A stretch of 64,000 nt of DNA from Paludibacterium purpuratum. GTDB lineage: Bacteria > Pseudomonadota > Gammaproteobacteria > Burkholderiales > Chromobacteriaceae. A program made the position numbers and the translations under genes. The DNA is taken from positions 124,001 through 188,000 of the forward strand of contig NZ_SNZP01000009.1 of the NCBI RefSeq assembly GCF_004363805.1. Reading direction: 5' to 3'. Under the pieces are notes generated by a model. The model was given only the letters and a program-made list of their open reading frames with translations. It was not told the origin of the DNA and made no database searches. Shown piece by piece: positions 1-64,000 of this stretch (its first letter is position 1; every line of letters starts with the position of its first letter).

Positions 1-441
1 CAGGTAGTTCGACATCATGTTCTGCATCGCCGGCCCCTGGAACTTCATGAATTCGCTCCAGAGATTGGTATTGAACATGGCATTGTCGCCGTACAGCGCA
101 CGCGCTTGCTCGCGAATCTTTTGCTGCAACTGCTCGAACATCTGCAAATTCTTTTCCAGGAAAGGGCCCATCATGCCCTGCATGGCTTGGCCGTAGAACC
201 GGATGAACTGGGTCAGCACTTCGTAGCTGAACATCGGCGCGCCGCCGTTTTCTTCTTCCAGGATGATCTGCAACAGCACGCTACGGGTGATATCTTCCTG
301 CGTCTTGGCGTCAACGACTTGAAGGTCGACCTGGTCGAGCACCAGTTGTTTGACATCCCCCAGGGTGATGTAGGAACTGGTGGCCGTGTCATACAGGCGA
401 CGGTTCGGGTATTTTTTGATGACCCGCTTTTCAACACTCAT
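1..441 (-). CDS. phaR: PhaR polyhydroxyalkanoate synthesis repressor (5' part; gene runs off the left edge)
   Basis: The frame reads down from an ATG at 441 to the window edge without a stop, giving the first 147 residues. The N-terminus (MSVEKRVIKKYPNRRLYDT, then SSYITLGDVKQLV) is the hallmark of the PhaR DNA-binding domain, followed by the PHB-accumulation regulatory segment with ILEEENGGAPMFS. PhaR represses phasin synthesis and binds PHA granules, so expression of granule proteins tracks stored polymer. It is divergent from the phasin gene at 620, the usual target, across a 178-bp intergenic region that probably holds the PhaR operator. The C-terminal end is outside the window. Confidence 0.93.
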   Translation of the reverse strand, partial: MSVEKRVIKKYPNRRLYDTATSSYITLGDVKQLVLDQVDLQVVDAKTQEDITRSVLLQIILEEENGGAPMFSYEVLTQFIRFYGQAMQGMMGPFLEKNLQMFEQLQQKIREQARALYGDNAMFNTNLWSEFMKFQGPAMQNMMSNYL

Positions 442-619
442 GCAATGCTCCCTGTATTGTGTGTGGGGGGTACGCCATCGAATCTACATAAATGCAACAG
501 TCTAAAGCAATAGCACTAGAACGCCATCAATACTACATGATACATTCTGCCGTCATGTTGCGGCGCGTCAATTTATTATGTCGTTCGCCCATTTTATCGA
601 CTCCAAGCGAGGGTACAAC

Positions 620-1180
620 ATGTTTGCGATCAACGAGCAATTCAGCAAGCTTTCCAGCAACGGTTTCGAGAATATTCTGCGCCTGGCGCAAATCTCGCTC
701 GACAGCGGCGAGCGACTCATCAAGCAACAATTCGAACTCTCCAAGCAGGCCCTGGAGGACAACGTCCAGATCGCTCAGGAGCTGGCCGGCATCAGCGACC
801 CGCAACAAGCGCTCAACCACATCAACAAGGTATTCAGCCAATCTTTCGAGAAGGCGGTTCAGAATTCGCGCGGTCTATACGACATCGTGTCGCAAACCCA
901 GACCGAGCTGAGCGCGCTGACGGAGGATAGCCTCGGCCGTATCAACAAGTCGCTGCTCTCCTCGCTCGATACGCTGTCGCAGCACAGCCCGGCAGGCTCC
1001 GATGCCGCAGTCAACGCCATCAAGTCGTCGTTCGCCGCCGCCACGGCCACGATCAGTAGCCTGACCCGCGCCGCCCAACAGGTGGCCGAGTTCGCCGACA
1101 CCAGCGTCAAGGCCGCTTCCAGCGCAACCGCCGACGCCGCCAAGGCACCGACCAAGCGTAGCGCAGCCTCCCAGGCTTGA
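620..1180 (+). CDS. phaP: Phasin (PHA granule-associated protein)
   Basis: This 186-residue protein has the phasin pattern: a short N-terminus (MFAINEQFSKLSS) followed by long amphipathic helices rich in Gln, Ala and Leu, and an Ala/Lys/Ser-rich tail resembling the PhaP tails that contact DNA or other proteins. Phasins coat polyhydroxyalkanoate granules and control their number and size. The ATG at 620 is preferred over an upstream in-frame ATG at 578 because GAGGG precedes it and family members begin here. It sits divergently next to the gene of its presumed repressor phaR and is followed by a strong terminator. Confidence 0.88.
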   Translation: MFAINEQFSKLSSNGFENILRLAQISLDSGERLIKQQFELSKQALEDNVQIAQELAGISDPQQALNHINKVFSQSFEKAVQNSRGLYDIVSQTQTELSALTEDSLGRINKSLLSSLDTLSQHSPAGSDAAVNAIKSSFAAATATISSLTRAAQQVAEFADTSVKAASSATADAAKAPTKRSAASQA

Positions 1181-1197
1181 TTTACCCGTCGCCTCCG

Positions 1198-1226
1198 AAA
1201 TGGCCGCCCCAAGGCGGCCATTTTTG
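1198..1226 (+). terminator. Rho-independent terminator of the phasin gene
   Basis: An 11-bp perfect stem (AAATGGCCGCC with GGCGGCCATTT) encloses a CCAA loop and runs into a T tract, 17 bp after the phasin stop codon. Confidence 0.9.
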
Positions 1227-1324
1227 TTGCCGGTCTGGCCTCGCGCCACAGGAAGTGCATGCAAGCCCCGGCAGAGAGGTTTACAATCCGGGGTTTTGAA
1301 CCCCCTCCCTTCATGGTTCAGCGC

Positions 1325-2452
1325 ATGCAAATCAGCCACAACTTCGATGCCGGCAGTATCGAGATCGTCTCCGCCGACCAGTTCGAAAACATCCAACTGC
1401 GCATCCGTCCGGACAATGCCGCGCATTTCGCCCAGTGGTTCTACTTCCGCCTGCAAGGTGCGGCTTACCAGCATTGCACGATCAAATTCCTCAATGCCGG
1501 CGAGTGCGCCTATCCGAAAGGCTGGGCCGATTACCAACCGATGGCATCCTACGATCGCGTCAACTGGTTCCGCGTGGCCGCCGAATTCGATGGCGAGGTG
1601 ATGACCATCGATCATGTCCCGCTGGCCAACAGCATTTATTACGCCTATTTCGAACCGTACTCGTATGAGCAGCACCTGAACCTGGTCGGCCAGGCGCAAG
1701 GTTCGGGCCTATGCCAAGTATCGTGCCTGGGCGCTACCGTCGAAGGGCGCGACATGGATCTGCTGACCATCGGTCACGAAGTCGAGTCCGATCTCAAGGT
1801 ATGGATCATCGCGCGTCAGCACCCGGGCGAAACCATGGCCGAGTGGTTCGTCGAAGGCCTGCTCAATCGCCTACTGGATCCACAAGACCCGACCTCGCGC
1901 GCCCTGCTCGATCGCGCCACCTTCTACGTGGTGCCGAACATGAACCCGGATGGCGCGATCCGTGGCAACCTGCGCACCAATGCCGCCGGCGCCAACCTGA
2001 ATCGCGAATGGCTCGAACCCACGGCCGAGACGAGTCCGGAAGTGCTGTGCGTCCGCGAGAAGATGCGCGAGACCGGCGTCGATCTGTTCTTGGATATCCA
2101 CGGCGACGAAGGCCTGCCCTACGTATTCTTCTCCGGCACGGAAGGCATCCCGTCCTACGATGCGCGCATCGCAGCCATCGAAAACGAGTTCAAGGCGCTG
2201 TTCAAGCTCGCCAGCCCGGATTTCCAGGACGAACACGGCTATGAGCGCAAGGCGCCCGGTCAGGCCGATCTGTCGATGGCCACCAACTGGGTGGGCGAAC
2301 AGTTCCGCTGCCTGGCATACACGCTGGAAATGCCGTTCAAGGACAACGCCAATCTGCCGGACGACGACTATGGCTGGAGTGGCCAGCGCAGTCTGCGCCT
2401 GGGCGAAGCGATGCTGAGCGCCATTTACGGCGTTCTCGGTAAAGTGCGTTAA
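1325..2452 (+). CDS. M14-family zinc carboxypeptidase, cytosolic type
   Basis: The protein is about 375 residues and has no signal peptide. It combines an N-terminal beta-sandwich domain (NFDAGSIEIV onwards) with a C-terminal M14 peptidase domain. Visible zinc ligands are HPGE (His166, Glu169) and the His of DIHGDE (near 259). NPDG and the catalytic Glu of LEMPF (near 335) complete the active site. The architecture matches the bacterial relatives of cytosolic carboxypeptidases (CCP/AGTPBP type), whose substrate in bacteria is unknown. The ATG at 1325 matches the usual family start; ATG 1313 and 1259 are alternatives and none has a convincing ribosome-binding site. The gene stands alone and ends next to a REPIN-like repeat. 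Confidence 0.85.
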   Translation: MQISHNFDAGSIEIVSADQFENIQLRIRPDNAAHFAQWFYFRLQGAAYQHCTIKFLNAGECAYPKGWADYQPMASYDRVNWFRVAAEFDGEVMTIDHVPLANSIYYAYFEPYSYEQHLNLVGQAQGSGLCQVSCLGATVEGRDMDLLTIGHEVESDLKVWIIARQHPGETMAEWFVEGLLNRLLDPQDPTSRALLDRATFYVVPNMNPDGAIRGNLRTNAAGANLNREWLEPTAETSPEVLCVREKMRETGVDLFLDIHGDEGLPYVFFSGTEGIPSYDARIAAIENEFKALFKLASPDFQDEHGYERKAPGQADLSMATNWVGEQFRCLAYTLEMPFKDNANLPDDDYGWSGQRSLRLGEAMLSAIYGVLGKVR

Positions 2453-2455
2453 AAC

Positions 2456-2518
2456 GTGCGTTGCCTCCGGCGAACGCACGCTACCATGGCGTAGGGTGCG
2501 TTCGCGAAGCAACGCACC
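2456..2518. repeat. REPIN-like hairpin-doublet repeat, copy A
   Basis: Two hairpins, each with GTGCGTT/AACGCAC stems (about 2456-2480 and 2496-2517), are separated by a small palindrome (GCTACC...GTAGG). Bases 2491-2518 recur exactly, in reverse complement, at 27675-27702, and a diverged copy is at 62150-62211. It lies directly after a stop codon, as short intergenic repeats usually do. Confidence 0.8.
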
Positions 2519-2537
2519 ATCCCGCCGATACCGGCAC

Positions 2538-2570
2538 AAAAAAAAGCGCCCGCTAGGGCGCTCTTTTTTT
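2538..2570. terminator. Bidirectional terminator between the M14 and H-NS-like genes
   Basis: The stem AGCGCCC/GGGCGCT is flanked by an A tract on the left and a T tract on the right, so it can act on both strands. It sits 19 bp from the stop of the minus-strand H-NS-like gene. Confidence 0.88.
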
Positions 2571-2588
2571 GGTCGTTGCTTGGCCGGA

Positions 2589-2894
2589 TCAGATGGCCAG
2601 ATCCTGCAGCGTCTTACCGGCGCTCAGCAGCTCTTGCACCCATACCGGCTTGCGGCCACGACCGGTCCAGGTCATTTCCGGATGCTGCGGATGACGATAC
2701 TTCGCTTCTACCGGCTTGCGCACGCCACCGCTCTTGCCCAACACCTCTTCGATGGTCAGGCCATGAGCCTTGGCCAATTCCATGATTTGCTTCTTGGCCT
2801 TGGCTTTTTCTTCGTGCTCGCGAGCCTTAATCTCGGTTTCTACTTGTGCCTTCAGATTGAGGAGATCGGCATAGCTATGTTTGTGGAGTTCCAT
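2589..2894 (-). CDS. H-NS family nucleoid-associated protein
   Basis: This 101-residue protein has an N-terminal coiled-coil oligomerisation segment rich in Lys, Glu and Ala (about residues 5-45), a linker, and the C-terminal DNA-binding motif YRHPQHPEMTWTGRGRKPVWV, with the TGRGRKP loop that enters the AT-rich minor groove. H-NS proteins silence AT-rich, often horizontally acquired DNA. It is monocistronic, with its own terminator downstream and AT-rich upstream DNA. Several paralogues are common in betaproteobacteria, so no specific gene name is given. Confidence 0.9.
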   Translation of the reverse strand: MELHKHSYADLLNLKAQVETEIKAREHEEKAKAKKQIMELAKAHGLTIEEVLGKSGGVRKPVEAKYRHPQHPEMTWTGRGRKPVWVQELLSAGKTLQDLAI

Positions 2895-3039
2895 TTTATC
2901 AATCTACCTTGTCATGTTCGTTTAGATTAAGCAGCAAGAAGGTGCGCTGAAGATTCATTGGCCCAAATGCTTTCGCATGCGGCTCGTGCCCCGGGCATCA
3001 CGGCTAGTGTCTTATTCTTTTGGTGCAGTAGCACTAATT

Positions 3040-4059
3040 TTATTCATCAACATGCGAATATGGCAAGGAAAGATTTTCAACAGAGCATTTATTGTCGACA
3101 TCCAAGTAAATTCCTTCATCCCAACTGGCCGACTGAATCGCCGCCAATGCCTGATATTGCCCATCGGCATCACGCGCCACGTTGACGATCATTCCGATGG
3201 ATTGCCCTTCCATTCCAGGCGAATATAACGCCCCCCCGGCACTGGACAAAATAGATAATTTCACACGGTACATGCGGCGTTTTATTTTCCCCAAATAGCG
3301 CGTCCGGGCAATAATCTCCTGCCCCGGATAGCAACCCTTGGTAAAACTGATCGCGCCAAATAAATCCATATTGACCATCTGCGCCACGAATTGCTCTTGA
3401 GTGGCCGCCGTGATCCAGGGTATGCCGGCAGCGATATCCAGCAACGACCAGGCCTCGTCGCCGATCTCGGTTACCGTTGTCGGCAAGCCCGCGCGCAATA
3501 CCTCTGCCTCGGCGTCACCCAGCGCCAGCAGCACACCGCCGCTGGGAAGACGAATGCACATCGACCCATTGGCATAACCCGCCGACTGCAATGGCTGAAT
3601 AGGCAAGTCATACCCTTTGGCCGTCAGCGCCATTTCCGCTTGTTCGCCTTTAAATCCAAACAAGCAAAACGCTTCATCAATCGACAATTTTACCTTGGAG
3701 CGCATAATAAACATCGTTAGGCGCTTAGCGATGCTTTCAGCTAAATCCGACGCGACAAGCAAGAAATAACTTTCTTCCGATTTCCAGCAGAGGGATGAGG
3801 CCAGTAGCCGTCCCTTGGCAGAAGAATAGCCGGTATATTGTGCGTTACAGCCATCCAGTAATCGAACATCATTACTCAATTGCCCCTGCAAAAAAGTCGC
3901 GGCATCCTCTCCTGTCACGCGCAGCAGTCTGAATTGGCTTAACCGGCAAATCACCGCGCCCTGATTCAGCGCCGTCACTTGCGCCGCATATTGGGCATCA
4001 CCCCATTCGGCTTGTGGGTTTACCGTTTCCAGGGACTCAAGTTTGGACTGGGTGCTCAT
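3040..4059 (-). CDS. ygfZ: YgfZ/GcvT-like folate-binding protein
   Basis: The 339-residue protein has the signature KGCYPGQEIIARTRYLG (the Cys is near residue 243), diagnostic of YgfZ, a tetrahydrofolate-binding GcvT-fold protein that supports iron-sulfur enzymes such as MiaB, particularly under oxidative stress. The TGEDAATFLQGQLSNDV block near residues 50-65 is also typical. The gene is monocistronic on the minus strand. The region is less GC-rich than its neighbours, and the coding strand uses somewhat more AT-ending codons. Function is inferred from the family. Confidence 0.9.
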   Translation of the reverse strand: MSTQSKLESLETVNPQAEWGDAQYAAQVTALNQGAVICRLSQFRLLRVTGEDAATFLQGQLSNDVRLLDGCNAQYTGYSSAKGRLLASSLCWKSEESYFLLVASDLAESIAKRLTMFIMRSKVKLSIDEAFCLFGFKGEQAEMALTAKGYDLPIQPLQSAGYANGSMCIRLPSGGVLLALGDAEAEVLRAGLPTTVTEIGDEAWSLLDIAAGIPWITAATQEQFVAQMVNMDLFGAISFTKGCYPGQEIIARTRYLGKIKRRMYRVKLSILSSAGGALYSPGMEGQSIGMIVNVARDADGQYQALAAIQSASWDEGIYLDVDNKCSVENLSLPYSHVDE

Positions 4060-4221
4060 GTGATTTCGCCCTTCTCTGTATTAATGATGACAATGCTACC
4101 AAAATCGGAGCGTGGGCCAAAGTCGTCCGCCAAACCAATTCATGCCAAAGGCATAATATAATTGTTTTCAGGACGTTATTGCCGAATAGACAAAAAACTT
4201 ACAAATTTCCATAATAAGCGT

Positions 4222-4250
4222 TTGACAGCCTATCGATTCGCCAGTATAGT
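4222..4250 (+). promoter_or_regulatory. Sigma-70 promoter of tRNA-Asn
   Basis: A perfect -35 box TTGACA (4222-4227), a 17-bp spacer and -10 TATAGT (4245-4250) place the start about 7 bases before the mature tRNA. It is among the strongest promoter matches in the window. Confidence 0.85.
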
Positions 4251-4263
4251 TCTGCCTCACGAT

Positions 4264-4339
4264 TCCCTGATAGCTCAGTTGGTAGAGCGACGGACTGTTA
4301 ATCCGCAGGTCGCAGGTTCGAGCCCTGCTCGGGGAGCCA
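4264..4339 (+). tRNA. tRNA-Asn (anticodon GTT)
   Basis: This is a 76-nt cloverleaf with encoded CCA. The acceptor TCCCTGA pairs with TCGGGGA (one T-G pair), the D-arm contains AGCTCAGTTGGTAGAGC, the anticodon loop is CTGTTAA with anticodon GTT, and the T-arm is CGCAGGTTCGAGCCCTGC. It is a single gene between its own promoter and terminator. Confidence 0.96.
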
Positions 4340-4346
4340 GATTCTA

Positions 4347-4375
4347 AAACCCCAGTCGAAAGACTGGGGTTTTTC
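4347..4375 (+). terminator. Terminator of tRNA-Asn
   Basis: The stem AAAACCCCAGTC/GACTGGGGTTTT with a GAAA tetraloop and T tail begins 8 bases after the tRNA. Confidence 0.92.
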
Positions 4376-4584
4376 ATTTGTTTTTCGCGTATAAATTCTC
4401 AAATAGAGACGGTGCGCCGGAAGAATTGAATTTCCAACCGGTTTGTATCATTTTTCCAGCCGGCCTTGCGATGGCGAGCGGCGCCTCAGCCTAAACGCCC
4501 AAATAAAACAGCAGCTTGACCATGACACAACGGCTCGCTAAGCTTCGGCCTTAATTTCAGAACCCACCCACCACAACGACCATC

Positions 4585-5769
4585 ATGACCACGTTGATTC
4601 TCAAGCCCGGCAGAGAAAAGTCGCTGCTCAACCGGCACCCCTGGGTCTTCTCCGGCGCCATTGCCCGCATCGACGGACAGCCGGACAGCGGCGAAACCGT
4701 TGCCGTCAAGGCGCACGACGGGCGCTTCCTGGGCCATGCCGCTTACAGCCCGGCCTCGCAGATCCGCGCCAGGCTATGGAGTGTCGATGAACAGGAAACC
4801 ATCGACGACGCGTTTCTGGTGCGCCGCCTGCAGCAAGCCATCGCCGCTCGAGCAGCGCTTTCGCCCGAGGGCGGACGCCGGCTCGTTCACGGAGAGTCTG
4901 ACGGCTTGCCCGGCCTGGTCGTCGACCAATACGGCCCGGTGGTCGTCCTGCAAGCGTTATCGGCCGGGATCGAGCGCCACAAGCCGGCCCTGGTGTCGGC
5001 ACTACGCGAATTGACCGGCTGCCGCTGCATCTACGAACGCTCCGATGTCGACGTGCGCACGCTGGAAGGGCTGCCCGCGCAGGCGGGCATCTTGTGGGGC
5101 CAACTCCCCGATGGCGCACTGACCATCGAAGAGTATGGGCTGCGCATGCAGGTGGACGTCGTCGCCGGGCAAAAGACCGGGTTCTATCTGGATCAGCGCG
5201 AGAACCGTCGCCGCATCGGAGAACTGGCCGCAGGGCGCGAAATGCTCAACTGCTTCTGCTTCAGCGGCGGATTCTCGCTGGCGGCCTTGCGCGGCGGCGT
5301 CAAGCACGTGGTCTCGGTGGACTCCTCGGCCGAAGCGCTGCAGCAGGCCGCACGCAACCAGTCGCTCAACGGCCTCGACGATGCGCGCGCCGAATGGGTC
5401 GAAGCCGACGCATTCAAATACCTGCGCCTACTGCGCGACCAAGGCCGGAGCTTCGATCTGATCGTGCTCGACCCGCCGAAATTCGCACCGACCGCGCAAC
5501 ACGTGGAAAAAGCCGCCCGCGCCTACAAGGACATCAACCTACTGGGCCTCAAGCTACTGCGTCCGGGCGGCCTGCTTGCCACCTTCACCTGCTCGGGCGG
5601 CGTCGGCGCCGAGCTGTTTCAGAAGATCGTCGCATCGGCGGCCGTCGATGCGCGCTGCGATGCCAGCATCGTCGAGCGCTTCAGCGCGGCGGCGGATCAT
5701 CCGGTCGCCCTATCCTTCCCCGAGGGGGACTATCTGAAGGGCCTGCTGGTGCGCAAAGCGGCAGACTAA
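4585..5769 (+). CDS. rlmI: 23S rRNA (cytosine-C5) methyltransferase RlmI family
   Basis: This 394-residue class I SAM methyltransferase has an N-terminal PUA RNA-binding domain ([21 protein letters not shown], about residues 5-75), a SAM-binding motif around [15 protein letters not shown], motif [10 protein letters not shown] and a catalytic Cys in FTCSGG. RlmI makes m5C1962 in E. coli 23S rRNA; this orthologue is assigned by its full-length domain order and usual size (about 396 aa). The ATG at 4585 follows ACGACCATC without a strong Shine-Dalgarno. The stop overlaps the stop of the convergent beta-lactamase gene by 2 bases. Confidence 0.88.
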
Positions 5770-6674
5770 AGACCTCCCTGCTGGATCACGATGTGCGCGG
5801 CGCTGGCCAGCACATCGCGCCGCGCCAGGGCCTTGGGGGCCTTCTGGGTGAAATAGGTCACCAGGATCAAGGGGGCCCTGCCCGTGGGCCAGATCACCGC
5901 GATATCGTTAGTGGTGCCATAGGCCCCCGATCCGGTTTTATCCCCAACCGCCCACGATGCCGGCAAGCCGGCACGTATGCTGGCGGCACCGGTGGTACTG
6001 CCCTTCATCCAGTTCACCAACTGCTCGCGCTGCGGCGCCTGCAAGGCATCGCCAAGCGTCAATTTACGCAAGCTCTCCGCCATCGCGGCCGGTGTGGTGG
6101 TATCCCGCTCGTCCCCTGGAATGGCGCTATTGAGCCCCGGCTCTTTGCGGTCAAGGCGGAAGGCGCGATCGCCGAGGGTTCTGCTATAGCGGGTCACAGC
6201 CTGAGGGCCGCCCAACTGTTCGATCAGCTTGTTCATGGCCACGTTGTCGCTGTATTGCACCGCCGCGGCGCTCAACGCGGCCAATGTCATCCGCCCGCCG
6301 ACATACTTCTCCGTCACCGGGTTGTAATTCACCAGATCGGACCGTTCGATGGCGATGTCTCGCTGCATGAGGCCGCGCTGGCTTTCGCTCAACTTCAGCA
6401 GGGCGGCCGCCGCCATCACTTTGCTGGTGCTGCAAAGCGGGAAACGTTCATCGGCACGGTAACCGACACGGCTATTGTCCGCGGTATCGATCAGCGCCAC
6501 ACCCAGTCGGCCGTTGGTACTGCGCTCCAATTGCGACAAATGCTGCCGAATGGCTTGTTGCCGCGCCGGGTCGATCGCCTGCGCGGGAGCATGGAGCCCC
6601 AGCAGCGCCAAGGCCGTCAAAGCAAAGCACATGAATCGTGCCGTCGTCGCTGTCTGTAATACGGATTGGGTCAT
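5766..6674 (-). CDS. Class A beta-lactamase, CTX-M/KLU-like
   Basis: The 302-residue precursor has a signal peptide (MTQSVLQ... ending near HAPAQA) and all class A motifs: S70-x-x-K73 as CSTSK, S130-D-N, E166-P-x-L-N170 and K234-T-G as KTGSG. Long stretches ([41 protein letters not shown]) match my recollection of CTX-M and the Kluyvera chromosomal enzymes. Cys69 is present, but position 238 is Gly, so the KPC/NMC-type carbapenemase disulfide is absent. The start at 6674 follows GAAGGTG; an upstream in-frame ATG at 6776 would spoil the signal peptide. No ampR-type regulator is adjacent. Base composition matches the neighbours, which suggests a resident gene. The substrate profile cannot be read from sequence alone. 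Confidence 0.93.
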
Positions 6675-6857
6675 GACACACCTTCGAAACGATAAAAGTT
6701 TTGTTGACCGATGAAATAACGAAAATATCCCCTGCCAAACCGCCCGCGCAACGCGAACGACACAATTTTGCTGCACACGTCAAAGAATCAGTCTACATGT
6801 ACTTTATGGGCCACCTTCCTTTACCCATCACGGCCCGGCAAAGACAAGGAGACTGAC

Positions 6858-7196
6858 ATGCCTATTCGCCCCTGTTTGCTGTTTTGCCTAGCCATGCTCG
6901 CCAGCGCCGCCAGCCAGGCCATGCCGAACGGCGAGGATCTCTACCAACAAAACTGCGCGGTCTGCCATGGCGACAAAGCGCAAGGCAAGGTCGGTCCCAA
7001 ATTGGCAGGGGATTCGAGCAAATGGAGCAAGAAATTGTTTGAGCGCGCCGTACTCAAGGGGATCGACGATGGCGGCAAGCCGCTGAAATCGCCGATGCCG
7101 CATTGGAACAAGAGCAGCCTCAAAGAAGATAACGGCCAACCGCCAACCACCGAGGAAATCGACGCCATCCAGCAGTACATCCGCAAACTGCATTGA
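6858..7196 (+). CDS. Small periplasmic c-type cytochrome
   Basis: The 112-residue precursor has a Sec signal peptide (cleavage near SQA, residue 21) and a single heme-attachment motif CAVCH at Cys33, Cys36 and His37. A Met in SPMPHW is the probable sixth ligand. This is a class I monoheme cytochrome (cytochrome_CBB3/c5-like), a soluble electron carrier. The start at 6858 follows AAGGAG; an upstream in-frame ATG at 6768 lacks these features. It is monocistronic and divergent from the beta-lactamase gene. The redox partner is unknown. Confidence 0.88.
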   Translation: MPIRPCLLFCLAMLASAASQAMPNGEDLYQQNCAVCHGDKAQGKVGPKLAGDSSKWSKKLFERAVLKGIDDGGKPLKSPMPHWNKSSLKEDNGQPPTTEEIDAIQQYIRKLH

Positions 7197-7281
7197 GCGC
7201 AGCACCTCGCCACCCCACCCGGGCCGATGATGCTTGACACCATCGACCCGGATCCATACCCCCTCAAGATCGGCCAAACAC

Positions 7282-7334
7282 TACAGATCTGTATTGATTT
7301 ATGACCGAGCAAGCGATACGCTACAGATCAGTAG
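7282..7334 (+). promoter_or_regulatory. Paired palindromic operators, probably for the TetR regulator
   Basis: TACAGATCTGTA (7282-7293) is a perfect 12-bp palindrome. CTACAGATCAGTAG (7321-7334) is a near-perfect palindrome of the same CTAC-n-GATC-n-GTAG type. They lie about 40 bp apart, close to four helical turns, and flank a candidate promoter (TTGATT 7294-7299, 17-bp spacer, TACGCT 7317-7322) just upstream of the AhpD-like/tetR operon. Confidence 0.7.
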
Positions 7335-7372
7335 CGAACAAACCGATTGTTATTCACCGAGCGAGGTAGACG

Positions 7373-7945
7373 ATGTCGTCCTTCCAACTGCGCACGCCCG
7401 AAACGGCCGATGACTTGGCACAGCCCGTGCTGCAAACGTTCAAAAAGCAGTATGGAACCATCCCCAATTTCTACGCCGGCCTCGCCATCGATGGCGCCAC
7501 TCTGTGCGGCTATCTGTCGTTCGAGCAGCATATTGAGGCGCATTGCCTGCTGACACCCGAACAACGCGAAATGATTTCCCTGGCCGTGGCCAACCATAAC
7601 GGCTGCCAGTACTGTGTGAGCGGCCACACTTTCTCGGCAAAAAAAATGGGGTTCGATCAGTCGGCCTGCGCCGACATCCAGCAAGGCATCGCCCAATCCC
7701 CCACGGATCAGTTGGTGCTGGATGTCGCGCTGGAAGCATTACGCAATCAGGGACGCCTTAGCGCAGAAACCTTGAACAAATGTCGAGAGGCCCATTTCTC
7801 CGATGCCATGCTGCTTCAAATTTATGCCTGGGTCGGCATCAACACCTTCAGCAACTGGATCAATAATCTGGTCGAGCCCAAGATCGATTTTCCGCTCGTG
7901 CCGTTACAAAACATCTCAAGCGACCACCCTCGGCGAGACACATGA
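7373..7945 (+). CDS. AhpD-like / carboxymuconolactone decarboxylase family protein
   Basis: The 190-residue protein has the AhpD-fold redox motif Cys78-x-x-Cys81 followed by His85 (GCQYCVSGH) after the helix EQREMISLAVAN. This pattern marks alkylhydroperoxidase-like peroxidases that use the vicinal thiols. It is translationally coupled to the downstream tetR gene (ATGA overlap), and both sit behind paired palindromes, so it is probably an autoregulated detoxification unit. The start at 7373 follows GCGAGGTAGACG. The physiological substrate (peroxide or other electrophile) is not shown by the sequence. Confidence 0.85.
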   Translation: MSSFQLRTPETADDLAQPVLQTFKKQYGTIPNFYAGLAIDGATLCGYLSFEQHIEAHCLLTPEQREMISLAVANHNGCQYCVSGHTFSAKKMGFDQSACADIQQGIAQSPTDQLVLDVALEALRNQGRLSAETLNKCREAHFSDAMLLQIYAWVGINTFSNWINNLVEPKIDFPLVPLQNISSDHPRRDT

Positions 7946-8493
7946 GACCTTCGAAAAGCGAACAGTTACTGGATATCGCCGAGACGCTGTTCTACAAGAA
8001 CGGCTTTCACGCGACCGGCGTCGACCAGATCCAGGCCGTATCCGGCATCGCCAAAACCACGCTATATCATCACTTCAACACCAAGGAAGCGCTGATCCTG
8101 GCCGTACTGACCCGGGCATCCGCCACCGCGCTGGCCAGCGTGGAGAAACTCGCCCACGCCGGCAACGCCCAGGGGTTGCAACGCTTGCGGGCGATTTTTC
8201 TCGACCTGCTCGAAGAGTGCCAAGCTCCCGGCTTTAACGGCTGCCTGTTCAGCAACGCCGCCGCCGAGTTCTTCGACCGCAGCCCGGAGATCGTCGAGCT
8301 GGCAAGAACCCATAACCGGAGGCTACTGGATTTGTTCGCCCGCATCCTGGAAGACGCCGGCGCCCCCACGGCCGCCGCGCCGGCGATACTTGCGTTATAC
8401 GAGGGCATTCTATCGCTCGGGCGGACGCAGGACATCGGCCCAGCCATCGCGGCGGCACTGGATATGATCGAACTCATGGACAAGCGGCGGTAG
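7942..8493 (+). CDS. TetR/AcrR family transcriptional regulator
   Basis: The 183-residue protein has an N-terminal TetR helix-turn-helix (residues about 8-55: ILDIAETLFYKNGF-type helix, then GVDQIQAVSGIAKTTLYHHF) and a helical ligand-binding domain containing FNGCLFSNAAAEF, typical of the TetR_C group linked to redox or electrophile sensing. It overlaps the AhpD-like gene by 4 bp and very likely represses the shared promoter through the palindromes at 7282 and 7321. The inducer is unknown. A bidirectional terminator follows. Confidence 0.9.
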   Translation: MRPSKSEQLLDIAETLFYKNGFHATGVDQIQAVSGIAKTTLYHHFNTKEALILAVLTRASATALASVEKLAHAGNAQGLQRLRAIFLDLLEECQAPGFNGCLFSNAAAEFFDRSPEIVELARTHNRRLLDLFARILEDAGAPTAAAPAILALYEGILSLGRTQDIGPAIAAALDMIELMDKRR

Positions 8494-8521
8494 TGTATTG
8501 CATACGCTATGCGGACAAAGC

Positions 8522-8555
8522 AAAAGCCCGTAAGCACAATAGCTTACGGGCTTTT
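8522..8555. terminator. Bidirectional terminator (tetR / tRNA cluster)
   Basis: A 14-bp perfect stem (AAAAGCCCGTAAGC with GCTTACGGGCTTTT) has a 6-base loop and A/T runs on both sides. It serves tetR on the plus strand and the converging pgsA/tRNA transcripts on the minus strand. Confidence 0.9.
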
Positions 8556-8558
8556 ATA

Positions 8559-8632
8559 TGGAGGCGGGGGTCGGAATCGAACCGGCGTACACGGCTTTGC
8601 AGGCCGCTGCATAACCACTCTGCCACCCCGCC
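8559..8632 (-). tRNA. tRNA-Cys (anticodon GCA)
   Basis: This is a 74-nt cloverleaf on the minus strand with encoded CCA. The acceptor GGCGGGG pairs with CCCCGCC, the anticodon loop is CTGCAAA and the T-loop is GGTTCGATTCC. It is the last gene of the tRNA cluster, before the shared terminator. Confidence 0.96.
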
Positions 8633-8662
8633 ATGAGGTGTCGATCGCTAGGCGATCCTATC

Positions 8663-8738
8663 TGGAGCGGGAAACGAGGCTCGAACTCGCGACCTCAACC
8701 TTGGCAAGGTTGCGCTCTACCAACTGAGCTATTCCCGC
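8663..8738 (-). tRNA. tRNA-Gly (anticodon GCC), copy 1 by coordinate
   Basis: The 76-nt gene has acceptor GCGGGAA pairing with TTCCCGC, anticodon GCC in the loop TTGCCAA, and encoded CCA. It is identical to the genes at 8851 and 8946. Confidence 0.96.
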
Positions 8739-8755
8739 ATAAATCTTCGTGTCGT

Positions 8756-8831
8756 TGGAGCGGGAGACGAGTCTCGAACTCGCGACCTCAACCTTGGCAA
8801 GGTTGCGCTCTACCAACTGAGCTACTCCCGC
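8756..8831 (-). tRNA. tRNA-Gly (anticodon GCC), copy 2, slightly diverged
   Basis: It matches the other three copies except for compensated acceptor changes (GCGGGAG with CTCCCGC) and a changed T-stem base pair (GAGTCTCG in place of GAGGCTCG on the plus strand). Pairing is preserved, so the gene looks functional. Confidence 0.96.
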
Positions 8832-8850
8832 AACGCCACTTAGCTGTCTT

Positions 8851-8926
8851 TGGAGCGGGAAACGAGGCTCGAACTCGCGACCTCAACCTTGGCAAGGTTG
8901 CGCTCTACCAACTGAGCTATTCCCGC
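8851..8926 (-). tRNA. tRNA-Gly (anticodon GCC), copy 3
   Basis: The 76-nt gene is identical in sequence to the copy at 8663, separated from its neighbours by 19 bases on either side. Confidence 0.96.
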
Positions 8927-8945
8927 GTCACTTTCATTCGGTGTT

Positions 8946-9021
8946 TGGAGCGGGAAACGAGGCTCGAACTCGCGACCTCAACCTTGGCAAGGTTGCGCTC
9001 TACCAACTGAGCTATTCCCGC
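8946..9021 (-). tRNA. tRNA-Gly (anticodon GCC), copy 4
   Basis: This is the first tRNA gene after pgsA on the minus strand, identical to the copy at 8663. Co-transcription from pgsA or from a promoter in the AT-rich 74-bp gap (9022-9095) is likely. Confidence 0.96.
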
Positions 9022-9095
9022 ATACCGAATTTTCTTCCCGAAGCTTGCTTCGAGAGACTGCGAATTATAAAGATTAATCCGTTGCTGTCAACCAA

Positions 9096-9677
9096 TTACA
9101 GATCTATTTTTTTACCGGAAAACTCGCCCGCGGCCATTCGGAGGTAATAAACCATTGACCACAAAGTCAAAATAACGGCGAGCACCATGCACAGATTTCC
9201 CAGCAGCAGCGTATCGAAACCGGGGATGACCGGACCGGCGTACAGCAGCAGCAGGATCGCCACCATCTGCGCCGTGGTCTTGAGTTTGCCGATGTAGGCC
9301 ACCGCCACGCTCTTGCGGCTGCCCATCTCCGCCATCCATTCGCGCAGCGCCGAGATGGCGATTTCGCGACCGATGATGATCATGGCCATCCAGCCCGGCG
9401 TGCGATTGAGTTCCACCAGCAAAATCAGCGCGGCGGCAACGATCAGCTTGTCGGCCACCGGGTCGAGGAAGGCACCGAATGCCGAGGTTTGCTTCAATCG
9501 GCGCGCAAGGTACCCGTCCAGCCAGTCGGTGGCGGCCGCCAGCGCGAAAATCAGCGCCCCGACGGTATTGCGCATATCCGACTTCAGGACGGTATCCGGC
9601 AGAAAGAACACCGCCACGCAAATCGGGATCAGGGCCACCCGGATCCAAGTCAGTAAAATCGGCAGATTGAACGGCAT
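9096..9677 (-). CDS. pgsA: CDP-diacylglycerol--glycerol-3-phosphate 3-phosphatidyltransferase
   Basis: The 193-residue integral membrane enzyme contains the CDP-alcohol phosphotransferase signature D-x2-D-G-x2-A-R-x8-G-x3-D-x3-D (DWLDGYLARR ... GAFLDPVAD, residues about 52-75). It condenses CDP-diacylglycerol with glycerol-3-phosphate to make phosphatidylglycerol phosphate, the committed step to phosphatidylglycerol and cardiolipin. Several hydrophobic helices are evident. It follows uvrC with a short gap on the same strand and precedes tRNA-Gly/Cys genes, a classic proteobacterial order. Confidence 0.96.
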   Translation of the reverse strand: MPFNLPILLTWIRVALIPICVAVFFLPDTVLKSDMRNTVGALIFALAAATDWLDGYLARRLKQTSAFGAFLDPVADKLIVAAALILLVELNRTPGWMAMIIIGREIAISALREWMAEMGSRKSVAVAYIGKLKTTAQMVAILLLLYAGPVIPGFDTLLLGNLCMVLAVILTLWSMVYYLRMAAGEFSGKKIDL

Positions 9678-9710
9678 CGCAAAGCTTCTTGATTGTTTGC
9701 ACTGCCAGGG

Positions 9711-11519
9711 CTAGTGCAAGGCGTTATAGATTTGTTCGGCCAATGTCCGGCTGATCCCCTCGACCTGGGCCAGGTCGTCCTGGCTGGCCGCCACCACGCC
9801 GCGCAAGCCGCCGAAACGCATCAGCAACCGCTGCCGGCGCTTGGCGCCGACCCCGGGGATATCCTCCAGGCTGGAGGCGATGCGCGCCTTGGCTCGGCGT
9901 GCACGGTGGCCGGTGATGGCAAAGCGGTGCGACTCGTCGCGGATGGTCTGGATCAGATGCAGCGCCGGATGGTCGTGTGCCAATTGTACCGTTTTTTCCA
10001 GGTAGGGAAGGATCAGCGTTTCCAGACCGGGCTTACGCTCTTCGCCTTTCGCCACCCCGACGATCGGCACATCGAAGCCCAACTCGGCGAAAACCTCCAG
10101 CGCCACGCCGACCTGGCCCTTGCCGCCATCGATCAGCACCAGATCCGGCCGCTTGCCCTCCCCCTCCACCACCTTGCCGTAGCGCCGGCTCAGGACTTCG
10201 CGCATGGCGCCGTAGTCGTCGCCGGCCTTGGCGGTTTCGATATTGAAGCGGCGATATTCGGACGGCTGCATATCCGTCTGATCGTACACCACGCAGGAAG
10301 CCACCGTCGCTTCGCCCTGGGTGTGGCTGATGTCGAAACACTCGATGCGCTCGACGCCCTCCAGCGCCAGCACCTGGTTGAGCTGTGCCAGCCGGTGTGT
10401 CTGATTGGCGTGACTCGCCAACTTCTGCATGATCGCCAGTTGCGCGTTCTTCTCGGCCATCTCAAGCCAGACACGGCGTTCGCCGATCGGATTCTTCACC
10501 AGCGTCAAGCGGCGCTCGCCCTGCTCCTGCAAACGCTCGTACAGCGTCGACGAGACTTCGCCGTTGGTGACGATCAAGGGCGGCAGCGATGCGCCCAGGT
10601 AGTGTTGCGCCAGGAAGGCCTCGCGTACCGCGTCGAGATCCGCGCCCTCGTCGTTGCTCGGGAACAGGCTCTTGTCGCCCAGGTGTCGCCCGGCGCGAAT
10701 CATCACCAGATTGACGCAATACAGCCCGCCGCTTTCGACCACCGCCACCACGTCGGCATCGTGCTGCGAAGCGTTGCTCGACACGAATTGTTTTTCGCGC
10801 ATGGTCGACAACGCCTGGATCTGATCGCGCAGTTCGGCCGCCAGCTCGAACTCCAGCCGTTCCGAGGCAGTCATCATGCGCTCGGTCAACCGGTCGGTCA
10901 GATCCGAGTCTCGGCCTTGCAGGAAAGCCACGGCACTCGCCACGTCGGCGGCGTAGTCGTCGCGGGAGATATGGCCGACGCAAGGCGCTGTGCAACGCTT
11001 GATCTGGTAGAGCAGGCAGGGACGCGAACGGTTGGCGAACACCGCGTCTTCGCAGGTGCGCAGCCGGAATACCTTCTGCAGCATCTGGATACTCTCGCGC
11101 ACGGCGAAGCTGTTGGGAAACGGGCCGAAATACTGGTGCGGCCGCTTGGGCTCGCCGCGGTAATAGCGGAGCTGCGGAAAATCGTGCGCCGAGACGACCA
11201 GGTAAGGATACGATTTATCGTCGCGGAACAGGATGTTGTACTTCGGCGTCAGCGCCTTGATCAGATTGTTTTCCAGGATCAAGGCCTCGGCCTCGGAGCG
11301 AGTGACCGTGGTCTCGATGGCGGCGATCTGGCGCACCATCAGTTGTATGCGCGGCGACAAGTCGCTCTTCTGGAAATAAGAACTGACGCGCCGTTTCAGA
11401 TCCACCGCCTTGCCGACGTACAGAACCTTTCCCTGTGCGTCCAGCATACGGTACACCCCGGGCAGTTGGGGCAAATTGGCCAGAATCGGCTTAGGGTCGA
11501 AGACGGGGGTTTTGCTCAT
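9711..11519 (-). CDS. uvrC: Excinuclease ABC subunit C
   Basis: The 602-residue protein has the expected domain order: an N-terminal GIY-YIG nuclease ([18 protein letters not shown], about residues 20-37) that makes the 3' incision, the UVR domain (about 200-240) that contacts UvrB, a Cys-containing linker, the RNase H-like nuclease for the 5' incision ([20 protein letters not shown]), and C-terminal helix-hairpin-helix motifs ([16 protein letters not shown]). Length is typical. It heads the uvrC-pgsA unit. Confidence 0.98.
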
Positions 11520-11603
11520 GGTTTTCCGGCACTGGGCGCGGCATCCGGCCGCTTCAGACCACCATCTTACAGAAATTCACCGACGACTTGCCAACAGAGG
11601 GTT

Positions 11604-13124
<1,521 letters not shown>

Positions 13125-13147
13125 TTCCACTCACGTTGCTTCACCCC

Positions 13148-13185
13148 ACGGCCTCGCGGCAATCCGCGAGGCCGTTCTTTTTGGT
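13148..13185 (+). terminator. Terminator of guaB
   Basis: A 12-bp stem (ACGGCCTCGCGG with CCGCGAGGCCGT) with a CAAT loop is followed by TTCTTTTT, 23 bp after the stop codon. Confidence 0.92.
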
Positions 13186-13297
13186 AACCATCCTATAAAG
13201 TTATGTTATTACCATCTATATTAAATCGTCATAGTGTTATTTGTTGTTATACCGTTGACGGCATCCGCCGCCAAGGCAACGAAGGGAGAAGAAGACG

Positions 13298-13885
13298 ATG
13301 GACATGTACATGGGCACCGTGACGATTTTCGCCTTTAACTACGCACCGCAGGATTGGGCATTGTGTCAGGGGCAGACCTACCAGGTATCGCAGTACCAGG
13401 CTTTGTATTCGCTGCTGGGCAACCTTTACGGCGGCACGGCGCCGCAAAATTTCCAGTTGCCCAACCTGGTCGGCCGCATGCCGATCGGCACCGGGCCGGC
13501 GCAACCGGCATACAACCTGCCGGCTTACAGTCCCGGCCAGTTCGGCGGCCAGCAAAGCACCACGCTGACTATCGCCGATTTACCGCCGCATACCCACGGC
13601 ACTTCGACCATGAAAGTGTCTCTCCAAGCAGCCGGCACACCGTCGCCGACCACGCCGGCCAGCGCACCGAGCGCCAGCAACCCCTACTTGGGCGCATCGG
13701 GCGGCGGGACAGGGCTCGCCACCATCTGGTCCAATGCCTTGAATAACCCGGTCAGCGTGCAAGGCGGCGGATTCAGCGGCGGTACCGACCCCACCGGTCA
13801 GGGCGTGCCGGTGTCGGTGCTCAACCCGTTCCTGGCGCTCAATTTCTGCATCGCCATTCAAGGCCTCTATCCGCCGCATCCATAA
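13298..13885 (+). CDS. Phage tail-collar domain protein, microcystin-dependent protein (Mdp) type
   Basis: The 195-residue protein begins with the tail-collar pattern (MGTVTIFAFNYAPQDWALCQG, then YQALYSLLGNLYGG and LPNLVGRMPIG), has a central LPPHTHG motif, a Ser/Thr/Pro/Gly-rich variable segment, and ends NPFLALNFCIAIQGLYP. Such MdpB-like proteins are common in non-phage chromosomes and may be secreted or surface-exposed. Their function is not established. No phage structural or integration genes are nearby, so this is not evidence for a prophage. A good ribosome-binding site (GAAGGGAGAAG) precedes the ATG. It probably forms a two-gene unit with the next gene. Confidence 0.82.
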   Translation: MDMYMGTVTIFAFNYAPQDWALCQGQTYQVSQYQALYSLLGNLYGGTAPQNFQLPNLVGRMPIGTGPAQPAYNLPAYSPGQFGGQQSTTLTIADLPPHTHGTSTMKVSLQAAGTPSPTTPASAPSASNPYLGASGGGTGLATIWSNALNNPVSVQGGGFSGGTDPTGQGVPVSVLNPFLALNFCIAIQGLYPPHP

Positions 13886-13953
13886 CGAGAACCCGCAGGT
13901 CATGGCGCCCATGGCCTGCTTTAGGGTCCGATGACTATTAGGAGAACAACACT

Positions 13954-14286
13954 ATGCTGGCTAACATTCGCGCCGAAGACTTCGTGCCACTCATCGGCAG
14001 CACCTGCCACTTCAAGCGCCAAGAGCTGGGCGACATCCAACTACGCATCCTCGCTGTCCGGCCCAGACCGCTGGCGCAAATGACCGACGGCAAGGCCCGG
14101 CGCACACCGTTCGTGGTGGAACTGGCCTGCGAACCGGCCCCCGGGCTGACCGATTCGCTGGGCGATCTGCGCTTGCCCGAGGCGCCAGACACGCCGGCGC
14201 GGCAGCTACCGCAAGTGTGGATCGGCCGCGTCATCCCCGCCGGACGCGATCCGGCATTGGCCTATTTCCAACTGCCCTTCAACTAA
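13954..14286 (+). CDS. DUF6916-type small protein, partner of the tail-collar gene
   Basis: The 110-residue protein has no signal peptide or membrane helix. It looks like a compact beta-rich domain (SFV-type strands VPLIGSTCHF, IQLRILAVRP, TPFVVELAC, WIGRVIPAGRD). The start is supported by AGGAGAAC. It lies 68 bp after the tail-collar gene on the same strand, and this pairing is typical of Mdp-type operons as I remember them. The family assignment is from recollection and the function is unknown. Confidence 0.65.
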   Translation: MLANIRAEDFVPLIGSTCHFKRQELGDIQLRILAVRPRPLAQMTDGKARRTPFVVELACEPAPGLTDSLGDLRLPEAPDTPARQLPQVWIGRVIPAGRDPALAYFQLPFN

Positions 14287-14306
14287 CTGAAGACCATCGA
14301 TCCGCC

Positions 14307-14333
14307 GTAGGAGCGGCCGTGTAGGAGCGGCCG
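14307..14333. repeat. Short tandem direct repeat, REP-like
   Basis: GTAGGAGCGGCCG occurs at 14307-14319 and again at 14321-14333, between two convergent stop codons. The core resembles the GTAGCGGC unit of the REP doublet at 41.4 kb. Confidence 0.5.
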
Positions 14334-14334
14334 C

Positions 14335-14853
14335 TCACCCAATAGCCGGGTCGCGCTCGGGCAGCCACTGCAGCTTGTCCGCCATCGCCCCCTGCTCCAC
14401 CGGCTGGAAGCCCATGCGCAGGTAGAGCCGGCGCGCACCGGGGTTGCTGTGCCACACCACGGTCGTCAGTGGTGCGCGCACTTGCCAGGCGGCTCGCTGC
14501 AAGCCTTTGATCACTTCCGCGCCAAGCCCGCGTCCTCGCGTCTCGGGCAACAGCGCGAAATAGATCAGCCGCACCTCGCTGTGGCCGAAGTCGACCATCG
14601 CCGCGCCAATGGCGCCGCCGGCCCGCTCGACGACGAAATGCATCGCATTGTCGTAGCCATTGCCCGCGCCCTGTAACAACACCTGGTACTGCTGCGCCTG
14701 CACGGTGCGGATCAACTCGTCCTCGCCGTCGATCAGCAACAAATCGGGACGCGCCAGCCGATAGAGCCGGGCAAGGAAAGGCTCATCGCTGGCCCGGGCT
14801 GGCCGCAACGTCAGATGGTTCAGCAGTGCGGCGGTATTCAGCATGGTGGTCAT
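14335..14853 (-). CDS. GNAT family N-acetyltransferase
   Basis: The 172-residue protein shows the GNAT fold. The acetyl-CoA pyrophosphate-binding motif is LLPETRGRGLGAEVIKGL (R/Q-x-x-G-x-G/A form), and a C-terminal strand-helix NPGARRLYLRMGFQPVEQ is typical. The substrate cannot be predicted. It is a single gene, convergent with the DUF6916-type gene and separated from the downstream end of the adhesin operon by 27 bp. Confidence 0.85.
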   Translation of the reverse strand: MTTMLNTAALLNHLTLRPARASDEPFLARLYRLARPDLLLIDGEDELIRTVQAQQYQVLLQGAGNGYDNAMHFVVERAGGAIGAAMVDFGHSEVRLIYFALLPETRGRGLGAEVIKGLQRAAWQVRAPLTTVVWHSNPGARRLYLRMGFQPVEQGAMADKLQWLPERDPAIG

Positions 14854-14880
14854 GGTTTGTCTCTCATCGTCGTTGCCGGC

Positions 14881-16989
14881 TCAAAGCCCAGCCTCGCGTT
14901 CCAATTCGGTCAGCAGTTGCCGTAGCGCGCCGGCAAGCAAACTACGGTGCCCGCCTTCCAGGCGCGCCACGCCGGTCATTTCCCGTAGCGGCGCCTCACG
15001 GCTGTCGCATTGATCCAGGTGCACGCGGAACACGGCATTGACCGGCACCAGCTCCTGATCGTGCAACTCCGTGGCGATCGGTCCGCCATAAGTGGAGGCC
15101 AACAACGGTTGATCGAGGGTCGGCAGGTTCAAGCGATCGATCTGCGAAAGCCGGCAGGTCACCCCCCAATGCTCGCCGCCGTTGGCCACGAAGCGGGCCG
15201 AACCACCCGGCGCAAGCCCGGACAGCGCGGTTTCGTCGACATACGCTTCGCCCTTGACGCCTTGCGGACCAACCACATCCAGCAGGTGCTCGCCTTCGGC
15301 AATGGCGATGCCCGGCCGCAAGGCATCGGAGAGATCCGTCACGCGGCCGGCGAACGGGGCGATCAACTGCAGACGCGCGCTTTGCTGCGTCAGCCCCGCC
15401 ACATCCGACTGCGCCGCCTGCCACTCTTTGAACAGCGCCGAGCCTTGCTGCTGCAATTCGGCCGCCATCGGTTGCTGCGCCACCTGCCAAGCCAGACCGC
15501 GCTCGCGCGCTTGCGCCAGCGCCAAGCGCGCCTCCAGCGCCGTGGAGCGCAAGCGAGCCAACGGCTGCCCCGCCCTTACGCGCTGCCCCTCCGCCACCAG
15601 AACCTGCGTCACTTCACCCGCCAGCGGCGCGTACAAGCCCTGGGACTCCGCAGCCCCCAGCACGGCCGGGCTCGACGTATCCGACTGCCACGGCAACACG
15701 AACCACAGCGCCAACAGACTCAAAAGCACGGCACTGCGCCGGGTTTCGCGCCGCCACACCAGTTCGCCGCGCCGCGACCAGATCACCCGCAACTCCATCA
15801 CAATCGGCCGCGCGATGAACCACCCCAGCTCGACGAACAGCAGCACAATGCCCAGGGCCTTGAAAAACAAGTTGTAGACCAGGAAAGCGATCGACAGGAA
15901 CAACACCAGTCGGTAAAGCCAGGTGCCCCAGGCGAACAGGATCAGACCGAGCCGGCGCCGTTCGGGGAAAAACTCAGGCGCCGGATCGTCCAAGCCCAAC
16001 GCGAGCTGTCGCAAACGCCAGCGCGCCAGCGCGAAGGCACGCGCATGCAGATTGGGCATGCCCAGCCAATCGGAGAGCAGGAAATAGCCGTCGAAGCGCA
16101 TGAATGGACTGGCATTGAGCGCCAAGGTGGCAAGCCAAGTGGTGGTCGCCAACAGAAACACCCCGGCACGCAATGGCCCGTCGGGCAGGAAACACCACGC
16201 CAGCGTCGCCCAGACCGCCAACAGCAGCTCGGCCAGCATACCGGCGCCGCCGATCAGCAGCCGCTGACGGCGCGACGACAGTTTCCAGGCATCGTTGGTA
16301 TCGGTGTAGAGCACCGGCACCATCACCAGAAAGGCCACTCCCATCGCCGGTACGCGGCAACCGAAATGGCGCGCGGTCAGCGCATGGCCCATTTCATGCA
16401 CCAGTTTGGCCAGGCCCAGCGATAGGCCGATCCCCAGCGCCGCGCCAAATCCGCCATAAGCGGCAAAGGTATGGGTGAACGCATCCCAGCGCTGCGAAAC
16501 CAGCCAGAGCGCCACGAGCAGCACGCCGGCCATCGCCCGCCAGAATGCCGGGCGGAACAATCCATGGCACCAAGGCAGCAGCGCGTTGAGCAGCCGCTGC
16601 GGCCGTAGCAGCGGCACGCGGAAAAACAGGTAGTTTTTCAACAGCCACATGGCGCGGCCGGGTCGATTGGCCTCGCGCACCCGCCACAACCATTGGCTGT
16701 CATCATGGCTCGTCGCGACCAGTAGCTGATGTTGCGCCAGAAACTGGCGCACTGCATCGATATCGTCCAGCGTCAACTGCAAGGTGGTTTGCGCATTGAC
16801 CTCGGCCAGCACGGCCTGCGCCGTACCGAGCGGCCAACGCGAGAGGATCTCGAAACTGGCCCAACTCAACTGGTAGAAGCGATTGACGCACGGATCGTGC
16901 AGCACCCAACTGGGCGCGCCATCGGCCTGCGGTTCGCCGGTATGCAGGGTCAACTCCTGGCGCAACGGCGGCAACGGACGATCGACCAT
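14881..16989 (-). CDS. PqqD-like / M50 metalloprotease / HlyD-like fusion membrane protein
   Basis: This 702-residue polytopic protein ends the adhesin operon. Residues about 10-95 resemble the PqqD/RRE winged-helix fold that binds leader peptides (VLHDPCVNRFYQLSWASFEIL). Several membrane helices follow, with the zinc-protease motif HEMGH at 198-202 in a helix, a second-site Asp in FMRFDGYFLLSDW (near 300), and further helices to about 430. Residues 450 to the end are a periplasmic HlyD-like barrel-sandwich with hairpin (GLYAPLAGEVTQVLVAEGQRVRAGQPLARL). The family is the peptide zinc metalloprotease type (YydH-like, S2P clan). The ATG at 16989, 2 bp after the preceding stop, is preferred; the frame is open further upstream inside the previous gene. 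No ABC transporter gene is present in the operon. Function in export or processing of the giant surface protein is an inference. Confidence 0.8.
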   Translation of the reverse strand: MVDRPLPPLRQELTLHTGEPQADGAPSWVLHDPCVNRFYQLSWASFEILSRWPLGTAQAVLAEVNAQTTLQLTLDDIDAVRQFLAQHQLLVATSHDDSQWLWRVREANRPGRAMWLLKNYLFFRVPLLRPQRLLNALLPWCHGLFRPAFWRAMAGVLLVALWLVSQRWDAFTHTFAAYGGFGAALGIGLSLGLAKLVHEMGHALTARHFGCRVPAMGVAFLVMVPVLYTDTNDAWKLSSRRQRLLIGGAGMLAELLLAVWATLAWCFLPDGPLRAGVFLLATTTWLATLALNASPFMRFDGYFLLSDWLGMPNLHARAFALARWRLRQLALGLDDPAPEFFPERRRLGLILFAWGTWLYRLVLFLSIAFLVYNLFFKALGIVLLFVELGWFIARPIVMELRVIWSRRGELVWRRETRRSAVLLSLLALWFVLPWQSDTSSPAVLGAAESQGLYAPLAGEVTQVLVAEGQRVRAGQPLARLRSTALEARLALAQARERGLAWQVAQQPMAAELQQQGSALFKEWQAAQSDVAGLTQQSARLQLIAPFAGRVTDLSDALRPGIAIAEGEHLLDVVGPQGVKGEAYVDETALSGLAPGGSARFVANGGEHWGVTCRLSQIDRLNLPTLDQPLLASTYGGPIATELHDQELVPVNAVFRVHLDQCDSREAPLREMTGVARLEGGHRSLLAGALRQLLTELEREAGL

Positions 16990-16991
16990 GC

Positions 16992-18311
16992 CTACCACCC
17001 TAGCCATTGCCGCGCGGCGGTCGCCGGCCGGCGCAAGGCGTAGTAGATCAACGGCACCCAATGCCCATACACCCGGGCGGTACCCATCTGGCCAAGCCTG
17101 GGCGGCGTGTCGTCGGTGAAACGCGCTTGCACCCGGTACGCCAGCAAGCCGCCCTCCACCGGTTCGGCCTTGTAAGCCACGCGCAGGATCTCGGCCGAGT
17201 AGGATTCGGTCGGCGAGGCATTGGGGTACAAGGTCACCTTGCCGCCGGGCACCAAGTCGATGGCCTCGGCCGCCGGTAGCCAGGCGGCCAACTCGACATG
17301 GGAGGGATCGGCCAGCGTCATCACCTTTTCGCCCTGCGCCACCGCGCGCCCCTGCCAATCGCTGCGGTCGGAAAACACCACCACGCCGGCCGCAGGCGCC
17401 GTGACGTGCAGGCGCTGCAGCTCGCGGTCAGAGTATTCGGCCGCGATGGTCTTCTCTTCCAGCTTGGCGCGATCCTGCGCCATCGCCAGTTTGCCCTTGT
17501 CGTCGGTCAGCGCCAGTTGCGAGCTGACACGGAAGCTCTCCTCGGCGGCGTCGCGCTCGCTGGCCGCCAAGGCGGATTGTCCGGACAGCGCGGTGGCATC
17601 CAAATCGAACAAGGGCGTTCCCCGCGCCACACGCTGATTGGGCTCGACCGCGATGCGGTCGATCACCCCGGCCAATGGCGCGCGCATCAGCAGAGGATCG
17701 CGCGGCACCACCTCGGCGCGGGTCAGCACACTCAATCGGATCGGCATCAAGGCCAGCAGCAGGACCGCCAACAGGATACGGCGCTGGCGCGGTTTGGGCC
17801 GCAGCCACTGTCGCGCCGTTTCACGCCAGTCGCGCCGTGGCGCGAACTGCCGCAGCGCGTGGGCATAACCATGCGCCAGCTCTTCCGCCAAGCGCAGCTC
17901 GATCTCGCTCCAAGGCGTGTCGCGCGCCAACAGCAAGGCGCCCTGTCCGCCCAGACGCAACCACAACGCGTGGGCAGGCAGCCAATCGCTCCATTCGGTA
18001 GACAGCCGCGCCGGCAGGTGTTCGGCGCTCAGCATGCGGCTCGCGCCGGCGGACGAATCCGCCGCGAGCCAGCGGAACACCGCATTCAGCCACTGCATAT
18101 AAGGGGCGGTCGGTTCCAGCTCGGCCAGGCCGGACAAGGCCGACACATGGCGGTGCAGGCCCTCGCGCCACAAGGCGGCCTGCCGGTAGGGCAACAGTTG
18201 CTGGCTTTCATTGACCACGATAAAGCCCAGCTGCGCCGCGTTGTCCGCCTCGCGCGCGCGGTGAAGCAGCTGCAGCAGGCAGGCCAGCGTCAGACTCTTA
18301 TCCGCTTCCAT
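16992..18311 (-). CDS. HlyD-family membrane fusion protein with GAF-like cytoplasmic N-domain
   Basis: The 439-residue protein has an unusual cytoplasmic N-terminal region of about 170 residues (LQLLHRAREADNAAQLGFIVVNESQQLLPYRQAALW has the look of a GAF domain). A membrane helix lies near 178-195 (ILLAVLLLALMPIRLSVL), followed by a periplasmic adaptor with lipoyl-type half motifs (APLAGVIDRIAVEPNQRVARGTPLF and VTAPAAGVVVFSDR) around a short coiled hairpin. Adaptors of this kind connect an inner-membrane pump to TolC. It is the fourth gene of the operon and sits 7 bp from the previous stop. Whether the N-domain senses a ligand is unknown. Confidence 0.8.
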   Translation of the reverse strand: MEADKSLTLACLLQLLHRAREADNAAQLGFIVVNESQQLLPYRQAALWREGLHRHVSALSGLAELEPTAPYMQWLNAVFRWLAADSSAGASRMLSAEHLPARLSTEWSDWLPAHALWLRLGGQGALLLARDTPWSEIELRLAEELAHGYAHALRQFAPRRDWRETARQWLRPKPRQRRILLAVLLLALMPIRLSVLTRAEVVPRDPLLMRAPLAGVIDRIAVEPNQRVARGTPLFDLDATALSGQSALAASERDAAEESFRVSSQLALTDDKGKLAMAQDRAKLEEKTIAAEYSDRELQRLHVTAPAAGVVVFSDRSDWQGRAVAQGEKVMTLADPSHVELAAWLPAAEAIDLVPGGKVTLYPNASPTESYSAEILRVAYKAEPVEGGLLAYRVQARFTDDTPPRLGQMGTARVYGHWVPLIYYALRRPATAARQWLGW

Positions 18312-18318
18312 GACGCCT

Positions 18319-19062
18319 CTACTTGAAACTGGCCCAGCCGCTCATGCCCGGCAACAGACTCTTGCCCGCCCCGTTATCGATCACCCCGACCGCCACAATC
18401 GACTGACTGACCGGATCGATCTGCGCCCCCAGGCGCACGATCTTGGCCTGAAAACTGGCCCCCAGCTCGTCGACCGCCACCGTGAAGCTGCTGCCCGGCT
18501 TTAACTTGCTCAACCATTTCGACGGCACCAGCATGCGCAATTCCAACGGCCCGGCATCGACCACGTCCAACACCGGATTGCCCGGGTTGACGAACTGGTG
18601 CACGGCGGCAATGCGCCGCGCCACGCGTCCGTCGAACGGCGCGCTGATCACGCATTTGCCGACCACCGTCTGCATATAGCTGGCATCGGCCGCCGCCTCC
18701 TTGGCCTTGCCTTGCGCCTGAACCACTTCCAATTCGCCCACCGAATTGAGTTTGGCCAGTTGCGTGTTCACTTGCACCAAGCGGCTGGCGGCTTCCAACG
18801 ACGCCTGCGCCTTGCGCAGCTGCGCGCGGTAGCTATTGCAATCGAAGGTCACCAGCGCCTGCCCGCGCTTGAAGCTGCCGCCTTCCTGTACCGGGATGGC
18901 GGAAATCTTGGCGGCGATCTCGCCCGACAACGTCACGGCATTTTGCGCCATCAACTGCACGCGAATCCGGCCATCGCTCGCCATGCCGGGCGTTTGCGCC
19001 GCGGCGGCCAGCGCCAGGCCGGCACAGGCCAGACCCAGGCCATAACCTCTCCATGCGCTCAT
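18319..19062 (-). CDS. Periplasmic adaptor subunit (HlyD/RND-MFP type)
   Basis: The 247-residue protein has a signal peptide (ending near AAAAQ) and a short adaptor fold: a barrel strand SGEIAAKISAIPVQEGGSFK, a coiled hairpin of about 60 residues (YRAQLRKAQASLEAASRLVQ...), the second lipoyl half APFDGRVARR and a beta-barrel domain. It lacks an N-terminal membrane anchor, unlike HlyD of hemolysin systems. It overlaps the upstream TolC-family gene by 4 bp, indicating translational coupling. A third HlyD-like module in the same operon suggests a multi-part periplasmic conduit. Confidence 0.82.
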   Translation of the reverse strand: MSAWRGYGLGLACAGLALAAAAQTPGMASDGRIRVQLMAQNAVTLSGEIAAKISAIPVQEGGSFKRGQALVTFDCNSYRAQLRKAQASLEAASRLVQVNTQLAKLNSVGELEVVQAQGKAKEAAADASYMQTVVGKCVISAPFDGRVARRIAAVHQFVNPGNPVLDVVDAGPLELRMLVPSKWLSKLKPGSSFTVAVDELGASFQAKIVRLGAQIDPVSQSIVAVGVIDNGAGKSLLPGMSGWASFK

Positions 19063-20498
19063 GGCCGCTCCCCGCTTTGGGGCACGGTCAGCGTGCCGTC
19101 CGGGCCGGGATCGAGCCCCAGGCTTGCGCCCATTTGGCCGTAGGCGTTCTGCAAACCGCCATAGCTCTGGTACAGCCGCAGCGACGAAAAGACCGCGTTG
19201 GCATCGGCCAGGATGGCGGGCAAGCGGCCCTGGGCGCCGCTGGCGAAGGCATTGCGGTTTTGTTCGTAAATACGCTGATCGACGTCGTTCAGATCTTTTT
19301 CCAGCGAGAATTCATTGGCGCGGCCCTGCCAGTCGAGATAGGCCACCTGCACCTGGGTCAGCACCGCCATGTTCAACGCCATGCGTTGCGCGCGGGCGAC
19401 TTCCAACTGCGCATCGGCCGCGCGGGTAATCGGCCCGGCGCTAAATAGGTTCAACAGGTTCCAGCTGACGCGTAGCCCCGCATCGCTCCACGAATTGTTG
19501 ACCAGGAATCGATTGCTGTCGTAATGCTGGCCGATGCTGAATTCGATACCGGGCAACAAGCGGGCGATCGCCTTGCGCGTTTCCAACACGCCGATGCGTT
19601 CGTTGTAGCGCGCTTCGTTCAGCTCCGGCCGATTCAACAGCGCCATTTCTTCCATCTTGTCGAGCGGCACGTTCAACACCGGCATCGGCATGCTGGCCGG
19701 CACCGCCACTTGGAAATTCTGTCCCGGCGGCACGTTCATCAAGGCGGCCAAGCGCGGCTTGGCCTGCGCCAAGGCACTACGCACCAAGGTCATTTGCCGC
19801 ACCACGTCCAGTAATTGCCGACGGTAGTTCAACGCTTCCAGCGGCGAGCGCAATTTCAGCTTCTCCACTTGGCGCGCATCCTCAAGCGCCAGGTTGGCTT
19901 GTTGCAGCAACTGATCGATACGGCCTTCGAGCTGCTGCGCGCCGACCGCCTCCCACCAGGCTTCGCGCACCTGCTGTACCAGCTGTTGCGCCACCTTGCG
20001 CTGACGCTGCTGCAGAATCAGCAAGCGGTCGGACTGCTGCTTGGCGCTGTAGTAGCTGACACCGAAATCCAGCACGTTCCAGCTCAGCGTCAAATCCGCG
20101 GTACGGTCGTGCTTCTCGGTAGAAATCGAAGGCACCAACGACTGCGTGCCGGTGGCGACGTTCTGCGACGAGGAGGCGTTGTCGTTGTTGCGCTGGGTGT
20201 AGCCGGCCGCCAGCGCCAACTTCGGCAGCATATCCAGGCTGGACAGATCCAACTGTCGCTGCGCCATGGCCTCTTCCATCAACTTGACGCGGTAATCCAG
20301 GTTGTACTTCAAGGCGCGCGCCATCGCTTCTTGCAAAGTCACCGGCCCGGACAACGCCTCTTGCTGGCCGAACATCATCTGGCGATCCGTCGCCAGCGTC
20401 GCCTGGCGCTCGTCCATGCCCATCGGCGACGGGCCGACGGCACACCCCGCCAAGAGCAAAGCCGACAAGACGGCGACCCCTTGATAACGCCTATCCAT
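19059..20498 (-). CDS. TolC-family outer-membrane efflux lipoprotein
   Basis: The 479-residue protein has a lipoprotein signal with lipobox LAGC (Cys18) and two OEP repeats with long helical hairpins and beta-strand pairs (VTLQEAMARALKYNLDYRV; RVSWNLLNLFSAG). TolC-family trimers form the outer-membrane channel and periplasmic tunnel of type I secretion and efflux pumps. It is the second gene of the operon, 42 bp after the giant surface-protein gene and overlapping the adaptor gene, so it is probably dedicated to that substrate. Confidence 0.88.
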   Translation of the reverse strand: MDRRYQGVAVLSALLLAGCAVGPSPMGMDERQATLATDRQMMFGQQEALSGPVTLQEAMARALKYNLDYRVKLMEEAMAQRQLDLSSLDMLPKLALAAGYTQRNNDNASSSQNVATGTQSLVPSISTEKHDRTADLTLSWNVLDFGVSYYSAKQQSDRLLILQQRQRKVAQQLVQQVREAWWEAVGAQQLEGRIDQLLQQANLALEDARQVEKLKLRSPLEALNYRRQLLDVVRQMTLVRSALAQAKPRLAALMNVPPGQNFQVAVPASMPMPVLNVPLDKMEEMALLNRPELNEARYNERIGVLETRKAIARLLPGIEFSIGQHYDSNRFLVNNSWSDAGLRVSWNLLNLFSAGPITRAADAQLEVARAQRMALNMAVLTQVQVAYLDWQGRANEFSLEKDLNDVDQRIYEQNRNAFASGAQGRLPAILADANAVFSSLRLYQSYGGLQNAYGQMGASLGLDPGPDGTLTVPQSGERP

Positions 20499-20540
20499 AT
20501 TTCCCCCCTGTGTCTACGTTATATGGCTACGGCACTTTTG

Positions 20541-23500
20541 TTAGCTCAGCCATTGCGCCAGTCTGCCCTGGCCATGCTGTTTGAATTGTTCGTTCAAGGC
20601 TTGCTTGCCCGGGTGGCCGGCATCTGCGGCCGGCTCTCCCGTCTTGAGTTGCAAATGCGCCACCCCGCGATGACCGTTGCGATCTTGCACCGTCACATCC
20701 AACGACAACGGTTTGTTCCAACCCGTCGGCGGCGTGCCGCTGAAGCGACCGGTCTGCGGGTCGAAACGCAGCCAGCCCGGCAAGGGCTGACCATTGCTTT
20801 GCCTTACCTGGATGCTCAGCACGGAACTCGCCTCGCGCGTCACCACCGTGCCGGGCGGTAGGTTGAAACTGAATGACTGCCCCGCCACCAGCGGCCTCAC
20901 CCCCAGATCCGGCAACACCTGCAGCGCAGGCCCCTGTGTGGCGAGCTGGACGCTGATGAAGGTTTGCGGGCTCGGACCGTTGTCCGCGCCATGTAGCGAC
21001 GGCGTCGGCGCAGGGGGGCTAATGAAATGATCCTGACCGAAGGCCGGCGTACTCGATAGCGGTCCAGAGCCGCCACCCGTGCCGGTCGTCACGGCGACGA
21101 GTGGCGCCGGCGCGTTCGCTGCGGCTCTGACCGCTGCCAACACGATATTGGGCGTGATCGGCGCAATCGCGATCGGTGCCGTGGTCGTGCCGGCCACGGG
21201 CGGCGGTGCTGGCGGCACCGGGGCCGGCGGGGGCGGCGGCGTCACCGGCGTGGTGATCTGATACGCAGTCGCAACCGTTTGCAGCGCATTGCTGTTGCCC
21301 GCCGCATCGGACACCGCGCCGACCGGCACGGCCAGCGCCAGCGAGCCATCGCCGCCAACACCGGACAAATGCACCACGTAATGACCGGGGCTGACCTCCA
21401 CCACCGAGGAGACCGTGCCTTGCGCACTGCCGGTGGCCACGGTGTTGAACGCGCCGGCGCTCAGACCGCTGACCGGTTTGGAAAACACGACGTCGTAGCT
21501 CAGGCTGTTCGCGCTGGTGGAAAGCGTATCGAGCGGCGTGATCGATTGCACTTGCGGCGCGACGGTGTCCACCGTCACGGTATAAGCCGTCGACTGCGCG
21601 CTGTTATTGCTGCCCAGCGTCGCCATGGCGCGGATGCTGTGGTTGCCGTCGCTCAGCGGACTGGTCAAGGTGTAATGCCAGGCGCCGCTGCCGTCGGCGG
21701 TAGTGGTGCCCACGCTGCTACCGTCCACATAGACCGTCACCGTGGCGCCGGCCTGCGCCGTACCGGTGACATCGGGCGTGGTGTCGTTGGTCACGCCATC
21801 GCTATGACTGCTGCCGGTGTCGGTGGCCGTGGAGAGCGCGAGCGAGCCCGGTGCCGGTAACTGTAGGGCAACCGAGCGCGTGACCGTACTACTGGTCTTC
21901 GTGCCGTCGCTGACCTGGAAGCTGACCGTACGCGTCGCGGTGTTCGGTGTCACTGCGCTGTCGCTGTAGGTCACCGACCGCAAGGCTGCCTGCCATTGCG
22001 CCAAGCTGGCGGTGGCGCCGCTGGAGGTCAGCGTCAGCACGCCGGTGCCGCTGTTGTAGCTGGCGGCGATATTGCCCATGGTGCTGCCGTTGTTGGTAAA
22101 CGCCAACACGTCTTCACTGCTGTGGAAGTTACCGCTGATCGACACCGTGGCACTGGCCAGCGTGGTGTTGTCCAGGTCGGTGACCGTGATGCCACCATCC
22201 ACCGCCACCGGGTCTGCGCCAAGCACGAAGCTGCCGCTGCCGCCCGAGGCGCTGGCAACCGGCGTCTGGTCGGTGTCGGCCACCGTCACGCTCTTGCTGA
22301 CTGCACTGCTGGCCTTGCTGCCGTCGCTGACCTGGAAGCTGATGGTGCGCGTGGCGCTGTTCGGCGTCACCGCGCTATCGCTGTAGGTCACCGCGCGCAA
22401 GGCCGCCTGCCATTGCGCCAGCGTCGCCGTGGCGCCGCTCGAAGTCAGCGTCAGTACCCCGGTACCGCTGTTGTAGCTGGCGGCGATGTTGCCCATGGTG
22501 CTGCCGTTGTTGGTAAACGCCAGCACGTCCTCGCCGCTGTGGAAGTTACCGGTGATCGACACCGTGGCGCTCGCTAGCGTCGTATTGTCCAGGTCCGACA
22601 GCGTGAGGCCGCTGTCGACCGCCACCGGGGTGGAGGCGGTATTGTCGCCGGCGGTAAAGGCCGTGCTGCCGCCCGAGGCAGTGGCGATCGGCGTCTGGTC
22701 GGTATCGGCCACCGTCACGCTCTTGCTGACCGCGCTGCTGGTTTTGCTGCCGTCGCTGACCTGGAAGCTGATGGTGCGCGTGGCGCTGTTCGGCGTCACC
22801 GCGCTGTCGGTGTAGGTCACCGCGCGCAAGGCTGCCTGCCATTGCGCCAGCGTCGCCGTGGCCCCGCTGGAGGTCAACGTCAGTACCCCGGTGCCGCTGT
22901 TGTAGCTGGCGCTGATATTGCCAAAGGTGATCGCACTGGTGTTACTGAAGGCCAGCACGTCCTCGCCACTATGGAAGTTGCCGGTGATCGACACCGTGGC
23001 GCTCGCCAAGGTTGTATTGTCCAGATCCGATATCGTGATGCCGCTGTCCACCACCACCGGGGTGGAAGCGGTGTTGTCGCCGGCGGTAAACGCCGTACTG
23101 CCGCCCGAGGCGGTGGCAATCGGCGTCTGGTCGGTATCGGCCACCGTCACGCTCTTGGTGACTGCACTGCTGGCCTTGGTACCGTCGCTGACCTGGAAGC
23201 TAATGGTGCGCGTGGCGCTGTTCGGCGTCACCGCGCTATCGGTGTAGGTCACCGCGCGTAACGCCGCCTGCCATTGCGCCAGCGTCGCGGTAGCGCCGCT
23301 GGAGGTCAACGTCAGCACCCCGGTGCCGCTGTTGTAACTGGCGGTGATGTTGCCCATGGTGCTGCCGTTGTTGGTAAACGCCAGCACGTCCTCGCCGCTG
23401 TGGAAGTTACCGGTGATCGACACCGTGGCGCTCGCCAGCGTCGAATTGTCCAGGTCCGACAGCGTGATGCCGTTATCCACCGCCACCGGGGTGGAGGCGG

Positions 23501-26500
23501 TGTTGTCGCCGGCGGTAAACGCCGTACTGCCGCCCGAGGTGGTGGCGATCGGCGTTTGATCGGTGTCGGCCACCGTCACGCTCTTGGTCACCGCGCTGCT
23601 GGTTTTGCTGCCGTCGTTGACGCTGAAGCTGACCGTGCGTGTCGCGCTGTTCGGCGTCACTGCGCTGTCGCTGTAGGTCACCGCGCGCAAGGCCGCCTGC
23701 CATTGCGCCAGCGTCGCCGTGGCGCCGCTCGAAGTCAGCGTCAGCACCCCAGTACCGCTGTTGTAGCTGGCGGTGATGTTGCCCATGGTGCTGCCGTTGT
23801 TGGTAAACGCCAGCACGTCCTCGCCACTATGGAAGTTGCCGGTAATCGACACCGTGGCGCTGGCCAAGGTCGTGTTGTCCAGGTCCGATACCGTGATGCC
23901 GCTGTCCACCGCCACCGGGGTGGAGGCGGTGTTGTCGCCGGCGGTAAAGGCCGTACTGCCGCCCGAGGTGGTGGCAATCGGCGTCTGGTCGGTGTCGGCC
24001 ACGGTGACGGTACGCGTGACCGTACTGCCGGCGTTGCTGTTGCCGTCGGTGGCTACGAAACTGACGGTGCGTGTCGCGCTGTTCGGTGTCACTGCGCTGT
24101 CGGTGTAGGTCACCGCGCGCAAGGCTGCCTGCCATTGCGCCAAAGTGGCGGTGGCACCGCTGGAGGTCAGCGTCAGCACCCCGGTGCCGCTGTTGTAACT
24201 GGCGGTGATATTGCCCATGGTGCTGCCGTTGTTGGTAAAGGCCAGCACGTCTTCGCCGCTGTGGAAGTTACCGCTGATGGACACCGTGGCGCTGGCCAAG
24301 GTACTGCAGCCCTGGTCGACCAGGGTCAGGCCGCTGTCGACCGCCACCGGGGTGGAAGCGGTGTTGTCGCCGGCGACGAAGGCCGCACTGCCGCCGCTCA
24401 GGGTCAGAATCGGCGCGGAGATGACGGAGAGTGTCACGCTGGCGGCGGAACTGGTCTGGCCATGGCCGTCGTTGACGGCGACTTGCACTGTACGCGTAGC
24501 GGTATTGGGCGAGCCGGCGCTGTTGCTGTAGGTGAAGGCACCCACCAACGTGGTGACGCGGCTGGCGGTGGCATTGCCGTTGAGCGTGACGATCAGGTCG
24601 TGCCCGCTCACACCGTCGCCGTTGCTGGCAATGGTGCCGACCGCGACCCCTCCCACCGACACCGTGCTGCCGACGCTGGTGCCGCTACTGAGCGACACGG
24701 TGCCGCTGGTATCGACCCCCAGCACGTCTTCGCTGCTGTGACCGTTGGCCGAAATATGCACGGTGACGTTGCCGCTATTGAAATTGGGCGAATCGCTGTC
24801 GGTCACCGTGGCTGCGGTGCCGGTATCCAGGTGCACAGCGCCACCGCCGATCAGATAGGCCGGGCTGTCGCCGTTGAGGTTGCCGATCGCCGGCGCGACG
24901 TCGGCGGCCACCGTCACGCTCTTGGTGACCGTGCCGCTGGTATTGCTTCCGGGATCGGTAATGACAAAGCTGATGGTGCGCGTGCTGGTGTTGGGCGTCA
25001 GCAAGGTGTCTTGGTAGGTCACCGCGCGTAGCGCCGCCTGCCACTGCGCGGTGGTGGCGAGGGAACCGCTGGAAGTCAGCGTCAGCACCCCGCCGCTATT
25101 GCTCTGGACGGCGATATTGCCCATGGTGCTACCGTCGTTGGTGAACGCCAGCACATCCTCGCCGCTATGGAAGTTGCCGGTGATCGACACCGTGGCCGTC
25201 GTCTCGGTCGTGGTGGCGGTGTCTCGCAGCGTCAGGCCACTATCCACCGCCACCGCGTTGCCGTTGCCGGCGCTATAGGCGCTGCTGCCGCCGCTGGTGG
25301 TGATGGTCGGCCCCGGCATATGGAAGTTGACGGCGTTGATGTTGCCGATGCCCACCTGGCCGGTAATGTTGTGACCGTTGGCGGCCATCACGCGGAACGA
25401 ATCGATTTCTTGAAAACCACTGATGCCGGACACGTTGAACAGCACATTCGCGCCGCTAGCGCTGAAGTCGCCGACCGATTGGGTCAGCGTCGCGCCGCTG
25501 ACCGCCGAACCGTTGAGATAACCGACCAACTGCACGTTACCGCTCGTGAAGGCCTGGTCGTAACCGCTCAGCACCACGTAAATCGAATTGAGCGTGAACA
25601 GACTGCTGTCGTTGGGCTTAACGGAAAAATAGGTGATGTGCTTGGCGCCGTCGCTGATGGCATCGACCGTCTCCACCGTGCTAGTCCCATCCACCCCGAC
25701 TGCGATCAGCTCGTTCAGGCCATCGCCGTTGGTATTCATCTGCATGGTGAAGTCCCAGCCGAGCTGATTCGACAAGGTCACGAACGAAGAGCCTAAGGCC
25801 ACTGTCGTCGAATGGCCATCAACCGTCGTAAAGTCGGTGGTACCGGTACTCGGCCGCGTCAGCAGGCCGTCGTAGCTCAAATCCAGGCTGGCCACGTCGA
25901 TGTGGCCTGTGCTGCGCTCCAGCGTCCAATTACCGCCGAGGCTGGCGGCGCCGGTGGCATCGGTCGAAGCGGCCACCACCGCGTGGGTATCCTGCGCCAG
26001 GCTTTGGATAAATGCCGCACCATCCTGGCCGGCGGCGATATCGCAACCGTAGAGCAGGATATCGCCGCCCGGCTGCAAGGCCTGGCCGATGGTGGTCAGA
26101 TCCGCTTGGCGGCTGGCGAGGTTGGCTTGGCTGAGCGATAACGTACCGAGCATCAGATCGTTGGCTTCGCCGTGCGAAATGATATGCATGGCGGCGAAGC
26201 CCTGATGCGCGCGCGCCCACTGCGCGATCTGCGCCAGGCCGTCGCTATGGCTATCGAGCACCACCACCAAGTCGCCGACTGGCAGTTGGGCGATCAAGCT
26301 CTGATAATTTGCGACATCGTTCTCGACGAACACCACCTGACGGGCCGGCGGCGGTGCGGCGGGCGGGGAGACCGCGGCAGGCGCCGGCGCATCCGTCGTA
26401 TGCTCGGCCACAGTAGGATGCGGCACATCGTGCGCGGCATCGGCGATGGCGCCGGTCGCCGCCACCGCGCCGTCGAACATCATTCTCGGTTCCAGCGCTT

Positions 26501-26546
26501 GCAACAACTGCCGCGCATGCCTTTTTGTAGGTATTCCGCCTGCCAT
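20541..26546 (-). CDS. Giant repetitive surface/adhesin-like protein with LEPR motif and DUF4347 domain
   Basis: The 2001-residue protein starts at the ATG at 26546 after GGGGAGAG; an upstream in-frame ATG at 26597 overlaps a likely -10 region. It has no Sec signal. Residues 18-27 are LEPRMMFDGA, an N-terminal motif shared by many very large secreted proteins. Residues about 71-228 are a DUF4347 domain with HIISHG (121-126) and LLYGCD. A discoidin/lectin-like segment may occupy about 240-420. Then come tandem 143-residue cadherin/VCBS-like repeats (ITGNFHSGEDVLAFTNNGS core), one diverged unit, a Bap-type Ig domain, a Pro-rich linker and a final He_PIG-like domain (PLPGWLRFDPQTGRFSGTP). No RTX nonapeptides were seen. 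It leads the export operon and is probably its cargo, displayed on or released from the surface. Confidence 0.88.
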   Translation of the reverse strand: MAGGIPTKRHARQLLQALEPRMMFDGAVAATGAIADAAHDVPHPTVAEHTTDAPAPAAVSPPAAPPPARQVVFVENDVANYQSLIAQLPVGDLVVVLDSHSDGLAQIAQWARAHQGFAAMHIISHGEANDLMLGTLSLSQANLASRQADLTTIGQALQPGGDILLYGCDIAAGQDGAAFIQSLAQDTHAVVAASTDATGAASLGGNWTLERSTGHIDVASLDLSYDGLLTRPSTGTTDFTTVDGHSTTVALGSSFVTLSNQLGWDFTMQMNTNGDGLNELIAVGVDGTSTVETVDAISDGAKHITYFSVKPNDSSLFTLNSIYVVLSGYDQAFTSGNVQLVGYLNGSAVSGATLTQSVGDFSASGANVLFNVSGISGFQEIDSFRVMAANGHNITGQVGIGNINAVNFHMPGPTITTSGGSSAYSAGNGNAVAVDSGLTLRDTATTTETTATVSITGNFHSGEDVLAFTNDGSTMGNIAVQSNSGGVLTLTSSGSLATTAQWQAALRAVTYQDTLLTPNTSTRTISFVITDPGSNTSGTVTKSVTVAADVAPAIGNLNGDSPAYLIGGGAVHLDTGTAATVTDSDSPNFNSGNVTVHISANGHSSEDVLGVDTSGTVSLSSGTSVGSTVSVGGVAVGTIASNGDGVSGHDLIVTLNGNATASRVTTLVGAFTYSNSAGSPNTATRTVQVAVNDGHGQTSSAASVTLSVISAPILTLSGGSAAFVAGDNTASTPVAVDSGLTLVDQGCSTLASATVSISGNFHSGEDVLAFTNNGSTMGNITASYNSGTGVLTLTSSGATATLAQWQAALRAVTYTDSAVTPNSATRTVSFVATDGNSNAGSTVTRTVTVADTDQTPIATTSGGSTAFTAGDNTASTPVAVDSGITVSDLDNTTLASATVSITGNFHSGEDVLAFTNNGSTMGNITASYNSGTGVLTLTSSGATATLAQWQAALRAVTYSDSAVTPNSATRTVSFSVNDGSKTSSAVTKSVTVADTDQTPIATTSGGSTAFTAGDNTASTPVAVDNGITLSDLDNSTLASATVSITGNFHSGEDVLAFTNNGSTMGNITASYNSGTGVLTLTSSGATATLAQWQAALRAVTYTDSAVTPNSATRTISFQVSDGTKASSAVTKSVTVADTDQTPIATASGGSTAFTAGDNTASTPVVVDSGITISDLDNTTLASATVSITGNFHSGEDVLAFSNTSAITFGNISASYNSGTGVLTLTSSGATATLAQWQAALRAVTYTDSAVTPNSATRTISFQVSDGSKTSSAVSKSVTVADTDQTPIATASGGSTAFTAGDNTASTPVAVDSGLTLSDLDNTTLASATVSITGNFHSGEDVLAFTNNGSTMGNIAASYNSGTGVLTLTSSGATATLAQWQAALRAVTYSDSAVTPNSATRTISFQVSDGSKASSAVSKSVTVADTDQTPVASASGGSGSFVLGADPVAVDGGITVTDLDNTTLASATVSISGNFHSSEDVLAFTNNGSTMGNIAASYNSGTGVLTLTSSGATASLAQWQAALRSVTYSDSAVTPNTATRTVSFQVSDGTKTSSTVTRSVALQLPAPGSLALSTATDTGSSHSDGVTNDTTPDVTGTAQAGATVTVYVDGSSVGTTTADGSGAWHYTLTSPLSDGNHSIRAMATLGSNNSAQSTAYTVTVDTVAPQVQSITPLDTLSTSANSLSYDVVFSKPVSGLSAGAFNTVATGSAQGTVSSVVEVSPGHYVVHLSGVGGDGSLALAVPVGAVSDAAGNSNALQTVATAYQITTPVTPPPPPAPVPPAPPPVAGTTTAPIAIAPITPNIVLAAVRAAANAPAPLVAVTTGTGGGSGPLSSTPAFGQDHFISPPAPTPSLHGADNGPSPQTFISVQLATQGPALQVLPDLGVRPLVAGQSFSFNLPPGTVVTREASSVLSIQVRQSNGQPLPGWLRFDPQTGRFSGTPPTGWNKPLSLDVTVQDRNGHRGVAHLQLKTGEPAADAGHPGKQALNEQFKQHGQGRLAQWLS
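21870..25310 (-). repeat. Tandem 429-bp repeats inside the giant surface-protein gene
   Basis: The marker encoding DQTP recurs at about 22262, 22690, 23122, 23551 and 23980, a period of about 429 bp (143 residues). The central units are nearly identical at DNA level. Units at both ends are more diverged, including one (about 24380-24900) that keeps only part of the pattern. About seven units can be recognised. Confidence 0.88.
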
Positions 26547-26736
26547 ATTGCTCTCCCCGACCCGCTTGTCCGACAACCACCAGCATGCATTAATCATAAT
26601 ACAATTACAACCAATAACTCATTCATGTTTATACCCATATACGATTACCGTTCGCCATCCAAATCGCGAATAAACGCAGGCGTGCTGGTTTTTGCTAACA
26701 TCATGGCCATCATCATCAAATACCCCCGCCACTTGC

Positions 26737-27612
26737 ATGCTACCAACATACCAAACCGCGTTTTTGCCGTTGCGGCAACATCGACACCACCTGCGCCAGT
26801 GGGGCAACGAACAAGCGCCCTTGCTGGTGCTGCTGCACGGCTGGATGGATAGTTCGGCCACCTTTCAATTCCTGGTCGAGGCCTTGCGGCAAGAGTGGCA
26901 TGTCGTGGCGCCGGACTGGCGCGGTTTCGGCGACAGCGACTGGAACCGCGACAGTTACTATCCGGCCGACTATCTGGCCGATCTGGATGCGTTACTGGAG
27001 CACCTCAGCCCGCATAGGCCGGTCTTTGTGGTGGGGCACAGCATGGGCGCCATGGTGGCCGGTCTGTACGCGGGCATTCGCCCCGAACGGGTACGGGCTT
27101 TGGCATTGGTAGAGGGATTCGGCTTGCCGGACAGCAAGCCGGACGAGGCACCGGGGCGCTATGCGCGCTGGCTGAAGGAAAACCGCCAACCGCCGGCCTT
27201 CCTGCCGTTGCCGTCGCTGGAGGCGGTCGCGGCCAAGCTGCTGGAACGCAACCCGCGACTCAGACCGGATCGCGCGCTCTGGCTCGCAGAGCAATTGACG
27301 CGCTTCGACGCGGCCAGCGGCCAATGGGTCTATCGGGCGGACCCGTGCCATAAGATGGTCAACCCGATCCTGTACCGGCTACGCGAAGCCCAGGCCTGCT
27401 GGCGTCGCATCGCCTGTCCGGTGCAATGGGTGATGGGCGGCGATATGTGGGATCACCCCATGGCCCGGGGGGTGTTCGACACCTTGGACAGCCGGCGCGC
27501 CTGCTTCGCCAAACTCAGCGAAGTCACGGTGGCGGACGCCGGCCACATGATTCAGTGGGAGCAGCCAGAGGCGCTGGCCCAGGCACTCGAGACGTTCTTT
27601 ACCGCCAACTGA
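26737..27612 (+). CDS. Alpha/beta-hydrolase fold protein
   Basis: The 291-residue protein has the oxyanion-hole motif LLHGWMDSS, the nucleophile elbow GHSMG (Ser102), and a C-terminal acid and His in VADAGHMIQWEQPE. Overall it resembles the esterase/epoxide-hydrolase-like branch found next to many betaproteobacterial genes. The substrate is unknown. The ATG at 26737 is chosen because the family block starts soon after; the longer frame from 26692 adds low-complexity residues. It is divergent from the giant surface-protein gene. Confidence 0.85.
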   Translation: MLPTYQTAFLPLRQHRHHLRQWGNEQAPLLVLLHGWMDSSATFQFLVEALRQEWHVVAPDWRGFGDSDWNRDSYYPADYLADLDALLEHLSPHRPVFVVGHSMGAMVAGLYAGIRPERVRALALVEGFGLPDSKPDEAPGRYARWLKENRQPPAFLPLPSLEAVAAKLLERNPRLRPDRALWLAEQLTRFDAASGQWVYRADPCHKMVNPILYRLREAQACWRRIACPVQWVMGGDMWDHPMARGVFDTLDSRRACFAKLSEVTVADAGHMIQWEQPEALAQALETFFTAN

Positions 27613-27627
27613 TCCAATTCACCGACG

Positions 27628-27702
27628 GGTGGGTTCGCCGAAGGCAACCCGCCAACGCTCCCCCAAACAGGGTTGGTGCGTTGCTTCGCGAACGCACCCT
27701 AC
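27628..27702. repeat. REPIN-like hairpin-doublet repeat, copy B (inverted)
   Basis: The first hairpin (GGTGGGTT...AACCCGCC, about 27629-27653) and the second (GGTGCGTT...AACGCACC, 27675-27699) are separated by about 20 bases. Bases 27675-27702 are the exact reverse complement of 2491-2518. It lies between convergent genes. Confidence 0.8.
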
Positions 27703-27709
27703 CCCCCCC

Positions 27710-28564
27710 CTATTTCAGGGCTACCCACAAATCGGTTTCGAGCGCCATGGGCGGTGTCGTGCGCGGGTCGTTCAGATACTCCTCGACGCAAGGCAGATCC
27801 GCCGGCTCCTCGCCGCTGTGCGGCAGCCATTCGCAGTAGAGCTGGCGCCAGGAGTGGGATAGTTCGCTATAAGGGCCGGTGTGCCGCAGTACGCCATAGC
27901 GGCCGGCAGGCAATTCAAGCACCGCCAGCCCCTCCGGCACCGGCCAGTCCGGCGACCAGGCGATGGCCGCCGCCGAGCGTAGCCGATCGACCGGCACGCT
28001 GTCCGGGTCGTCGTAATAGAGGCCGAACACGCGAGCCGGCGTCTCGCTTCGATAATGCGGCATCGCCCGCAGCATCAGATCCTCGAAGGCGATGCCGATA
28101 TTCATGTAATCGCCTTGGTGGCGCCGCAACAAAAGAGTCATGGGTTCGGCGTGCGGCTGAATCTGTACGGTTTGCATGAAGCTCTCCTGAACAATGGATT
28201 GACGAAGCGCCGCCCCGGCCCGGAAACGTCCCGGCGTCATGCCGTAATGGCGGCCAAAGCCGCGCACGAAAGCTGCCAGGCTACCGTAGCCTGCGCCTCT
28301 GGCGATCTGTTCCAGCGGTTTGTCGCTGGCGGACAGGCGCCGGGCGGCCTGGTGCAGCCGCCCACGTTGCACGGTTTCGAACACCGTCTCGCCCATCACG
28401 CCGCGATAGATGCGGTGAAAATGATAGGGCGAGAAACAGGCGACCTCGGCCAAGCGCTCCAGCGGCAAATCCCGATCCAGGTTGCTCCATAAATAGAGTA
28501 CGGCCTGGCGGATCCGCTCGACGTAGCGCATATCGGTTTCGGTTCGTCGATAAGGTGTTCTCAT
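27710..28564 (-). CDS. AraC-family regulator with GyrI-like effector domain
   Basis: The 284-residue protein has two N-terminal AraC helix-turn-helix motifs (PLERLAEVACFSPYHFHRIYRGVMGETV and PLEQIARGAGYGSLAAFVRGFGRHYGMTP, ending near residue 115) and a C-terminal GyrI/SOUL-type small-molecule-binding domain (LRHTGPYSELSHSW, PCVEEYLNDPRTTPP). The arrangement matches Rob/SoxS-like multidrug-responsive activators such as BmrR/GyrI fusions. The start at 28564 has no clear Shine-Dalgarno, and ATG 28531 is an alternative. Targets are not evident nearby; the gene is monocistronic. Confidence 0.85.
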   Translation of the reverse strand: MRTPYRRTETDMRYVERIRQAVLYLWSNLDRDLPLERLAEVACFSPYHFHRIYRGVMGETVFETVQRGRLHQAARRLSASDKPLEQIARGAGYGSLAAFVRGFGRHYGMTPGRFRAGAALRQSIVQESFMQTVQIQPHAEPMTLLLRRHQGDYMNIGIAFEDLMLRAMPHYRSETPARVFGLYYDDPDSVPVDRLRSAAAIAWSPDWPVPEGLAVLELPAGRYGVLRHTGPYSELSHSWRQLYCEWLPHSGEEPADLPCVEEYLNDPRTTPPMALETDLWVALK

Positions 28565-28591
28565 GGCGAGAGATTAGCCATCTTCCATTGA

Positions 28592-29692
28592 TCATTGTTG
28601 CGAATCGGCGATGACCGGTCGCAAGCAAAAACGCACATCCCGGCCGACCATGCGCACGTCGTCGACCGTCAAACGCCGCTTGTCGGCCAAATCCTGCAAC
28701 GGCGGCCAGGCGAACAGGCCGCGCGCGGCATCGCCGGCGAGCGCCGGCGCCAGGTACAGCACGATCTCGTCCACCAGCCCGGCCTGCATCAACGCGCCGT
28801 TGAGCCCGGCGCCGGCCTCGACCATCAGATGGTTGACGCCGCGCTTGGCCAGTTCGCCCAATAGCGCGGTCAAATCGCGACCGGGAAGCGGTAAAGCCTG
28901 CGCACCGTCCGCCAGATAGGGGGCAAGGCGTCCGTCGTCGTCGACGCAGGTGGCCAACAAGGTATTGCCGCCCTGATAGATCCGACTCGCCGGATCGGTC
29001 TCGAGCCGGCTGTCGAGCACCACCCGCAACGGTTGCGGCGCATCGGGAATCTCGCGCACGGTCAGTTGCGGGTTATCGGCGCGCACCGTACCGCTGCCGG
29101 TCAGGATGGCATCGTGGAAAGCCCGCAGACGCTGTACGTCGCTACGCGCCGCCGGCCCGGTAATCCATTGACTCTTGCCGTTTTGCAGAGCGGTCTTGCC
29201 GTCCAACGTCGCCGCCGCCTTGAGCGTGACCCACGGGCGCGCGCGCTCGACGCGCGACAGAAAACCTCGGTGCACCCGGCGCGCCTCGGCCTCCAGCAAG
29301 CCGCACTCGGTGCGGATGCCCGCCGCCCGCAACATCGCCAGGCCACGGCCGGCGACTTCATGATAGGGGTCGGACATCGCCGCCACCACACGCGTCAGGC
29401 CGTGACGAATCAGCGCCTCGGCGCACGGCGGCGTGCGGCCGTGATGGCTGCAGGGTTCCAGCGTGACATAGGCGGTCGCGCCGGCCGGCGACTCGCCGCG
29501 CGCGGCGCAATCCTTCAGCGCCTGGATTTCGGCGTGATCGCCGCCGGTGCGCACGGTGGCACCGGCGCCGATCAGCCGCCCGTCGCGTACCAGCACGCAG
29601 CCAACGCCGGGGTTGGGCGCGGCGCGGCGCGTGGCGGCCTCGGCCAGGCGCAACGCTTGTTGCATATATTGGTGGTCTTCGGAACTGAACAT
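28592..29692 (-). CDS. ribD: Bifunctional diaminohydroxyphosphoribosylaminopyrimidine deaminase / 5-amino-6-(5-phosphoribosylamino)uracil reductase
   Basis: The 366-residue riboflavin enzyme has an N-terminal zinc deaminase domain (HAEIQALKDC and EPCSHHGRTPPCAEAL provide the zinc ligands and catalytic Glu) and a C-terminal NADPH reductase domain (GSGTVRADNPQLTVR, VEAGAGLNGAL). It catalyses two consecutive steps of riboflavin synthesis. The ATG at 29692 fits the family length; the frame remains open upstream. It follows nrdR and a GNAT gene, preserving the common nrdR-ribD linkage. No FMN riboswitch was seen. Confidence 0.96.
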   Translation of the reverse strand: MFSSEDHQYMQQALRLAEAATRRAAPNPGVGCVLVRDGRLIGAGATVRTGGDHAEIQALKDCAARGESPAGATAYVTLEPCSHHGRTPPCAEALIRHGLTRVVAAMSDPYHEVAGRGLAMLRAAGIRTECGLLEAEARRVHRGFLSRVERARPWVTLKAAATLDGKTALQNGKSQWITGPAARSDVQRLRAFHDAILTGSGTVRADNPQLTVREIPDAPQPLRVVLDSRLETDPASRIYQGGNTLLATCVDDDGRLAPYLADGAQALPLPGRDLTALLGELAKRGVNHLMVEAGAGLNGALMQAGLVDEIVLYLAPALAGDAARGLFAWPPLQDLADKRRLTVDDVRMVGRDVRFCLRPVIADSQQ

Positions 29693-29712
29693 CGCGGGCC
29701 CTTGAACAAAAA

Positions 29713-30273
29713 TCAATCGGGTTGGCGTGCCTGTGCCCGCCATGTCGGCAACAACAGGCCATAGATCGCATGATCCAGCACCCGCGCGCCGATCCACTCG
29801 CGCCCCTGCAGCACGCCCTCGAAAGAGAAACCGAGGCGTTCGGCCAGCGCCCGGCTGGGCAGATTGTCGACCGCGCAGGCGATCTGGATACGGTATAGGT
29901 TGAGCGCATTGAAGCCGAAGGCGATCAGCGCCTGGCAAGCGCGGCGCATAATGCCCCGACCTTGCCAGCGAGTGCCGAGCCAATAGCCGATTTCGCTACG
30001 GCGTTGTGTCGGCTCCAAGGCAAAGAAACACAAGACGCCGGCCGGTTCGTCATCGACCCAGACCAGCAAATTGAGAAACCGCCCCTCGCGATTGCCTTCT
30101 TGCGAGAAGCGGATATAGGTCAGGCTGTCGGCACTGTCGCGCATCTGGTCGAGCCAGGGCATCCACTGCCCGAGCAATGCACGATTGTCGTCGATCAGGG
30201 CAAACAGGCGCTCGGCATCGTCCTCGCACGGTTCGCGCAGCACGATGCCCTCGCCGACTTCGATCTGCATCAT
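29713..30273 (-). CDS. RimJ/RimL-type GNAT acetyltransferase
   Basis: This 186-residue acetyltransferase resembles ribosomal-protein-serine N-acetyltransferase Rim[40 protein letters not shown] (acetyl-CoA loop) and [15 protein letters not shown] are all characteristic. It would acetylate the N-terminus of L7/L12 if a true RimL, but the specificity of this group varies. The start overlaps the end of nrdR by 4 bp, and ribD follows 20 bp later. Confidence 0.85.
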
Positions 30274-30734
30274 CCCGGGCGACTGGACTTCTGGACTTCC
30301 TGGATGGCTTCGCTGAATTCGGCCACATCCTCGAAACTGCGATAAACCGAGGCAAAGCGCACGTAAGCCACTTTGTCCATGCGCGCCAGTTCGTTCATGA
30401 CCATCTCGCCGATCTGGCGCGAACTAACCTCGCGTTCGCCCAACTGCAGCAGGCGGTGGCTGATGCGGTCGATGGCCTCATCCACCAGCGTGGTCGACAC
30501 CGGACGCTTGTGTAGCGCCCGCATGAAGCTGACGCGAACCTTCTCGGGGTCGAACTCCGCCCGATGCCCGCCGGTTTTCACCACTTGCGGCATGCGCACA
30601 TCGGCGTTCTCGAACGTGGTGAACCGCTTTTCGCATTTCAGACATCGACGCCGGCGACGGATGCTGGAGCCGTCTTCGTTGACGCGAGAATCGATCACCT
30701 GGGTGTCGGCGTGACCGCAGAACGGACATTTCAT
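30270..30734 (-). CDS. nrdR: Transcriptional repressor NrdR
   Basis: The 154-residue protein has an N-terminal zinc ribbon ([17 protein letters not shown] ... [12 protein letters not shown]) and an ATP-cone domain (about residues 49-140, [14 protein letters not shown]). NrdR senses dATP/ATP and represses ribonucleotide reductase genes. The ATG at 30734 is the conserved start; the open frame extends 16 codons further upstream. It is first in an nrdR-rimL-ribD unit. No nrd genes lie in this window. Confidence 0.97.
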
Positions 30735-30853
30735 GGCTTTAAACCCCTGGCTACAGTTCGGAAAACTCGATCTTAACAGCAATGATATGCCAAGTTAATG
30801 AGATCGCCATAAAGTGCGCAAATTATGTCTCAATTAGGATGTACAGTAGCAAA

Positions 30854-30891
30854 AACGGGGTGTTGGCGCTAAGAACGCGCAACACCCCGTT
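30854..30891 (-). terminator. Terminator of glyA
   Basis: A 12-bp perfect stem (AACGGGGTGTTG with CAACACCCCGTT) has a 14-base loop and, read on the minus strand, a T tract after it. It separates glyA from nrdR. Confidence 0.88.
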
Positions 30892-30914
30892 CGTTCAGAC
30901 TCGGGCAGAGAAAC

Positions 30915-32165
30915 TTACTTCTGGCCGTATACCGGGAAACGCTTACACATTCCCTTGACCGACTCGGCCACACGGGCGAGCACCGCATCGTCTTGCGGCG
31001 CTTCCAACACGTCGGCGATCAGGTTGGCCAGTTCGCGTGCCTCGTTGTCGCCAAAACCGCGCGTGGTCATGGCCGGGGTGCCGATGCGGATGCCGGAGGT
31101 CACGAACGGCTTTTCCGGGTCGTTCGGAATGGCGTTCTTATTGACGGTGATGTGGGCGCGGCCGAGTGCGGCCTCCGCGTCCTTGCCGGTGATCTGCTTG
31201 GCGCGCAAGTCGAGCAGGAATACGTGGCTCTCGGTCTTGCCCGACACGATGCGCAGGCCGCGCTCGATCAGGGTCTCGGCCATGATTTGCGCATTCTTCT
31301 TAACCTGCTGCTGGTAGGTCTTGAATTCCGGGCTCGCGGCTTCCTTGAACGCCACGGCCTTGGCGGCGATGACATGCATCAGCGGGCCGCCCTGCAGGCA
31401 GGGGAAAATGGCCGAGTTCAGGATCTTTTCGTGTTCGGCGCGCGACAGAATCACGCCGCCGCGCGGACCGCGCAAGGTCTTGTGCGTGGTGGTGGTCACG
31501 AAGTCGGCGAACGGCACCGGGTTCGGGTATTCGCCCGCGGCGACCAGGCCGGCATAGTGGGCCATGTCGACGAACAGGTAGGCGCCGACCGCATCGGCGA
31601 TCTGGCGCATGCGCGCCCAATCGATCTTCAGCGCATAGGCCGAAGCGCCGGCGACGATCATCTTCGGCTGGTGCTCGCGTGCCAACTGTTCGACTTCGGC
31701 GTAGTTGAGCACTTCGTTTTCGTCGAGGCCGTAGGTCACGGCGTTGTACAGCTTGCCCGAGATGTTGACCGAAGCGCCGTGGGTCAGGTGACCGCCATGC
31801 GCCAGGCTCATGCCGAGAATCGTGTCGCCCGGCTTGAGCACCGAGACGTAGACCGCCTGGTTGGCTTGCGAGCCGGAATGCGGCTGCACGTTGGCGTATT
31901 CGGCGCCGAACAGCGCCTTCAGGCGTTCGATCGCCAACGCCTCCACCTTATCGACATGCTCGCAGCCGCCGTAGTAACGCTTGCCGGGGTAACCCTCGGC
32001 GTACTTGTTGGTCAGAACCGAACCTTGAGCTTCCATAACGGCCGGGCTCACATAGTTCTCGGAAGCGATCAGCTCCACATGGTCTTCTTGACGGCGGTAT
32101 TCGTCCTCCATGGCGGCGGACAATTCCGGGTCATACTTGGCAATCGTCATATCGGCTGCAAACAT
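30915..32165 (-). CDS. glyA: Serine hydroxymethyltransferase
   Basis: The 416-residue PLP enzyme interconverts serine and glycine with tetrahydrofolate, the main source of one-carbon units. The PLP lysine lies in [28 protein letters not shown] and [13 protein letters not shown] are family signatures. The ATG at 32165 ([15 protein letters not shown]) matches close relatives; a GTG at 32174 three codons upstream is an alternative. It has its own terminator. No glycine riboswitch is visible in the short leader. Confidence 0.97.
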
Positions 32166-32263
32166 CTTGGGCACATCCCATTGGTGGGTTAACGATAGCG
32201 GCGATTTTACATGATTTGCCTAATGCCGCGCGAGACAAGCAAGGTAAAAAAAAGCATTAAGAA

Positions 32264-33298
32264 TCAAGACTGCGCCGGCTGAACAGTCTCTTCAATTCGA
32301 ACCATTTCCACCTGGCAGTCGCGCATCAACTGCAAGAAGTCTTCCTCGATGCGTTCCACGCGGTCGAGCGGCGCGAGCGGCCAGACGAAACGCTCGTCCC
32401 GATCGGGGGCGTCGGCGCTGCTCACCGCGACATGGATCTCGCCGCCGTGGTGGGCCGACAACGCGACCACCGGCTCCTTGCCCTCGCTACGCAGCTTGCG
32501 CAGCAGCGAACTGACGAACACTTGCTGAGCCACCTCCAGCCGTGCCTGATTGCCGGCCACCAGCGCCTGCATCAGCGGCGCGGGAGCGCGGAAGATCGGG
32601 AACAGCGTCACGCCTTCGGTCTGCAGCGCCTCGCCCAGGAACTTCATCAACACCGTGCCCCAGGCGCCGATGCGCGGCGAGTAGTCCACCGGCGGCGTCG
32701 TTTCGCGGATCGCCACCCCAACCAGATAGCGCAGGAATACGCCCTCCTCCTGCACAGTCACGGCGCTCCCTTCCAGATCCAGCGGCAAACCGCGCGCGGC
32801 ATCGGCCAATTGGCGCGTATAGCGGTACAGTTGCCCCGGGGAAATACCGACCACGGCGTCCGGGTGCAGTAATCGGCCGGACAGGAAAACCTCGGCGCCG
32901 GCGGCGAACACGCCATGCTGGCGCAAAATCGCATTGAGCCCGTCGACGTCGGCGATCCGATCCGGCAAAGTCGCGCGGCTCTTCGAGCCCGCCACCAACA
33001 CCAGCGGTAGCGCGAAGATTTCCGCATGGCGCCCCGGGGCGGCCTCCACCGCCTGGCGCAGCGCCTGCCACAACACCTGATAGGCCGCCCTGGACGGGGC
33101 CATATTGAGCGCCACCGAGATCAGTAGCACCTCGTCGCGCGCCAAGAGATCGTCCATGGCATCGCCGAGCGCCACCCGCTCCAGTTCGCGCACATCGTCG
33201 TCGACCGCGCCGAGCACGGACTGCGCTTGGTGGATCAGGCGGTTGCTGACGCTGGCATTGGGATAGAGGCGTGGATCGGGCAAATGCTTGGTGGTCAT
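32264..33298 (-). CDS. Conserved hypothetical protein
   Basis: The 344-residue cytosolic protein has no signal peptide or membrane segment and no motif I recognise. It reads as a mixed alpha/beta protein with recurring phrases such as EVLLISVALNMAPSRAAYQVLWQAL, LPLVLVAGSKSRATLPDRI and SAHHGGEIHVAVSSADA. The last of these resembles a beta-hairpin sensor or regulatory domain. The ATG at 33298 is preceded by AGGATGACACG, better than the upstream in-frame ATGs at 33316 and 33436. It precedes glyA on the same strand with a 98-bp gap, but there is no direct evidence of linkage. Its function is unknown. Confidence 0.75.
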   Translation of the reverse strand: MTTKHLPDPRLYPNASVSNRLIHQAQSVLGAVDDDVRELERVALGDAMDDLLARDEVLLISVALNMAPSRAAYQVLWQALRQAVEAAPGRHAEIFALPLVLVAGSKSRATLPDRIADVDGLNAILRQHGVFAAGAEVFLSGRLLHPDAVVGISPGQLYRYTRQLADAARGLPLDLEGSAVTVQEEGVFLRYLVGVAIRETTPPVDYSPRIGAWGTVLMKFLGEALQTEGVTLFPIFRAPAPLMQALVAGNQARLEVAQQVFVSSLLRKLRSEGKEPVVALSAHHGGEIHVAVSSADAPDRDERFVWPLAPLDRVERIEEDFLQLMRDCQVEMVRIEETVQPAQS

Positions 33299-33659
33299 CG
33301 TGTCATCCTGGGTCATGCAAAAACGATATTGTCGCACACAAGCATGATCGCTAATACCACCAGCATCTTCGCGACCGAGCTCCCCATTGCGCCTTGGCAA
33401 ACGCCGGTAACCGCAATCCCTCAGACTCCGCCGCAAAAAGCGGTATTCGTTTTCTTACCTCTGCCAGAAAAACCGCGGAACGCCACCATGACCGCATGCA
33501 CAAAACAAATAATTTATCCAATAATTTCAATAAATTACACAAAAAATCTCAGCATACCTCCATGCTTCCCCCTCAAAACCGAGCGATTTTGACATCACCG
33601 CGACAACCGCTATGTAATCGTTTCCACGCTATCCGCCACTCGACTCGATTGGAACCCGC
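33299..33659. other. Divergent intergenic region between the hypothetical gene and the ABC operon
   Basis: This 361-bp stretch has no credible gene. Its right half is AT-rich (about 33490-33600) and probably holds the ABC-operon promoter. TGTAATCGTTTCCA near 33613-33626 partly matches LacI-family operator half-sites (AATCGTTT core, 6 of 8 symmetric), only weak evidence for sugar-responsive control. Confidence 0.5.
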
Positions 33660-34604
33660 ATGAAGATGTACCACTCACTCCTCGCCACCGCCTTGTCCAC
33701 CGCCCTGGCCCTCCCCGCGTTGGCCGCCCCGCACCCGCTGAAATCCGTCGGCGTTGCCGTCAACGATTTGACCAACCCCTTCTTTGTCGCCATGGGCAAA
33801 GGCGCGGCACAGGCGGCCCGACAACTGGGCGGCCCGGGCGTCAAGGTCACCACCGTGTCGAGCAATTACGATCTGCTCACCCAGGTCGGCCAGATCGAAA
33901 ACCTGATTGCCAACAAGACCGACCTCATCCTGATCAACGCGGCAGACCCGACAGGCATTGCGCCGGTACTGAAAAAAGCGCGCGCGGCAGGCATTGCGGT
34001 GGTCGCGGTCGACGTGGGCGCGGAGGGCGCGGACGCCACGGTGATGTCGGATAACAGCATGGCCGGCAAGGAGGCATGCCGGTACATCGTGAAGAAGCTA
34101 GGCGGCAAGGGTAATGTGGTCATCGTCAACGGTCCGCCGGTCACCGCCACTTTTGCCCGCGTGGCCGGTTGCAAGGCGGAGCTGGGCTTAGCGCCGGGCA
34201 TCCGCGTGCTATCCGAAAACCAGAACGGTCGCGGCAACCGCGACGGCGGGATGGCCGTCATGGCCAACCTGCTGACCGCGCATCGCAAGATCGACGCGGT
34301 ATTCGCCATCAACGACCCGACCGCCATCGGTGCCGAGCTAGCGATCCGCCAGGCCCATCGCCGCGACATCAAGATGATCGTTTCGGTGGATGGCGCACCG
34401 GACGGCGAGGCCGCGCTCAAGCGCAAAAACGGGCTATTTGCCGCAACCGCCGCGCAAGACCCCTACCTGATCGCCCAGAAGGCGGTGCAACTCGGTTACG
34501 ACATCCTCAACGGCAAACGTCCGGCACAGCCGGTGGTCCTGATCCCGACGCCCCTCGTCACCGCCGACAACGTCGAACGCCACACCGGCTGGGCCAAGCG
34601 CTAG
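33660..34604 (+). CDS. Ribose-type sugar ABC transporter, periplasmic binding protein
   Basis: The 314-residue precursor has a signal peptide (LALPALAA, cleavage near 22) and a type I periplasmic-binding fold: SVGVAVNDLTNPFFVAMGKGA, IENLIANKTDLILINAADPT, VFAINDPTAIGAELAIRQA. Closest in pattern to RbsB and other cluster-B sugar-binding proteins. The ligand (ribose, or another pentose or hexose) is uncertain. It is the first gene of a three-gene operon with ATPase and permease, and likely the most highly expressed. Confidence 0.88.
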   Translation: MKMYHSLLATALSTALALPALAAPHPLKSVGVAVNDLTNPFFVAMGKGAAQAARQLGGPGVKVTTVSSNYDLLTQVGQIENLIANKTDLILINAADPTGIAPVLKKARAAGIAVVAVDVGAEGADATVMSDNSMAGKEACRYIVKKLGGKGNVVIVNGPPVTATFARVAGCKAELGLAPGIRVLSENQNGRGNRDGGMAVMANLLTAHRKIDAVFAINDPTAIGAELAIRQAHRRDIKMIVSVDGAPDGEAALKRKNGLFAATAAQDPYLIAQKAVQLGYDILNGKRPAQPVVLIPTPLVTADNVERHTGWAKR

Positions 34605-34613
34605 GGAGCAAGC

Positions 34614-36101
34614 ATGAGCGACGTCATTTTGGAAATGTCCGGTATCTGCAAGCGCTTCGGCACGACTCGCGCGCTTGACCAGGTTCATCTGACCGCGCAC
34701 AGCCACGAAGTGCATGCACTGATGGGCGAAAACGGCGCCGGCAAAAGCACGCTGATGAAAATCCTCTCCGGTATTTATCAGCCTGATGCGGGCGAAATAC
34801 GCTTGGCCGGACGGCCGATACGCATTGCCAAGCCCGCCGACGCCCGCCAGGCGGGCATCAACTTGATTTACCAAGAGCTGGCGATCTGCGCCAATCTGAG
34901 CGTGGCGGAAAACATCTTCATGGGGACGGCGCCGCGCGGCCGGTTCGGCGGCATCGACCGCCCACGCATGCGACGCGACGCGCAACGCCTGCTCGACCGG
35001 CTGGGGACGCGTTTCGGCCCGAACACTCCCGCCAGCCGGTTGAGCATCGCCGACTGGCAGCAAGTCGAGATTGCGCGCGCACTGGCTCACCAAAGCCGAA
35101 TACTGGTCATGGACGAGCCCACAGCGGCCTTGTCCGACCGCGAAAGCGGGCGCTTGTTCGAGGTGATCGACACGTTGCGCGATCAAGGCATCGCCATCAT
35201 TTACATCAGCCATCGCATGGAGGAAGTGAGCCGGCTCGCCGACCGCATCACCGTGCTACGCGATGGCTGTTTGGCCGGCAACCTCACGCGCGCGAAAAAT
35301 TCGCCGCAACTGCTGATCGGCATGATGGTCGGCCGCGCGCTGAACCATTTCTACCCGCCCAAGCGTCAAGACGGTTTCGGCCAGGTCATGCTCGACGTCC
35401 AGGGTTTCTGCAGCGACAAAATCGAATCGGCATCGTTGCGGGTGCGCGCGGGAGAAATTCTCGGGCTCGCCGGTCTGGTGGGCGCCGGCCGCACCGAGCT
35501 TGCGCGCCTGATCTTCGGCGCCGACAACCGGCTGCGGGGCCGATTGCGCATCGATGGCACAGACGTCGACATCCGCTCCCCGCGCGATGCCATCCGGCAC
35601 GGCATCGGCTATCTGCCGGAGGATCGCAAGCGCCAGGGCCTGTTCCTACACTTGTCCGCCACCGCCAACATCGCCATGAACGTACTGCATGAGCACGCGC
35701 GCGCCGGCATGCTCGATCGCGCCGCACTCCGCACGCTAACGCGCCAGGCAGTCACGCGACTGGCCATCAAGGCCCGGAGCGGCGAAAGCCTGGTCGGCGG
35801 GCTGTCGGGCGGCAATCAACAGAAAGTGCTGCTGGCGCGCTGGCTTGCCATACGCCCGCGCGTACTGATCCTGGACGAACCGACGCGCGGCGTCGACATC
35901 GGCGCCAAGGTCGAGATCTACCGCATCATGCACGAACTGGCGGCGCAAGGCGTGGCCATCGTCTGCATTTCGAGCGAACTGCCGGAAATCGTCGGCGTCT
36001 GCCACCGCGTGGTCGTGCTGCGGGATGGCCGCGTCGCAGGCGAGCTCAGCGGTAAAGAGGTCGGCCAAGAGGCCATCATGAACCTGGCCACTCGCCACTA
36101 A
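34614..36101 (+). CDS. Ribose-type sugar ABC transporter, duplicated ATPase
   Basis: The 495-residue protein contains two ABC cassettes, as in RbsA/MglA. The N-terminal half has Walker A GENGAGKSTLMK, a degenerate signature SIADWQQVEIARAL and Walker B ILVMDEPTAALSDRE. The C-terminal half has an altered Walker A (GLVGAGRTELARL), signature LSGGNQQKVLLARWL and ILDEPTRGVDIG. It energises import through the adjacent permease. It follows the binding-protein gene by 9 bp and precedes the permease by 14 bp. Confidence 0.93.
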   Translation: MSDVILEMSGICKRFGTTRALDQVHLTAHSHEVHALMGENGAGKSTLMKILSGIYQPDAGEIRLAGRPIRIAKPADARQAGINLIYQELAICANLSVAENIFMGTAPRGRFGGIDRPRMRRDAQRLLDRLGTRFGPNTPASRLSIADWQQVEIARALAHQSRILVMDEPTAALSDRESGRLFEVIDTLRDQGIAIIYISHRMEEVSRLADRITVLRDGCLAGNLTRAKNSPQLLIGMMVGRALNHFYPPKRQDGFGQVMLDVQGFCSDKIESASLRVRAGEILGLAGLVGAGRTELARLIFGADNRLRGRLRIDGTDVDIRSPRDAIRHGIGYLPEDRKRQGLFLHLSATANIAMNVLHEHARAGMLDRAALRTLTRQAVTRLAIKARSGESLVGGLSGGNQQKVLLARWLAIRPRVLILDEPTRGVDIGAKVEIYRIMHELAAQGVAIVCISSELPEIVGVCHRVVVLRDGRVAGELSGKEVGQEAIMNLATRH

Positions 36102-36115
36102 ACCAAGGAGCCGAC

Positions 36116-37129
36116 ATGCCCTCGCTCGCCAACGACTCCCGCGCCGCCGGCGCAGTGCCGTCCCCACGGATGAGCGCGCTCGCCCGCCTTGGCATGCTGC
36201 CGATCCTCATCGTGCTGTACCTGGGGTTTTATCTGCTGACGCTCTATTTCAGCGAGGACGGCAACACCCATTTCCTGACGCTGGACAATACGCTCAACAT
36301 TCTGCGCCAGACGTCGATCAATCTGGTGCTGGCCTCGGGCATGACCTTCGTCATCCTTACCGCCGGCATTGATCTTTCGGTGGGGTCGATACTGGCCGTC
36401 TCCGCGGTGCTGGGCATGCTGACCTCGCTCCCCGACCACAACCAGGCGCTGTCGCTGCCGGTCTTCGTGCTATCCGGGCTCGCGATGGGACTGATAAACG
36501 GCACCATGGTGGCCTTCCTCGGCATCAATCCCTTCGTCGTTACGCTAGGCACCATGACGGCGCTGCGCGGCGCTGCATACCTGTTGGCCGACGGCAGCGC
36601 CATCCTCAACAGCGACATCCCCGCTTTCGAATGGCTCGGCAACGGCAGCCTGCTCGGTGTTCCCTGGCTCGTGTGGATCGCGGCCCTGGTGGTGACCGCG
36701 TCGTGGTTCATTTTGAAACGCACCGTGCTCGGCCTGCATATCTATGCGGTGGGCGGCAATCCGCATGCCGCGTACCTCACCGGGATCCGGGTCGGCCTGG
36801 TGCTGCTGTTCGTCTACGCGATCAACGGTCTGTTTGCGGGATTGGCCGGCGCCATGTCCGCCAGTCGCCTATACGGCGCCAGCGGCAACTGGGGTACCGG
36901 CTACGAGCTCGATGCCATCGCCGCCGTCGTCCTGGGCGGCACCAGCCTATCCGGCGGGATCGGATCGATCTGGGGCACCGCCGTCGGCGCATTGATCATT
37001 GGCGTGATGAATAACGGCCTGACCATCCTCGGGGTATCGTCCTTCTGGCAATACGTGGCCATCGGCGTTGTCATCGTGCTGGCCACCATCCTGGACAAGT
37101 GGCGCCTAAAGCCGAGCGACGGCCAATGA
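36116..37129 (+). CDS. Ribose-type sugar ABC transporter, permease
   Basis: The 337-residue RbsC-type permease has about nine to ten hydrophobic helices and the BPD_transp_2 motifs (ASGMTFVILTAGIDLSVGSI, VVTLGTMTALRGAAYLLADG, AVVLGGTSLSGGIGSIWGT). It forms the membrane channel with the duplicated ATPase. No kinase, isomerase or regulator gene follows, so the imported sugar cannot be named. A terminator candidate lies 190 bp downstream. Confidence 0.93.
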   Translation: MPSLANDSRAAGAVPSPRMSALARLGMLPILIVLYLGFYLLTLYFSEDGNTHFLTLDNTLNILRQTSINLVLASGMTFVILTAGIDLSVGSILAVSAVLGMLTSLPDHNQALSLPVFVLSGLAMGLINGTMVAFLGINPFVVTLGTMTALRGAAYLLADGSAILNSDIPAFEWLGNGSLLGVPWLVWIAALVVTASWFILKRTVLGLHIYAVGGNPHAAYLTGIRVGLVLLFVYAINGLFAGLAGAMSASRLYGASGNWGTGYELDAIAAVVLGGTSLSGGIGSIWGTAVGALIIGVMNNGLTILGVSSFWQYVAIGVVIVLATILDKWRLKPSDGQ

Positions 37130-37607
37130 GCATGCAGGCCGGGCGGTATTTTCGTTTTCAAACATAAGAGTTACATAATAAGCGACAGTTTTTTACATTT
37201 TCGAGCGTGCGCGAAGCGTTGCGATTGACACCCCACAGCCCGCTCGCGATAATCCAGCCACGTTGAGATGCAGCAATTGCTTCTTGATAGTTTCTCCTCT
37301 ATTTCTCCTTTGTAGACTTAGCGCGGACCATTGGCCCGCGCATTTTTTTTGCTTTTTTTCAAAAAGTTACCGCAGAACACCCCGCTATTTTCCACTATCC
37401 GGCCAAGGCCCTCGCAGCCACTCGCACAGCCCCTGGCGATGTCGTATGCACCGGCGATCCATTACTCAATAAAGAATATTGTATACAGTTCGTTTGGCGA
37501 CAAGACAGCAACATAACATGTTCGAAACAATGGAAATCGAACATTTTCAGCCCAAACAGAATGTCATTCAGGTAGCGAAAAAGCAGAAAAATGCCGGGAA
37601 GCCGCGA
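37130..37607. other. Intergenic region with terminator; no gene seen
   Basis: This 478-bp stretch between the ABC permease and a minus-strand binding-protein gene is AT-rich in places and has no convincing coding frame. A short plus-strand frame from 37479 only becomes long by running antisense through the next gene, so it is not called. Confidence 0.6.
37321..37350 (+). terminator. Probable terminator of the sugar ABC operon
   Basis: GCGCGGACC and GGCCCGCGC form a stem with one mismatch around ATT and are followed by eight T residues. Confidence 0.8.
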
Positions 37608-38330
37608 TCAGAGACCGGGCCAGGACTGGTGCAAACGCTTCAAGGTGCCATCCGCCGTCATCCGCGCCAGACCCTGATTGGCCTGCGTCAGCAAAGCGCG
37701 GTCGCCCTTGCGCACGACAAAGACATAGGCGTCTTGGCCAAAGTCCGGACGCGACACCAGCCGCAGCGACGGGTCGCCGGCACTGGCTCGCCGCAAGACA
37801 TGCAAGTCGCCGAACGCCCCTTGGAGATCGCCGGCCTTCAAGTCGGCCAACATGGGCGGCAGGCCGTTATAGCGTCGCAGCGCCGCATCGGGAACGCGCA
37901 GTCGGCGCAGCCAACCGATCGCGCTGCTGTCGATCAGCACGCCGATGCCGTCGATGGCGCGCACGTCGTCCTTGCCGCCATGCGCCGGCACCAACAGCAC
38001 CTGGGGCTCATAATGATACGGCTGGGAAAGTTCGAAACGCGCGCGGCGCTCCGGCGTATCGGCCACGGCGGAGACCACCATGTCGACCCGTCCGTCGGAC
38101 AAGGCGCCGAGTAACTGCGGCCACGGCAGGTTGACCAACTTGACGGTCACGCCTTGGGTCTTGGCCCAAGCGGTCACCACATCGATGTCGAAACCGGACA
38201 GGCGGCCATGGTCGTCGACCGACTCGAAAGGTGCATAGCTGGCGTTGATACCCACTCGCACGACCCCGGCTGCCCACACCGGCGACAGACACAGCAACCA
38301 CCCCAACAACATCAATTTGATCGATTTCAT
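37608..38330 (-). CDS. Periplasmic solute-binding protein, amino-acid (SBP_bac_3) type
   Basis: The 240-residue precursor has a signal peptide (LLCLSPVWA, cleavage near 21) and a type II periplasmic fold: VRVGINASYAPFESVDDHGRLSGFDIDV, LSDGRVDMVVSAVADTPERR, LARMTADGTLKRLHQSWPG. It matches polar-amino-acid binding proteins, but no permease or ATPase genes are adjacent. It may be an orphan binding component or a sensor-like relative. The ATG at 38330 gives a proper signal peptide. It lies downstream of ilvD but is separated from it by a terminator. Confidence 0.88.
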   Translation of the reverse strand: MKSIKLMLLGWLLCLSPVWAAGVVRVGINASYAPFESVDDHGRLSGFDIDVVTAWAKTQGVTVKLVNLPWPQLLGALSDGRVDMVVSAVADTPERRARFELSQPYHYEPQVLLVPAHGGKDDVRAIDGIGVLIDSSAIGWLRRLRVPDAALRRYNGLPPMLADLKAGDLQGAFGDLHVLRRASAGDPSLRLVSRPDFGQDAYVFVVRKGDRALLTQANQGLARMTADGTLKRLHQSWPGL

Positions 38331-38357
38331 CGCCTCTCCCGACGGCCGGCTCAACAG

Positions 38358-38388
38358 AAAAAACCGGCCCGGCAAAGCCGGGCCGGGT
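38358..38388 (-). terminator. Terminator of ilvD
   Basis: The stem CCGGCCCGGC/GCCGGGCCGG (38364-38373 with 38377-38386) has an AAA loop; on the minus strand it runs into six T residues. Confidence 0.88.
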
Positions 38389-38418
38389 CGGTTCGTGCAG
38401 GCACGCGACGGGCGTACT

Positions 38419-40266
38419 TTAACGCTTTTCCACTTGGCTGACATCCCGTACCGCGCCGGTCGATGCCGAAGTGGTCATGGCGGCATAGGCGCGCAATGCC
38501 GCGCTGACCGGCCGGTCGCGCTCGGCCGGCCGCCAGCCCAGGGCGTCGCGCACGCGGCGACGTTCGGCCAACACCTCGGCGTCCAGCGCCAACTCGATAC
38601 GGCGGGCGGGGATATCGATACGGATCGGGTCGCCCTCTTCCACCAAGCCGATCGCGCCGCCCTCGGCGGCTTCGGGCGAGACGTGTCCGATGCTCAGCCC
38701 GGAGGTGCCGCCCGAGAACCGGCCATCGGTCAAGAGCGCACAGGCCTTGCCCAGTCCTTTGGATTTCAGATACGAGGTCGGGTACAGCATTTCCTGCATG
38801 CCCGGCCCACCCTTGGGGCCTTCGTAGCGGATCACCACCACGTCGCCGGCGACAATGCGGTCGTCCAGAATCGCCGCCACCGCCGCCTCCTGGCTCTCGA
38901 ACACGCGCGCGCGGCCATCGAAACGCAAGATGCTGTCGTCGACGCCGGCGGTTTTGACAATGCAGCCATCGGGCGCCAAGTTGCCGAACAGCACGGCCAG
39001 ACCGCCATCCTGGCTATAGGCCTCGGCGCGGCGGCGAATGCAGCCGCCGGCGCGATCCAGATCCAGCTCGGGGTAACGCATGCTCTGGGAAAACGCCATC
39101 GTGGTCGCGATGCCGCCCGGCGCCGCGCGATAAAAACGCATCGCGGTCTCGTCGACGCCATCGCGCGCCACATCCCATTGGTCGAGCGCCGCGCCCATTG
39201 TCGGGCTATGCACGGTCGGCACATCGCGCGCGACCAGACCGGCGCGGTCCAGTTCGCCCAGGATCGCCATCACGCCGCCGGCGCGATGCACGTCCTCCAT
39301 ATGATATTTCTGTGTGGCCGGCGCCACCTTGCACAGGCAAGGGACGTGACGCGAAATGGCGTCGATGTCGGCCATGGTGAAGTCCACCCCGGCCTCGTGC
39401 GCCGCCGCCAGCAGATGCAACACCGTATTGGTCGATCCGCCCATGGCCACGTCGAGCGACATGGCGTTGGCAAAGGCCTGGCGCGAGGCGATGGCGCGCG
39501 GCAAGACGCTTGCGTCCTCGCCCTCGTAGTAGCGGCGGGCGAGATCGACGATCAGCCGGCCGGCGCGCAGGAACAGCTCCTTGCGGTCGGCGTGGGTGGC
39601 CACCAGCGAACCGTTGCCCGGCAACGACAGGCCCAGCGCCTCGGTCAGGCAGTTCATCGAGTTGGCGGTGAACATGCCGGAGCAGGAGCCGCAAGTCGGA
39701 CAGGCGGAACGTTCCAACTCGGCCACTTCAGCATCCGATACCGCCGGATTGGCGGCCTCCACCATGGCATCGACCAGATCGAGCGCGCGCGTCGTTCCGT
39801 GCCAGTCGACCTTGCCGGCCTCCATCGGGCCACCGGAAACGAACACCACCGGAATGTTCAGCCGCAGGGCCGCCATCAGCATGCCCGGCGTGATTTTGTC
39901 GCAATTGGAAATGCACACCAGCGCGTCGGCGCAATGCGCATTGACCATATACTCGACCGAGTCGGCGATCAGGTCGCGCGACGGCAGGCTGTAGAGCATG
40001 CCGCCATGGCCCATGGCGATGCCGTCGTCGATGGCGATGGTATTGAATTCCTTGGCCACGCCGCCGGCGCGCTCGATCTCGCGCGCCACCAGTTGGCCGA
40101 GATTTTGCAGATGCACGTGGCCTGGCACGAACTGGGTAAACGAGTTGGCGATGGCGATGATCGGCTTCTGAAAGTCTTCATCCTTCATGCCGGTGGCGCG
40201 CCACAGCGCGCGGGCGCCGGCCATGTTGCGGCCGGCGGTGGAGGTGCGGGAACGATATTCGGGCAT
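38419..40266 (-). CDS. ilvD: Dihydroxy-acid dehydratase
   Basis: The 615-residue iron-sulfur enzyme converts 2,3-dihydroxy-3-methylbutanoate (or the isoleucine homologue) to the 2-keto acid, the third common step of branched-chain amino-acid synthesis. Cluster ligands are visible in CISNCDK and in [19 protein letters not shown]. The N-terminus ([23 protein letters not shown]) and length are those of the E. coli-type enzyme with a 4Fe-4S cluster. It is monocistronic with a terminator. Confidence 0.97.
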
Positions 40267-40478
40267 GACTCATCCTTGCTGTATTCATCAGAAAACGGCG
40301 GCGTGATCAAAACCATCCGGGACGATGGCTGGGTGGGCCATGCGTCGGACGGCGTCCGGGGCCATGGTCATGCGGCGGGACCCGACATCGCATGCGAGGG
40401 TGATCGCACGCGACGTTATGCAACGCTTTCCGTATAATCGGTCTCATCTCTTTTACCGCAAACACCCACGGCTGACAA

Positions 40479-41333
40479 ATGATCATTCATCCGCAATACG
40501 ATCCCGTCGCAATCAACCTTGGTCCGCTGGCCGTGCATTGGTACGGCCTGATGTACATGGTCGGCTTCTTGCTGTTCGTGCTGTTCGGCAACCGCCGCAT
40601 CCGCGCCGGCCGCAGTTTCATGACCAGCAAAATGCTCGACGATCTGCTGTTTTACGGCGTACTCGGCGTGGTGCTGGGCGGCCGGCTGGGCTATGTGTTG
40701 TTCTACAAACCCGGCGAGTACCTGAGCCATCCGCTGGACATCCTGCGCGTCTGGCAAGGCGGTATGTCCTTCCACGGCGGCTTCCTCGGCGTGCTGCTCG
40801 CCATGTGGCTGTTCGCGCGCCGACATGGCAGAAGCTTTTGGGACGTGGCCGACTTCGTCGCGCCCTTGGTGCCGCTAGGCCTGGCGTTCGGCCGCATCGG
40901 CAACTTCATCAACGGCGAATTGTGGGGGCGCGTCACTCGGCCGGATGCGCCTTGGGCCATGCTGTTTCCGCAGGCGCAACAGGCGGATCGCGCCTGGGCG
41001 GCGACCCACCCCGAATGGGTCGACACCTATGTCAAATACGGCGGCCTGGCGCGCCACCCCTCGCAGTTGTACGAGTTCGCACTCGAGGGGCTCACCCTGT
41101 TCTTCATTCTATGGGGCTATAGCGCCAAACCGCGCCGACGCGCGTCGATCTCGGCACTGTTCCTGATCGGCTACGGCGCCTTCCGCTTCCTGGCTGAATT
41201 CACCCGCGAACCGGACGATTTTCTCGGTTTGCTGGCCGCCAACCTCAGCATGGGCCAGTGGCTGAGCCTGCCGATGATCGTCGCCGGCCTGGCGCTGTGG
41301 GCCTGGTCGCGCCGGCAGCCGCTCGGCGACTAA
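40479..41333 (+). CDS. lgt: Phosphatidylglycerol--prolipoprotein diacylglyceryl transferase
   Basis: The 284-residue membrane enzyme transfers diacylglycerol from phosphatidylglycerol to the lipobox Cys of prolipoproteins. Key segments are present: IHWYGL-like [18 protein letters not shown] (essential His/Gly) and the Lgt signature [21 protein letters not shown] near the C-terminus is also diagnostic. It has seven or so membrane helices. It is monocistronic, with its own terminator, divergent from ilvD. Confidence 0.97.
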
Positions 41334-41357
41334 ATGTCAGCGCCCCGCTTCGAACCG

Positions 41358-41383
41358 CCCTCGCCTCGCGCGAGGGTTTTTTT
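41358..41383 (+). terminator. Terminator of lgt
   Basis: A GC-rich hairpin (CCCTCG ... CGAGGG, with inner CGCG) is followed by eight T residues, 24 bp after the stop codon. Confidence 0.85.
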
Positions 41384-41403
41384 TGTGCATGGGGGTCGGT
41401 GTA

Positions 41404-41453
41404 GCGGCTTCAGCCGCGATTTACTTGCGGCGGCCAATCGCGGCTGAAGCCGC
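41404..41453. repeat. REP doublet (18-bp perfect inverted repeat)
   Basis: GCGGCTTCAGCCGCGATT (41404-41421) and its exact complement (41436-41453) flank 14 bases. Each arm is itself a small palindrome (GCGGCT..AGCCGC). This is the classic GTAGCGGCTTCAGCCGC-type REP of gamma- and betaproteobacteria. Confidence 0.88.
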
Positions 41454-41618
41454 GCCCACGGAGAATTTTCAGCATTTTCTGACGGTCGCGCTTGGTTGTC
41501 TGTTTCTATCTGGCTGGGTAAGGTATGCGGTGCGGCGTTTGCCGCAAGAGGCGCGGGCCCGGGGTGTTCTCAGCACCGTCGAGCCCGCTAACCACACCAA
41601 ACTTCATGGGAGTTCAGA

Positions 41619-41876
41619 ATGGCTACTCAAGAGCTTAATCCAGCCCCAGTCTTTTTTCCAAACCAGGATTTCCGCCAGCAGCAGTTACTTTCCCTGATTT
41701 CCGTGTTGTGTTTGCCGCGTGGCAGTCGTCCAAATTCCGACGAGTGCCGTTTGGTGGTCGATAGCCGCTTGCCGTGGGCGTTCGAGTCGATCGATGGCAG
41801 CACTTCCTGGATGTATCTACCCAAGGCCGCGCGCGTGCGCGAGGTGGCGGGTTGCCTGGTGCTAACGGCCGACTGA
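41619..41876 (+). CDS. Small hypothetical protein
   Basis: The 85-residue frame starts with ATG after GGGAGTTCAG and ends before the LysR gene. The sequence (FPNQDFRQQQLLSLISVLCLPRGSRPNSDECRLVVDSRLPWAFESIDGS in outline) is compact, without signal peptide or membrane helix, and not antisense to any other gene. I do not recognise the family. The 165-bp upstream region contains a possible structured leader (CGGGC...GCCCG with inner GGTG/CACC, about 41556-41590). The coding bias looks reasonable, but confidence is moderate because of size. Confidence 0.6.
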   Translation: MATQELNPAPVFFPNQDFRQQQLLSLISVLCLPRGSRPNSDECRLVVDSRLPWAFESIDGSTSWMYLPKAARVREVAGCLVLTAD

Positions 41877-41899
41877 CGGCCTTTCCCGGAGGCGGAGGG

Positions 41900-42808
41900 C
41901 TAAGCCCTCCGACCGTTTTCCTGATCCCAAGGCGCCAGCACGGTCGCCAGTTCGTCGAGAAAAACCCGCACCTTGGCCGGCATCAAGCGGCGCGCCGGCA
42001 ACAGGGCGTAGACGCGCATCGGCGCCACGCCGAAGGTCGGCAGCACCGGCACAATCCGCCCGTCGGCAATCTCGCGCCGACAGTAATAACTGGACAACAA
42101 ACCGACGCCGAGTCCGGCCACGACGCCGTTCAAACGCATGCCGACATTGTGCGCGCGCAGGGGACCGGCGGGATGGATCGTCTCGATATTGCCGTCCGGC
42201 GCCTGCAGTTGCCAGACCGGCTCGTCCGGACTGATGACAGCCGGCCAGCCTGCCAGATCGGCCGCGCGACTGGGCGTTCCCAGGCGTTGCAGCAGCGCCG
42301 GCGCGGCATAGAGTCCGCGCGCGATACTGTAGATCCGGCGCACCACCTGGCTGGAATCGGGCATCGCCCCCTGCTGGAGACGAAACACGATGTCGTAATC
42401 CTCGCTACGCGGATCGATCAGGTTCGATGTGAGTTCGATTTCCGCTTCCAACCCCGGGTAGCGCAATAGCATGTCGTTCAGCACGTCGCCCAATCTGAGC
42501 ACCCCCAGCTCATAGGGTGCGGCGATGCGCAAGATGCCCTGCGGCCGCTCGTGATGCTCCGCCGCCTGCGATAAATGCGCCTCGATGCGCTCGACCAGCT
42601 CCGCCGTCTGTTCGCGTAACTGCACGCCGGCCTCGGTCAAGCGCAGGCTGCGCGTGCTCCGTTCGAGCAGGCGCTTGCCCAGGGCGACTTCCAGGCGCGC
42701 GACCGCCCGGCTGACCGAGGTTTTGGGCAGCGCCAGACGGTCGCTGGCCTTGGTAAAGCTGCGACAGTGCGCCACGGTCAGAAACACTCGCAGGTCATCG
42801 AGGCTCAT
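41900..42808 (-). CDS. LysR-family transcriptional regulator
   Basis: The 302-residue protein has an N-terminal winged helix-turn-helix (LRVFLTVAHCRSFTKASDRLALPKTSVSRAVARLE) and a C-terminal effector domain with LRIAAPYELGVLRLGDVL. It is closest in pattern to the AaeR/DsdC-like subgroup of LysR regulators. It is divergent from an MFS exporter gene at 42905 and likely controls it. A palindrome (TTTCAC-CA-GTGAAA, 42811-42824) abuts its start codon. The inducer is unknown. Confidence 0.9.
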   Translation of the reverse strand: MSLDDLRVFLTVAHCRSFTKASDRLALPKTSVSRAVARLEVALGKRLLERSTRSLRLTEAGVQLREQTAELVERIEAHLSQAAEHHERPQGILRIAAPYELGVLRLGDVLNDMLLRYPGLEAEIELTSNLIDPRSEDYDIVFRLQQGAMPDSSQVVRRIYSIARGLYAAPALLQRLGTPSRAADLAGWPAVISPDEPVWQLQAPDGNIETIHPAGPLRAHNVGMRLNGVVAGLGVGLLSSYYCRREIADGRIVPVLPTFGVAPMRVYALLPARRLMPAKVRVFLDELATVLAPWDQENGRRA

Positions 42809-42810
42809 TG

Positions 42811-42824
42811 TTTCACCAGTGAAA
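42811..42824. promoter_or_regulatory. Candidate LysR operator in the regulator/exporter intergenic region
   Basis: TTTCAC and GTGAAA form an inverted repeat with a 2-base centre, and T-N11-A spacing is met. It overlaps the lysR leader, which would allow autorepression. Confidence 0.5.
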
Positions 42825-42904
42825 TAGTCAATGCCATATTACCCATTTATTGAACCGATAATACACCTTAGCCTAGAGCATCTCTTGCCTACCCGCTGCT
42901 CTCG

Positions 42905-44374
42905 ATGGTTTCTTTCGCTCGACGCCGCCGTCATTTCATCGGTATCGCCACCGGCCTGATCACCGGCTTGGATTTTCTGGCCAATGCCACCGTCAACTTT
43001 GCCGAATCCTCGATCCGAGGCGGCATCGGGGTCTCGCCCGCGGATTTTCTCTGGGTGCTCTCCGCTTATGCGGTGGCCGGCGCCGGCATGATCCTGTTGC
43101 TCGAGCGCCTTGGCCGGGTCATGAGCTACCGCACTTTGCTGCTGTCGGGCACGGTATTGTTCACGCTGGGATCGATCGGCGCCATGTACAGCCAGTCGCT
43201 GCCGGCGTTGATTGCCGCACGGCTGCTGCAAGGACTGGGCGGCGGCCCATTGCTGACCTGTGCGCGCATCCTGCTGCAGATCTCGGTCCCGGCCGAACGC
43301 CGCCGTCAGCAACTGCAAGGATTCATGCTCGGACTCTTTCTGTGCGCCGCGCCCGGCCCGTGGCTGGCCGCGCGCCTCATCGAATCGGGCGATTGGCACG
43401 CGCTGTTCGCCTTGCACGCCGCCGCCGGCGTGCTGGCGCTGATCATCGGCTGGGCGATCCTCCCCAAGCGCGCTCACACCACGCGCGCCATCGGGCATAT
43501 CGACGGCTGGGCCGCCCTGGCCTTCTGCCTCGGTGTGCTGTTGTGGATGGATACCCTGCAGGGCATACGCTACGACTGGCTGAATGCCTCGACCATCAAT
43601 CGCCTGCTGCTGGCGCTCGGGCTGTTCGCCGGCTTCGGCTGGCGCCTGCACCGCCACAGCGATCCGTGGTTGAAACTGGGGACGCTGGCGAGCCGTCGTT
43701 ATCTGACCGGGCTGGGGTTCTATACCCTGTACTACCTCATCAACGGCGCGGTCACCCTGGCCGTACCGATGTACCTGCTGGCCGGCGAAGGAATGGATCT
43801 GGCCAGCGCCGGCGCGCTACTGACGGTGGGCGGTCTATGCACGGTGCTGATGCTGGCGCTTTATTTCCGCTTGGCTGCCCACCTGCCCGACCGTCGCTAT
43901 GTCATCGCCGCCGGTTTTATCTTGTTATCGGCGCTACTGCTGCGGCTCGCCGCCGATGCCACCGGCGCCACGCCCTTCGCGACCCTATTGCCGATCATGG
44001 CATTCAAAGGTTTATTCCCCGTCCTGGTGGTCATTCAAGTGGCGGGCCTGGCTTTCCGCGAATTCAAACAGCAGGATTTCATGCACGCCTATGCCATCAA
44101 GAATGTGCTGCGCTTATTGGCGAACACCCTGGGAACCGGCATCGCCAACCTTTACTGGCAGGATGTCGCCGCCGGCGCGCGCAATACGCTGATCGAACGG
44201 TTCGACCCGTGGTACGCGACCTTCTCCATGCAAGGAGAGGCCTCGCTGGCGCACTGGTCGCAAATCGTCGATCAGCAGGCGGCGCTGATCGGCGCCATGC
44301 ACACCTTCACCGTGCTGGCGGCGCTCAGTTTCGCCGGCGCGTTGCTGGTTCTTGGGCAAAAGACACTGCGGTGA
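42905..44374 (+). CDS. MFS transporter, DHA2-like (14-helix drug/H+ antiporter type)
   Basis: The 489-residue protein has about 14 hydrophobic segments. The motif-A position reads ERLGRVMSYRTLLLSG and motif C-like GGPLLTCARIL follows. Together with a divergent LysR gene this suggests an inducible exporter of a drug or aromatic compound, as in EmrB-like systems. No EmrA adaptor gene accompanies it. The start has no strong ribosome-binding site. Substrate unknown. Confidence 0.87.
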   Translation: MVSFARRRRHFIGIATGLITGLDFLANATVNFAESSIRGGIGVSPADFLWVLSAYAVAGAGMILLLERLGRVMSYRTLLLSGTVLFTLGSIGAMYSQSLPALIAARLLQGLGGGPLLTCARILLQISVPAERRRQQLQGFMLGLFLCAAPGPWLAARLIESGDWHALFALHAAAGVLALIIGWAILPKRAHTTRAIGHIDGWAALAFCLGVLLWMDTLQGIRYDWLNASTINRLLLALGLFAGFGWRLHRHSDPWLKLGTLASRRYLTGLGFYTLYYLINGAVTLAVPMYLLAGEGMDLASAGALLTVGGLCTVLMLALYFRLAAHLPDRRYVIAAGFILLSALLLRLAADATGATPFATLLPIMAFKGLFPVLVVIQVAGLAFREFKQQDFMHAYAIKNVLRLLANTLGTGIANLYWQDVAAGARNTLIERFDPWYATFSMQGEASLAHWSQIVDQQAALIGAMHTFTVLAALSFAGALLVLGQKTLR

Positions 44375-44621
44375 CCGGCGGGCCGGACATGAATAGCATA
44401 GGCAGAAAATCGCGCCGTACTGAGTGTCATAAAAACTTCATGCCAAGCTGTAGTCGGTTGACTACCATCAAAATTCAGCGATTTAGCACATGCTGATATA
44501 CACGACCCCGCGTTACTCTTGGCATCCTGAACGCGGAAGTCGGGACTACCCCCCGCCCTCTCGCACAGCGACACAGCGCGCGATCCGCCTGTGAACCGAC
44601 ACAACAAACTGGGAGTCAGGT

Positions 44622-46523
44622 ATGAAAAAACTACCGCTTTGCATGCAGCTGACCATGCTGGCCTCATTGCTGGCCAGCCTTCCGGCCTTCGCCGTCCCCA
44701 CCGCCCCCGACTATGTCGACGACAACGCCTATCTGGCGGCGGCGCGTAAACACATCCTGCCGCCGGACATCCCCTGGAGCGGCAAGAGCGAACAATTCAT
44801 CGCCGCGAAGACCGACCCGTTCGTCAGCCCAATCGAAGCCTCCGATTTCCAGCACACCCCGACCTATACCGAAACCCTCGACTACCTGAATAAGCTGCAG
44901 GCCGCCAAGCCGGGCCTGATCAAGGTGGCGAGCTATGGCGAGACCACCGATGCCGGCACGCCGTTCACCATGGTGATCGTGTCGAAGTCGTCCGATAAGT
45001 CGGCCGCCGGCCTGAAGGCCTCGGGCAAGCCGACCATCTACGTCGAAGCCGAAATCCATCCGGGCGAAGCCAACGGCAAGGATGCCGGCCTGATGATGAT
45101 CCGCGACATGACCGTCGGCGGCAGCCAAAGCGCACTGCTCGACAAGATCAACCTGATCTTCGTACCGGTGGTGAATATCGACGGCGACCTGCGCAACGGC
45201 AAGTACGGCCGTATCAATCAGAACGGCCCGAACAACACCGGCTGGCGCGTCAATTCGCGCAACCTCAACCTCAATCGCGACTTCACCAAGCTCGACAGCC
45301 CGGAAATCCGCAACGTGGCGCGCATCCTGGGTGAGTACGATCCTGACTTCTTCATCGACACCCACTCCACCGACGGCGTGATCTACCAGTACGACGTGAC
45401 CTATTGCGGCAACGGCATGGGCTGGGCTAAGAACGGTTCGATGTGGATGGACAAGGTGATGACGCCGCGCGTGTTCGCCGAGCTGAAGGATTATGGCCAT
45501 CAGCCGAATGTCTGCATCAGCATGAACGATAACGAGGACATCACGCAGGGCTACTACCCGTACTACAGCGACTACGCGCGTTTCTCCAACCAGTACGCCG
45601 ACATCCGCGGCATCCCCGGCATCCTGGTCGAACTGCACGCGCTCAAGCCGTACCGTCAGCAAGTGCTGGCCAACTACACGCTGTACAAGTCGATCTTCGA
45701 AGCGGTGGGCGACAACAAGGACAGCCTGCGCGACGCCATCGACAAGGACCGCGCGGTACGCGACGACAAGGTGACGCTGACCTGGAAGATGCCGGACGGC
45801 AAGGCGCCGCTGGTCGATTTCAAGGGCGTCAAGTTCACCAAGGAACTGTCGCCGATCACCGGCGACAAGATCGTGCACTGGACCAACCAGCCGATGGACT
45901 ACAAGATCCCCTACACCGCTCAGACCGAGCCGGATCTGGTGGTACCGCGTCCGAAGGCCTATGTGGTGCCGGCGCAATGGCATGAAGTGATCGACCGCCT
46001 CAAGGTACACGGCATCCAGATGACCACGCTGAACGCGCCGGCCACCTACGACGTCACGGTCTACCGTCTGGAAGACGTCAAGCTCGGTACGCCGTTCGAA
46101 CCGGACCGCGAATCGGCAGACAAGATTCCGGGTTATGAAGGCCGCCTGCTGATCACCGGCAAGCCGGTCGCCGAACATCGCAAGGTCACCTACCCGGCAG
46201 GCTCGGTGGTGATCGACCCGAACCAGCGCCTGGGCGTATTGGCCATGGATCTGCTGGAACCGGCCAGCCCGGACTCCTTCTTGAGCTGGGGTTTCTTCAA
46301 CGCCAACCTGACCTCGGCCGAAGCACCCGAAGCCTACGTGATGGAGCCGATGGCTCGCGCCATGCTGGCCGAGAGCCCGGCATTGCGTCAGGCCTTCGCG
46401 GAAAAGCTGAAGAAGGACAAAGCCTTTGCCAAGGATCGCAACGCCCGTCTGAACTGGTTCTACAACCAGACGCCGTTCGCCGACAGCAACCGCTACATGT
46501 ACCCGGTCGGCAAGGTCGAGTAA
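44622..46523 (+). CDS. Secreted M14-family zinc carboxypeptidase-like peptidase
   Basis: The 633-residue precursor has a signal peptide (LASLLASLPAFA, cleavage near 24). The M14 domain is at about 80-360 with zinc ligands HPGE (His146, Glu149) and DTHSTDG, plus VNIDGD and RNLNLNRDF around the active site; the likely general-base Glu is in ILVELHALKP. The remaining C-terminal half is a large beta-rich region of the M14 secreted-peptidase type. It probably removes residues from peptides outside the cytoplasm. Strong ribosome-binding site (GGGAG), own terminator. Confidence 0.88.
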   Translation: MKKLPLCMQLTMLASLLASLPAFAVPTAPDYVDDNAYLAAARKHILPPDIPWSGKSEQFIAAKTDPFVSPIEASDFQHTPTYTETLDYLNKLQAAKPGLIKVASYGETTDAGTPFTMVIVSKSSDKSAAGLKASGKPTIYVEAEIHPGEANGKDAGLMMIRDMTVGGSQSALLDKINLIFVPVVNIDGDLRNGKYGRINQNGPNNTGWRVNSRNLNLNRDFTKLDSPEIRNVARILGEYDPDFFIDTHSTDGVIYQYDVTYCGNGMGWAKNGSMWMDKVMTPRVFAELKDYGHQPNVCISMNDNEDITQGYYPYYSDYARFSNQYADIRGIPGILVELHALKPYRQQVLANYTLYKSIFEAVGDNKDSLRDAIDKDRAVRDDKVTLTWKMPDGKAPLVDFKGVKFTKELSPITGDKIVHWTNQPMDYKIPYTAQTEPDLVVPRPKAYVVPAQWHEVIDRLKVHGIQMTTLNAPATYDVTVYRLEDVKLGTPFEPDRESADKIPGYEGRLLITGKPVAEHRKVTYPAGSVVIDPNQRLGVLAMDLLEPASPDSFLSWGFFNANLTSAEAPEAYVMEPMARAMLAESPALRQAFAEKLKKDKAFAKDRNARLNWFYNQTPFADSNRYMYPVGKVE

Positions 46524-46546
46524 ACTCGGTCGAAGTCTGACAACGG

Positions 46547-46577
46547 ACGGCGGGGCGATACGCCCCGCCGTTTTCGT
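46547..46577 (+). terminator. Terminator of the secreted M14 peptidase gene
   Basis: The stem GGCGGGGCG/CGCCCCGCC with an ATA loop is followed by GTTTTCG, 24 bp after the stop codon. Confidence 0.85.
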
Positions 46578-46720
46578 TAATTACGACGTCATCCTTATCC
46601 AGCAAGGATTTGCCAACTGCCTGCGTAATTTGTTGCACGAATCTTTAAGGCTTTGTCATGCGCTGCCCGGTCAACTCGGCTACAATGATCACGGCAAGCA
46701 CTACATTCACAGGACCCCTC

Positions 46721-47491
46721 ATGATTGTCTCCGTACTTGGTCACTCGGCCGGCGTCGGATCGATGGCCGCCATCTCCTGCCTCCGCATCGATACCAGCAC
46801 ACTGCTCGACTGCGGCAGCGGCGTGGAAACCTTACAGGAGAATAGCCTGCTGGCCGTCGAGCGCATTTTGCTGACGCATTCGCACTTCGACCACTGCGGC
46901 GGCCTGCCCGCCCTGCTGACCTGCCATGCCGAACACGGCGGCCGCGGCATCACCGTCCACACGCAACAGGAAACCATCGACGAATTGAAGGCAGGTCTGC
47001 TGGCCGAGCCCGCCAATCAGCACCTGCTCGGCGCGCTGGATCCCCAGGGGCAGCCCTTGTTGCGCTTCGAAGCCATTGAAGTGGGCGACGCCATCCCGTT
47101 GTCCGATGGCATGGCCACCGCCCTGCCGGCCCAGCACATCGTGCCCGCCGTCGGCTGGGTGATCGAGGGACCATGGCGCGCGCTGGCCTACACCGGCGAC
47201 TCGGCCCTCTGTCCTGCATTCTGGCACTGGGCAGCCAATGTGCCGTCGCTATCCGACATCATCTGCACCATCACCTCCTCGAACACCGAGCTGGATCACG
47301 CCAAGGCCGAAGGCCTCATGACGCCGGGCGCCCTGCTGTCGATGCTGGAAGTGATCCCTCCCGGCGTGCAGATTTGGATCAACAACCTGGATGGCGCGGA
47401 GCGCGAACAAGCGTTGGCCGAGATGAAACTCATCGCACCGCCCAATCTGAACATCGCCCAGTTGCAACTTAGCTCGGTCATCGATCTTTAA
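46721..47491 (+). CDS. Metallo-beta-lactamase-fold protein, class II cyclic-nucleotide phosphodiesterase-like
   Basis: The 256-residue protein has the MBL motif THSHFDHCGG (residues about 72-81), GxxxVGSMAAIS near the N-terminus, and AYTGDSA and HAKAEGLMTP downstream. This pattern resembles the PDE1/CpdP class of cAMP phosphodiesterases within the MBL superfamily. The ATG at 46721 is preferred because AGGACCCC precedes it and homologues begin MIVSVLG. Upstream in-frame ATGs exist. Substrate (3',5'-cyclic nucleotide or another phosphodiester) is inferred only. Confidence 0.82.
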   Translation: MIVSVLGHSAGVGSMAAISCLRIDTSTLLDCGSGVETLQENSLLAVERILLTHSHFDHCGGLPALLTCHAEHGGRGITVHTQQETIDELKAGLLAEPANQHLLGALDPQGQPLLRFEAIEVGDAIPLSDGMATALPAQHIVPAVGWVIEGPWRALAYTGDSALCPAFWHWAANVPSLSDIICTITSSNTELDHAKAEGLMTPGALLSMLEVIPPGVQIWINNLDGAEREQALAEMKLIAPPNLNIAQLQLSSVIDL

Positions 47492-47510
47492 GCGGCCCTG
47501 ACGGCGGCGC

Positions 47511-49436
47511 TCATCGTACTGCCGGGCCCGTCAGGCAATGCACGCCAAGGGCCACCAGCGCTTCTAGATCCTCACGCGCAGTCACGCCCTTGGCCTCGAT
47601 TTCCATCGCCATCAGCGAAGCCATCTGCAACAGACCGCGTACCAGCGCCGCCCGACCCTCGTCGGCATGAATGCCCTGGGTCAGGGCATGGTCGAGCACC
47701 AGGTAGGCAATGCCGGCTTCGTGGGTTCTGGCCACCAGACCCAGATCGTGCCCCTGAATCTCCACCGCGACCTGGTGCCCCGCCGAGCGCACGGCCTGAC
47801 AGAAATTAACGAAGCTATCCCACTGTTCGTCCAACCCGGTTTCATGGAACTCGAAATTGATCCGGCGCGTCGGATGGACTTGTAATTGCGCCAGCACCCC
47901 GGGCAGAAAATCGTCGTGCGCCAGCGAGGCGGGCGAGAAGTTGATGGCCAGCCGGCCGCGCGGCCCGAGCGTCAGGGCCAGTTCCAGAGTGAGCAGATCG
48001 ATCTTGTGTGCCAGGCCAAGCCGTAGCGCATGCGCAACCAGGCGCAGCGCGCTCATCTGCGACAACTCGCCGCGCGCCGGACGGAACAGCATGCCCTCCT
48101 GCCACAGCACACCGCCGTCCGGATGGCAAACCGGATACCAACGCAATTGCAGCGAGCCATCGCAGCAAACCAGATCCAACAACTGCTTCCAGTCGTGATC
48201 GTTGACCGTGGCGTCGGGTAATGGATCTCCCAAGTCGACTTGCCAACGATTGAGCGCGCCGGTCTCCGCCTGGGTTAGCGTAAGGCTTGCGCGCCGCAAT
48301 ACCTCGTCTGACGCATCGCCGCTATGGAAATCGGTCAAGGCGATGTGTCCGACGCCGGGCCGGTCGGTCAACCCCATGTCCTGATAGATGTCCCAGGCAG
48401 CGCACAACTCGCCGGCCAGTTGCTTCGCCGAGTCGCTGGCCAACTCGGGACAGAGCATGGCGAAATCGGCGCCGCGCAAGCGCGTGGCCATCCAGCCACG
48501 GTTTGCCTGACAGTGCGCCAACAGATCGTCGGCGACGCGCTTGAGCAGCGCATCGGTGCGCCGCGCCCCCAGACGCTGATTGAGTTCGGCCAGGTTCGCC
48601 ACTCGCGCGAGCAGCAGAAAGCCGCTGACAGGATCGTCCTGCGGCATCAACAATCGGGTGAAGGCCTGGTCGAACGCCTCGCGATTCGGCAATCCGGTAC
48701 TGCTATCGGTCAGCACCGCCAGCCGGGTGCGGTCCAATTCGTCGCGCAGGCCGTCCAGATACAGCTGCAGACGATCGACCATCTGGTTCATGGCATAGGC
48801 CACTTCGGCCAACTCGGGAATGCCGGGTACCGGCAGCTTGTAGAAGCGTTGCTCGCTGATGGCGCGCGCCTGCCCGACCACGGCCAGCAATTGACGCCTA
48901 AGGCGCCGGATGTCGAAAGCCCCCAGCAAAGCGGCGGACAGGCCGATGACGCATAACCAGAGCACCGTCTGTAATGCGCTCTGCCAGAGCGTCAAATACG
49001 CCAGGGCGGGCTCGGCGAATACCACGATGCGCCCGGCCGGCTCGCCATCGCGCCGCACCGGCGCGATACCGGGCGCCGGCGCCAGCGGCAATAGTCCGAC
49101 GAACCAGGGGGGGACGTCGCTCAGCGGAGCCGGCATCCGCAGCCGGATCGCCGCATGGCCCGCGGGACTCTCCCAGCGAACTTCAGCGACATCGCCGCGT
49201 CCAACCGCCGCCTTGAGCATGGCCAGATCCAAGGCCCGGTCCGCCGGTCGTTGGCTCAACGTCAACGCCAAAGCCTGGGCGGTATCGCTGCTCTGCATAC
49301 CGAGCTGTTGCACCAGGTAATGGCGCGCACTGAGCAGATTGGCGATCAATGCGCCGCCGATCGACAAGGCGACGACCATCAGCAGCAAGGTCGACAACCG
49401 CTGGGTCAGGGAAAATTTTGTGGTGCTCACGGCCAT
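47511..49436 (-). CDS. Degenerate GGDEF-EAL protein with LapD/MoxY-type sensor, probable c-di-GMP receptor
   Basis: The 641-residue protein has an N-terminal membrane helix, a periplasmic LapD_MoxY_N-like domain (about 35-155), a second membrane helix (about 160-180), a HAMP segment (ending near 235), a GGDEF domain with LRGADFAML in place of GGDEF (about 240-400) and an EAL domain with EGM in place of EAL and no intact DDFG (about 415-641). Both active sites look dead, which fits a c-di-GMP receptor such as LapD. No lapG-like protease gene is adjacent. The start has no clear upstream signal beyond the family N-terminus. Confidence 0.85.
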   Translation of the reverse strand: MAVSTTKFSLTQRLSTLLLMVVALSIGGALIANLLSARHYLVQQLGMQSSDTAQALALTLSQRPADRALDLAMLKAAVGRGDVAEVRWESPAGHAAIRLRMPAPLSDVPPWFVGLLPLAPAPGIAPVRRDGEPAGRIVVFAEPALAYLTLWQSALQTVLWLCVIGLSAALLGAFDIRRLRRQLLAVVGQARAISEQRFYKLPVPGIPELAEVAYAMNQMVDRLQLYLDGLRDELDRTRLAVLTDSSTGLPNREAFDQAFTRLLMPQDDPVSGFLLLARVANLAELNQRLGARRTDALLKRVADDLLAHCQANRGWMATRLRGADFAMLCPELASDSAKQLAGELCAAWDIYQDMGLTDRPGVGHIALTDFHSGDASDEVLRRASLTLTQAETGALNRWQVDLGDPLPDATVNDHDWKQLLDLVCCDGSLQLRWYPVCHPDGGVLWQEGMLFRPARGELSQMSALRLVAHALRLGLAHKIDLLTLELALTLGPRGRLAINFSPASLAHDDFLPGVLAQLQVHPTRRINFEFHETGLDEQWDSFVNFCQAVRSAGHQVAVEIQGHDLGLVARTHEAGIAYLVLDHALTQGIHADEGRAALVRGLLQMASLMAMEIEAKGVTAREDLEALVALGVHCLTGPAVR

Positions 49437-49570
49437 GCCCCTTGCAACGCAAAATGCTTAAAAAACCATATAGAATATGGTGATAATTTAGAATGCATTC
49501 TATGCGAAAAAGTATGGCCTTGCTGGGCTCTCTGAGGGGGGCGTTCGGGCCGTCAAATGTGCCACCGACT

Positions 49571-50206
49571 ATGACAGATATACTGATTCTGTATTCCACT
49601 ACGGATGGTCATACCCATGCCATCTGTCGATATGCCGAACAAATTTTAAAACAACATGGCTACACGGTAAGCATCGCCGACTTGGCCGCCCCGCCCCCGC
49701 TCGTCGCGCAGCGCGCCGTACTGATCGGCGCCAGCATCCGTTACGGCCGCCACCAGCCGGCGGTCGCGGCCTTTCTGCGGCAACGGCGCGACTGGCTGCA
49801 AGCGCGGCCTTGCGCCTTGTTTTCGGTCAGTCTGACAGCGCGCAAGCCCGGGCGAGACCGAGTGGCGCGCAATCCATATCTACGTCGGCTGATTGGCGAG
49901 ATCGGCTGGCAGCCGGCGCTCGTGACGGCATTCGCCGGCAAGTTGGACTACCCGCGCTACCGCTGGCTGGATCGCCAAATCATCCGACTGATCATGTGGT
50001 TGACCGGCGGTCCCACCGATCCGGCCACAGTGCGCGTATTCACCGACTGGCAGGCGGTGGCGGCGTTCTCGCTGGCGTTGGCGCAACGGTTGTGCACAAA
50101 TGAAAACGGCGCCGCCTCCACACGGGAGACGGCGCCGTCGGCGCTCGGGGCGAAACTCAGGCGCCGACCGCTTCGCGGCCAAGCTGCTCGGCCAACACTT
50201 CGATGA
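49571..50206 (+). CDS. hemG: Flavodoxin-like menaquinone-dependent protoporphyrinogen oxidase HemG
   Basis: The 211-residue protein has the FMN-binding flavodoxin fold (ILILYSTTDGHTHAICRYAE, residues 4-23, and VLIGASIRYGRHQPAV) and the family insertion ARKPGRDRVARNPYLR that anchors HemG to the membrane. It oxidises protoporphyrinogen IX in heme synthesis. E. coli HemG has about 181 residues; here the reading frame runs about 30 residues further, across an inverted repeat and 50 bp into the convergent gene. The ATG at 49571 matches the family; a start at 49493 is unlikely. Confidence 0.88.
   Translation: MTDILILYSTTDGHTHAICRYAEQILKQHGYTVSIADLAAPPPLVAQRAVLIGASIRYGRHQPAVAAFLRQRRDWLQARPCALFSVSLTARKPGRDRVARNPYLRRLIGEIGWQPALVTAFAGKLDYPRYRWLDRQIIRLIMWLTGGPTDPATVRVFTDWQAVAAFSLALAQRLCTNENGAASTRETAPSALGAKLRRRPLRGQAARPTLR
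50101..50142 (-). terminator. Minus-strand terminator for the UPF0303 gene, inside hemG
   Basis: ACGGCGCCG and CGGCGCCGT pair with extra CTCC/GGGAG pairs around a short loop; read on the minus strand it ends in TTTTC. It lies within the extended 3' end of hemG. Confidence 0.8.
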
Positions 50207-50639
50207 TGATGTTGTGATCCTCGCGTTCCTGCATGCCCGAAACCACGATCGAGCCAAGATAGCCGGTGTGGGACACGGTAATCGGGAAGCCGCCGCCGTG
50301 GCAGGCGTAATCGCGCGTCGGCAGGCCCATCTTCTGCTCCAGCGTCTGACCGGAAATACGGCATTGCAGGCCGACGGCATAGGAACTGCGGCGCATCATC
50401 TCCACCACATTGCGCTTGCGGCGCGCCCAATCGGCGTTGGCCGGCGTGGTGCCTGGCATGGCATGGTAGAAAAGGATTTCGTCGCCGCGACGAATATCGA
50501 TCACCACGGCGGCACCGCGTTTCTGGGCTGCAGTACGCAATGCCACGCCCAATTCCCAGGCGGCTGCGGCGTCGAAACGCGGGAAAACCAGTTCGATTTC
50601 CTGTCGCAGAATTTGCTGCAACTCTTGATCAAGTCCCAT
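50157..50639 (-). CDS. UPF0303-family protein (heme-degrading-domain/GlcG-like)
   Basis: The 160-residue protein shows the UPF0303/YBR137W pattern: ALRTAAQKRGAAVVIDIRRGDE, FYHAMPGTTPANADWARRKRNVV, LPTRDYACHGGGFPITV and LGSIVVSGM. The group is annotated as heme-degrading-domain proteins, related to HbpS/GlcG, but biochemical evidence is limited. Convergent overlap with hemG is suggestive of a heme context, yet may be chance. The ATG at 50639 follows GGAGATTG; the frame starts 6 codons earlier without one. Confidence 0.82.
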   Translation of the reverse strand: MGLDQELQQILRQEIELVFPRFDAAAAWELGVALRTAAQKRGAAVVIDIRRGDEILFYHAMPGTTPANADWARRKRNVVEMMRRSSYAVGLQCRISGQTLEQKMGLPTRDYACHGGGFPITVSHTGYLGSIVVSGMQEREDHNIIIEVLAEQLGREAVGA

Positions 50640-50761
50640 TTCAATCTCCGGGCACATTGAGGTGCCACTGTTCAGATGGTGTGTGCTGGGCTAACGTCGC
50701 CATGCAAAAAGAATATCACGCATGGCTAATAGACAGCAATAACATGCCAACCACGCCAGCC

Positions 50762-51790
50762 TCATTCGAAAAACATCGCCCGGATATCGACGCTCGACGT
50801 TCGACCGACTTGGTCGCGATGGCGCGCAAGCCATGCCTGGGTCCGTGCTCGGCCGGCATCGCGCAGCCACAGCAGAAAGGGCGCATGCGCCAAGGCTCTG
50901 CTTGAGGCATCCAGCTCCGCCAGAAATTCCTCGGCTTCGATCAGATGAAAGCGGGTGCCAAGCAGACGACGTTCCAGACGGCCATGCCAGGGGCTGGACT
51001 CGGCCGCCATGTCGCGCAAGAGCGCGAACAGTCGCATTTCGCGTAGAAACGCACTATTGAAACCCAGGTTGAGTATGCGCTGGCGAATACCCTCGGCGCT
51101 CTTCGGCGTTTCGCCGTGCGTCATCGGCGCCAGCAGCACCAGCAGGATATCCGGCGTACGGCAGAAGCGAATCAGCGGAAACACCGCCGGGTTGGCGGCA
51201 AAGCCGCCGTCCCAATAATCCTCCCCCTCGATGGTCACCGCTTGCTGCAAGCTGGGCAGACAGGCGGAGGCCAATAGCGCGTCGGCCGATAGCGAACGGT
51301 GGTCGAATAGACGAAGACGGCCGCTATTGGCGTGCGTCGCGGCGACAAAAACCTTCACCTTGGATGCGCTGCGGATGCGCTCGAAATCGAATAACTCTTC
51401 GATGATGGTGCGCAGCGGATTGTAGTCGAGCGGATTGAGTTGATACGGCGAGAACCAGCGTGTGAATTGCAGCGCCACTTGCAGACCGGGCGGCACGGTC
51501 AGGTCATCCGCTGCCGGCCGCGGCTGCACCATTTCCGGCGGCAGCGTGCTGCCGACGCGTTGCCAGAAGGCGTCCAGCGTATCGCGGGCGGCCTGTGCAC
51601 CGCCGGTGGCCAAACCATGTGCCACCGCCACGGCGTTCATGGCGCCGGCACTGGTGCCGCTCAAACCGTCGAAACGAAAGCAGTCGGCTTCAAGCAGTGC
51701 GTCGAGCACTCCCCAGGTGAAGGCTCCGTGCGCACCGCCGCCTTGCAAGGCAAGGCTGAGCTTGGGGCGGGGATCGCGGCGTCCGAACAT
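50762..51790 (-). CDS. Patatin-like phospholipase
   Basis: The 342-residue protein has the patatin catalytic set: oxyanion-hole GGGAHG (residues 18-23), nucleophile GTSAG (Ser in LSGTSAGAMN, near 46), and catalytic Asp in DGGFAANP. Patatins hydrolyse acyl esters of phospholipids or related lipids. It has no signal peptide. The ATG at 51790 follows GGAGATGCC. It is followed closely by the FNT channel gene upstream on the same strand (66-bp gap). Function in membrane turnover or virulence is inference. Confidence 0.9.
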   Translation of the reverse strand: MFGRRDPRPKLSLALQGGGAHGAFTWGVLDALLEADCFRFDGLSGTSAGAMNAVAVAHGLATGGAQAARDTLDAFWQRVGSTLPPEMVQPRPAADDLTVPPGLQVALQFTRWFSPYQLNPLDYNPLRTIIEELFDFERIRSASKVKVFVAATHANSGRLRLFDHRSLSADALLASACLPSLQQAVTIEGEDYWDGGFAANPAVFPLIRFCRTPDILLVLLAPMTHGETPKSAEGIRQRILNLGFNSAFLREMRLFALLRDMAAESSPWHGRLERRLLGTRFHLIEAEEFLAELDASSRALAHAPFLLWLRDAGRARTQAWLARHRDQVGRTSSVDIRAMFFE

Positions 51791-51855
51791 GGCATCTCCA
51801 GATTGCTGCACCGCAGCAATCATGGCACATCATTCGGTACGCCACAACCGGCGAA

Positions 51856-52683
51856 TCAAGAGTGAGCGAGTGCCGCCTCTTGCTTGGACAGGGAATGGCC
51901 CACCTCTTCCAGCGTATCGCGTTCCAGGTAGAAGTTAAGCGCGGCCACACCGATCGCACCGCCGGCGATATTGCCCAGTGTCGCGGGAATCAAGTTATGC
52001 AGCGTATCGGCCCAGTCGGGGGTGACACCCGCCGAGGCGAACCAGCTCAGGCTGAAGAAGGCCATGTTGGCGATACTGTGCTCATAACCGCTGAAGAAGA
52101 AAACGAAGACCAACAACATGGTCATCGCCAACTTGGCCATGTCGTTGCTCAAGCGCAGCGGCACCCAGACGGCCAGGCAGATGATCCAGTTGCACAGTGC
52201 GCCTTTCCAGAAGATCGCCCAACTGTCGGCATGGACTTTGTGGCCGATCACGTCGAACAACAGGTGATTGGCCGGCAGATGCGATAGCGCGCCGGTCTGG
52301 GCATACATCAGCGCCAGCAACAGGGCACCGGTGAAATTGCCGGCGTAGACCAAGAACCAGCTCTTGCCCAATTCCTTCCAGCTCACGCGGCGCGACAGCA
52401 GGCCGACGGCCATATACATGACATTGCTGGTGAACAGCTCCGTCTTGCTGACGATGATGGTGCACAGCGCGGTGCCGAAGAAACCGGCGCTAGCGGCGTA
52501 ATACATCGGCGAACCGGCCAAGTGCAGCGCTTGCCCGAGCAATAGACTGACAATCAATACCACCGCAATCAATCCACCGGCCATCACCGCGCTCAGGAAG
52601 TAGCGCAACGGCGAGGAATTCATGACTTGGCGCTTGCGCGCCGATTCTGCGACGACATAGGGAAGAGGATTGCTGGCTGCCAT
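51856..52683 (-). CDS. Formate/nitrite transporter (FNT) family channel
   Basis: The 275-residue membrane protein has six predicted helices and FNT signatures: AGGLIAVVLIVSLLLGQAL, FFGTALCTIIVSKTELFTSNVMYMAVG (the ELFT motif) and a central GNFTGAL segment with NWIICLAVW. FNT proteins are pentameric channels for formate, nitrite, hydrosulfide or acetate/lactate; the selectivity cannot be read directly. The ATG at 52683 is preferred over a GTG two codons upstream. No pflB or nirBD genes are close. Confidence 0.93.
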   Translation of the reverse strand: MAASNPLPYVVAESARKRQVMNSSPLRYFLSAVMAGGLIAVVLIVSLLLGQALHLAGSPMYYAASAGFFGTALCTIIVSKTELFTSNVMYMAVGLLSRRVSWKELGKSWFLVYAGNFTGALLLALMYAQTGALSHLPANHLLFDVIGHKVHADSWAIFWKGALCNWIICLAVWVPLRLSNDMAKLAMTMLLVFVFFFSGYEHSIANMAFFSLSWFASAGVTPDWADTLHNLIPATLGNIAGGAIGVAALNFYLERDTLEEVGHSLSKQEAALAHS

Positions 52684-53059
52684 AATCACCCGTTTAAGCG
52701 GCCGGATCGGCCATTAAATTACAATACTGAGAACACATTCGCCAACGAATGAACGAGCGCAAACGAACATTTTCGCTCGCGAAGACCCTCGCGCGCGCAA
52801 AAGTGTCGAAGATCGCGCCAATCGGCAAATCTACAATGAGTTAGCGCAGTCAGATTAGCCCAGGACCGCATCGCCAAGTTTGACTTTCGACAAAAATGAC
52901 GTTCGTTTTTAATCATTTTTTTCGAAAAAGAAAAAAATGCTGCGCAAAAACGACAAAGCCCATCCTGTGCGGACGGCGGATGGCCGGCATGCAAATTCGG
53001 AGGGAGGCGAGAAGAGAAAGGTGCGGGCGGGCACCGCGACGGGCGCCCGCCTTACCGGA
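52684..53059. other. Intergenic region between ppx and the FNT gene
   Basis: This 376-bp stretch upstream of the FNT gene has no credible gene. It contains a long A/T inverted pattern (CATTTTTTT...AAAAAAATG, 52914-52939) and, near ppx, a GC-rich hairpin (53028-53052: GGCGGGC/GCCCGCC) without a T run, perhaps the ppx transcript end. No FNR-like site was recognised by eye. Confidence 0.55.
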
Positions 53060-54553
53060 TTAGACTTGCTGCAACTCCAGCAAGTAGCCGATGTTCTTCC
53101 ACTGGCTGACTTCCTGGCGGATGGCGCTGGCGGTCAACGGATTGGCGCCGAGCCAACCGCTGTCGACCGTCAGGGCAAAGCCGCGCGCATGCGGCTTCAA
53201 GTCGAGTGCGGGCGGCAGAGCGACCTCGTTGCGGCTGCGATAGAACAACACGGCGATGCGCAGGCTGACGATGGCGCGCCAAAGCGTCTGATCGTCGACA
53301 TAAGGCAGGATCTTGCCCATATCGCCGCGATGCCCAAGCACGATCTGACCGAGCGAGTTCTGCTCGCGTTTGGAGAAACCCGGCATGTCGGCGTATTGCA
53401 GGATGTAGGCCGAATGCTTGTGGTAGGCGGTATGCGCGATGGACAAACCGATTTCGTGCAGCCGCGCGCCCCAAATCAACAGCTTGAGCCAATCCTGATC
53501 CAAGTCTTCGCCGCACACCTTGCGGAACAGGCTTTCGGCAAGCCAGGTCACGCGCTTGGTTTGCTCGGCATCGACGTGATAGCGCCGGCAGAACTGGCTG
53601 ACCGTGGTCTCGCGCATATCGTGTTCGCGCTGGCGACCCAGCAGGTCGTATAGGACGCCATCGCGCAGCGCCCCTTCCGCCACGGTCATCTTGCTCACGC
53701 CCAGCTCTTCGAAAATGCCGATCATGATGGCCAGCCCGCCGGGTAGCACCGGCGCGCGGTCGGCTTTCAGCCCGTTGAGCACCACGTTCTTGACATGGCC
53801 ACGGCGCAGCATCTCCTGCCGCAGCTGGGTCATCCCTTCGAGCGTAATGTCCGCCGAGGTGTAGTCGTTGATTTCCAGAATATCGCGCAGCGAGCGCGCC
53901 GTTCCGGAAGTCCCGACCGCCAGTTGCCACTCTTCCGGCCGGAACGACTGGCGGATGCGTTGAATTTCGTTACGCGCCGCCAGTGTGGCGTCGCGGAATT
54001 GGCTCTTGCCGAGCTTGCCGTCCGGGAAGAAACGCAGACTGAAACTGACGCAGCCCAGCGGCAAGCTCTCGGTGACCAGCGCCCGGTATTGGCTGCCGAT
54101 GATGAATTCGGTGGAACCGCCGCCGATATCGACCACCAGTCGCCGTTCGCGGGTCGCCGGCAGCGAGTGCGCGGCGCCGAGGTAGATCAGGCGGGCCTCT
54201 TCGCGGCCGGCGATGATTTCGATCGGAAAACCCAACAGGGCCTCCGCGCGCTCGATGAACGCAGGGGCATTCTTGGCCACGCGCAGGGTGTTGGTGCCGA
54301 CCACGCGCACCTGCCCGGGGGCGAAGCCGCGCAACCGCTCGCCGAAACGCGCGAGGCAAGCCAGCGCCCGTTCTTGCGTATCGGTGTCGAGTACTTTATC
54401 GCTACCGAGACCCGCGCCCAAACGCACGGTATCTTTCAAGGCATCGAGGGTGTAGAGCTGGTCGTCGACCAAACGGGAAATCTGCAGCCGGAAGCTGTTG
54501 GATCCCAGATCGACCGTCGCCAGCACATCGTAAGGAAGTGATTCGATTGTCAA
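53060..54553 (-). CDS. ppx: Exopolyphosphatase (Ppx/GppA family)
   Basis: The 497-residue enzyme releases phosphate from polyphosphate. It has the actin-fold N-terminal signatures VDLGSNSFRLQISRL and VVDIGGGSTEFIIG, a catalytic Glu segment, and a C-terminal HD-like region (WGARLHEIGLSIAHTAYHKHSAYILQ) seen in long Ppx/GppA forms. There is no in-frame ATG near the start. A TTG at 54553 preceded by GAAGGGGCGAC (spacing 5) gives the family N-terminus; a TTG at 54580 is an alternative. It follows phoU on the same strand, a logical Pho link. Confidence 0.93.
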   Translation of the reverse strand: MTIESLPYDVLATVDLGSNSFRLQISRLVDDQLYTLDALKDTVRLGAGLGSDKVLDTDTQERALACLARFGERLRGFAPGQVRVVGTNTLRVAKNAPAFIERAEALLGFPIEIIAGREEARLIYLGAAHSLPATRERRLVVDIGGGSTEFIIGSQYRALVTESLPLGCVSFSLRFFPDGKLGKSQFRDATLAARNEIQRIRQSFRPEEWQLAVGTSGTARSLRDILEINDYTSADITLEGMTQLRQEMLRRGHVKNVVLNGLKADRAPVLPGGLAIMIGIFEELGVSKMTVAEGALRDGVLYDLLGRQREHDMRETTVSQFCRRYHVDAEQTKRVTWLAESLFRKVCGEDLDQDWLKLLIWGARLHEIGLSIAHTAYHKHSAYILQYADMPGFSKREQNSLGQIVLGHRGDMGKILPYVDDQTLWRAIVSLRIAVLFYRSRNEVALPPALDLKPHARGFALTVDSGWLGANPLTASAIRQEVSQWKNIGYLLELQQV

Positions 54554-54589
54554 AGTCGCCCCTTCGGCGGAGGGTTCCAAAATCTTGCA

Positions 54590-54628
54590 CGCATAAAAAA
54601 AGCGGCAACCGAATGTTACCGCTGTTTT
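54590..54628 (-). terminator. Terminator of phoU, upstream of ppx
   Basis: On the minus strand the stem AGCGGTAAC/GTTGCCGCT with an ATTCG loop is followed by seven T residues; it could attenuate read-through from phoU into ppx. Confidence 0.82.
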
Positions 54629-54649
54629 ACCGGAGCCGTCACCTCCGTC

Positions 54650-55354
54650 TCATGACCCGCTCGCGGCACTGAGCTTGGCCTCGGGGGGCAGGTGGCGGAT
54701 ATCGGTCCCTTTGACCAGGTAGACCACGTATTCGGAGATATTGGTGGCATGATCGCCGATGCGTTCGATCGCTTTGGCCATGAACAGGGTGTCGATCGAC
54801 ATGCTGATGGTGCGCGGGTCTTCCATCATGAAGGTGATCAACTGGCGCAACTCGGCGTTGAAGTCGTCATCGAGTCGACGGTCTTCGCGTTCCAGCTCTT
54901 CGGCGGCGGAAACGTCCATGCGCGCGAACGCATCCAGCGCGCGGCGCACCATGCCGAGTGCCACATCCGACATTTTGCGGATTTCGCGGAAACGCGGCAC
55001 CTGGTAGCGCTCGGTCTGGTAGATGGTCTTCCCCATGCGCGCGATCTTCTGCGCCTCGTCGCCGATGCGTTCGAGGTCGGTGATGGTCTTGATGACCGCG
55101 ATGATCATGCGCAAGTCGCCGGCGGCGGGTTGACGCCGGGCGATGATGTGCGTGCAGTCGTCGTCGATGGAGACTTCCATGGCGTTGACCTGGGCATCCT
55201 GATCAACCACTTTTTGCAGTCGCTCGATGTCGCCCGCCATCAGCGCCTCGGTGGCGGCGCGGATCTGCTGCTCGACCAGCCCGCCCATCTGCAGAACGCG
55301 GGTGCGGATGCTTTCGAGTTCGAGATCGAACTGCTTGGAAGTATGTTCAGCCAT
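54650..55354 (-). CDS. phoU: Phosphate signalling regulator PhoU
   Basis: The 234-residue all-helical protein contains two three-helix PhoU repeats with metal-binding E/D-x3-D motifs (DLERIGDEAQKIARM near residue 95 and AIERIGDHATNISEYV near 195). PhoU couples the Pst phosphate transporter to PhoR signalling and affects polyphosphate levels. Here pst genes are not adjacent; instead ppx follows. Length is typical. Confidence 0.95.
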   Translation of the reverse strand: MAEHTSKQFDLELESIRTRVLQMGGLVEQQIRAATEALMAGDIERLQKVVDQDAQVNAMEVSIDDDCTHIIARRQPAAGDLRMIIAVIKTITDLERIGDEAQKIARMGKTIYQTERYQVPRFREIRKMSDVALGMVRRALDAFARMDVSAAEELEREDRRLDDDFNAELRQLITFMMEDPRTISMSIDTLFMAKAIERIGDHATNISEYVVYLVKGTDIRHLPPEAKLSAASGS

Positions 55355-55446
55355 TTACGCCTCATGCGCTTAAAACAGGTAAACGCGGATTCTAAGCCGG
55401 CCAGATGACAGTCAGATGACAAGTCATGCCGGCCGGCGCACGGAAA

Positions 55447-56106
55447 TTACTTGAGCACGTCCACGCCGTTTTGCCGGCCGAGCAGCAGCACGTCGGCGCG
55501 ACGCTTGGCGAACAAGCCGTTGGTGACCACGCCGGCGATCTGGTTCAGCGTTTCCTCCAATTCGACCGGCTTGGCGATCTTCAGACCATGCACATCCAGA
55601 ATGATGTTGCCGTTGTCGGTCACGAAGCCTTCGCGCAGCTCGGGATGGCCGCCGAGTCGCACCAGCGCGCGCGCCACGAAACTACGCGCCATCGGCACCA
55701 CTTCGATCGGCAACGGAAATTCGCCGAGCATTTCGACATACTTCTTCTCATCGGCGATGCAGATGTACTGGTCGGCTGCCGCGGCTACGATCTTCTCGCG
55801 CGTCAGCGCACCACCGCCGCCTTTGAGCATGTGCAGGTAGTGGTTGATTTCGTCGGCGCCATCGATGTACACCGGCAACTCGTCGACGGTATTCAGATCG
55901 TACACCGGGATGCCGTGCGCCTTGAGGCGCTCGGTGCTGGCATTGGAACTGGACACGGCGCCCTTGACACGCCCCTTGATGGTCGCCAGTTCCTCGATGA
56001 ACAGATTGACGGTACTGCCGGTGCCGACGCCGATGATGGCGTTGTCCGGGACGTATTCCAGGGCCTTCTTGGCCACTTCGCGCTTGAGCTGGTCTTGCGT
56101 CAACAT
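55447..56106 (-). CDS. rpiA: Ribose-5-phosphate isomerase A
   Basis: The 219-residue enzyme interconverts ribose-5-phosphate and ribulose-5-phosphate. Conserved elements are [15 protein letters not shown] (phosphate loop), DGADEIN (catalytic Asp), [14 protein letters not shown] (catalytic Glu and Lys region) and [10 protein letters not shown]. Length is that of the E. coli enzyme. It begins a same-strand series rpiA, phoU, ppx, but the 92-bp gap to phoU suggests separate control. Confidence 0.97.
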
Positions 56107-56198
56107 TCAACAATCTCCCGTATTGCAATCATGGTTTCGTACAGCCCGATTTCATTATCCCATACGGATGAAATAAGGCACAGCATATCGTCTATCGG

Positions 56199-56684
56199 TC
56201 ATGCTTCGCGCGAAAGCAGGCAAACGGCCTGGGTTTCGATGGCTTCCTGCCGCCCCAGGTAGCCCAGCTTCTCGTTGGTCTTGCCCTTGACGTTCACGCA
56301 CGCGGGGTCAAGCGCCAGGATCTCGGCAATGCGACGGCACATGGCGTCGATGTGGCCGGCCAGCTTCGGCGCCTGGGCGATCACGGTGGCATCGATGTTG
56401 ACCAACTGCCAACCGGCGTCGCGCACGCGCGCATAGGCCTCGGCCAGCAGCATCGCGCTATCGGCGCCCTTGAAGCGCGCATCGGTATCGGGAAAGTGCC
56501 GGCCGATATCGCCCATGCCGGCCGCGCCCAACACCGCGTCGGTGATGGCGTGCAGCAACGCATCGGCATCGGAATGCCCGAGTAGGCCGAGCGCGTGCTC
56601 GATGCGCACACCGCCCAGTATCAATGGACGGTCCTCGACCAGCCGGTGGACATCGTAGCCTTGCCCCACTCGCCATTGCGTCAT
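56199..56684 (-). CDS. ispF: 2-C-methyl-D-erythritol 2,4-cyclodiphosphate synthase
   Basis: The 161-residue trimeric zinc enzyme of the MEP isoprenoid pathway has GQGYDVHRL (Asp and His zinc ligands), [16 protein letters not shown] with the third His, and the C-terminal [17 protein letters not shown]. The start at 56684 overlaps the end of ispD by 4 bp. It is last in the methyltransferase-rnhA-dnaQ-ispD-ispF series. Confidence 0.97.
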
Positions 56685-57364
56685 GCTTTTCTCGCCTCCA
56701 GAATCGCCCGCGCCAAAGGCAGGTCGCGCGGCCAAGTCACCTTGAAATTGCCCGCGTCGCCCTCGACCAGGCGCGGCTTGAGTCCCATGCGCTCGATCGC
56801 CGAGGCCTCATCGGTCACGCCGTCCGACAACTCGCCGGACAACGCCTGCGTCAACAAGCCGGCGCGGAACATCTGCGGCGTCTGTGCGAGCCACATGCCC
56901 TGGCGCGGCAACGTCATGGCCACCCGGCCATCGCGATCGGCGCGCTTGACGGTATCGGGGATCGGCAACGCCAAAAGGCCGCCGACCGGATCCTCGCCGA
57001 CCTCGGCCAACAAGCGATCGACCATGGGCACCGACAGACAGCAGCGCGCGGCATCGTGCACCAGCAACCAGTCCTCGGCGGCGAGGCTCAGCGCCTCGAT
57101 ACCGTTCTTCACGGTATCCGCGCGCGTCGCGCCGCCGACGCGGTGCACCGTCAACTTGGGCAACGCCCATTCATAGTCGTCGAACCATTCGTCCCCCGGC
57201 GACAGAATCAGCGCCACTTCGTCGATGGCCTCGACTTGGCACAGCGTGGCCAGCGTGAACCACATCAACGGCCGGCCGGACAGTTGCAGATATTGTTTAG
57301 GGCAGGCCGCACCGAAACGCGTGCCGCTGCCGGCCGCCGGCACCAGAGCGACATAGCGCGTCAT
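56681..57364 (-). CDS. ispD: 2-C-methyl-D-erythritol 4-phosphate cytidylyltransferase
   Basis: The 227-residue nucleotidyltransferase couples MEP with CTP. It shows the CTP loop [21 protein letters not shown], the HDAARC motif ([10 protein letters not shown]) and [12 protein letters not shown]. Translationally coupled to dnaQ upstream and ispF downstream by 4-bp overlaps. The ATG at 57364 is the conserved start. Confidence 0.97.
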
Positions 57365-58080
57365 GCCGCGCCCTCCCCGCTTTCCAGCGTGCGCCACAGG
57401 CAGCTCCCCTTGACGATCTTATCCAGATCGTCGAGATAGCCCCGATGCTCGGCCAACTCGGCGCCGCCGGTGGCGAGCACGGTCAGCGGCTTGCGCTCGA
57501 AACCGGCGCCGTGCTGCAGATCGAGCGGGCCATCGTCCAGGTCGATATCCATGGCCAGGCTCTCCTGGCCCCGGGTCATCGACAGATACACTTCGGCCAA
57601 CAGTTCGCAGTCGATCAGCGCACCGTGCAACGTACGGTTCGAACGATCGATGTCGAAGCGGTCGCACAGCGCGTCCAAGTTGTTGCGCTTGCCGGGAAAC
57701 TGGTCGCGCGCCATGGCCAGGGTGTCGATGACGCCGGCGCACAACTGGGTCACCGGCGCGATGCCGATGCGGTCGAATTCGGCATTGAGAAAGCCGACGT
57801 CGAACGGTGCGTTGTGGATGATCAGTTCGGCGTCGCGAATGAAATCGACCACCTCGCGCCCGGTCGACGAGAAACGCGGCTTATCGGACAGGAAATCGAG
57901 CGAAATGCCGTGCACCCGCTCGGCATCGGGGTCGATGGCGCGATCGGGATGGAAATACAGGTGAAGATGCCGGCCGGTCAACTTGCGGTTGACCATTTCC
58001 AGACCGGCGAATTCGATGATGCGATGACCCTGCGAGGGTTCGAGACCGGTGGTTTCGGTATCGAGAATGATTTGTCTCAT
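57361..58080 (-). CDS. dnaQ: DNA polymerase III epsilon subunit (3'-5' proofreading exonuclease)
   Basis: The 239-residue protein has ExoI motif LDTETTGLEP, ExoII HNAPFDVGFLNAEF and ExoIII HGALIDCELLAEVYL, all catalytic Asp, Glu and His residues present. The C-terminal tail binds the alpha subunit. It proofreads replication. It lies next to rnhA as in many proteobacteria and is followed by ispD with a 4-bp overlap. ATG 58080 is preferred over a start three codons upstream. Confidence 0.97.
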   Translation of the reverse strand: MRQIILDTETTGLEPSQGHRIIEFAGLEMVNRKLTGRHLHLYFHPDRAIDPDAERVHGISLDFLSDKPRFSSTGREVVDFIRDAELIIHNAPFDVGFLNAEFDRIGIAPVTQLCAGVIDTLAMARDQFPGKRNNLDALCDRFDIDRSNRTLHGALIDCELLAEVYLSMTRGQESLAMDIDLDDGPLDLQHGAGFERKPLTVLATGGAELAEHRGYLDDLDKIVKGSCLWRTLESGEGAA

Positions 58081-58116
58081 GCAATGCACCTGCGCTGCCG
58101 TTGCGCGGCAGTAAGA

Positions 58117-58557
58117 TTACAGAATGGACTCGACGCCGCGATTGGCCAGCGCGTCGGCCCGTTCGTTGAACTCGTGGCCGGCGTGCCCCTTCACCCAGCG
58201 CCATTCGACCTGGTGCCGCTCGCGGCTTTGATCGAGCAGCTGCCACAGGTCGGCGTTCTTCACCGGCTCCTTGCTGGCGGTTTTCCAACCGCGCTTCTTC
58301 CAGTTGTGGATCCACTCGCTGATGCCGTTCTTGACGTATTGCGAGTCGGTATAGACCACCACCTTGCAGGGGCGGGTCAATGCCTGCAACCCGGCAATCA
58401 CAGCCTGCAATTCCATGCGATTGTTAGTGGTGTCCGGCGCGCCGCCGAACAGCTCCTTTTCCAGACCGTTGTAGCGCAAGAGCGCGCCCCATCCGCCGGG
58501 GCCGGGATTGCCCTTGCAGGCACCGTCCGTATAGATTTCTACTTGATGTTCAGTCAT
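58117..58557 (-). CDS. rnhA: Ribonuclease HI
   Basis: The 146-residue enzyme degrades RNA in RNA-DNA hybrids. The four carboxylates (Asp in [17 protein letters not shown], Glu in [10 protein letters not shown], Asp in [12 protein letters not shown], Asp in NERADALAN) and the catalytic His in [10 protein letters not shown] are present. It overlaps the upstream methyltransferase gene by 4 bp and precedes dnaQ by 36 bp. Confidence 0.97.
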
Positions 58558-59285
58558 GCCGCGTTATCTGATTGCTTGGATACCGGCTGATGATGGTCCT
58601 TATTACCCACAATCAGCCCCGCCTTGGCTTTGCGCCACTTTGGCATGATGAGGCGCATGCCGCGCCGCCGCTTGACGGCCTCGATACCGTAAACCCCGGC
58701 CGCCAGAGGCCACCAGCGGTCGCCGGCCGACTCCATGAATCGACAGTTTTCCAGCCAGTCGCTGCGCTCGAACGGTGGCGCGTAAGCCAGAAAGGCGCCG
58801 CCATCCGCTTCGAGTTCGAGCAACGCCAGCCAGTCCTTGATCCGTGGCAGCGGCAAAAAATTCCCGCGCCACGGCGCGTGAAAGCGCCCCTGGATCATGC
58901 GCCGCACGCCCCACAGCGATACCGGATTGAAGCCGGTCAGCACCAGCCGACCGTCCGGCACCAGCACGCGCTCCGCCTCGCGCAGCACCACATGCGGATG
59001 CTCGGTAAAATCCAGCACATGCGGTAAAGCGAGCAGGTCGAGGCTGGCGCTGGCAAACGGCAGTTGCCGAGGGTCGCAAAGCACTTGGGCATCGCTGCCT
59101 CGACCGACATGACATTGCCAAGGGATACGGTTTTCGCGTAAAAAATCAACCTGCGGCACCCCGACTTGCACGGCATGATAGCCGAACACATCGGCCACGG
59201 CACGATCGAAATACGCTTGTTCGCGTATCAGCAAATACCGGCCCAGCTCGCTCTGCGTCAACCACTGGGAAAATGAGTTGATCAT
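58554..59285 (-). CDS. Class I SAM-dependent methyltransferase
   Basis: The 243-residue protein has a Methyltransf_11-type core: after a leader, [52 protein letters not shown] is typical of the motifs II to post-III region. Such a gene next to rnhA and gloB is common in betaproteobacteria, but its substrate is unknown. It overlaps rnhA by 4 bp and is divergent from gloB (21-bp gap). Confidence 0.85.
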
Positions 59286-59306
59286 CTAGGAAGGTCTCTG
59301 AACACC

Positions 59307-60077
59307 ATGCTCGCGCTCTCTTCTGTCTCGGCATTTTCCGACAATTATATCTGGGTTTTGCATGATCGGTCGGATGCGCTCGCGGTCGACCCCGGCGATG
59401 CCGGGCCGCTCTTGGCCTTTCTCGACCAACACCGGCTGACCTTGCGCGCCATATTGATCACGCACCGTCATGCCGACCATATCGGCGGTCTAGCCGAGTT
59501 GTCGGCACGCTATCCGAAGGCGCGAGTGATCGGTCCCGCCACCCTGTCCGACGCCAGCGAACCGGTCGGCGCCGGACAGACCGTCTCGGTGCTCGGCCTG
59601 GATTTCGCGGTGATGGCGGTGCCCGGGCATACGCTCGACCATCTGGCCTACTATGCCACGCCCTGGCTATTTTGCGGCGATACCTTGTTCGGCGCCGGCT
59701 GCGGCCGACTGTTCGAAGGCACAGCCGCGCAGATGCTGGCATCGTTGCGGCGCTTGGCCGCTCTACCGCCCGAAACGCTGATTTGCCCGGCACACGAATA
59801 TACCGTGGCCAATTTGCAATTCGCACGACAGGCAGAGCCATCCAACATCAATATAAATCAAAGACTTGCACGAGACAAAGCTAAGCGAGACCAGCATCGC
59901 TCGACCTTACCTTGTCAACTGGCAGAAGAATTGGCCACCAATCCATTTTTACGTAGCGATCAGCCGTCTATCCGCCAAACCATTGAACAGAAAGAACAAC
60001 GGATATTTTCCAACGATGAGGAAATATTCGCTGCACTGCGACGCTGGAAAGACGGTTTCAAAGTGCAAGATGTGTGA
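59307..60077 (+). CDS. gloB: Hydroxyacylglutathione hydrolase (glyoxalase II)
   Basis: The 256-residue zinc enzyme hydrolyses S-lactoylglutathione in the glyoxalase pathway. The metal motif reads THRHADHIGG (the second His usually seen in THHHxDH is Arg here, at a non-ligand position), with further ligands in VPGHTLDH, FCGDTLF and CPAHEYT. The C-terminal substrate-binding helices are present (NLQFARQAEP). Divergent from the methyltransferase gene. Confidence 0.94.
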   Translation: MLALSSVSAFSDNYIWVLHDRSDALAVDPGDAGPLLAFLDQHRLTLRAILITHRHADHIGGLAELSARYPKARVIGPATLSDASEPVGAGQTVSVLGLDFAVMAVPGHTLDHLAYYATPWLFCGDTLFGAGCGRLFEGTAAQMLASLRRLAALPPETLICPAHEYTVANLQFARQAEPSNININQRLARDKAKRDQHRSTLPCQLAEELATNPFLRSDQPSIRQTIEQKEQRIFSNDEEIFAALRRWKDGFKVQDV

Positions 60078-60493
60078 TCGACGCGCCCGGCGGGCACAAG
60101 TGCCCGCTGCGCCGATCGCGCCCCCTTCACGTCCACAAGGCGCGTCCGGCAAGGATCCGCCCCTTCCAGCTCGGCAACCCCGCCGCATACCGTCGGATTG
60201 TCAGACCAAACCGACGATCAAACAATAATTTAGCCAGGATCGCACCGGCACCGAACGGCCATATTTTTGATGATCTAATTAAATAATTCCTGATCATGAT
60301 CATCGAATTGACGCTATGCGCAACGGTATGATTCATAGCCAAATACCCTATTCACCATTATTGAGACGCCCGTCTGGCTTGCTATTGCGCCAATAGATGC
60401 TAAAACCTTATGAAATTGTTTGTGTTTTTCAGGTTGACACACCCAATTGCGGTAGTTAGCATCGGCCGAAAATCAGAATTCTGGGCCCGCCAA
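60078..60493. other. Intergenic region upstream of mltD
   Basis: This 416-bp stretch has no convincing gene. It contains a GC-rich hairpin right after gloB (GCGGGCAC...GTGCCCGC, about 60087-60109, a possible weak terminator), an AT-rich central part, and a perfect palindrome TGATCATGATCA at 60291-60302, a possible operator. The mltD promoter lies at its right end. Confidence 0.6.
60434..60462 (+). promoter_or_regulatory. Candidate sigma-70 promoter of mltD
   Basis: A perfect TTGACA (60434-60439), a 17-bp spacer and TAGCAT (60457-60462) lie 31 bases before the start codon at 60494. Confidence 0.7.
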
Positions 60494-62137
60494 ATGAAAA
60501 GATTCAAACCATTGGCACTTGCATTGTCTATGCTCTTTGCCGCATCCGGGGCGGCAAAGGCCGCCGACGGCATCCTGTCGTTCGCCGCCAGTGCCAATCA
60601 GGGACTAGCCGCCGGGCTGGACATGATGCTGCAAAACGCCAGCCAGCTGCGCAACGGCGACAACGTCTGGGAACGCCTGCGTCAAGGCTTTCAGATGTCG
60701 AGCGTCAACGACGAACTGGTTCAGCGCCAGACCCGTTATTACGCCAGCCACCCCGATGCTTTCAGACGCACGCTCAACCGCGGCAACAAATACCTGTTCT
60801 ACATCCTGAGCGAAGTCGAACGCCGCGGCATGCCGACGGAAATCGCACTGCTGCCAATGGTGGAAAGCGCATTCATCCCCACCGCCACCTCGCCGGTGGG
60901 TGCCGCCGGCCTGTGGCAGTTCATGCCGACGACCGGCCGCCAATACGGTTTGGAACAGACGTGGTGGTATGACGGCCGCCGCGACGTCACCGCCGCGACC
61001 ACCGCAGCGCTCGACTATCTGCAGACCCTGTACACCCAGTTCGGCGACTGGAGCCTGGCGCTCGCCGCCTATAACTGGGGCGAAGGCAACGTGGCGCGTT
61101 CGATCGCCCGCACTCAGGCGGCCGGACTGCCGGCCACTTACGAAAACGTGCGCATGCCGGCGGAAACCCGCAGCTATGTACCCAAGCTGCTGGCCATTCG
61201 CAATCTACTGGCCGATCCGGACAGCTTCGGCGTCCGCCTGGATAAATTCCCCAACAAACCCTACTTCGTTGCAGTGACGCCTGGCCGACACATGGACATC
61301 GCGCTGGCCGCCCGACTGGCCGGCATTTCCGTCGGTGAATTCATGGAGCTCAATCCGGGCTTCAATCTGCCGGTCTACGCCTATAAGGCGGGCCGCCAGA
61401 TGTTGCTGCCGACGAAATCGGTGGATCGCTTCCAGGCCAACCTGGCGACTTGGACCAAGCCGCTCTTGACCTGGCAGGTCTACACCCCGAGCGGCGACGA
61501 GTCGGTAGCCAATGTCGCGGGCCGGACCGGTATGTCGAGCGCACAGCTGCTCACGGTCAATCATTTGAGCGGCGGCACGCTGCCCGCCGGCCGACCGATC
61601 CTGGTCGCCATGAAGAATGGCGTCGACGACATCAAACCGCTCACAGTGGCCGATACCCAGGTTGCACTGGCGGATCAGACGAACGGCACGCCGGCCTCGG
61701 TCGAGAGCGCCGCTGCCGTCAAGGCGCCCGCCCCCGCGACGCCGGCCATTCAGGTAGCCAGCAATACCGCGGCGCCGGCCATTCAGGTAGCCGGCAATAC
61801 CGCGGCGCCGACGCCGCCCGCGACCGTAGACCCGATCGCCGCGCTGGCGGTCGAACCGATCCAGTTGGCCAGCAACGACGCGGCAGCCAAACCGGCCGCG
61901 CCGGTGGCGATCAAGGTCGCCATGGCCGACCCCGTTCCTCAGATGGCCCAAGCATCGGCGACCCAGCACACTGTCGTGGCAGGCGATACGCTCTATAACA
62001 TCGCTCGCCGCTATAGCTTGTCGGTGGCGGAACTCAAACAGCTCAACGGCCTGATCGGCAACAACGTGCGCATCGGCCAAACGCTGCTGCTCAAGCCGCG
62101 TGCGACGCAGCAGGTCAGCGATGCCAGCGGCAGCTGA
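60494..62137 (+). CDS. mltD: Membrane-bound lytic murein transglycosylase D-type with C-terminal LysM
   Basis: The 547-residue precursor has a signal peptide (LALSMLFAASGAAKA, cleavage near 24) without a lipobox, an SLT domain (about 100-250) with catalytic Glu in MVESAFIPTATSPVGAAGLWQFMP and AAYNWGEGNV, a weak LysM-like linker, an Ala/Pro/Thr-rich low-complexity region with two copies of IQVA-NTAAP, and one clear C-terminal LysM (HTVVAGDTLYNIARRYSLSVAELKQLNGL). It cleaves peptidoglycan with formation of anhydro-muropeptides. The longer frame from 60410 adds nothing typical. Confidence 0.92.
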   Translation: MKRFKPLALALSMLFAASGAAKAADGILSFAASANQGLAAGLDMMLQNASQLRNGDNVWERLRQGFQMSSVNDELVQRQTRYYASHPDAFRRTLNRGNKYLFYILSEVERRGMPTEIALLPMVESAFIPTATSPVGAAGLWQFMPTTGRQYGLEQTWWYDGRRDVTAATTAALDYLQTLYTQFGDWSLALAAYNWGEGNVARSIARTQAAGLPATYENVRMPAETRSYVPKLLAIRNLLADPDSFGVRLDKFPNKPYFVAVTPGRHMDIALAARLAGISVGEFMELNPGFNLPVYAYKAGRQMLLPTKSVDRFQANLATWTKPLLTWQVYTPSGDESVANVAGRTGMSSAQLLTVNHLSGGTLPAGRPILVAMKNGVDDIKPLTVADTQVALADQTNGTPASVESAAAVKAPAPATPAIQVASNTAAPAIQVAGNTAAPTPPATVDPIAALAVEPIQLASNDAAAKPAAPVAIKVAMADPVPQMAQASATQHTVVAGDTLYNIARRYSLSVAELKQLNGLIGNNVRIGQTLLLKPRATQQVSDASGS

Positions 62138-62149
62138 CTGGTAACATCC

Positions 62150-62211
62150 GCGCATTGCCTTCGGCGAATGCACGCTACCACTTCGTAGCGTGCGTTCACG
62201 AAGCAACACAC
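62150..62211. repeat. REPIN-like hairpin-doublet repeat, copy C
   Basis: It has the same plan as copy A at 2456 (hairpin, central GCTACC..GTAGC palindrome, hairpin with GTGCGTT), in the same orientation but diverged by several bases. It begins 12 bp after the mltD stop and ends just before the dtd stop. Confidence 0.75.
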
Positions 62212-62216
62212 TTACC

Positions 62217-62669
62217 CTATTCGGGATTTTTGCTGTCGAGCCAGAGCGTTACCGGTCCGTCGTTGACCAAGGCGACCGCCATGTCGGCGCCAAAGATGCC
62301 TGTCGGCACAGCCCGATTCAACGTTTCCGCCATGCGTGCGACGAAGCGGTCGAACAGCGGACGGGAAATATCGGGCGCCGCCGCGCGCGAATAGGAGGGG
62401 CGATTGCCCTTTTTCATGCTGGCATGCAAGGTAAATTGACTGACTGCCAGCACCTCGCCCTCGATATCCAGCACCGAGCGATTCATCACCCCCTGCTGGT
62501 CGTTGAAAATGCGTAATTGGCTGATCTTGCGGCACAACCACTCGATGTCCGCCTCCTCGTCCGCGGCCTCAACGCCCAGCAACACCAGGATCCCCTGACC
62601 GATCCGCCCGGTCTCCGCGCCTTCGACCGTCACGGCGGCGCTGGACACCCGTTGCAGCAATGCTCGCAT
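62217..62669 (-). CDS. dtd: D-aminoacyl-tRNA deacylase
   Basis: The 150-residue enzyme removes D-amino acids from tRNAs. [17 protein letters not shown] is the conserved start, with the active-site motifs SQFTLHA (SQxT) and the C-terminal [11 protein letters not shown] (the cross-subunit GPVT motif in place of the cis-Pro region). Length is typical. A tandem ATGATG makes 62672 an equally possible start. It is divergent from yaaA. Confidence 0.96.
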
Positions 62670-62747
62670 CATTTTCCCTTTTTTCGAAACCAAACAGCTT
62701 ATAGAATGCCAGACAATTTGCCAGTCAATCCAATGAAGGAACCGCAC

Positions 62748-63521
62748 ATGTTGATGGTGATCTCCCCGGCCAAGACTCTGGATTTCGATACGCCGGCTCA
62801 CACCGACCGCCATACCCAACCGGATCTGCTGGCGCATAGCGCAGAGCTGATCAAGGTGCTGCGCACCTGCTCGCCCGCCGATATCGCCGCGCTGATGGCG
62901 ATCAGCGATGCGCTGGCCGTGCTCAACGTCGGCCGCTACCATGATTGGCACCCGCCGTTCACCCCCGGCAATGCCAAGCAGGCTGTGCTCGCCTTCATGG
63001 GTGATGTGTACGAGGGACTCGATGCCGCCACGCTCGACGACCGCCAACTCGACTGGCTGCAAGGCCATCTGCGCATCTTGTCCGGCCTGTACGGCTGCCT
63101 GCGCCCCCTGGATCTGATGCAGGCCTATCGACTGGAAATGGGTATCTCGCTCGGCAATCCGCGCGGCAAGAATCTGTATGCATTTTGGGGCGAGCTGATC
63201 ACCGAGCGGCTCAATCTCGCGCTGGCGCACGACCCGGAGCCCGTCCTGGTCAACTTGGCGTCGAACGAATATTTCAAATCGATCAAACCAGCCAAACTGA
63301 AGGCCCGCATTGTCACGCCGATATTCCAGGATCTGAAAGGCGATCAGTACAAGGTGATCAGTTTCCACGCCAAACGCGCGCGCGGGTTAATGGTGCGCTG
63401 GGCCGTCGAACATGCCGTGACCGACCCGCAGGCACTGAAAGCTTTCGATAGCGAGGGCTACGCCTTCGACTCGGCGGCATCCGACAGCGACAACTGGGTC
63501 TTCCGCCGCGCGCATCGCTAA
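62748..63521 (+). CDS. yaaA: Peroxide stress protein YaaA (DUF328)
   Basis: The 257-residue cytosolic protein has the DUF328 hallmarks: [10 protein letters not shown] at the N-terminus, [40 protein letters not shown] and [13 protein letters not shown]. In E. coli YaaA lowers intracellular free iron under peroxide stress and binds unusual DNA structures. The ATG at 62748 follows AAGGA with a 7-base gap; an ATG at 62733 is an alternative. Confidence 0.94.
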
Positions 63522-64000
63522 GCCCTATCCTCGTCGGGCAAGTCGTTCCACGGTCGATCGTCACGCCCGTACCGTCGCGAGATCCATTGTCTTTGCGCTA
63601 CCAAATATCGACGATCCGGTCTCGCACTTGCCCGCCCTTCCCCGTAAGCGATTTTTCACCGTGAAATAAACGCGGCGTGGATGCCACATAATCAAAAAAT
63701 AATCTAGAAAAAAGAGACATTTTTTTATATAAATGCGACATCATTTTTATATGATAAAGCAGTTTTTTATTAAAAATAAAAATACCATTGGAGTACAAGT
63801 TTTGACCGCCCTCTACGCGCACGACCCTCGCTCCGTAGCGTCCCGCACGCGTGCAACACCGCTTTTGCAGCGCAACAACCAAGCCACCCTCGCAGCGCAA
63901 AGCATAAAAAACCGGTAAATGGGATTTTGGACAGATTAAATTGCCAGATCTAAAGCAAATAACATATGTTTATGCCACAGAAGTTATTGGCAAAAACCCG
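63522..64000. other. AT-rich right edge, no gene called
   Basis: From about 63640 the composition drops sharply to AT-rich DNA, contrasting with the rest of the window. A 38-codon frame (TTG at 63801 preceded by GGAG, stop at 63916-63918) and an overlapping one from ATG 63733 exist, but neither has family support. Likely upstream regulatory DNA of a gene beyond the edge, or the border of an accessory region. Confidence 0.5.

Follow-up and report, generated by a model that had tools for sequence, protein, structure and literature searches.

The locus described here encodes a giant surface protein together with what resembles a type I secretion machinery, and raises the question of how such a protein may be moved out of the cell when no ABC transporter is encoded beside it. 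The locus lies in a 64,000-nt stretch of the Paludibacterium purpuratum genome, hereafter the window. Taken together, the conserved gene set looks like a machine for moving giant surface proteins out of the cell, and its components are considered below one by one.

Composition of the Locus

The five genes are read from the minus strand; the genes, domains, and motifs are as follows.

20541..26546, minus strand: giant surface protein, 2001 aa counted from the second ATG
26466..26495, minus strand: D-type LExR motif LEPRMMFDGA, putative export leader
25893..26336, minus strand: DUF4347, caspase-like fold
26166–26183, minus strand: IISHGE, with the His of the DUF4347 Cys/His pair
26040–26057, minus strand: LLYGCD, with the DUF4347 Cys, partner of the IISHGE His
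20583..20597, minus strand: LNEQF, instance of a short motif seen in type A giants close to the C-terminal end (pattern defined post hoc)
19059..20498, minus strand: TolC-family outer-membrane lipoprotein (OEP; LLAGC lipobox assigned by eye)
18319..19062, minus strand: periplasmic adaptor of the RND_mfp type, with a signal-peptide-like start and, by eye, no other anchor
16992..18311, minus strand: anchored HlyD protein, one membrane anchor by eye
14881..16989, minus strand: M50-HlyD fusion, 702 aa (PqqD-like N-terminal domain, site-2-protease membrane domain, MacA-like HlyD domain)
16384..16398, minus strand: HEMGH zinc site, M50 residues 198–202
16084..16116, minus strand: NASPFMRFDGY, third zinc-ligand region, residues 292–302

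The giant protein consists of a basic N-terminus with the LExR motif, DUF4347, tandem Ig/cadherin-like repeats, and the short C-terminal motif; a start at the upstream in-frame ATG, located at 26597, would lengthen it by 17 aa. In the order giant–TolC–adaptor–HlyD–M50, the intergenic gaps are 42, –4, 7, and 2 bp. ORFs and Pfam matches, including DUF4347 (E=3.6e-49), OEP (8.7e-36), and Peptidase_M50 (6e-09), bear out the gene order, giant-protein size, and gaps given in the initial annotation, as well as its three HlyD-like modules, HlyD_3 being matched in three distinct proteins. The anchored HlyD protein has an N-terminal domain of approximately 175 aa with a weak GAF match (E=0.099), and a GAF domain is present on the partner HlyD in both sister-clade (type B) homologs examined.

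ABC Transporters in the Vicinity of the Locus and in the Genome

An HlyD-type adaptor and a TolC-family channel, as in type I secretion, are present in the locus. Pfam identifies no ABC gene among the five, as had been claimed. Likewise, ten selected flanking ORFs encode no ABC ATPase or permease; Pfam assigns no family to two of them, and another encodes a periplasmic sugar-binding protein. When the whole genome is searched for ABC_membrane, nine places are obtained, none of them on the 208-kb contig that contains the window.

In a wider sample, M50 loci do not consistently contain an ABC exporter, the outcome that would have refuted the initial proposal. Any ABC ATPase is encoded in the fetched stretches of 15 of 116 M50 loci (21 ORFs in total); of the 11 ORFs scanned with Pfam, one has ABC_membrane (locus L155, opposite strand, 2.1 kb from M50), and the ten ORFs beyond these 11 do not exceed 375 aa. 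Hence, an ABC exporter, as expected of a type I locus, is found neither in the window nor, save L155, among the ABC ORFs tested. The ABC genes adjoining M50 in loci L059 and L063 were considered as exporters and rejected, since in their products Pfam finds ABC_tran, ABC_tran_Xtn, and ABC_tran_CTD but not a membrane domain; we take them to be Uup-like ABC-F proteins. In locus L081, a degenerate M50 fragment adjoins a 241-aa ABC ATPase.

Energy could also come from an unlinked type I ABC exporter, with the locus providing only the adaptor, the channel, and the protease. Indeed, of the nine places with ABC_membrane, eight were read with their surroundings, and three of these resemble exporters of the type I or bacteriocin kind, but each of these three ABC genes adjoins its own HlyD-like gene. 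Moreover, M50 loci from multiple phyla yield a single type I exporter among the 11 of 21 ABC ORFs tested, and the sister clade carries SecA, not ABC. We consider this explanation improbable.

Distribution and Gene Order of Related Loci

Relatives of the locus are found in Proteobacteria, Nitrospirota, and Desulfobacterota, and on Escherichia coli plasmids. The window gene order is repeated in Chromobacterium, Phytobacter, Paraburkholderia, Azospirillum, and the E. coli plasmids; in Nitrospira and some others the M50 gene is ahead of the giant one. With scripted gene calls being greedy longest ORFs, TolC and HlyD genes precede M50 on its strand, at no more than 5 kb, in 46 of 80 named relatives, the other stretches being too short to judge (11) or having a different or split arrangement (23), and an ORF of at least 700 aa is present on the same strand within 6.5 kb of M50 in 62 of the 80. 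The association of the five genes is not due to chance.

Of 274 species sampled from the class, 40 have matches to M50-HlyD (E≤1e-20, fragments counted), and 24 of 5,426 complete E. coli genomes carry a close copy of the gene from the E. coli plasmids, so the proposals made below are directly testable. DUF4347 is present in 23 of 40 M50-positive vs 8 of 234 M50-negative genomes of this class sample, the genomes being related to one another and the E≤1e-20 threshold having been chosen post hoc, after inspection of the table. It is also present in 31 of 36 named type A genomes (chosen from the 80), compared to 31 of 274 class genomes.

Among unlabeled neighbor families of 100–900 aa in 87 loci, the most common one is PAS-like (assigned by eye; 13 loci, mixed strands), followed by fragments of giant proteins (9 loci). 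A motor for type A was sought among these neighbors, and no recurrent ATPase family was seen among the families, grouped without Pfam assignment, in the 87 loci.

Giant Proteins and the LExR Motif

DUF4347 belongs to clan CD (caspase-like) by its fold and His/Cys pair; its matches to TIM barrels and dehydrogenases were discarded as repeat or low-TM ones. The N-terminus of the window giant is below the threshold of the LEPR-XLL family NF012209 (E=0.037, score 13.7, cut-off 17). With regard to a C-terminal secretion signal, as expected of type I substrates, the observation is the short C-terminal motif, a pattern picked post hoc, which is found in 15 of 19 complete D-type giants vs 64 of 909 control ORFs.

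By a simple hydropathy score, which is not a dedicated signal-peptide predictor, a hydrophobic signal peptide of the Sec type is not seen in LExR giants: the best 15-residue window averages 1.14 over 51 proteins, and in 48 of them is below 1.8 (next highest 1.47), while the same score in five Sec-like DUF4347 proteins is 1.54–2.52. Among DUF4347 proteins with a readable N-terminus, the LExR motif is present, by eye, in 21 of 22 from M50-positive and one of seven from M50-negative genomes, and four of the latter seven have a Sec-like signal instead. Single genomes depart from this trend: in M50-positive G077, a DUF4347 protein starts with a Sec-like signal, and G245 has a D-type giant with no match to the M50 part, even by profile. 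Outside DUF4347 proteins, the LExR pattern occurs in 7 of 945 ORFs of at least 200 aa from the loci, and all seven are large proteins (836–2744 aa) within an M50 locus. As L, E, R, and D were preset in the collecting pattern, their invariance is not evidence, and only the free positions are informative.

The motif type follows the type of the machinery: D-type motifs accompany M50 clade A in 33 of 33 cases, and S-type ones, clade B in 16 of 16 (49/49 concordant), with the effective sample less than 49, since two deep clades underlie these cases, and with the patterns derived from the same giants on which they were counted. The M50 class was assigned by identity or fragments for G094, G123, G056, G052, and the E. 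coli copy, and by profile scores for the others. The D-type motif and its link to the machinery are new from the present work.

The M50-HlyD Fusion Protein

Both the HExxH and NxxPFxxFDGY sites are found in the window protein, and in both alignments, one of 26 and one of 54 sequences, there is no variation at H198, E199, H202, and D300. In the structure model, the helical region spans residues 147–431. HExxH and the distal Asp, predicted to lie in membrane helices, agree with a site-2 protease, making the M50 part a putative protease. HlyD is fused to M50 in all 54 type A members scanned. Foldseek and VIA searches with the model yield matches dominated by adaptor and biotinyl domains.

The N-terminal domain of the window protein has no Pfam match to PqqD. 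With E≤0.1, PqqD (PF05402) is matched in 8 of 26 relatives (A1; best 2.3e-4) and in none of 54 type A proteins (A2), and some type B M50 proteins are publicly annotated as “PqqD family.” The modeled N-terminus forms three strands followed by helices, which, judged by eye, would fit the PqqD assignment.

In NCBIfam, the M50 part best matches the daptide intramembrane protease (E=9.6e-42, 143 bits, cut-off 300). This agrees with the possibility that some other molecule is matured and exported by M50-HlyD, HlyD, and TolC, e.g., a peptide, as in the daptide and epipeptide PqqD/M50 pathways, the giant being a mere neighbor. But the giant and the machinery are linked across phyla, on plasmids, and in several gene orders, the motif class tracks the M50 class, and the most frequent unlabeled neighbor families of 100–900 aa are PAS-like or pieces of giants (precursors below 100 aa are outside this range). 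Another cargo seems very improbable.

SecA Paralogs in the Sister Clade

M50 adjoins a gene for a truncated SecA in 17 of 21 B-like and none of 91 A-like loci (some of the stretches being short), and as a genome trait this form is present in 17 of 40 M50-positive vs 0 of 234 M50-negative genomes of the class sample. The B-like loci with no linked second SecA are L062, L070, L071, and L076 (4 of 21), and only the L070 genome has one elsewhere. Five other genomes with two SecA hits do not have the truncated form: the genes look like split canonical ones (G208, G100), two full-length SecA are present (G113), or divergent SecA domains reside in frames of 1050 and 3154 aa (G016, G095). The SecA tree covers 11 of the 17 SecA loci, selected by motif filter and row choice.

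The paralog comprises NBD1, PPXD, and NBD2 with the ATPase motifs, and nothing beyond approximately canonical residue 660; the GMTGT motif is altered in 8 of 15 paralogs. Housekeeping SecA acts on SecYEG, and its C-terminal quarter is the site of the two-helix finger and the wing. Lacking this part and having changes in GMTGT, the paralog may not act on SecYEG in the way the housekeeping SecA does.

The window genome has one SecA, the housekeeping one, and no second copy. A single SecA is also present in 34 of 36 named type A genomes, and in the other two the second SecA is surrounded by a type B locus. As type A loci have no linked ATPase and mostly a single SecA in the genome, the motor in the window genome is a guess. 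The initial annotation had suggested reliance on an unlinked ATPase; this idea has gained a concrete candidate, the SecA-family motor from the sister-clade operon.

Alternatively, the giant could cross via the ordinary Sec translocon, with M50-HlyD serving at the tripartite complex as a protease for regulation or release, outside translocation, similarly to LapG, which controls retention of LapA. The single SecA of the window genome, the SecA relative in the sister operon, and the fact that site-2 proteases are otherwise processing enzymes all agree with this, and GAF on the partner HlyD of both type B proteins suggests signal control. On the other hand, N-termini of LExR giants are weakly hydrophobic compared to those of the five Sec-like proteins, and for a purely regulatory protease there is no obvious reason to be joined to HlyD in all 54 type A proteins scanned. 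We regard this explanation as rather unlikely, while deserving more weight than an unlinked ABC exporter.

A Possible Export Mechanism

Gene content, conservation, linkage, concordance of motif and machinery, and folds were computed. From them we somewhat favor a route for exporting giants with no ABC transporter, formed by the LExR leader, M50-HlyD, HlyD/TolC, and a SecA-family motor. The leader would be a soluble, basic N-terminus that bears the motif LExRxMFDGA and not a Sec signal. The PqqD-like domain of M50-HlyD, as a receptor, would bind it, and the site-2-protease domain would cut it in or at the inner membrane; the chances of cleavage by M50 seem about even. The HlyD part, the anchored HlyD protein, and the soluble adaptor would couple M50-HlyD to the TolC lipoprotein, through which the chain may reach the surface. 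M50-HlyD would thus serve as the inner-membrane receptor, leader protease, and gate, and HlyD/TolC, as the conduit. The inner-membrane step may be powered by a SecA-family ATPase. In the sister clade this would be the truncated SecA, as a dedicated motor, and in the clade of the window most likely the only SecA present, the housekeeping one; that a SecA-family motor serves in the window genome is slightly less probable than not. The caspase-like DUF4347 could be an optional module for processing or release of the substrate.

Of the earlier proposal of a dedicated route with M50-HlyD as its inner-membrane part, the dedicated route is probable given the linkage and the motif matching the M50 clade; leader binding, cleavage, translocation, the motor and energy source, secretion, and surface location are what we infer. 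More tentatively, these loci may represent a separate Gram-negative secretion class, in which a minimal SecA threads LExR giants through or along an intramembrane M50 protease fused to the periplasmic adaptor. Binding of the leader, its clipping, and the opening to the TolC tunnel would then all reside in one polypeptide, and the window clade would have a variant of the machine that is motor-less or relies on housekeeping SecA.

If this is true, another means is available to bacteria for surface display of proteins from about 1,000 to over 10,000 residues in length, with a site-2 protease and a reduced SecA standing in for the ABC exporter. It would also provide roles for the LEPR-XLL motif and DUF4347, both of them unexplained features, and allow one to study chain pushing by SecA on a motor devoid of about a quarter of the protein.

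Comparison With Known Systems

Searches of open-licence PMC papers, subscription papers and preprints being outside this set, yielded no description of the system (PMC12322963, PMC8262886, PMC10868602, PMC12153261, PMC8277102, PMC13323088, PMC4257694, PMC3482391), and in the few papers found neither LEPR-XLL nor DUF4347 is assigned to a distinct secretion system. Of these two families, the window giant is below the threshold for LEPR-XLL and clearly matches Pfam DUF4347. Unlike Tce1 (PA0256), a putative cysteine protease effector of T6SS, DUF4347 here is near the N-terminus of the giant and is not Hcp cargo.

The locus resembles type I secretion (HlyBD-TolC, and LapBCE for giant adhesins) in its HlyD adaptors, TolC channel, substrate encoded in the operon, giant repeats, and lack of a Sec signal, but differs in having no ABC transporter, an M50-HlyD fusion at the inner membrane, a recognizable substrate motif at the N-terminus, and three HlyD modules. 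Unlike MacAB-TolC and other tripartite pumps, no MacB, RND, or MFS transporter is present among the five genes.

PqqD-like leader-binding domains are found in pathways of the daptide and epipeptide type, and the M50 maturases of these pathways (MpaP, YydH/LiaK) are site-2 proteases with a profile relation over residues 42–404 of P0001, whereas here M50 is fused to a MacA-like HlyD and linked to giants and TolC. Finally, as in accessory SecA (SecA2) systems, the sister clade has an extra SecA that retains ATPase motifs and is encoded beside large surface proteins; unlike SecA2, it is found in Gram-negative bacteria and not in the window genome, stops near canonical residue 660, and has M50-HlyD as a partner.

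Structure of the window locus

Re-reading the ORFs from the sequence reproduced the five-gene minus-strand order, with the positions and spacing reported in the initial annotation:

20541-26546, minus strand: giant protein, 2001 aa, DUF4347 and repeats
20583-20597, minus strand: C-terminal short motif of this type A giant
second product, minus strand: TolC-family lipoprotein
third product, minus strand: soluble RND-type adaptor
fourth product, minus strand: anchored HlyD protein
14881-16989, minus strand, fifth product: M50/HlyD fusion (M50-HlyD), 702 aa, PqqD-like start

Identification of all five products likewise bears out the earlier claim that the set lacks an ABC gene, and a genome-wide search gave no ABC_membrane match on the 208-kb contig of the window. 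For ten chosen flanking ORFs, Pfam families correspond to a GNAT acetyltransferase, a phage-tail-collar protein, UvrC, an alpha/beta hydrolase, an AraC-type regulator, RibD, SHMT and a periplasmic sugar-binding protein, with no family found for two. The phage-tail-collar-domain protein and the GNAT acetyltransferase lie past the operon (13298-13885 and 14335-14853); their look-alikes, recognized by eye, form neighbour families in 5 and 3 of 87 type A loci, with loci L087, L093 and L166 in both. A row of tRNA genes, one tRNA-Cys and four tRNA-Gly(gcc), occupies 8559-9021.

Distribution of M50-HlyD loci

Named genomes were scanned with 26 relatives as queries, and the best 80 of 590 confirmed loci were considered. 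Among the matches listed, the nearest is from Chromobacterium haemolyticum (74 percent identity), further hosts being Duganella, Phytobacter, Paraburkholderia, Azospirillum, Pseudomonas, Nitrospira and Desulfobacterota. Of these best 80 loci, 46 have TolC and HlyD genes upstream of M50, on its strand and no more than 5 kb away; the arrangement differs or is split in 23, and 11 are cut off too early to judge. A same-strand ORF of at least 700 aa is present within 6.5 kb in 62 of the 80. Some loci are plasmid-borne: Azospirillum has them on megaplasmids, Burkholderia anthina on a conjugative plasmid and E. coli on an IncF plasmid. The latter (NZ_CP104683.1; L186, 968-20713) carries a complete type A operon between IS elements, with a 4457-aa giant. 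A near-identical M50-HlyD gene is found in 24 of 5,426 complete E. coli genomes, in 22 of them over at least 80 percent of the gene.

Two clades and a truncated SecA paralog

We call the form found in the window type A. In its sister clade, type B, a GAF-HlyD protein and M50-HlyD precede a SecA-like protein some 650 aa long, after which a subset of the loci encodes an adaptor and a giant protein. Profile scores assign 91 loci as A-like and 21 as B-like; the SecA-like gene is present in 17 of the 21 B-like loci (all except L062, L070, L071 and L076) versus none of the 91 A-like ones, some loci being incomplete at their ends. A quick tree of 48 M50-HlyD proteins places the 11 SecA loci that it covers in a single clade of 13, together with L070 and L076. 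Public plasmid annotation names the neighbours in L182 "PqqD family peptide modification chaperone" and "translocase", and those in L181 "peptidase M50" and "preprotein translocase subunit SecA". Directly after a divergent M50-HlyD gene, an ABC-F (Uup-like) ATPase is encoded in two genomes of one genus (L059, 7643-9505; L063, 13563-15431).

SecA_DEAD, SecA_PP_bind and P-loop_SecA were identified by Pfam in all four paralogs examined. Alignment of 15 of the 17 sequences shows Walker A as GEGKT in 13 and GSGKS in two, and DEADS, GRGTDI and GRxxRQG in all 15, while GMTGT varies in eight. The alignment stops near residue 660, canonical SecA having 897 residues. The paralog thus lacks the region in which housekeeping SecA has its helical wing and two-helix finger.

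Among 274 genomes sampled from the class, 22 have at least two SecA hits (E<=1e-25), and 17 of these combine M50-HlyD with the truncated form. The other five resemble split canonical genes, a pair of full-length SecA or divergent large proteins. Hence the truncated form is present in 17 of 40 genomes with M50-HlyD (E<=1e-20) versus none of 234 without it; in one of the sampled genomes, G081, the SecA paralog and the M50 locus are on different contigs. The divergent SecA domains occur in small genomes without M50-HlyD (G095:C12:25448-26788, in a 3154-aa frame; G016:C84:14923-15903, in a 1050-aa frame), and a SecA match at G044:C1:2262362-2263534 lies inside an open frame given as 24,580 aa, which may be masked sequence.

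From the best 80 of 590 loci, 36 named type A genomes were chosen, and 34 of them have a single SecA. Nitrospira defluvii and Marinobacterium sediminicola possess type A and type B machines together (L193 and L194), and in both the second SecA adjoins the M50-HlyD gene of the separate type B locus. At this locus, N. defluvii also encodes a 690-aa protein with the variant motif LEARVLLAGD.

Candidate energy source of type A

The type A loci that were read showed no linked ATPase, and across 87 loci no family that recurs among the neighbours could supply one. The window genome has nine ABC_membrane places; of the eight whose surroundings were read, three look like type I or bacteriocin exporters, each adjoining its own HlyD-like gene. 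Taking the sister clade as a pointer to a SecA-family motor, we tentatively favour housekeeping SecA as a possible motor of the window machine, at somewhat less than even confidence.

The proposed LExR leader and other features of the giants

At their N-terminus, the giants carry a short basic segment and an LExR motif (LEPRMMFDGA in the window). The search pattern fixes L, E and R, and a later D or S/A defines the type, so that the free positions alone are informative: in the D-type, F precedes D in 30 of 33 and A follows D-G/A in 32 of 33; in the S-type, E stands two residues ahead of L in 15 of 16 and A follows S in 14 of 16. The pattern is present in 23 of 30 DUF4347 proteins with a closed N-terminus and in 7 of 945 further ORFs called in the same loci at 200 aa or more; all seven encode products 836-2744 aa long and belong to an M50 locus. 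The seven DUF4347 misses comprise three near variants (by eye) and four proteins from genomes without M50-HlyD.

By eye, LExR is seen in 21 of 22 readable DUF4347 N-termini from class genomes with M50-HlyD, the exception (G077) having a Sec-like signal. Class genomes without M50-HlyD yield one of seven, in G245, four being Sec-like and two neither; G068 (weak DUF4347 hit) and G193 (N-terminus not visible) were excluded. The G245 protein is a D-type DUF4347 giant (L167, 12340-15945), and its genome has no match to the M50 part.

All 33 D-type motifs are paired with a type A M50, and all 16 S-type motifs with a type B one. This match, in which the 49 cases stem from two deep clades, is the strongest sign of a link between LExR and the machine. 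LExR does not need DUF4347, since LExR giants with no DUF4347 match are found in G224 (gene order as in the window), G053 and the genomes of L089, L120 and L142.

At the other end, a post hoc pattern, [LFVI]x[DEQASN]Q[LMVFI], matches within the last 50 residues of 15 of 19 complete D-type giants versus 64 of 909 control ORFs; it may serve as a further signal or as an anchor. DUF4347 copies that keep Cys and have lost His (L110, L125, L026, L031 and L164; two of them in Nitrospira) are perhaps inactive versions.

Comparison with known systems

No description of such a system was found in the open-licence literature searched. Each part on its own belongs to a known family; what appears to be new is the assembly, the link between leader and machine, and the truncated SecA. 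The periplasmic and outer-membrane parts of the window system resemble those of type I secretion, but the defining ABC transporter is absent, and by this feature the system is not type I. The analysis does not place it in the Sec pathway either. If M50 is only a processing enzyme of a Sec substrate, the system would be a variant; if export is confirmed, it would instead be a novel kind of system.
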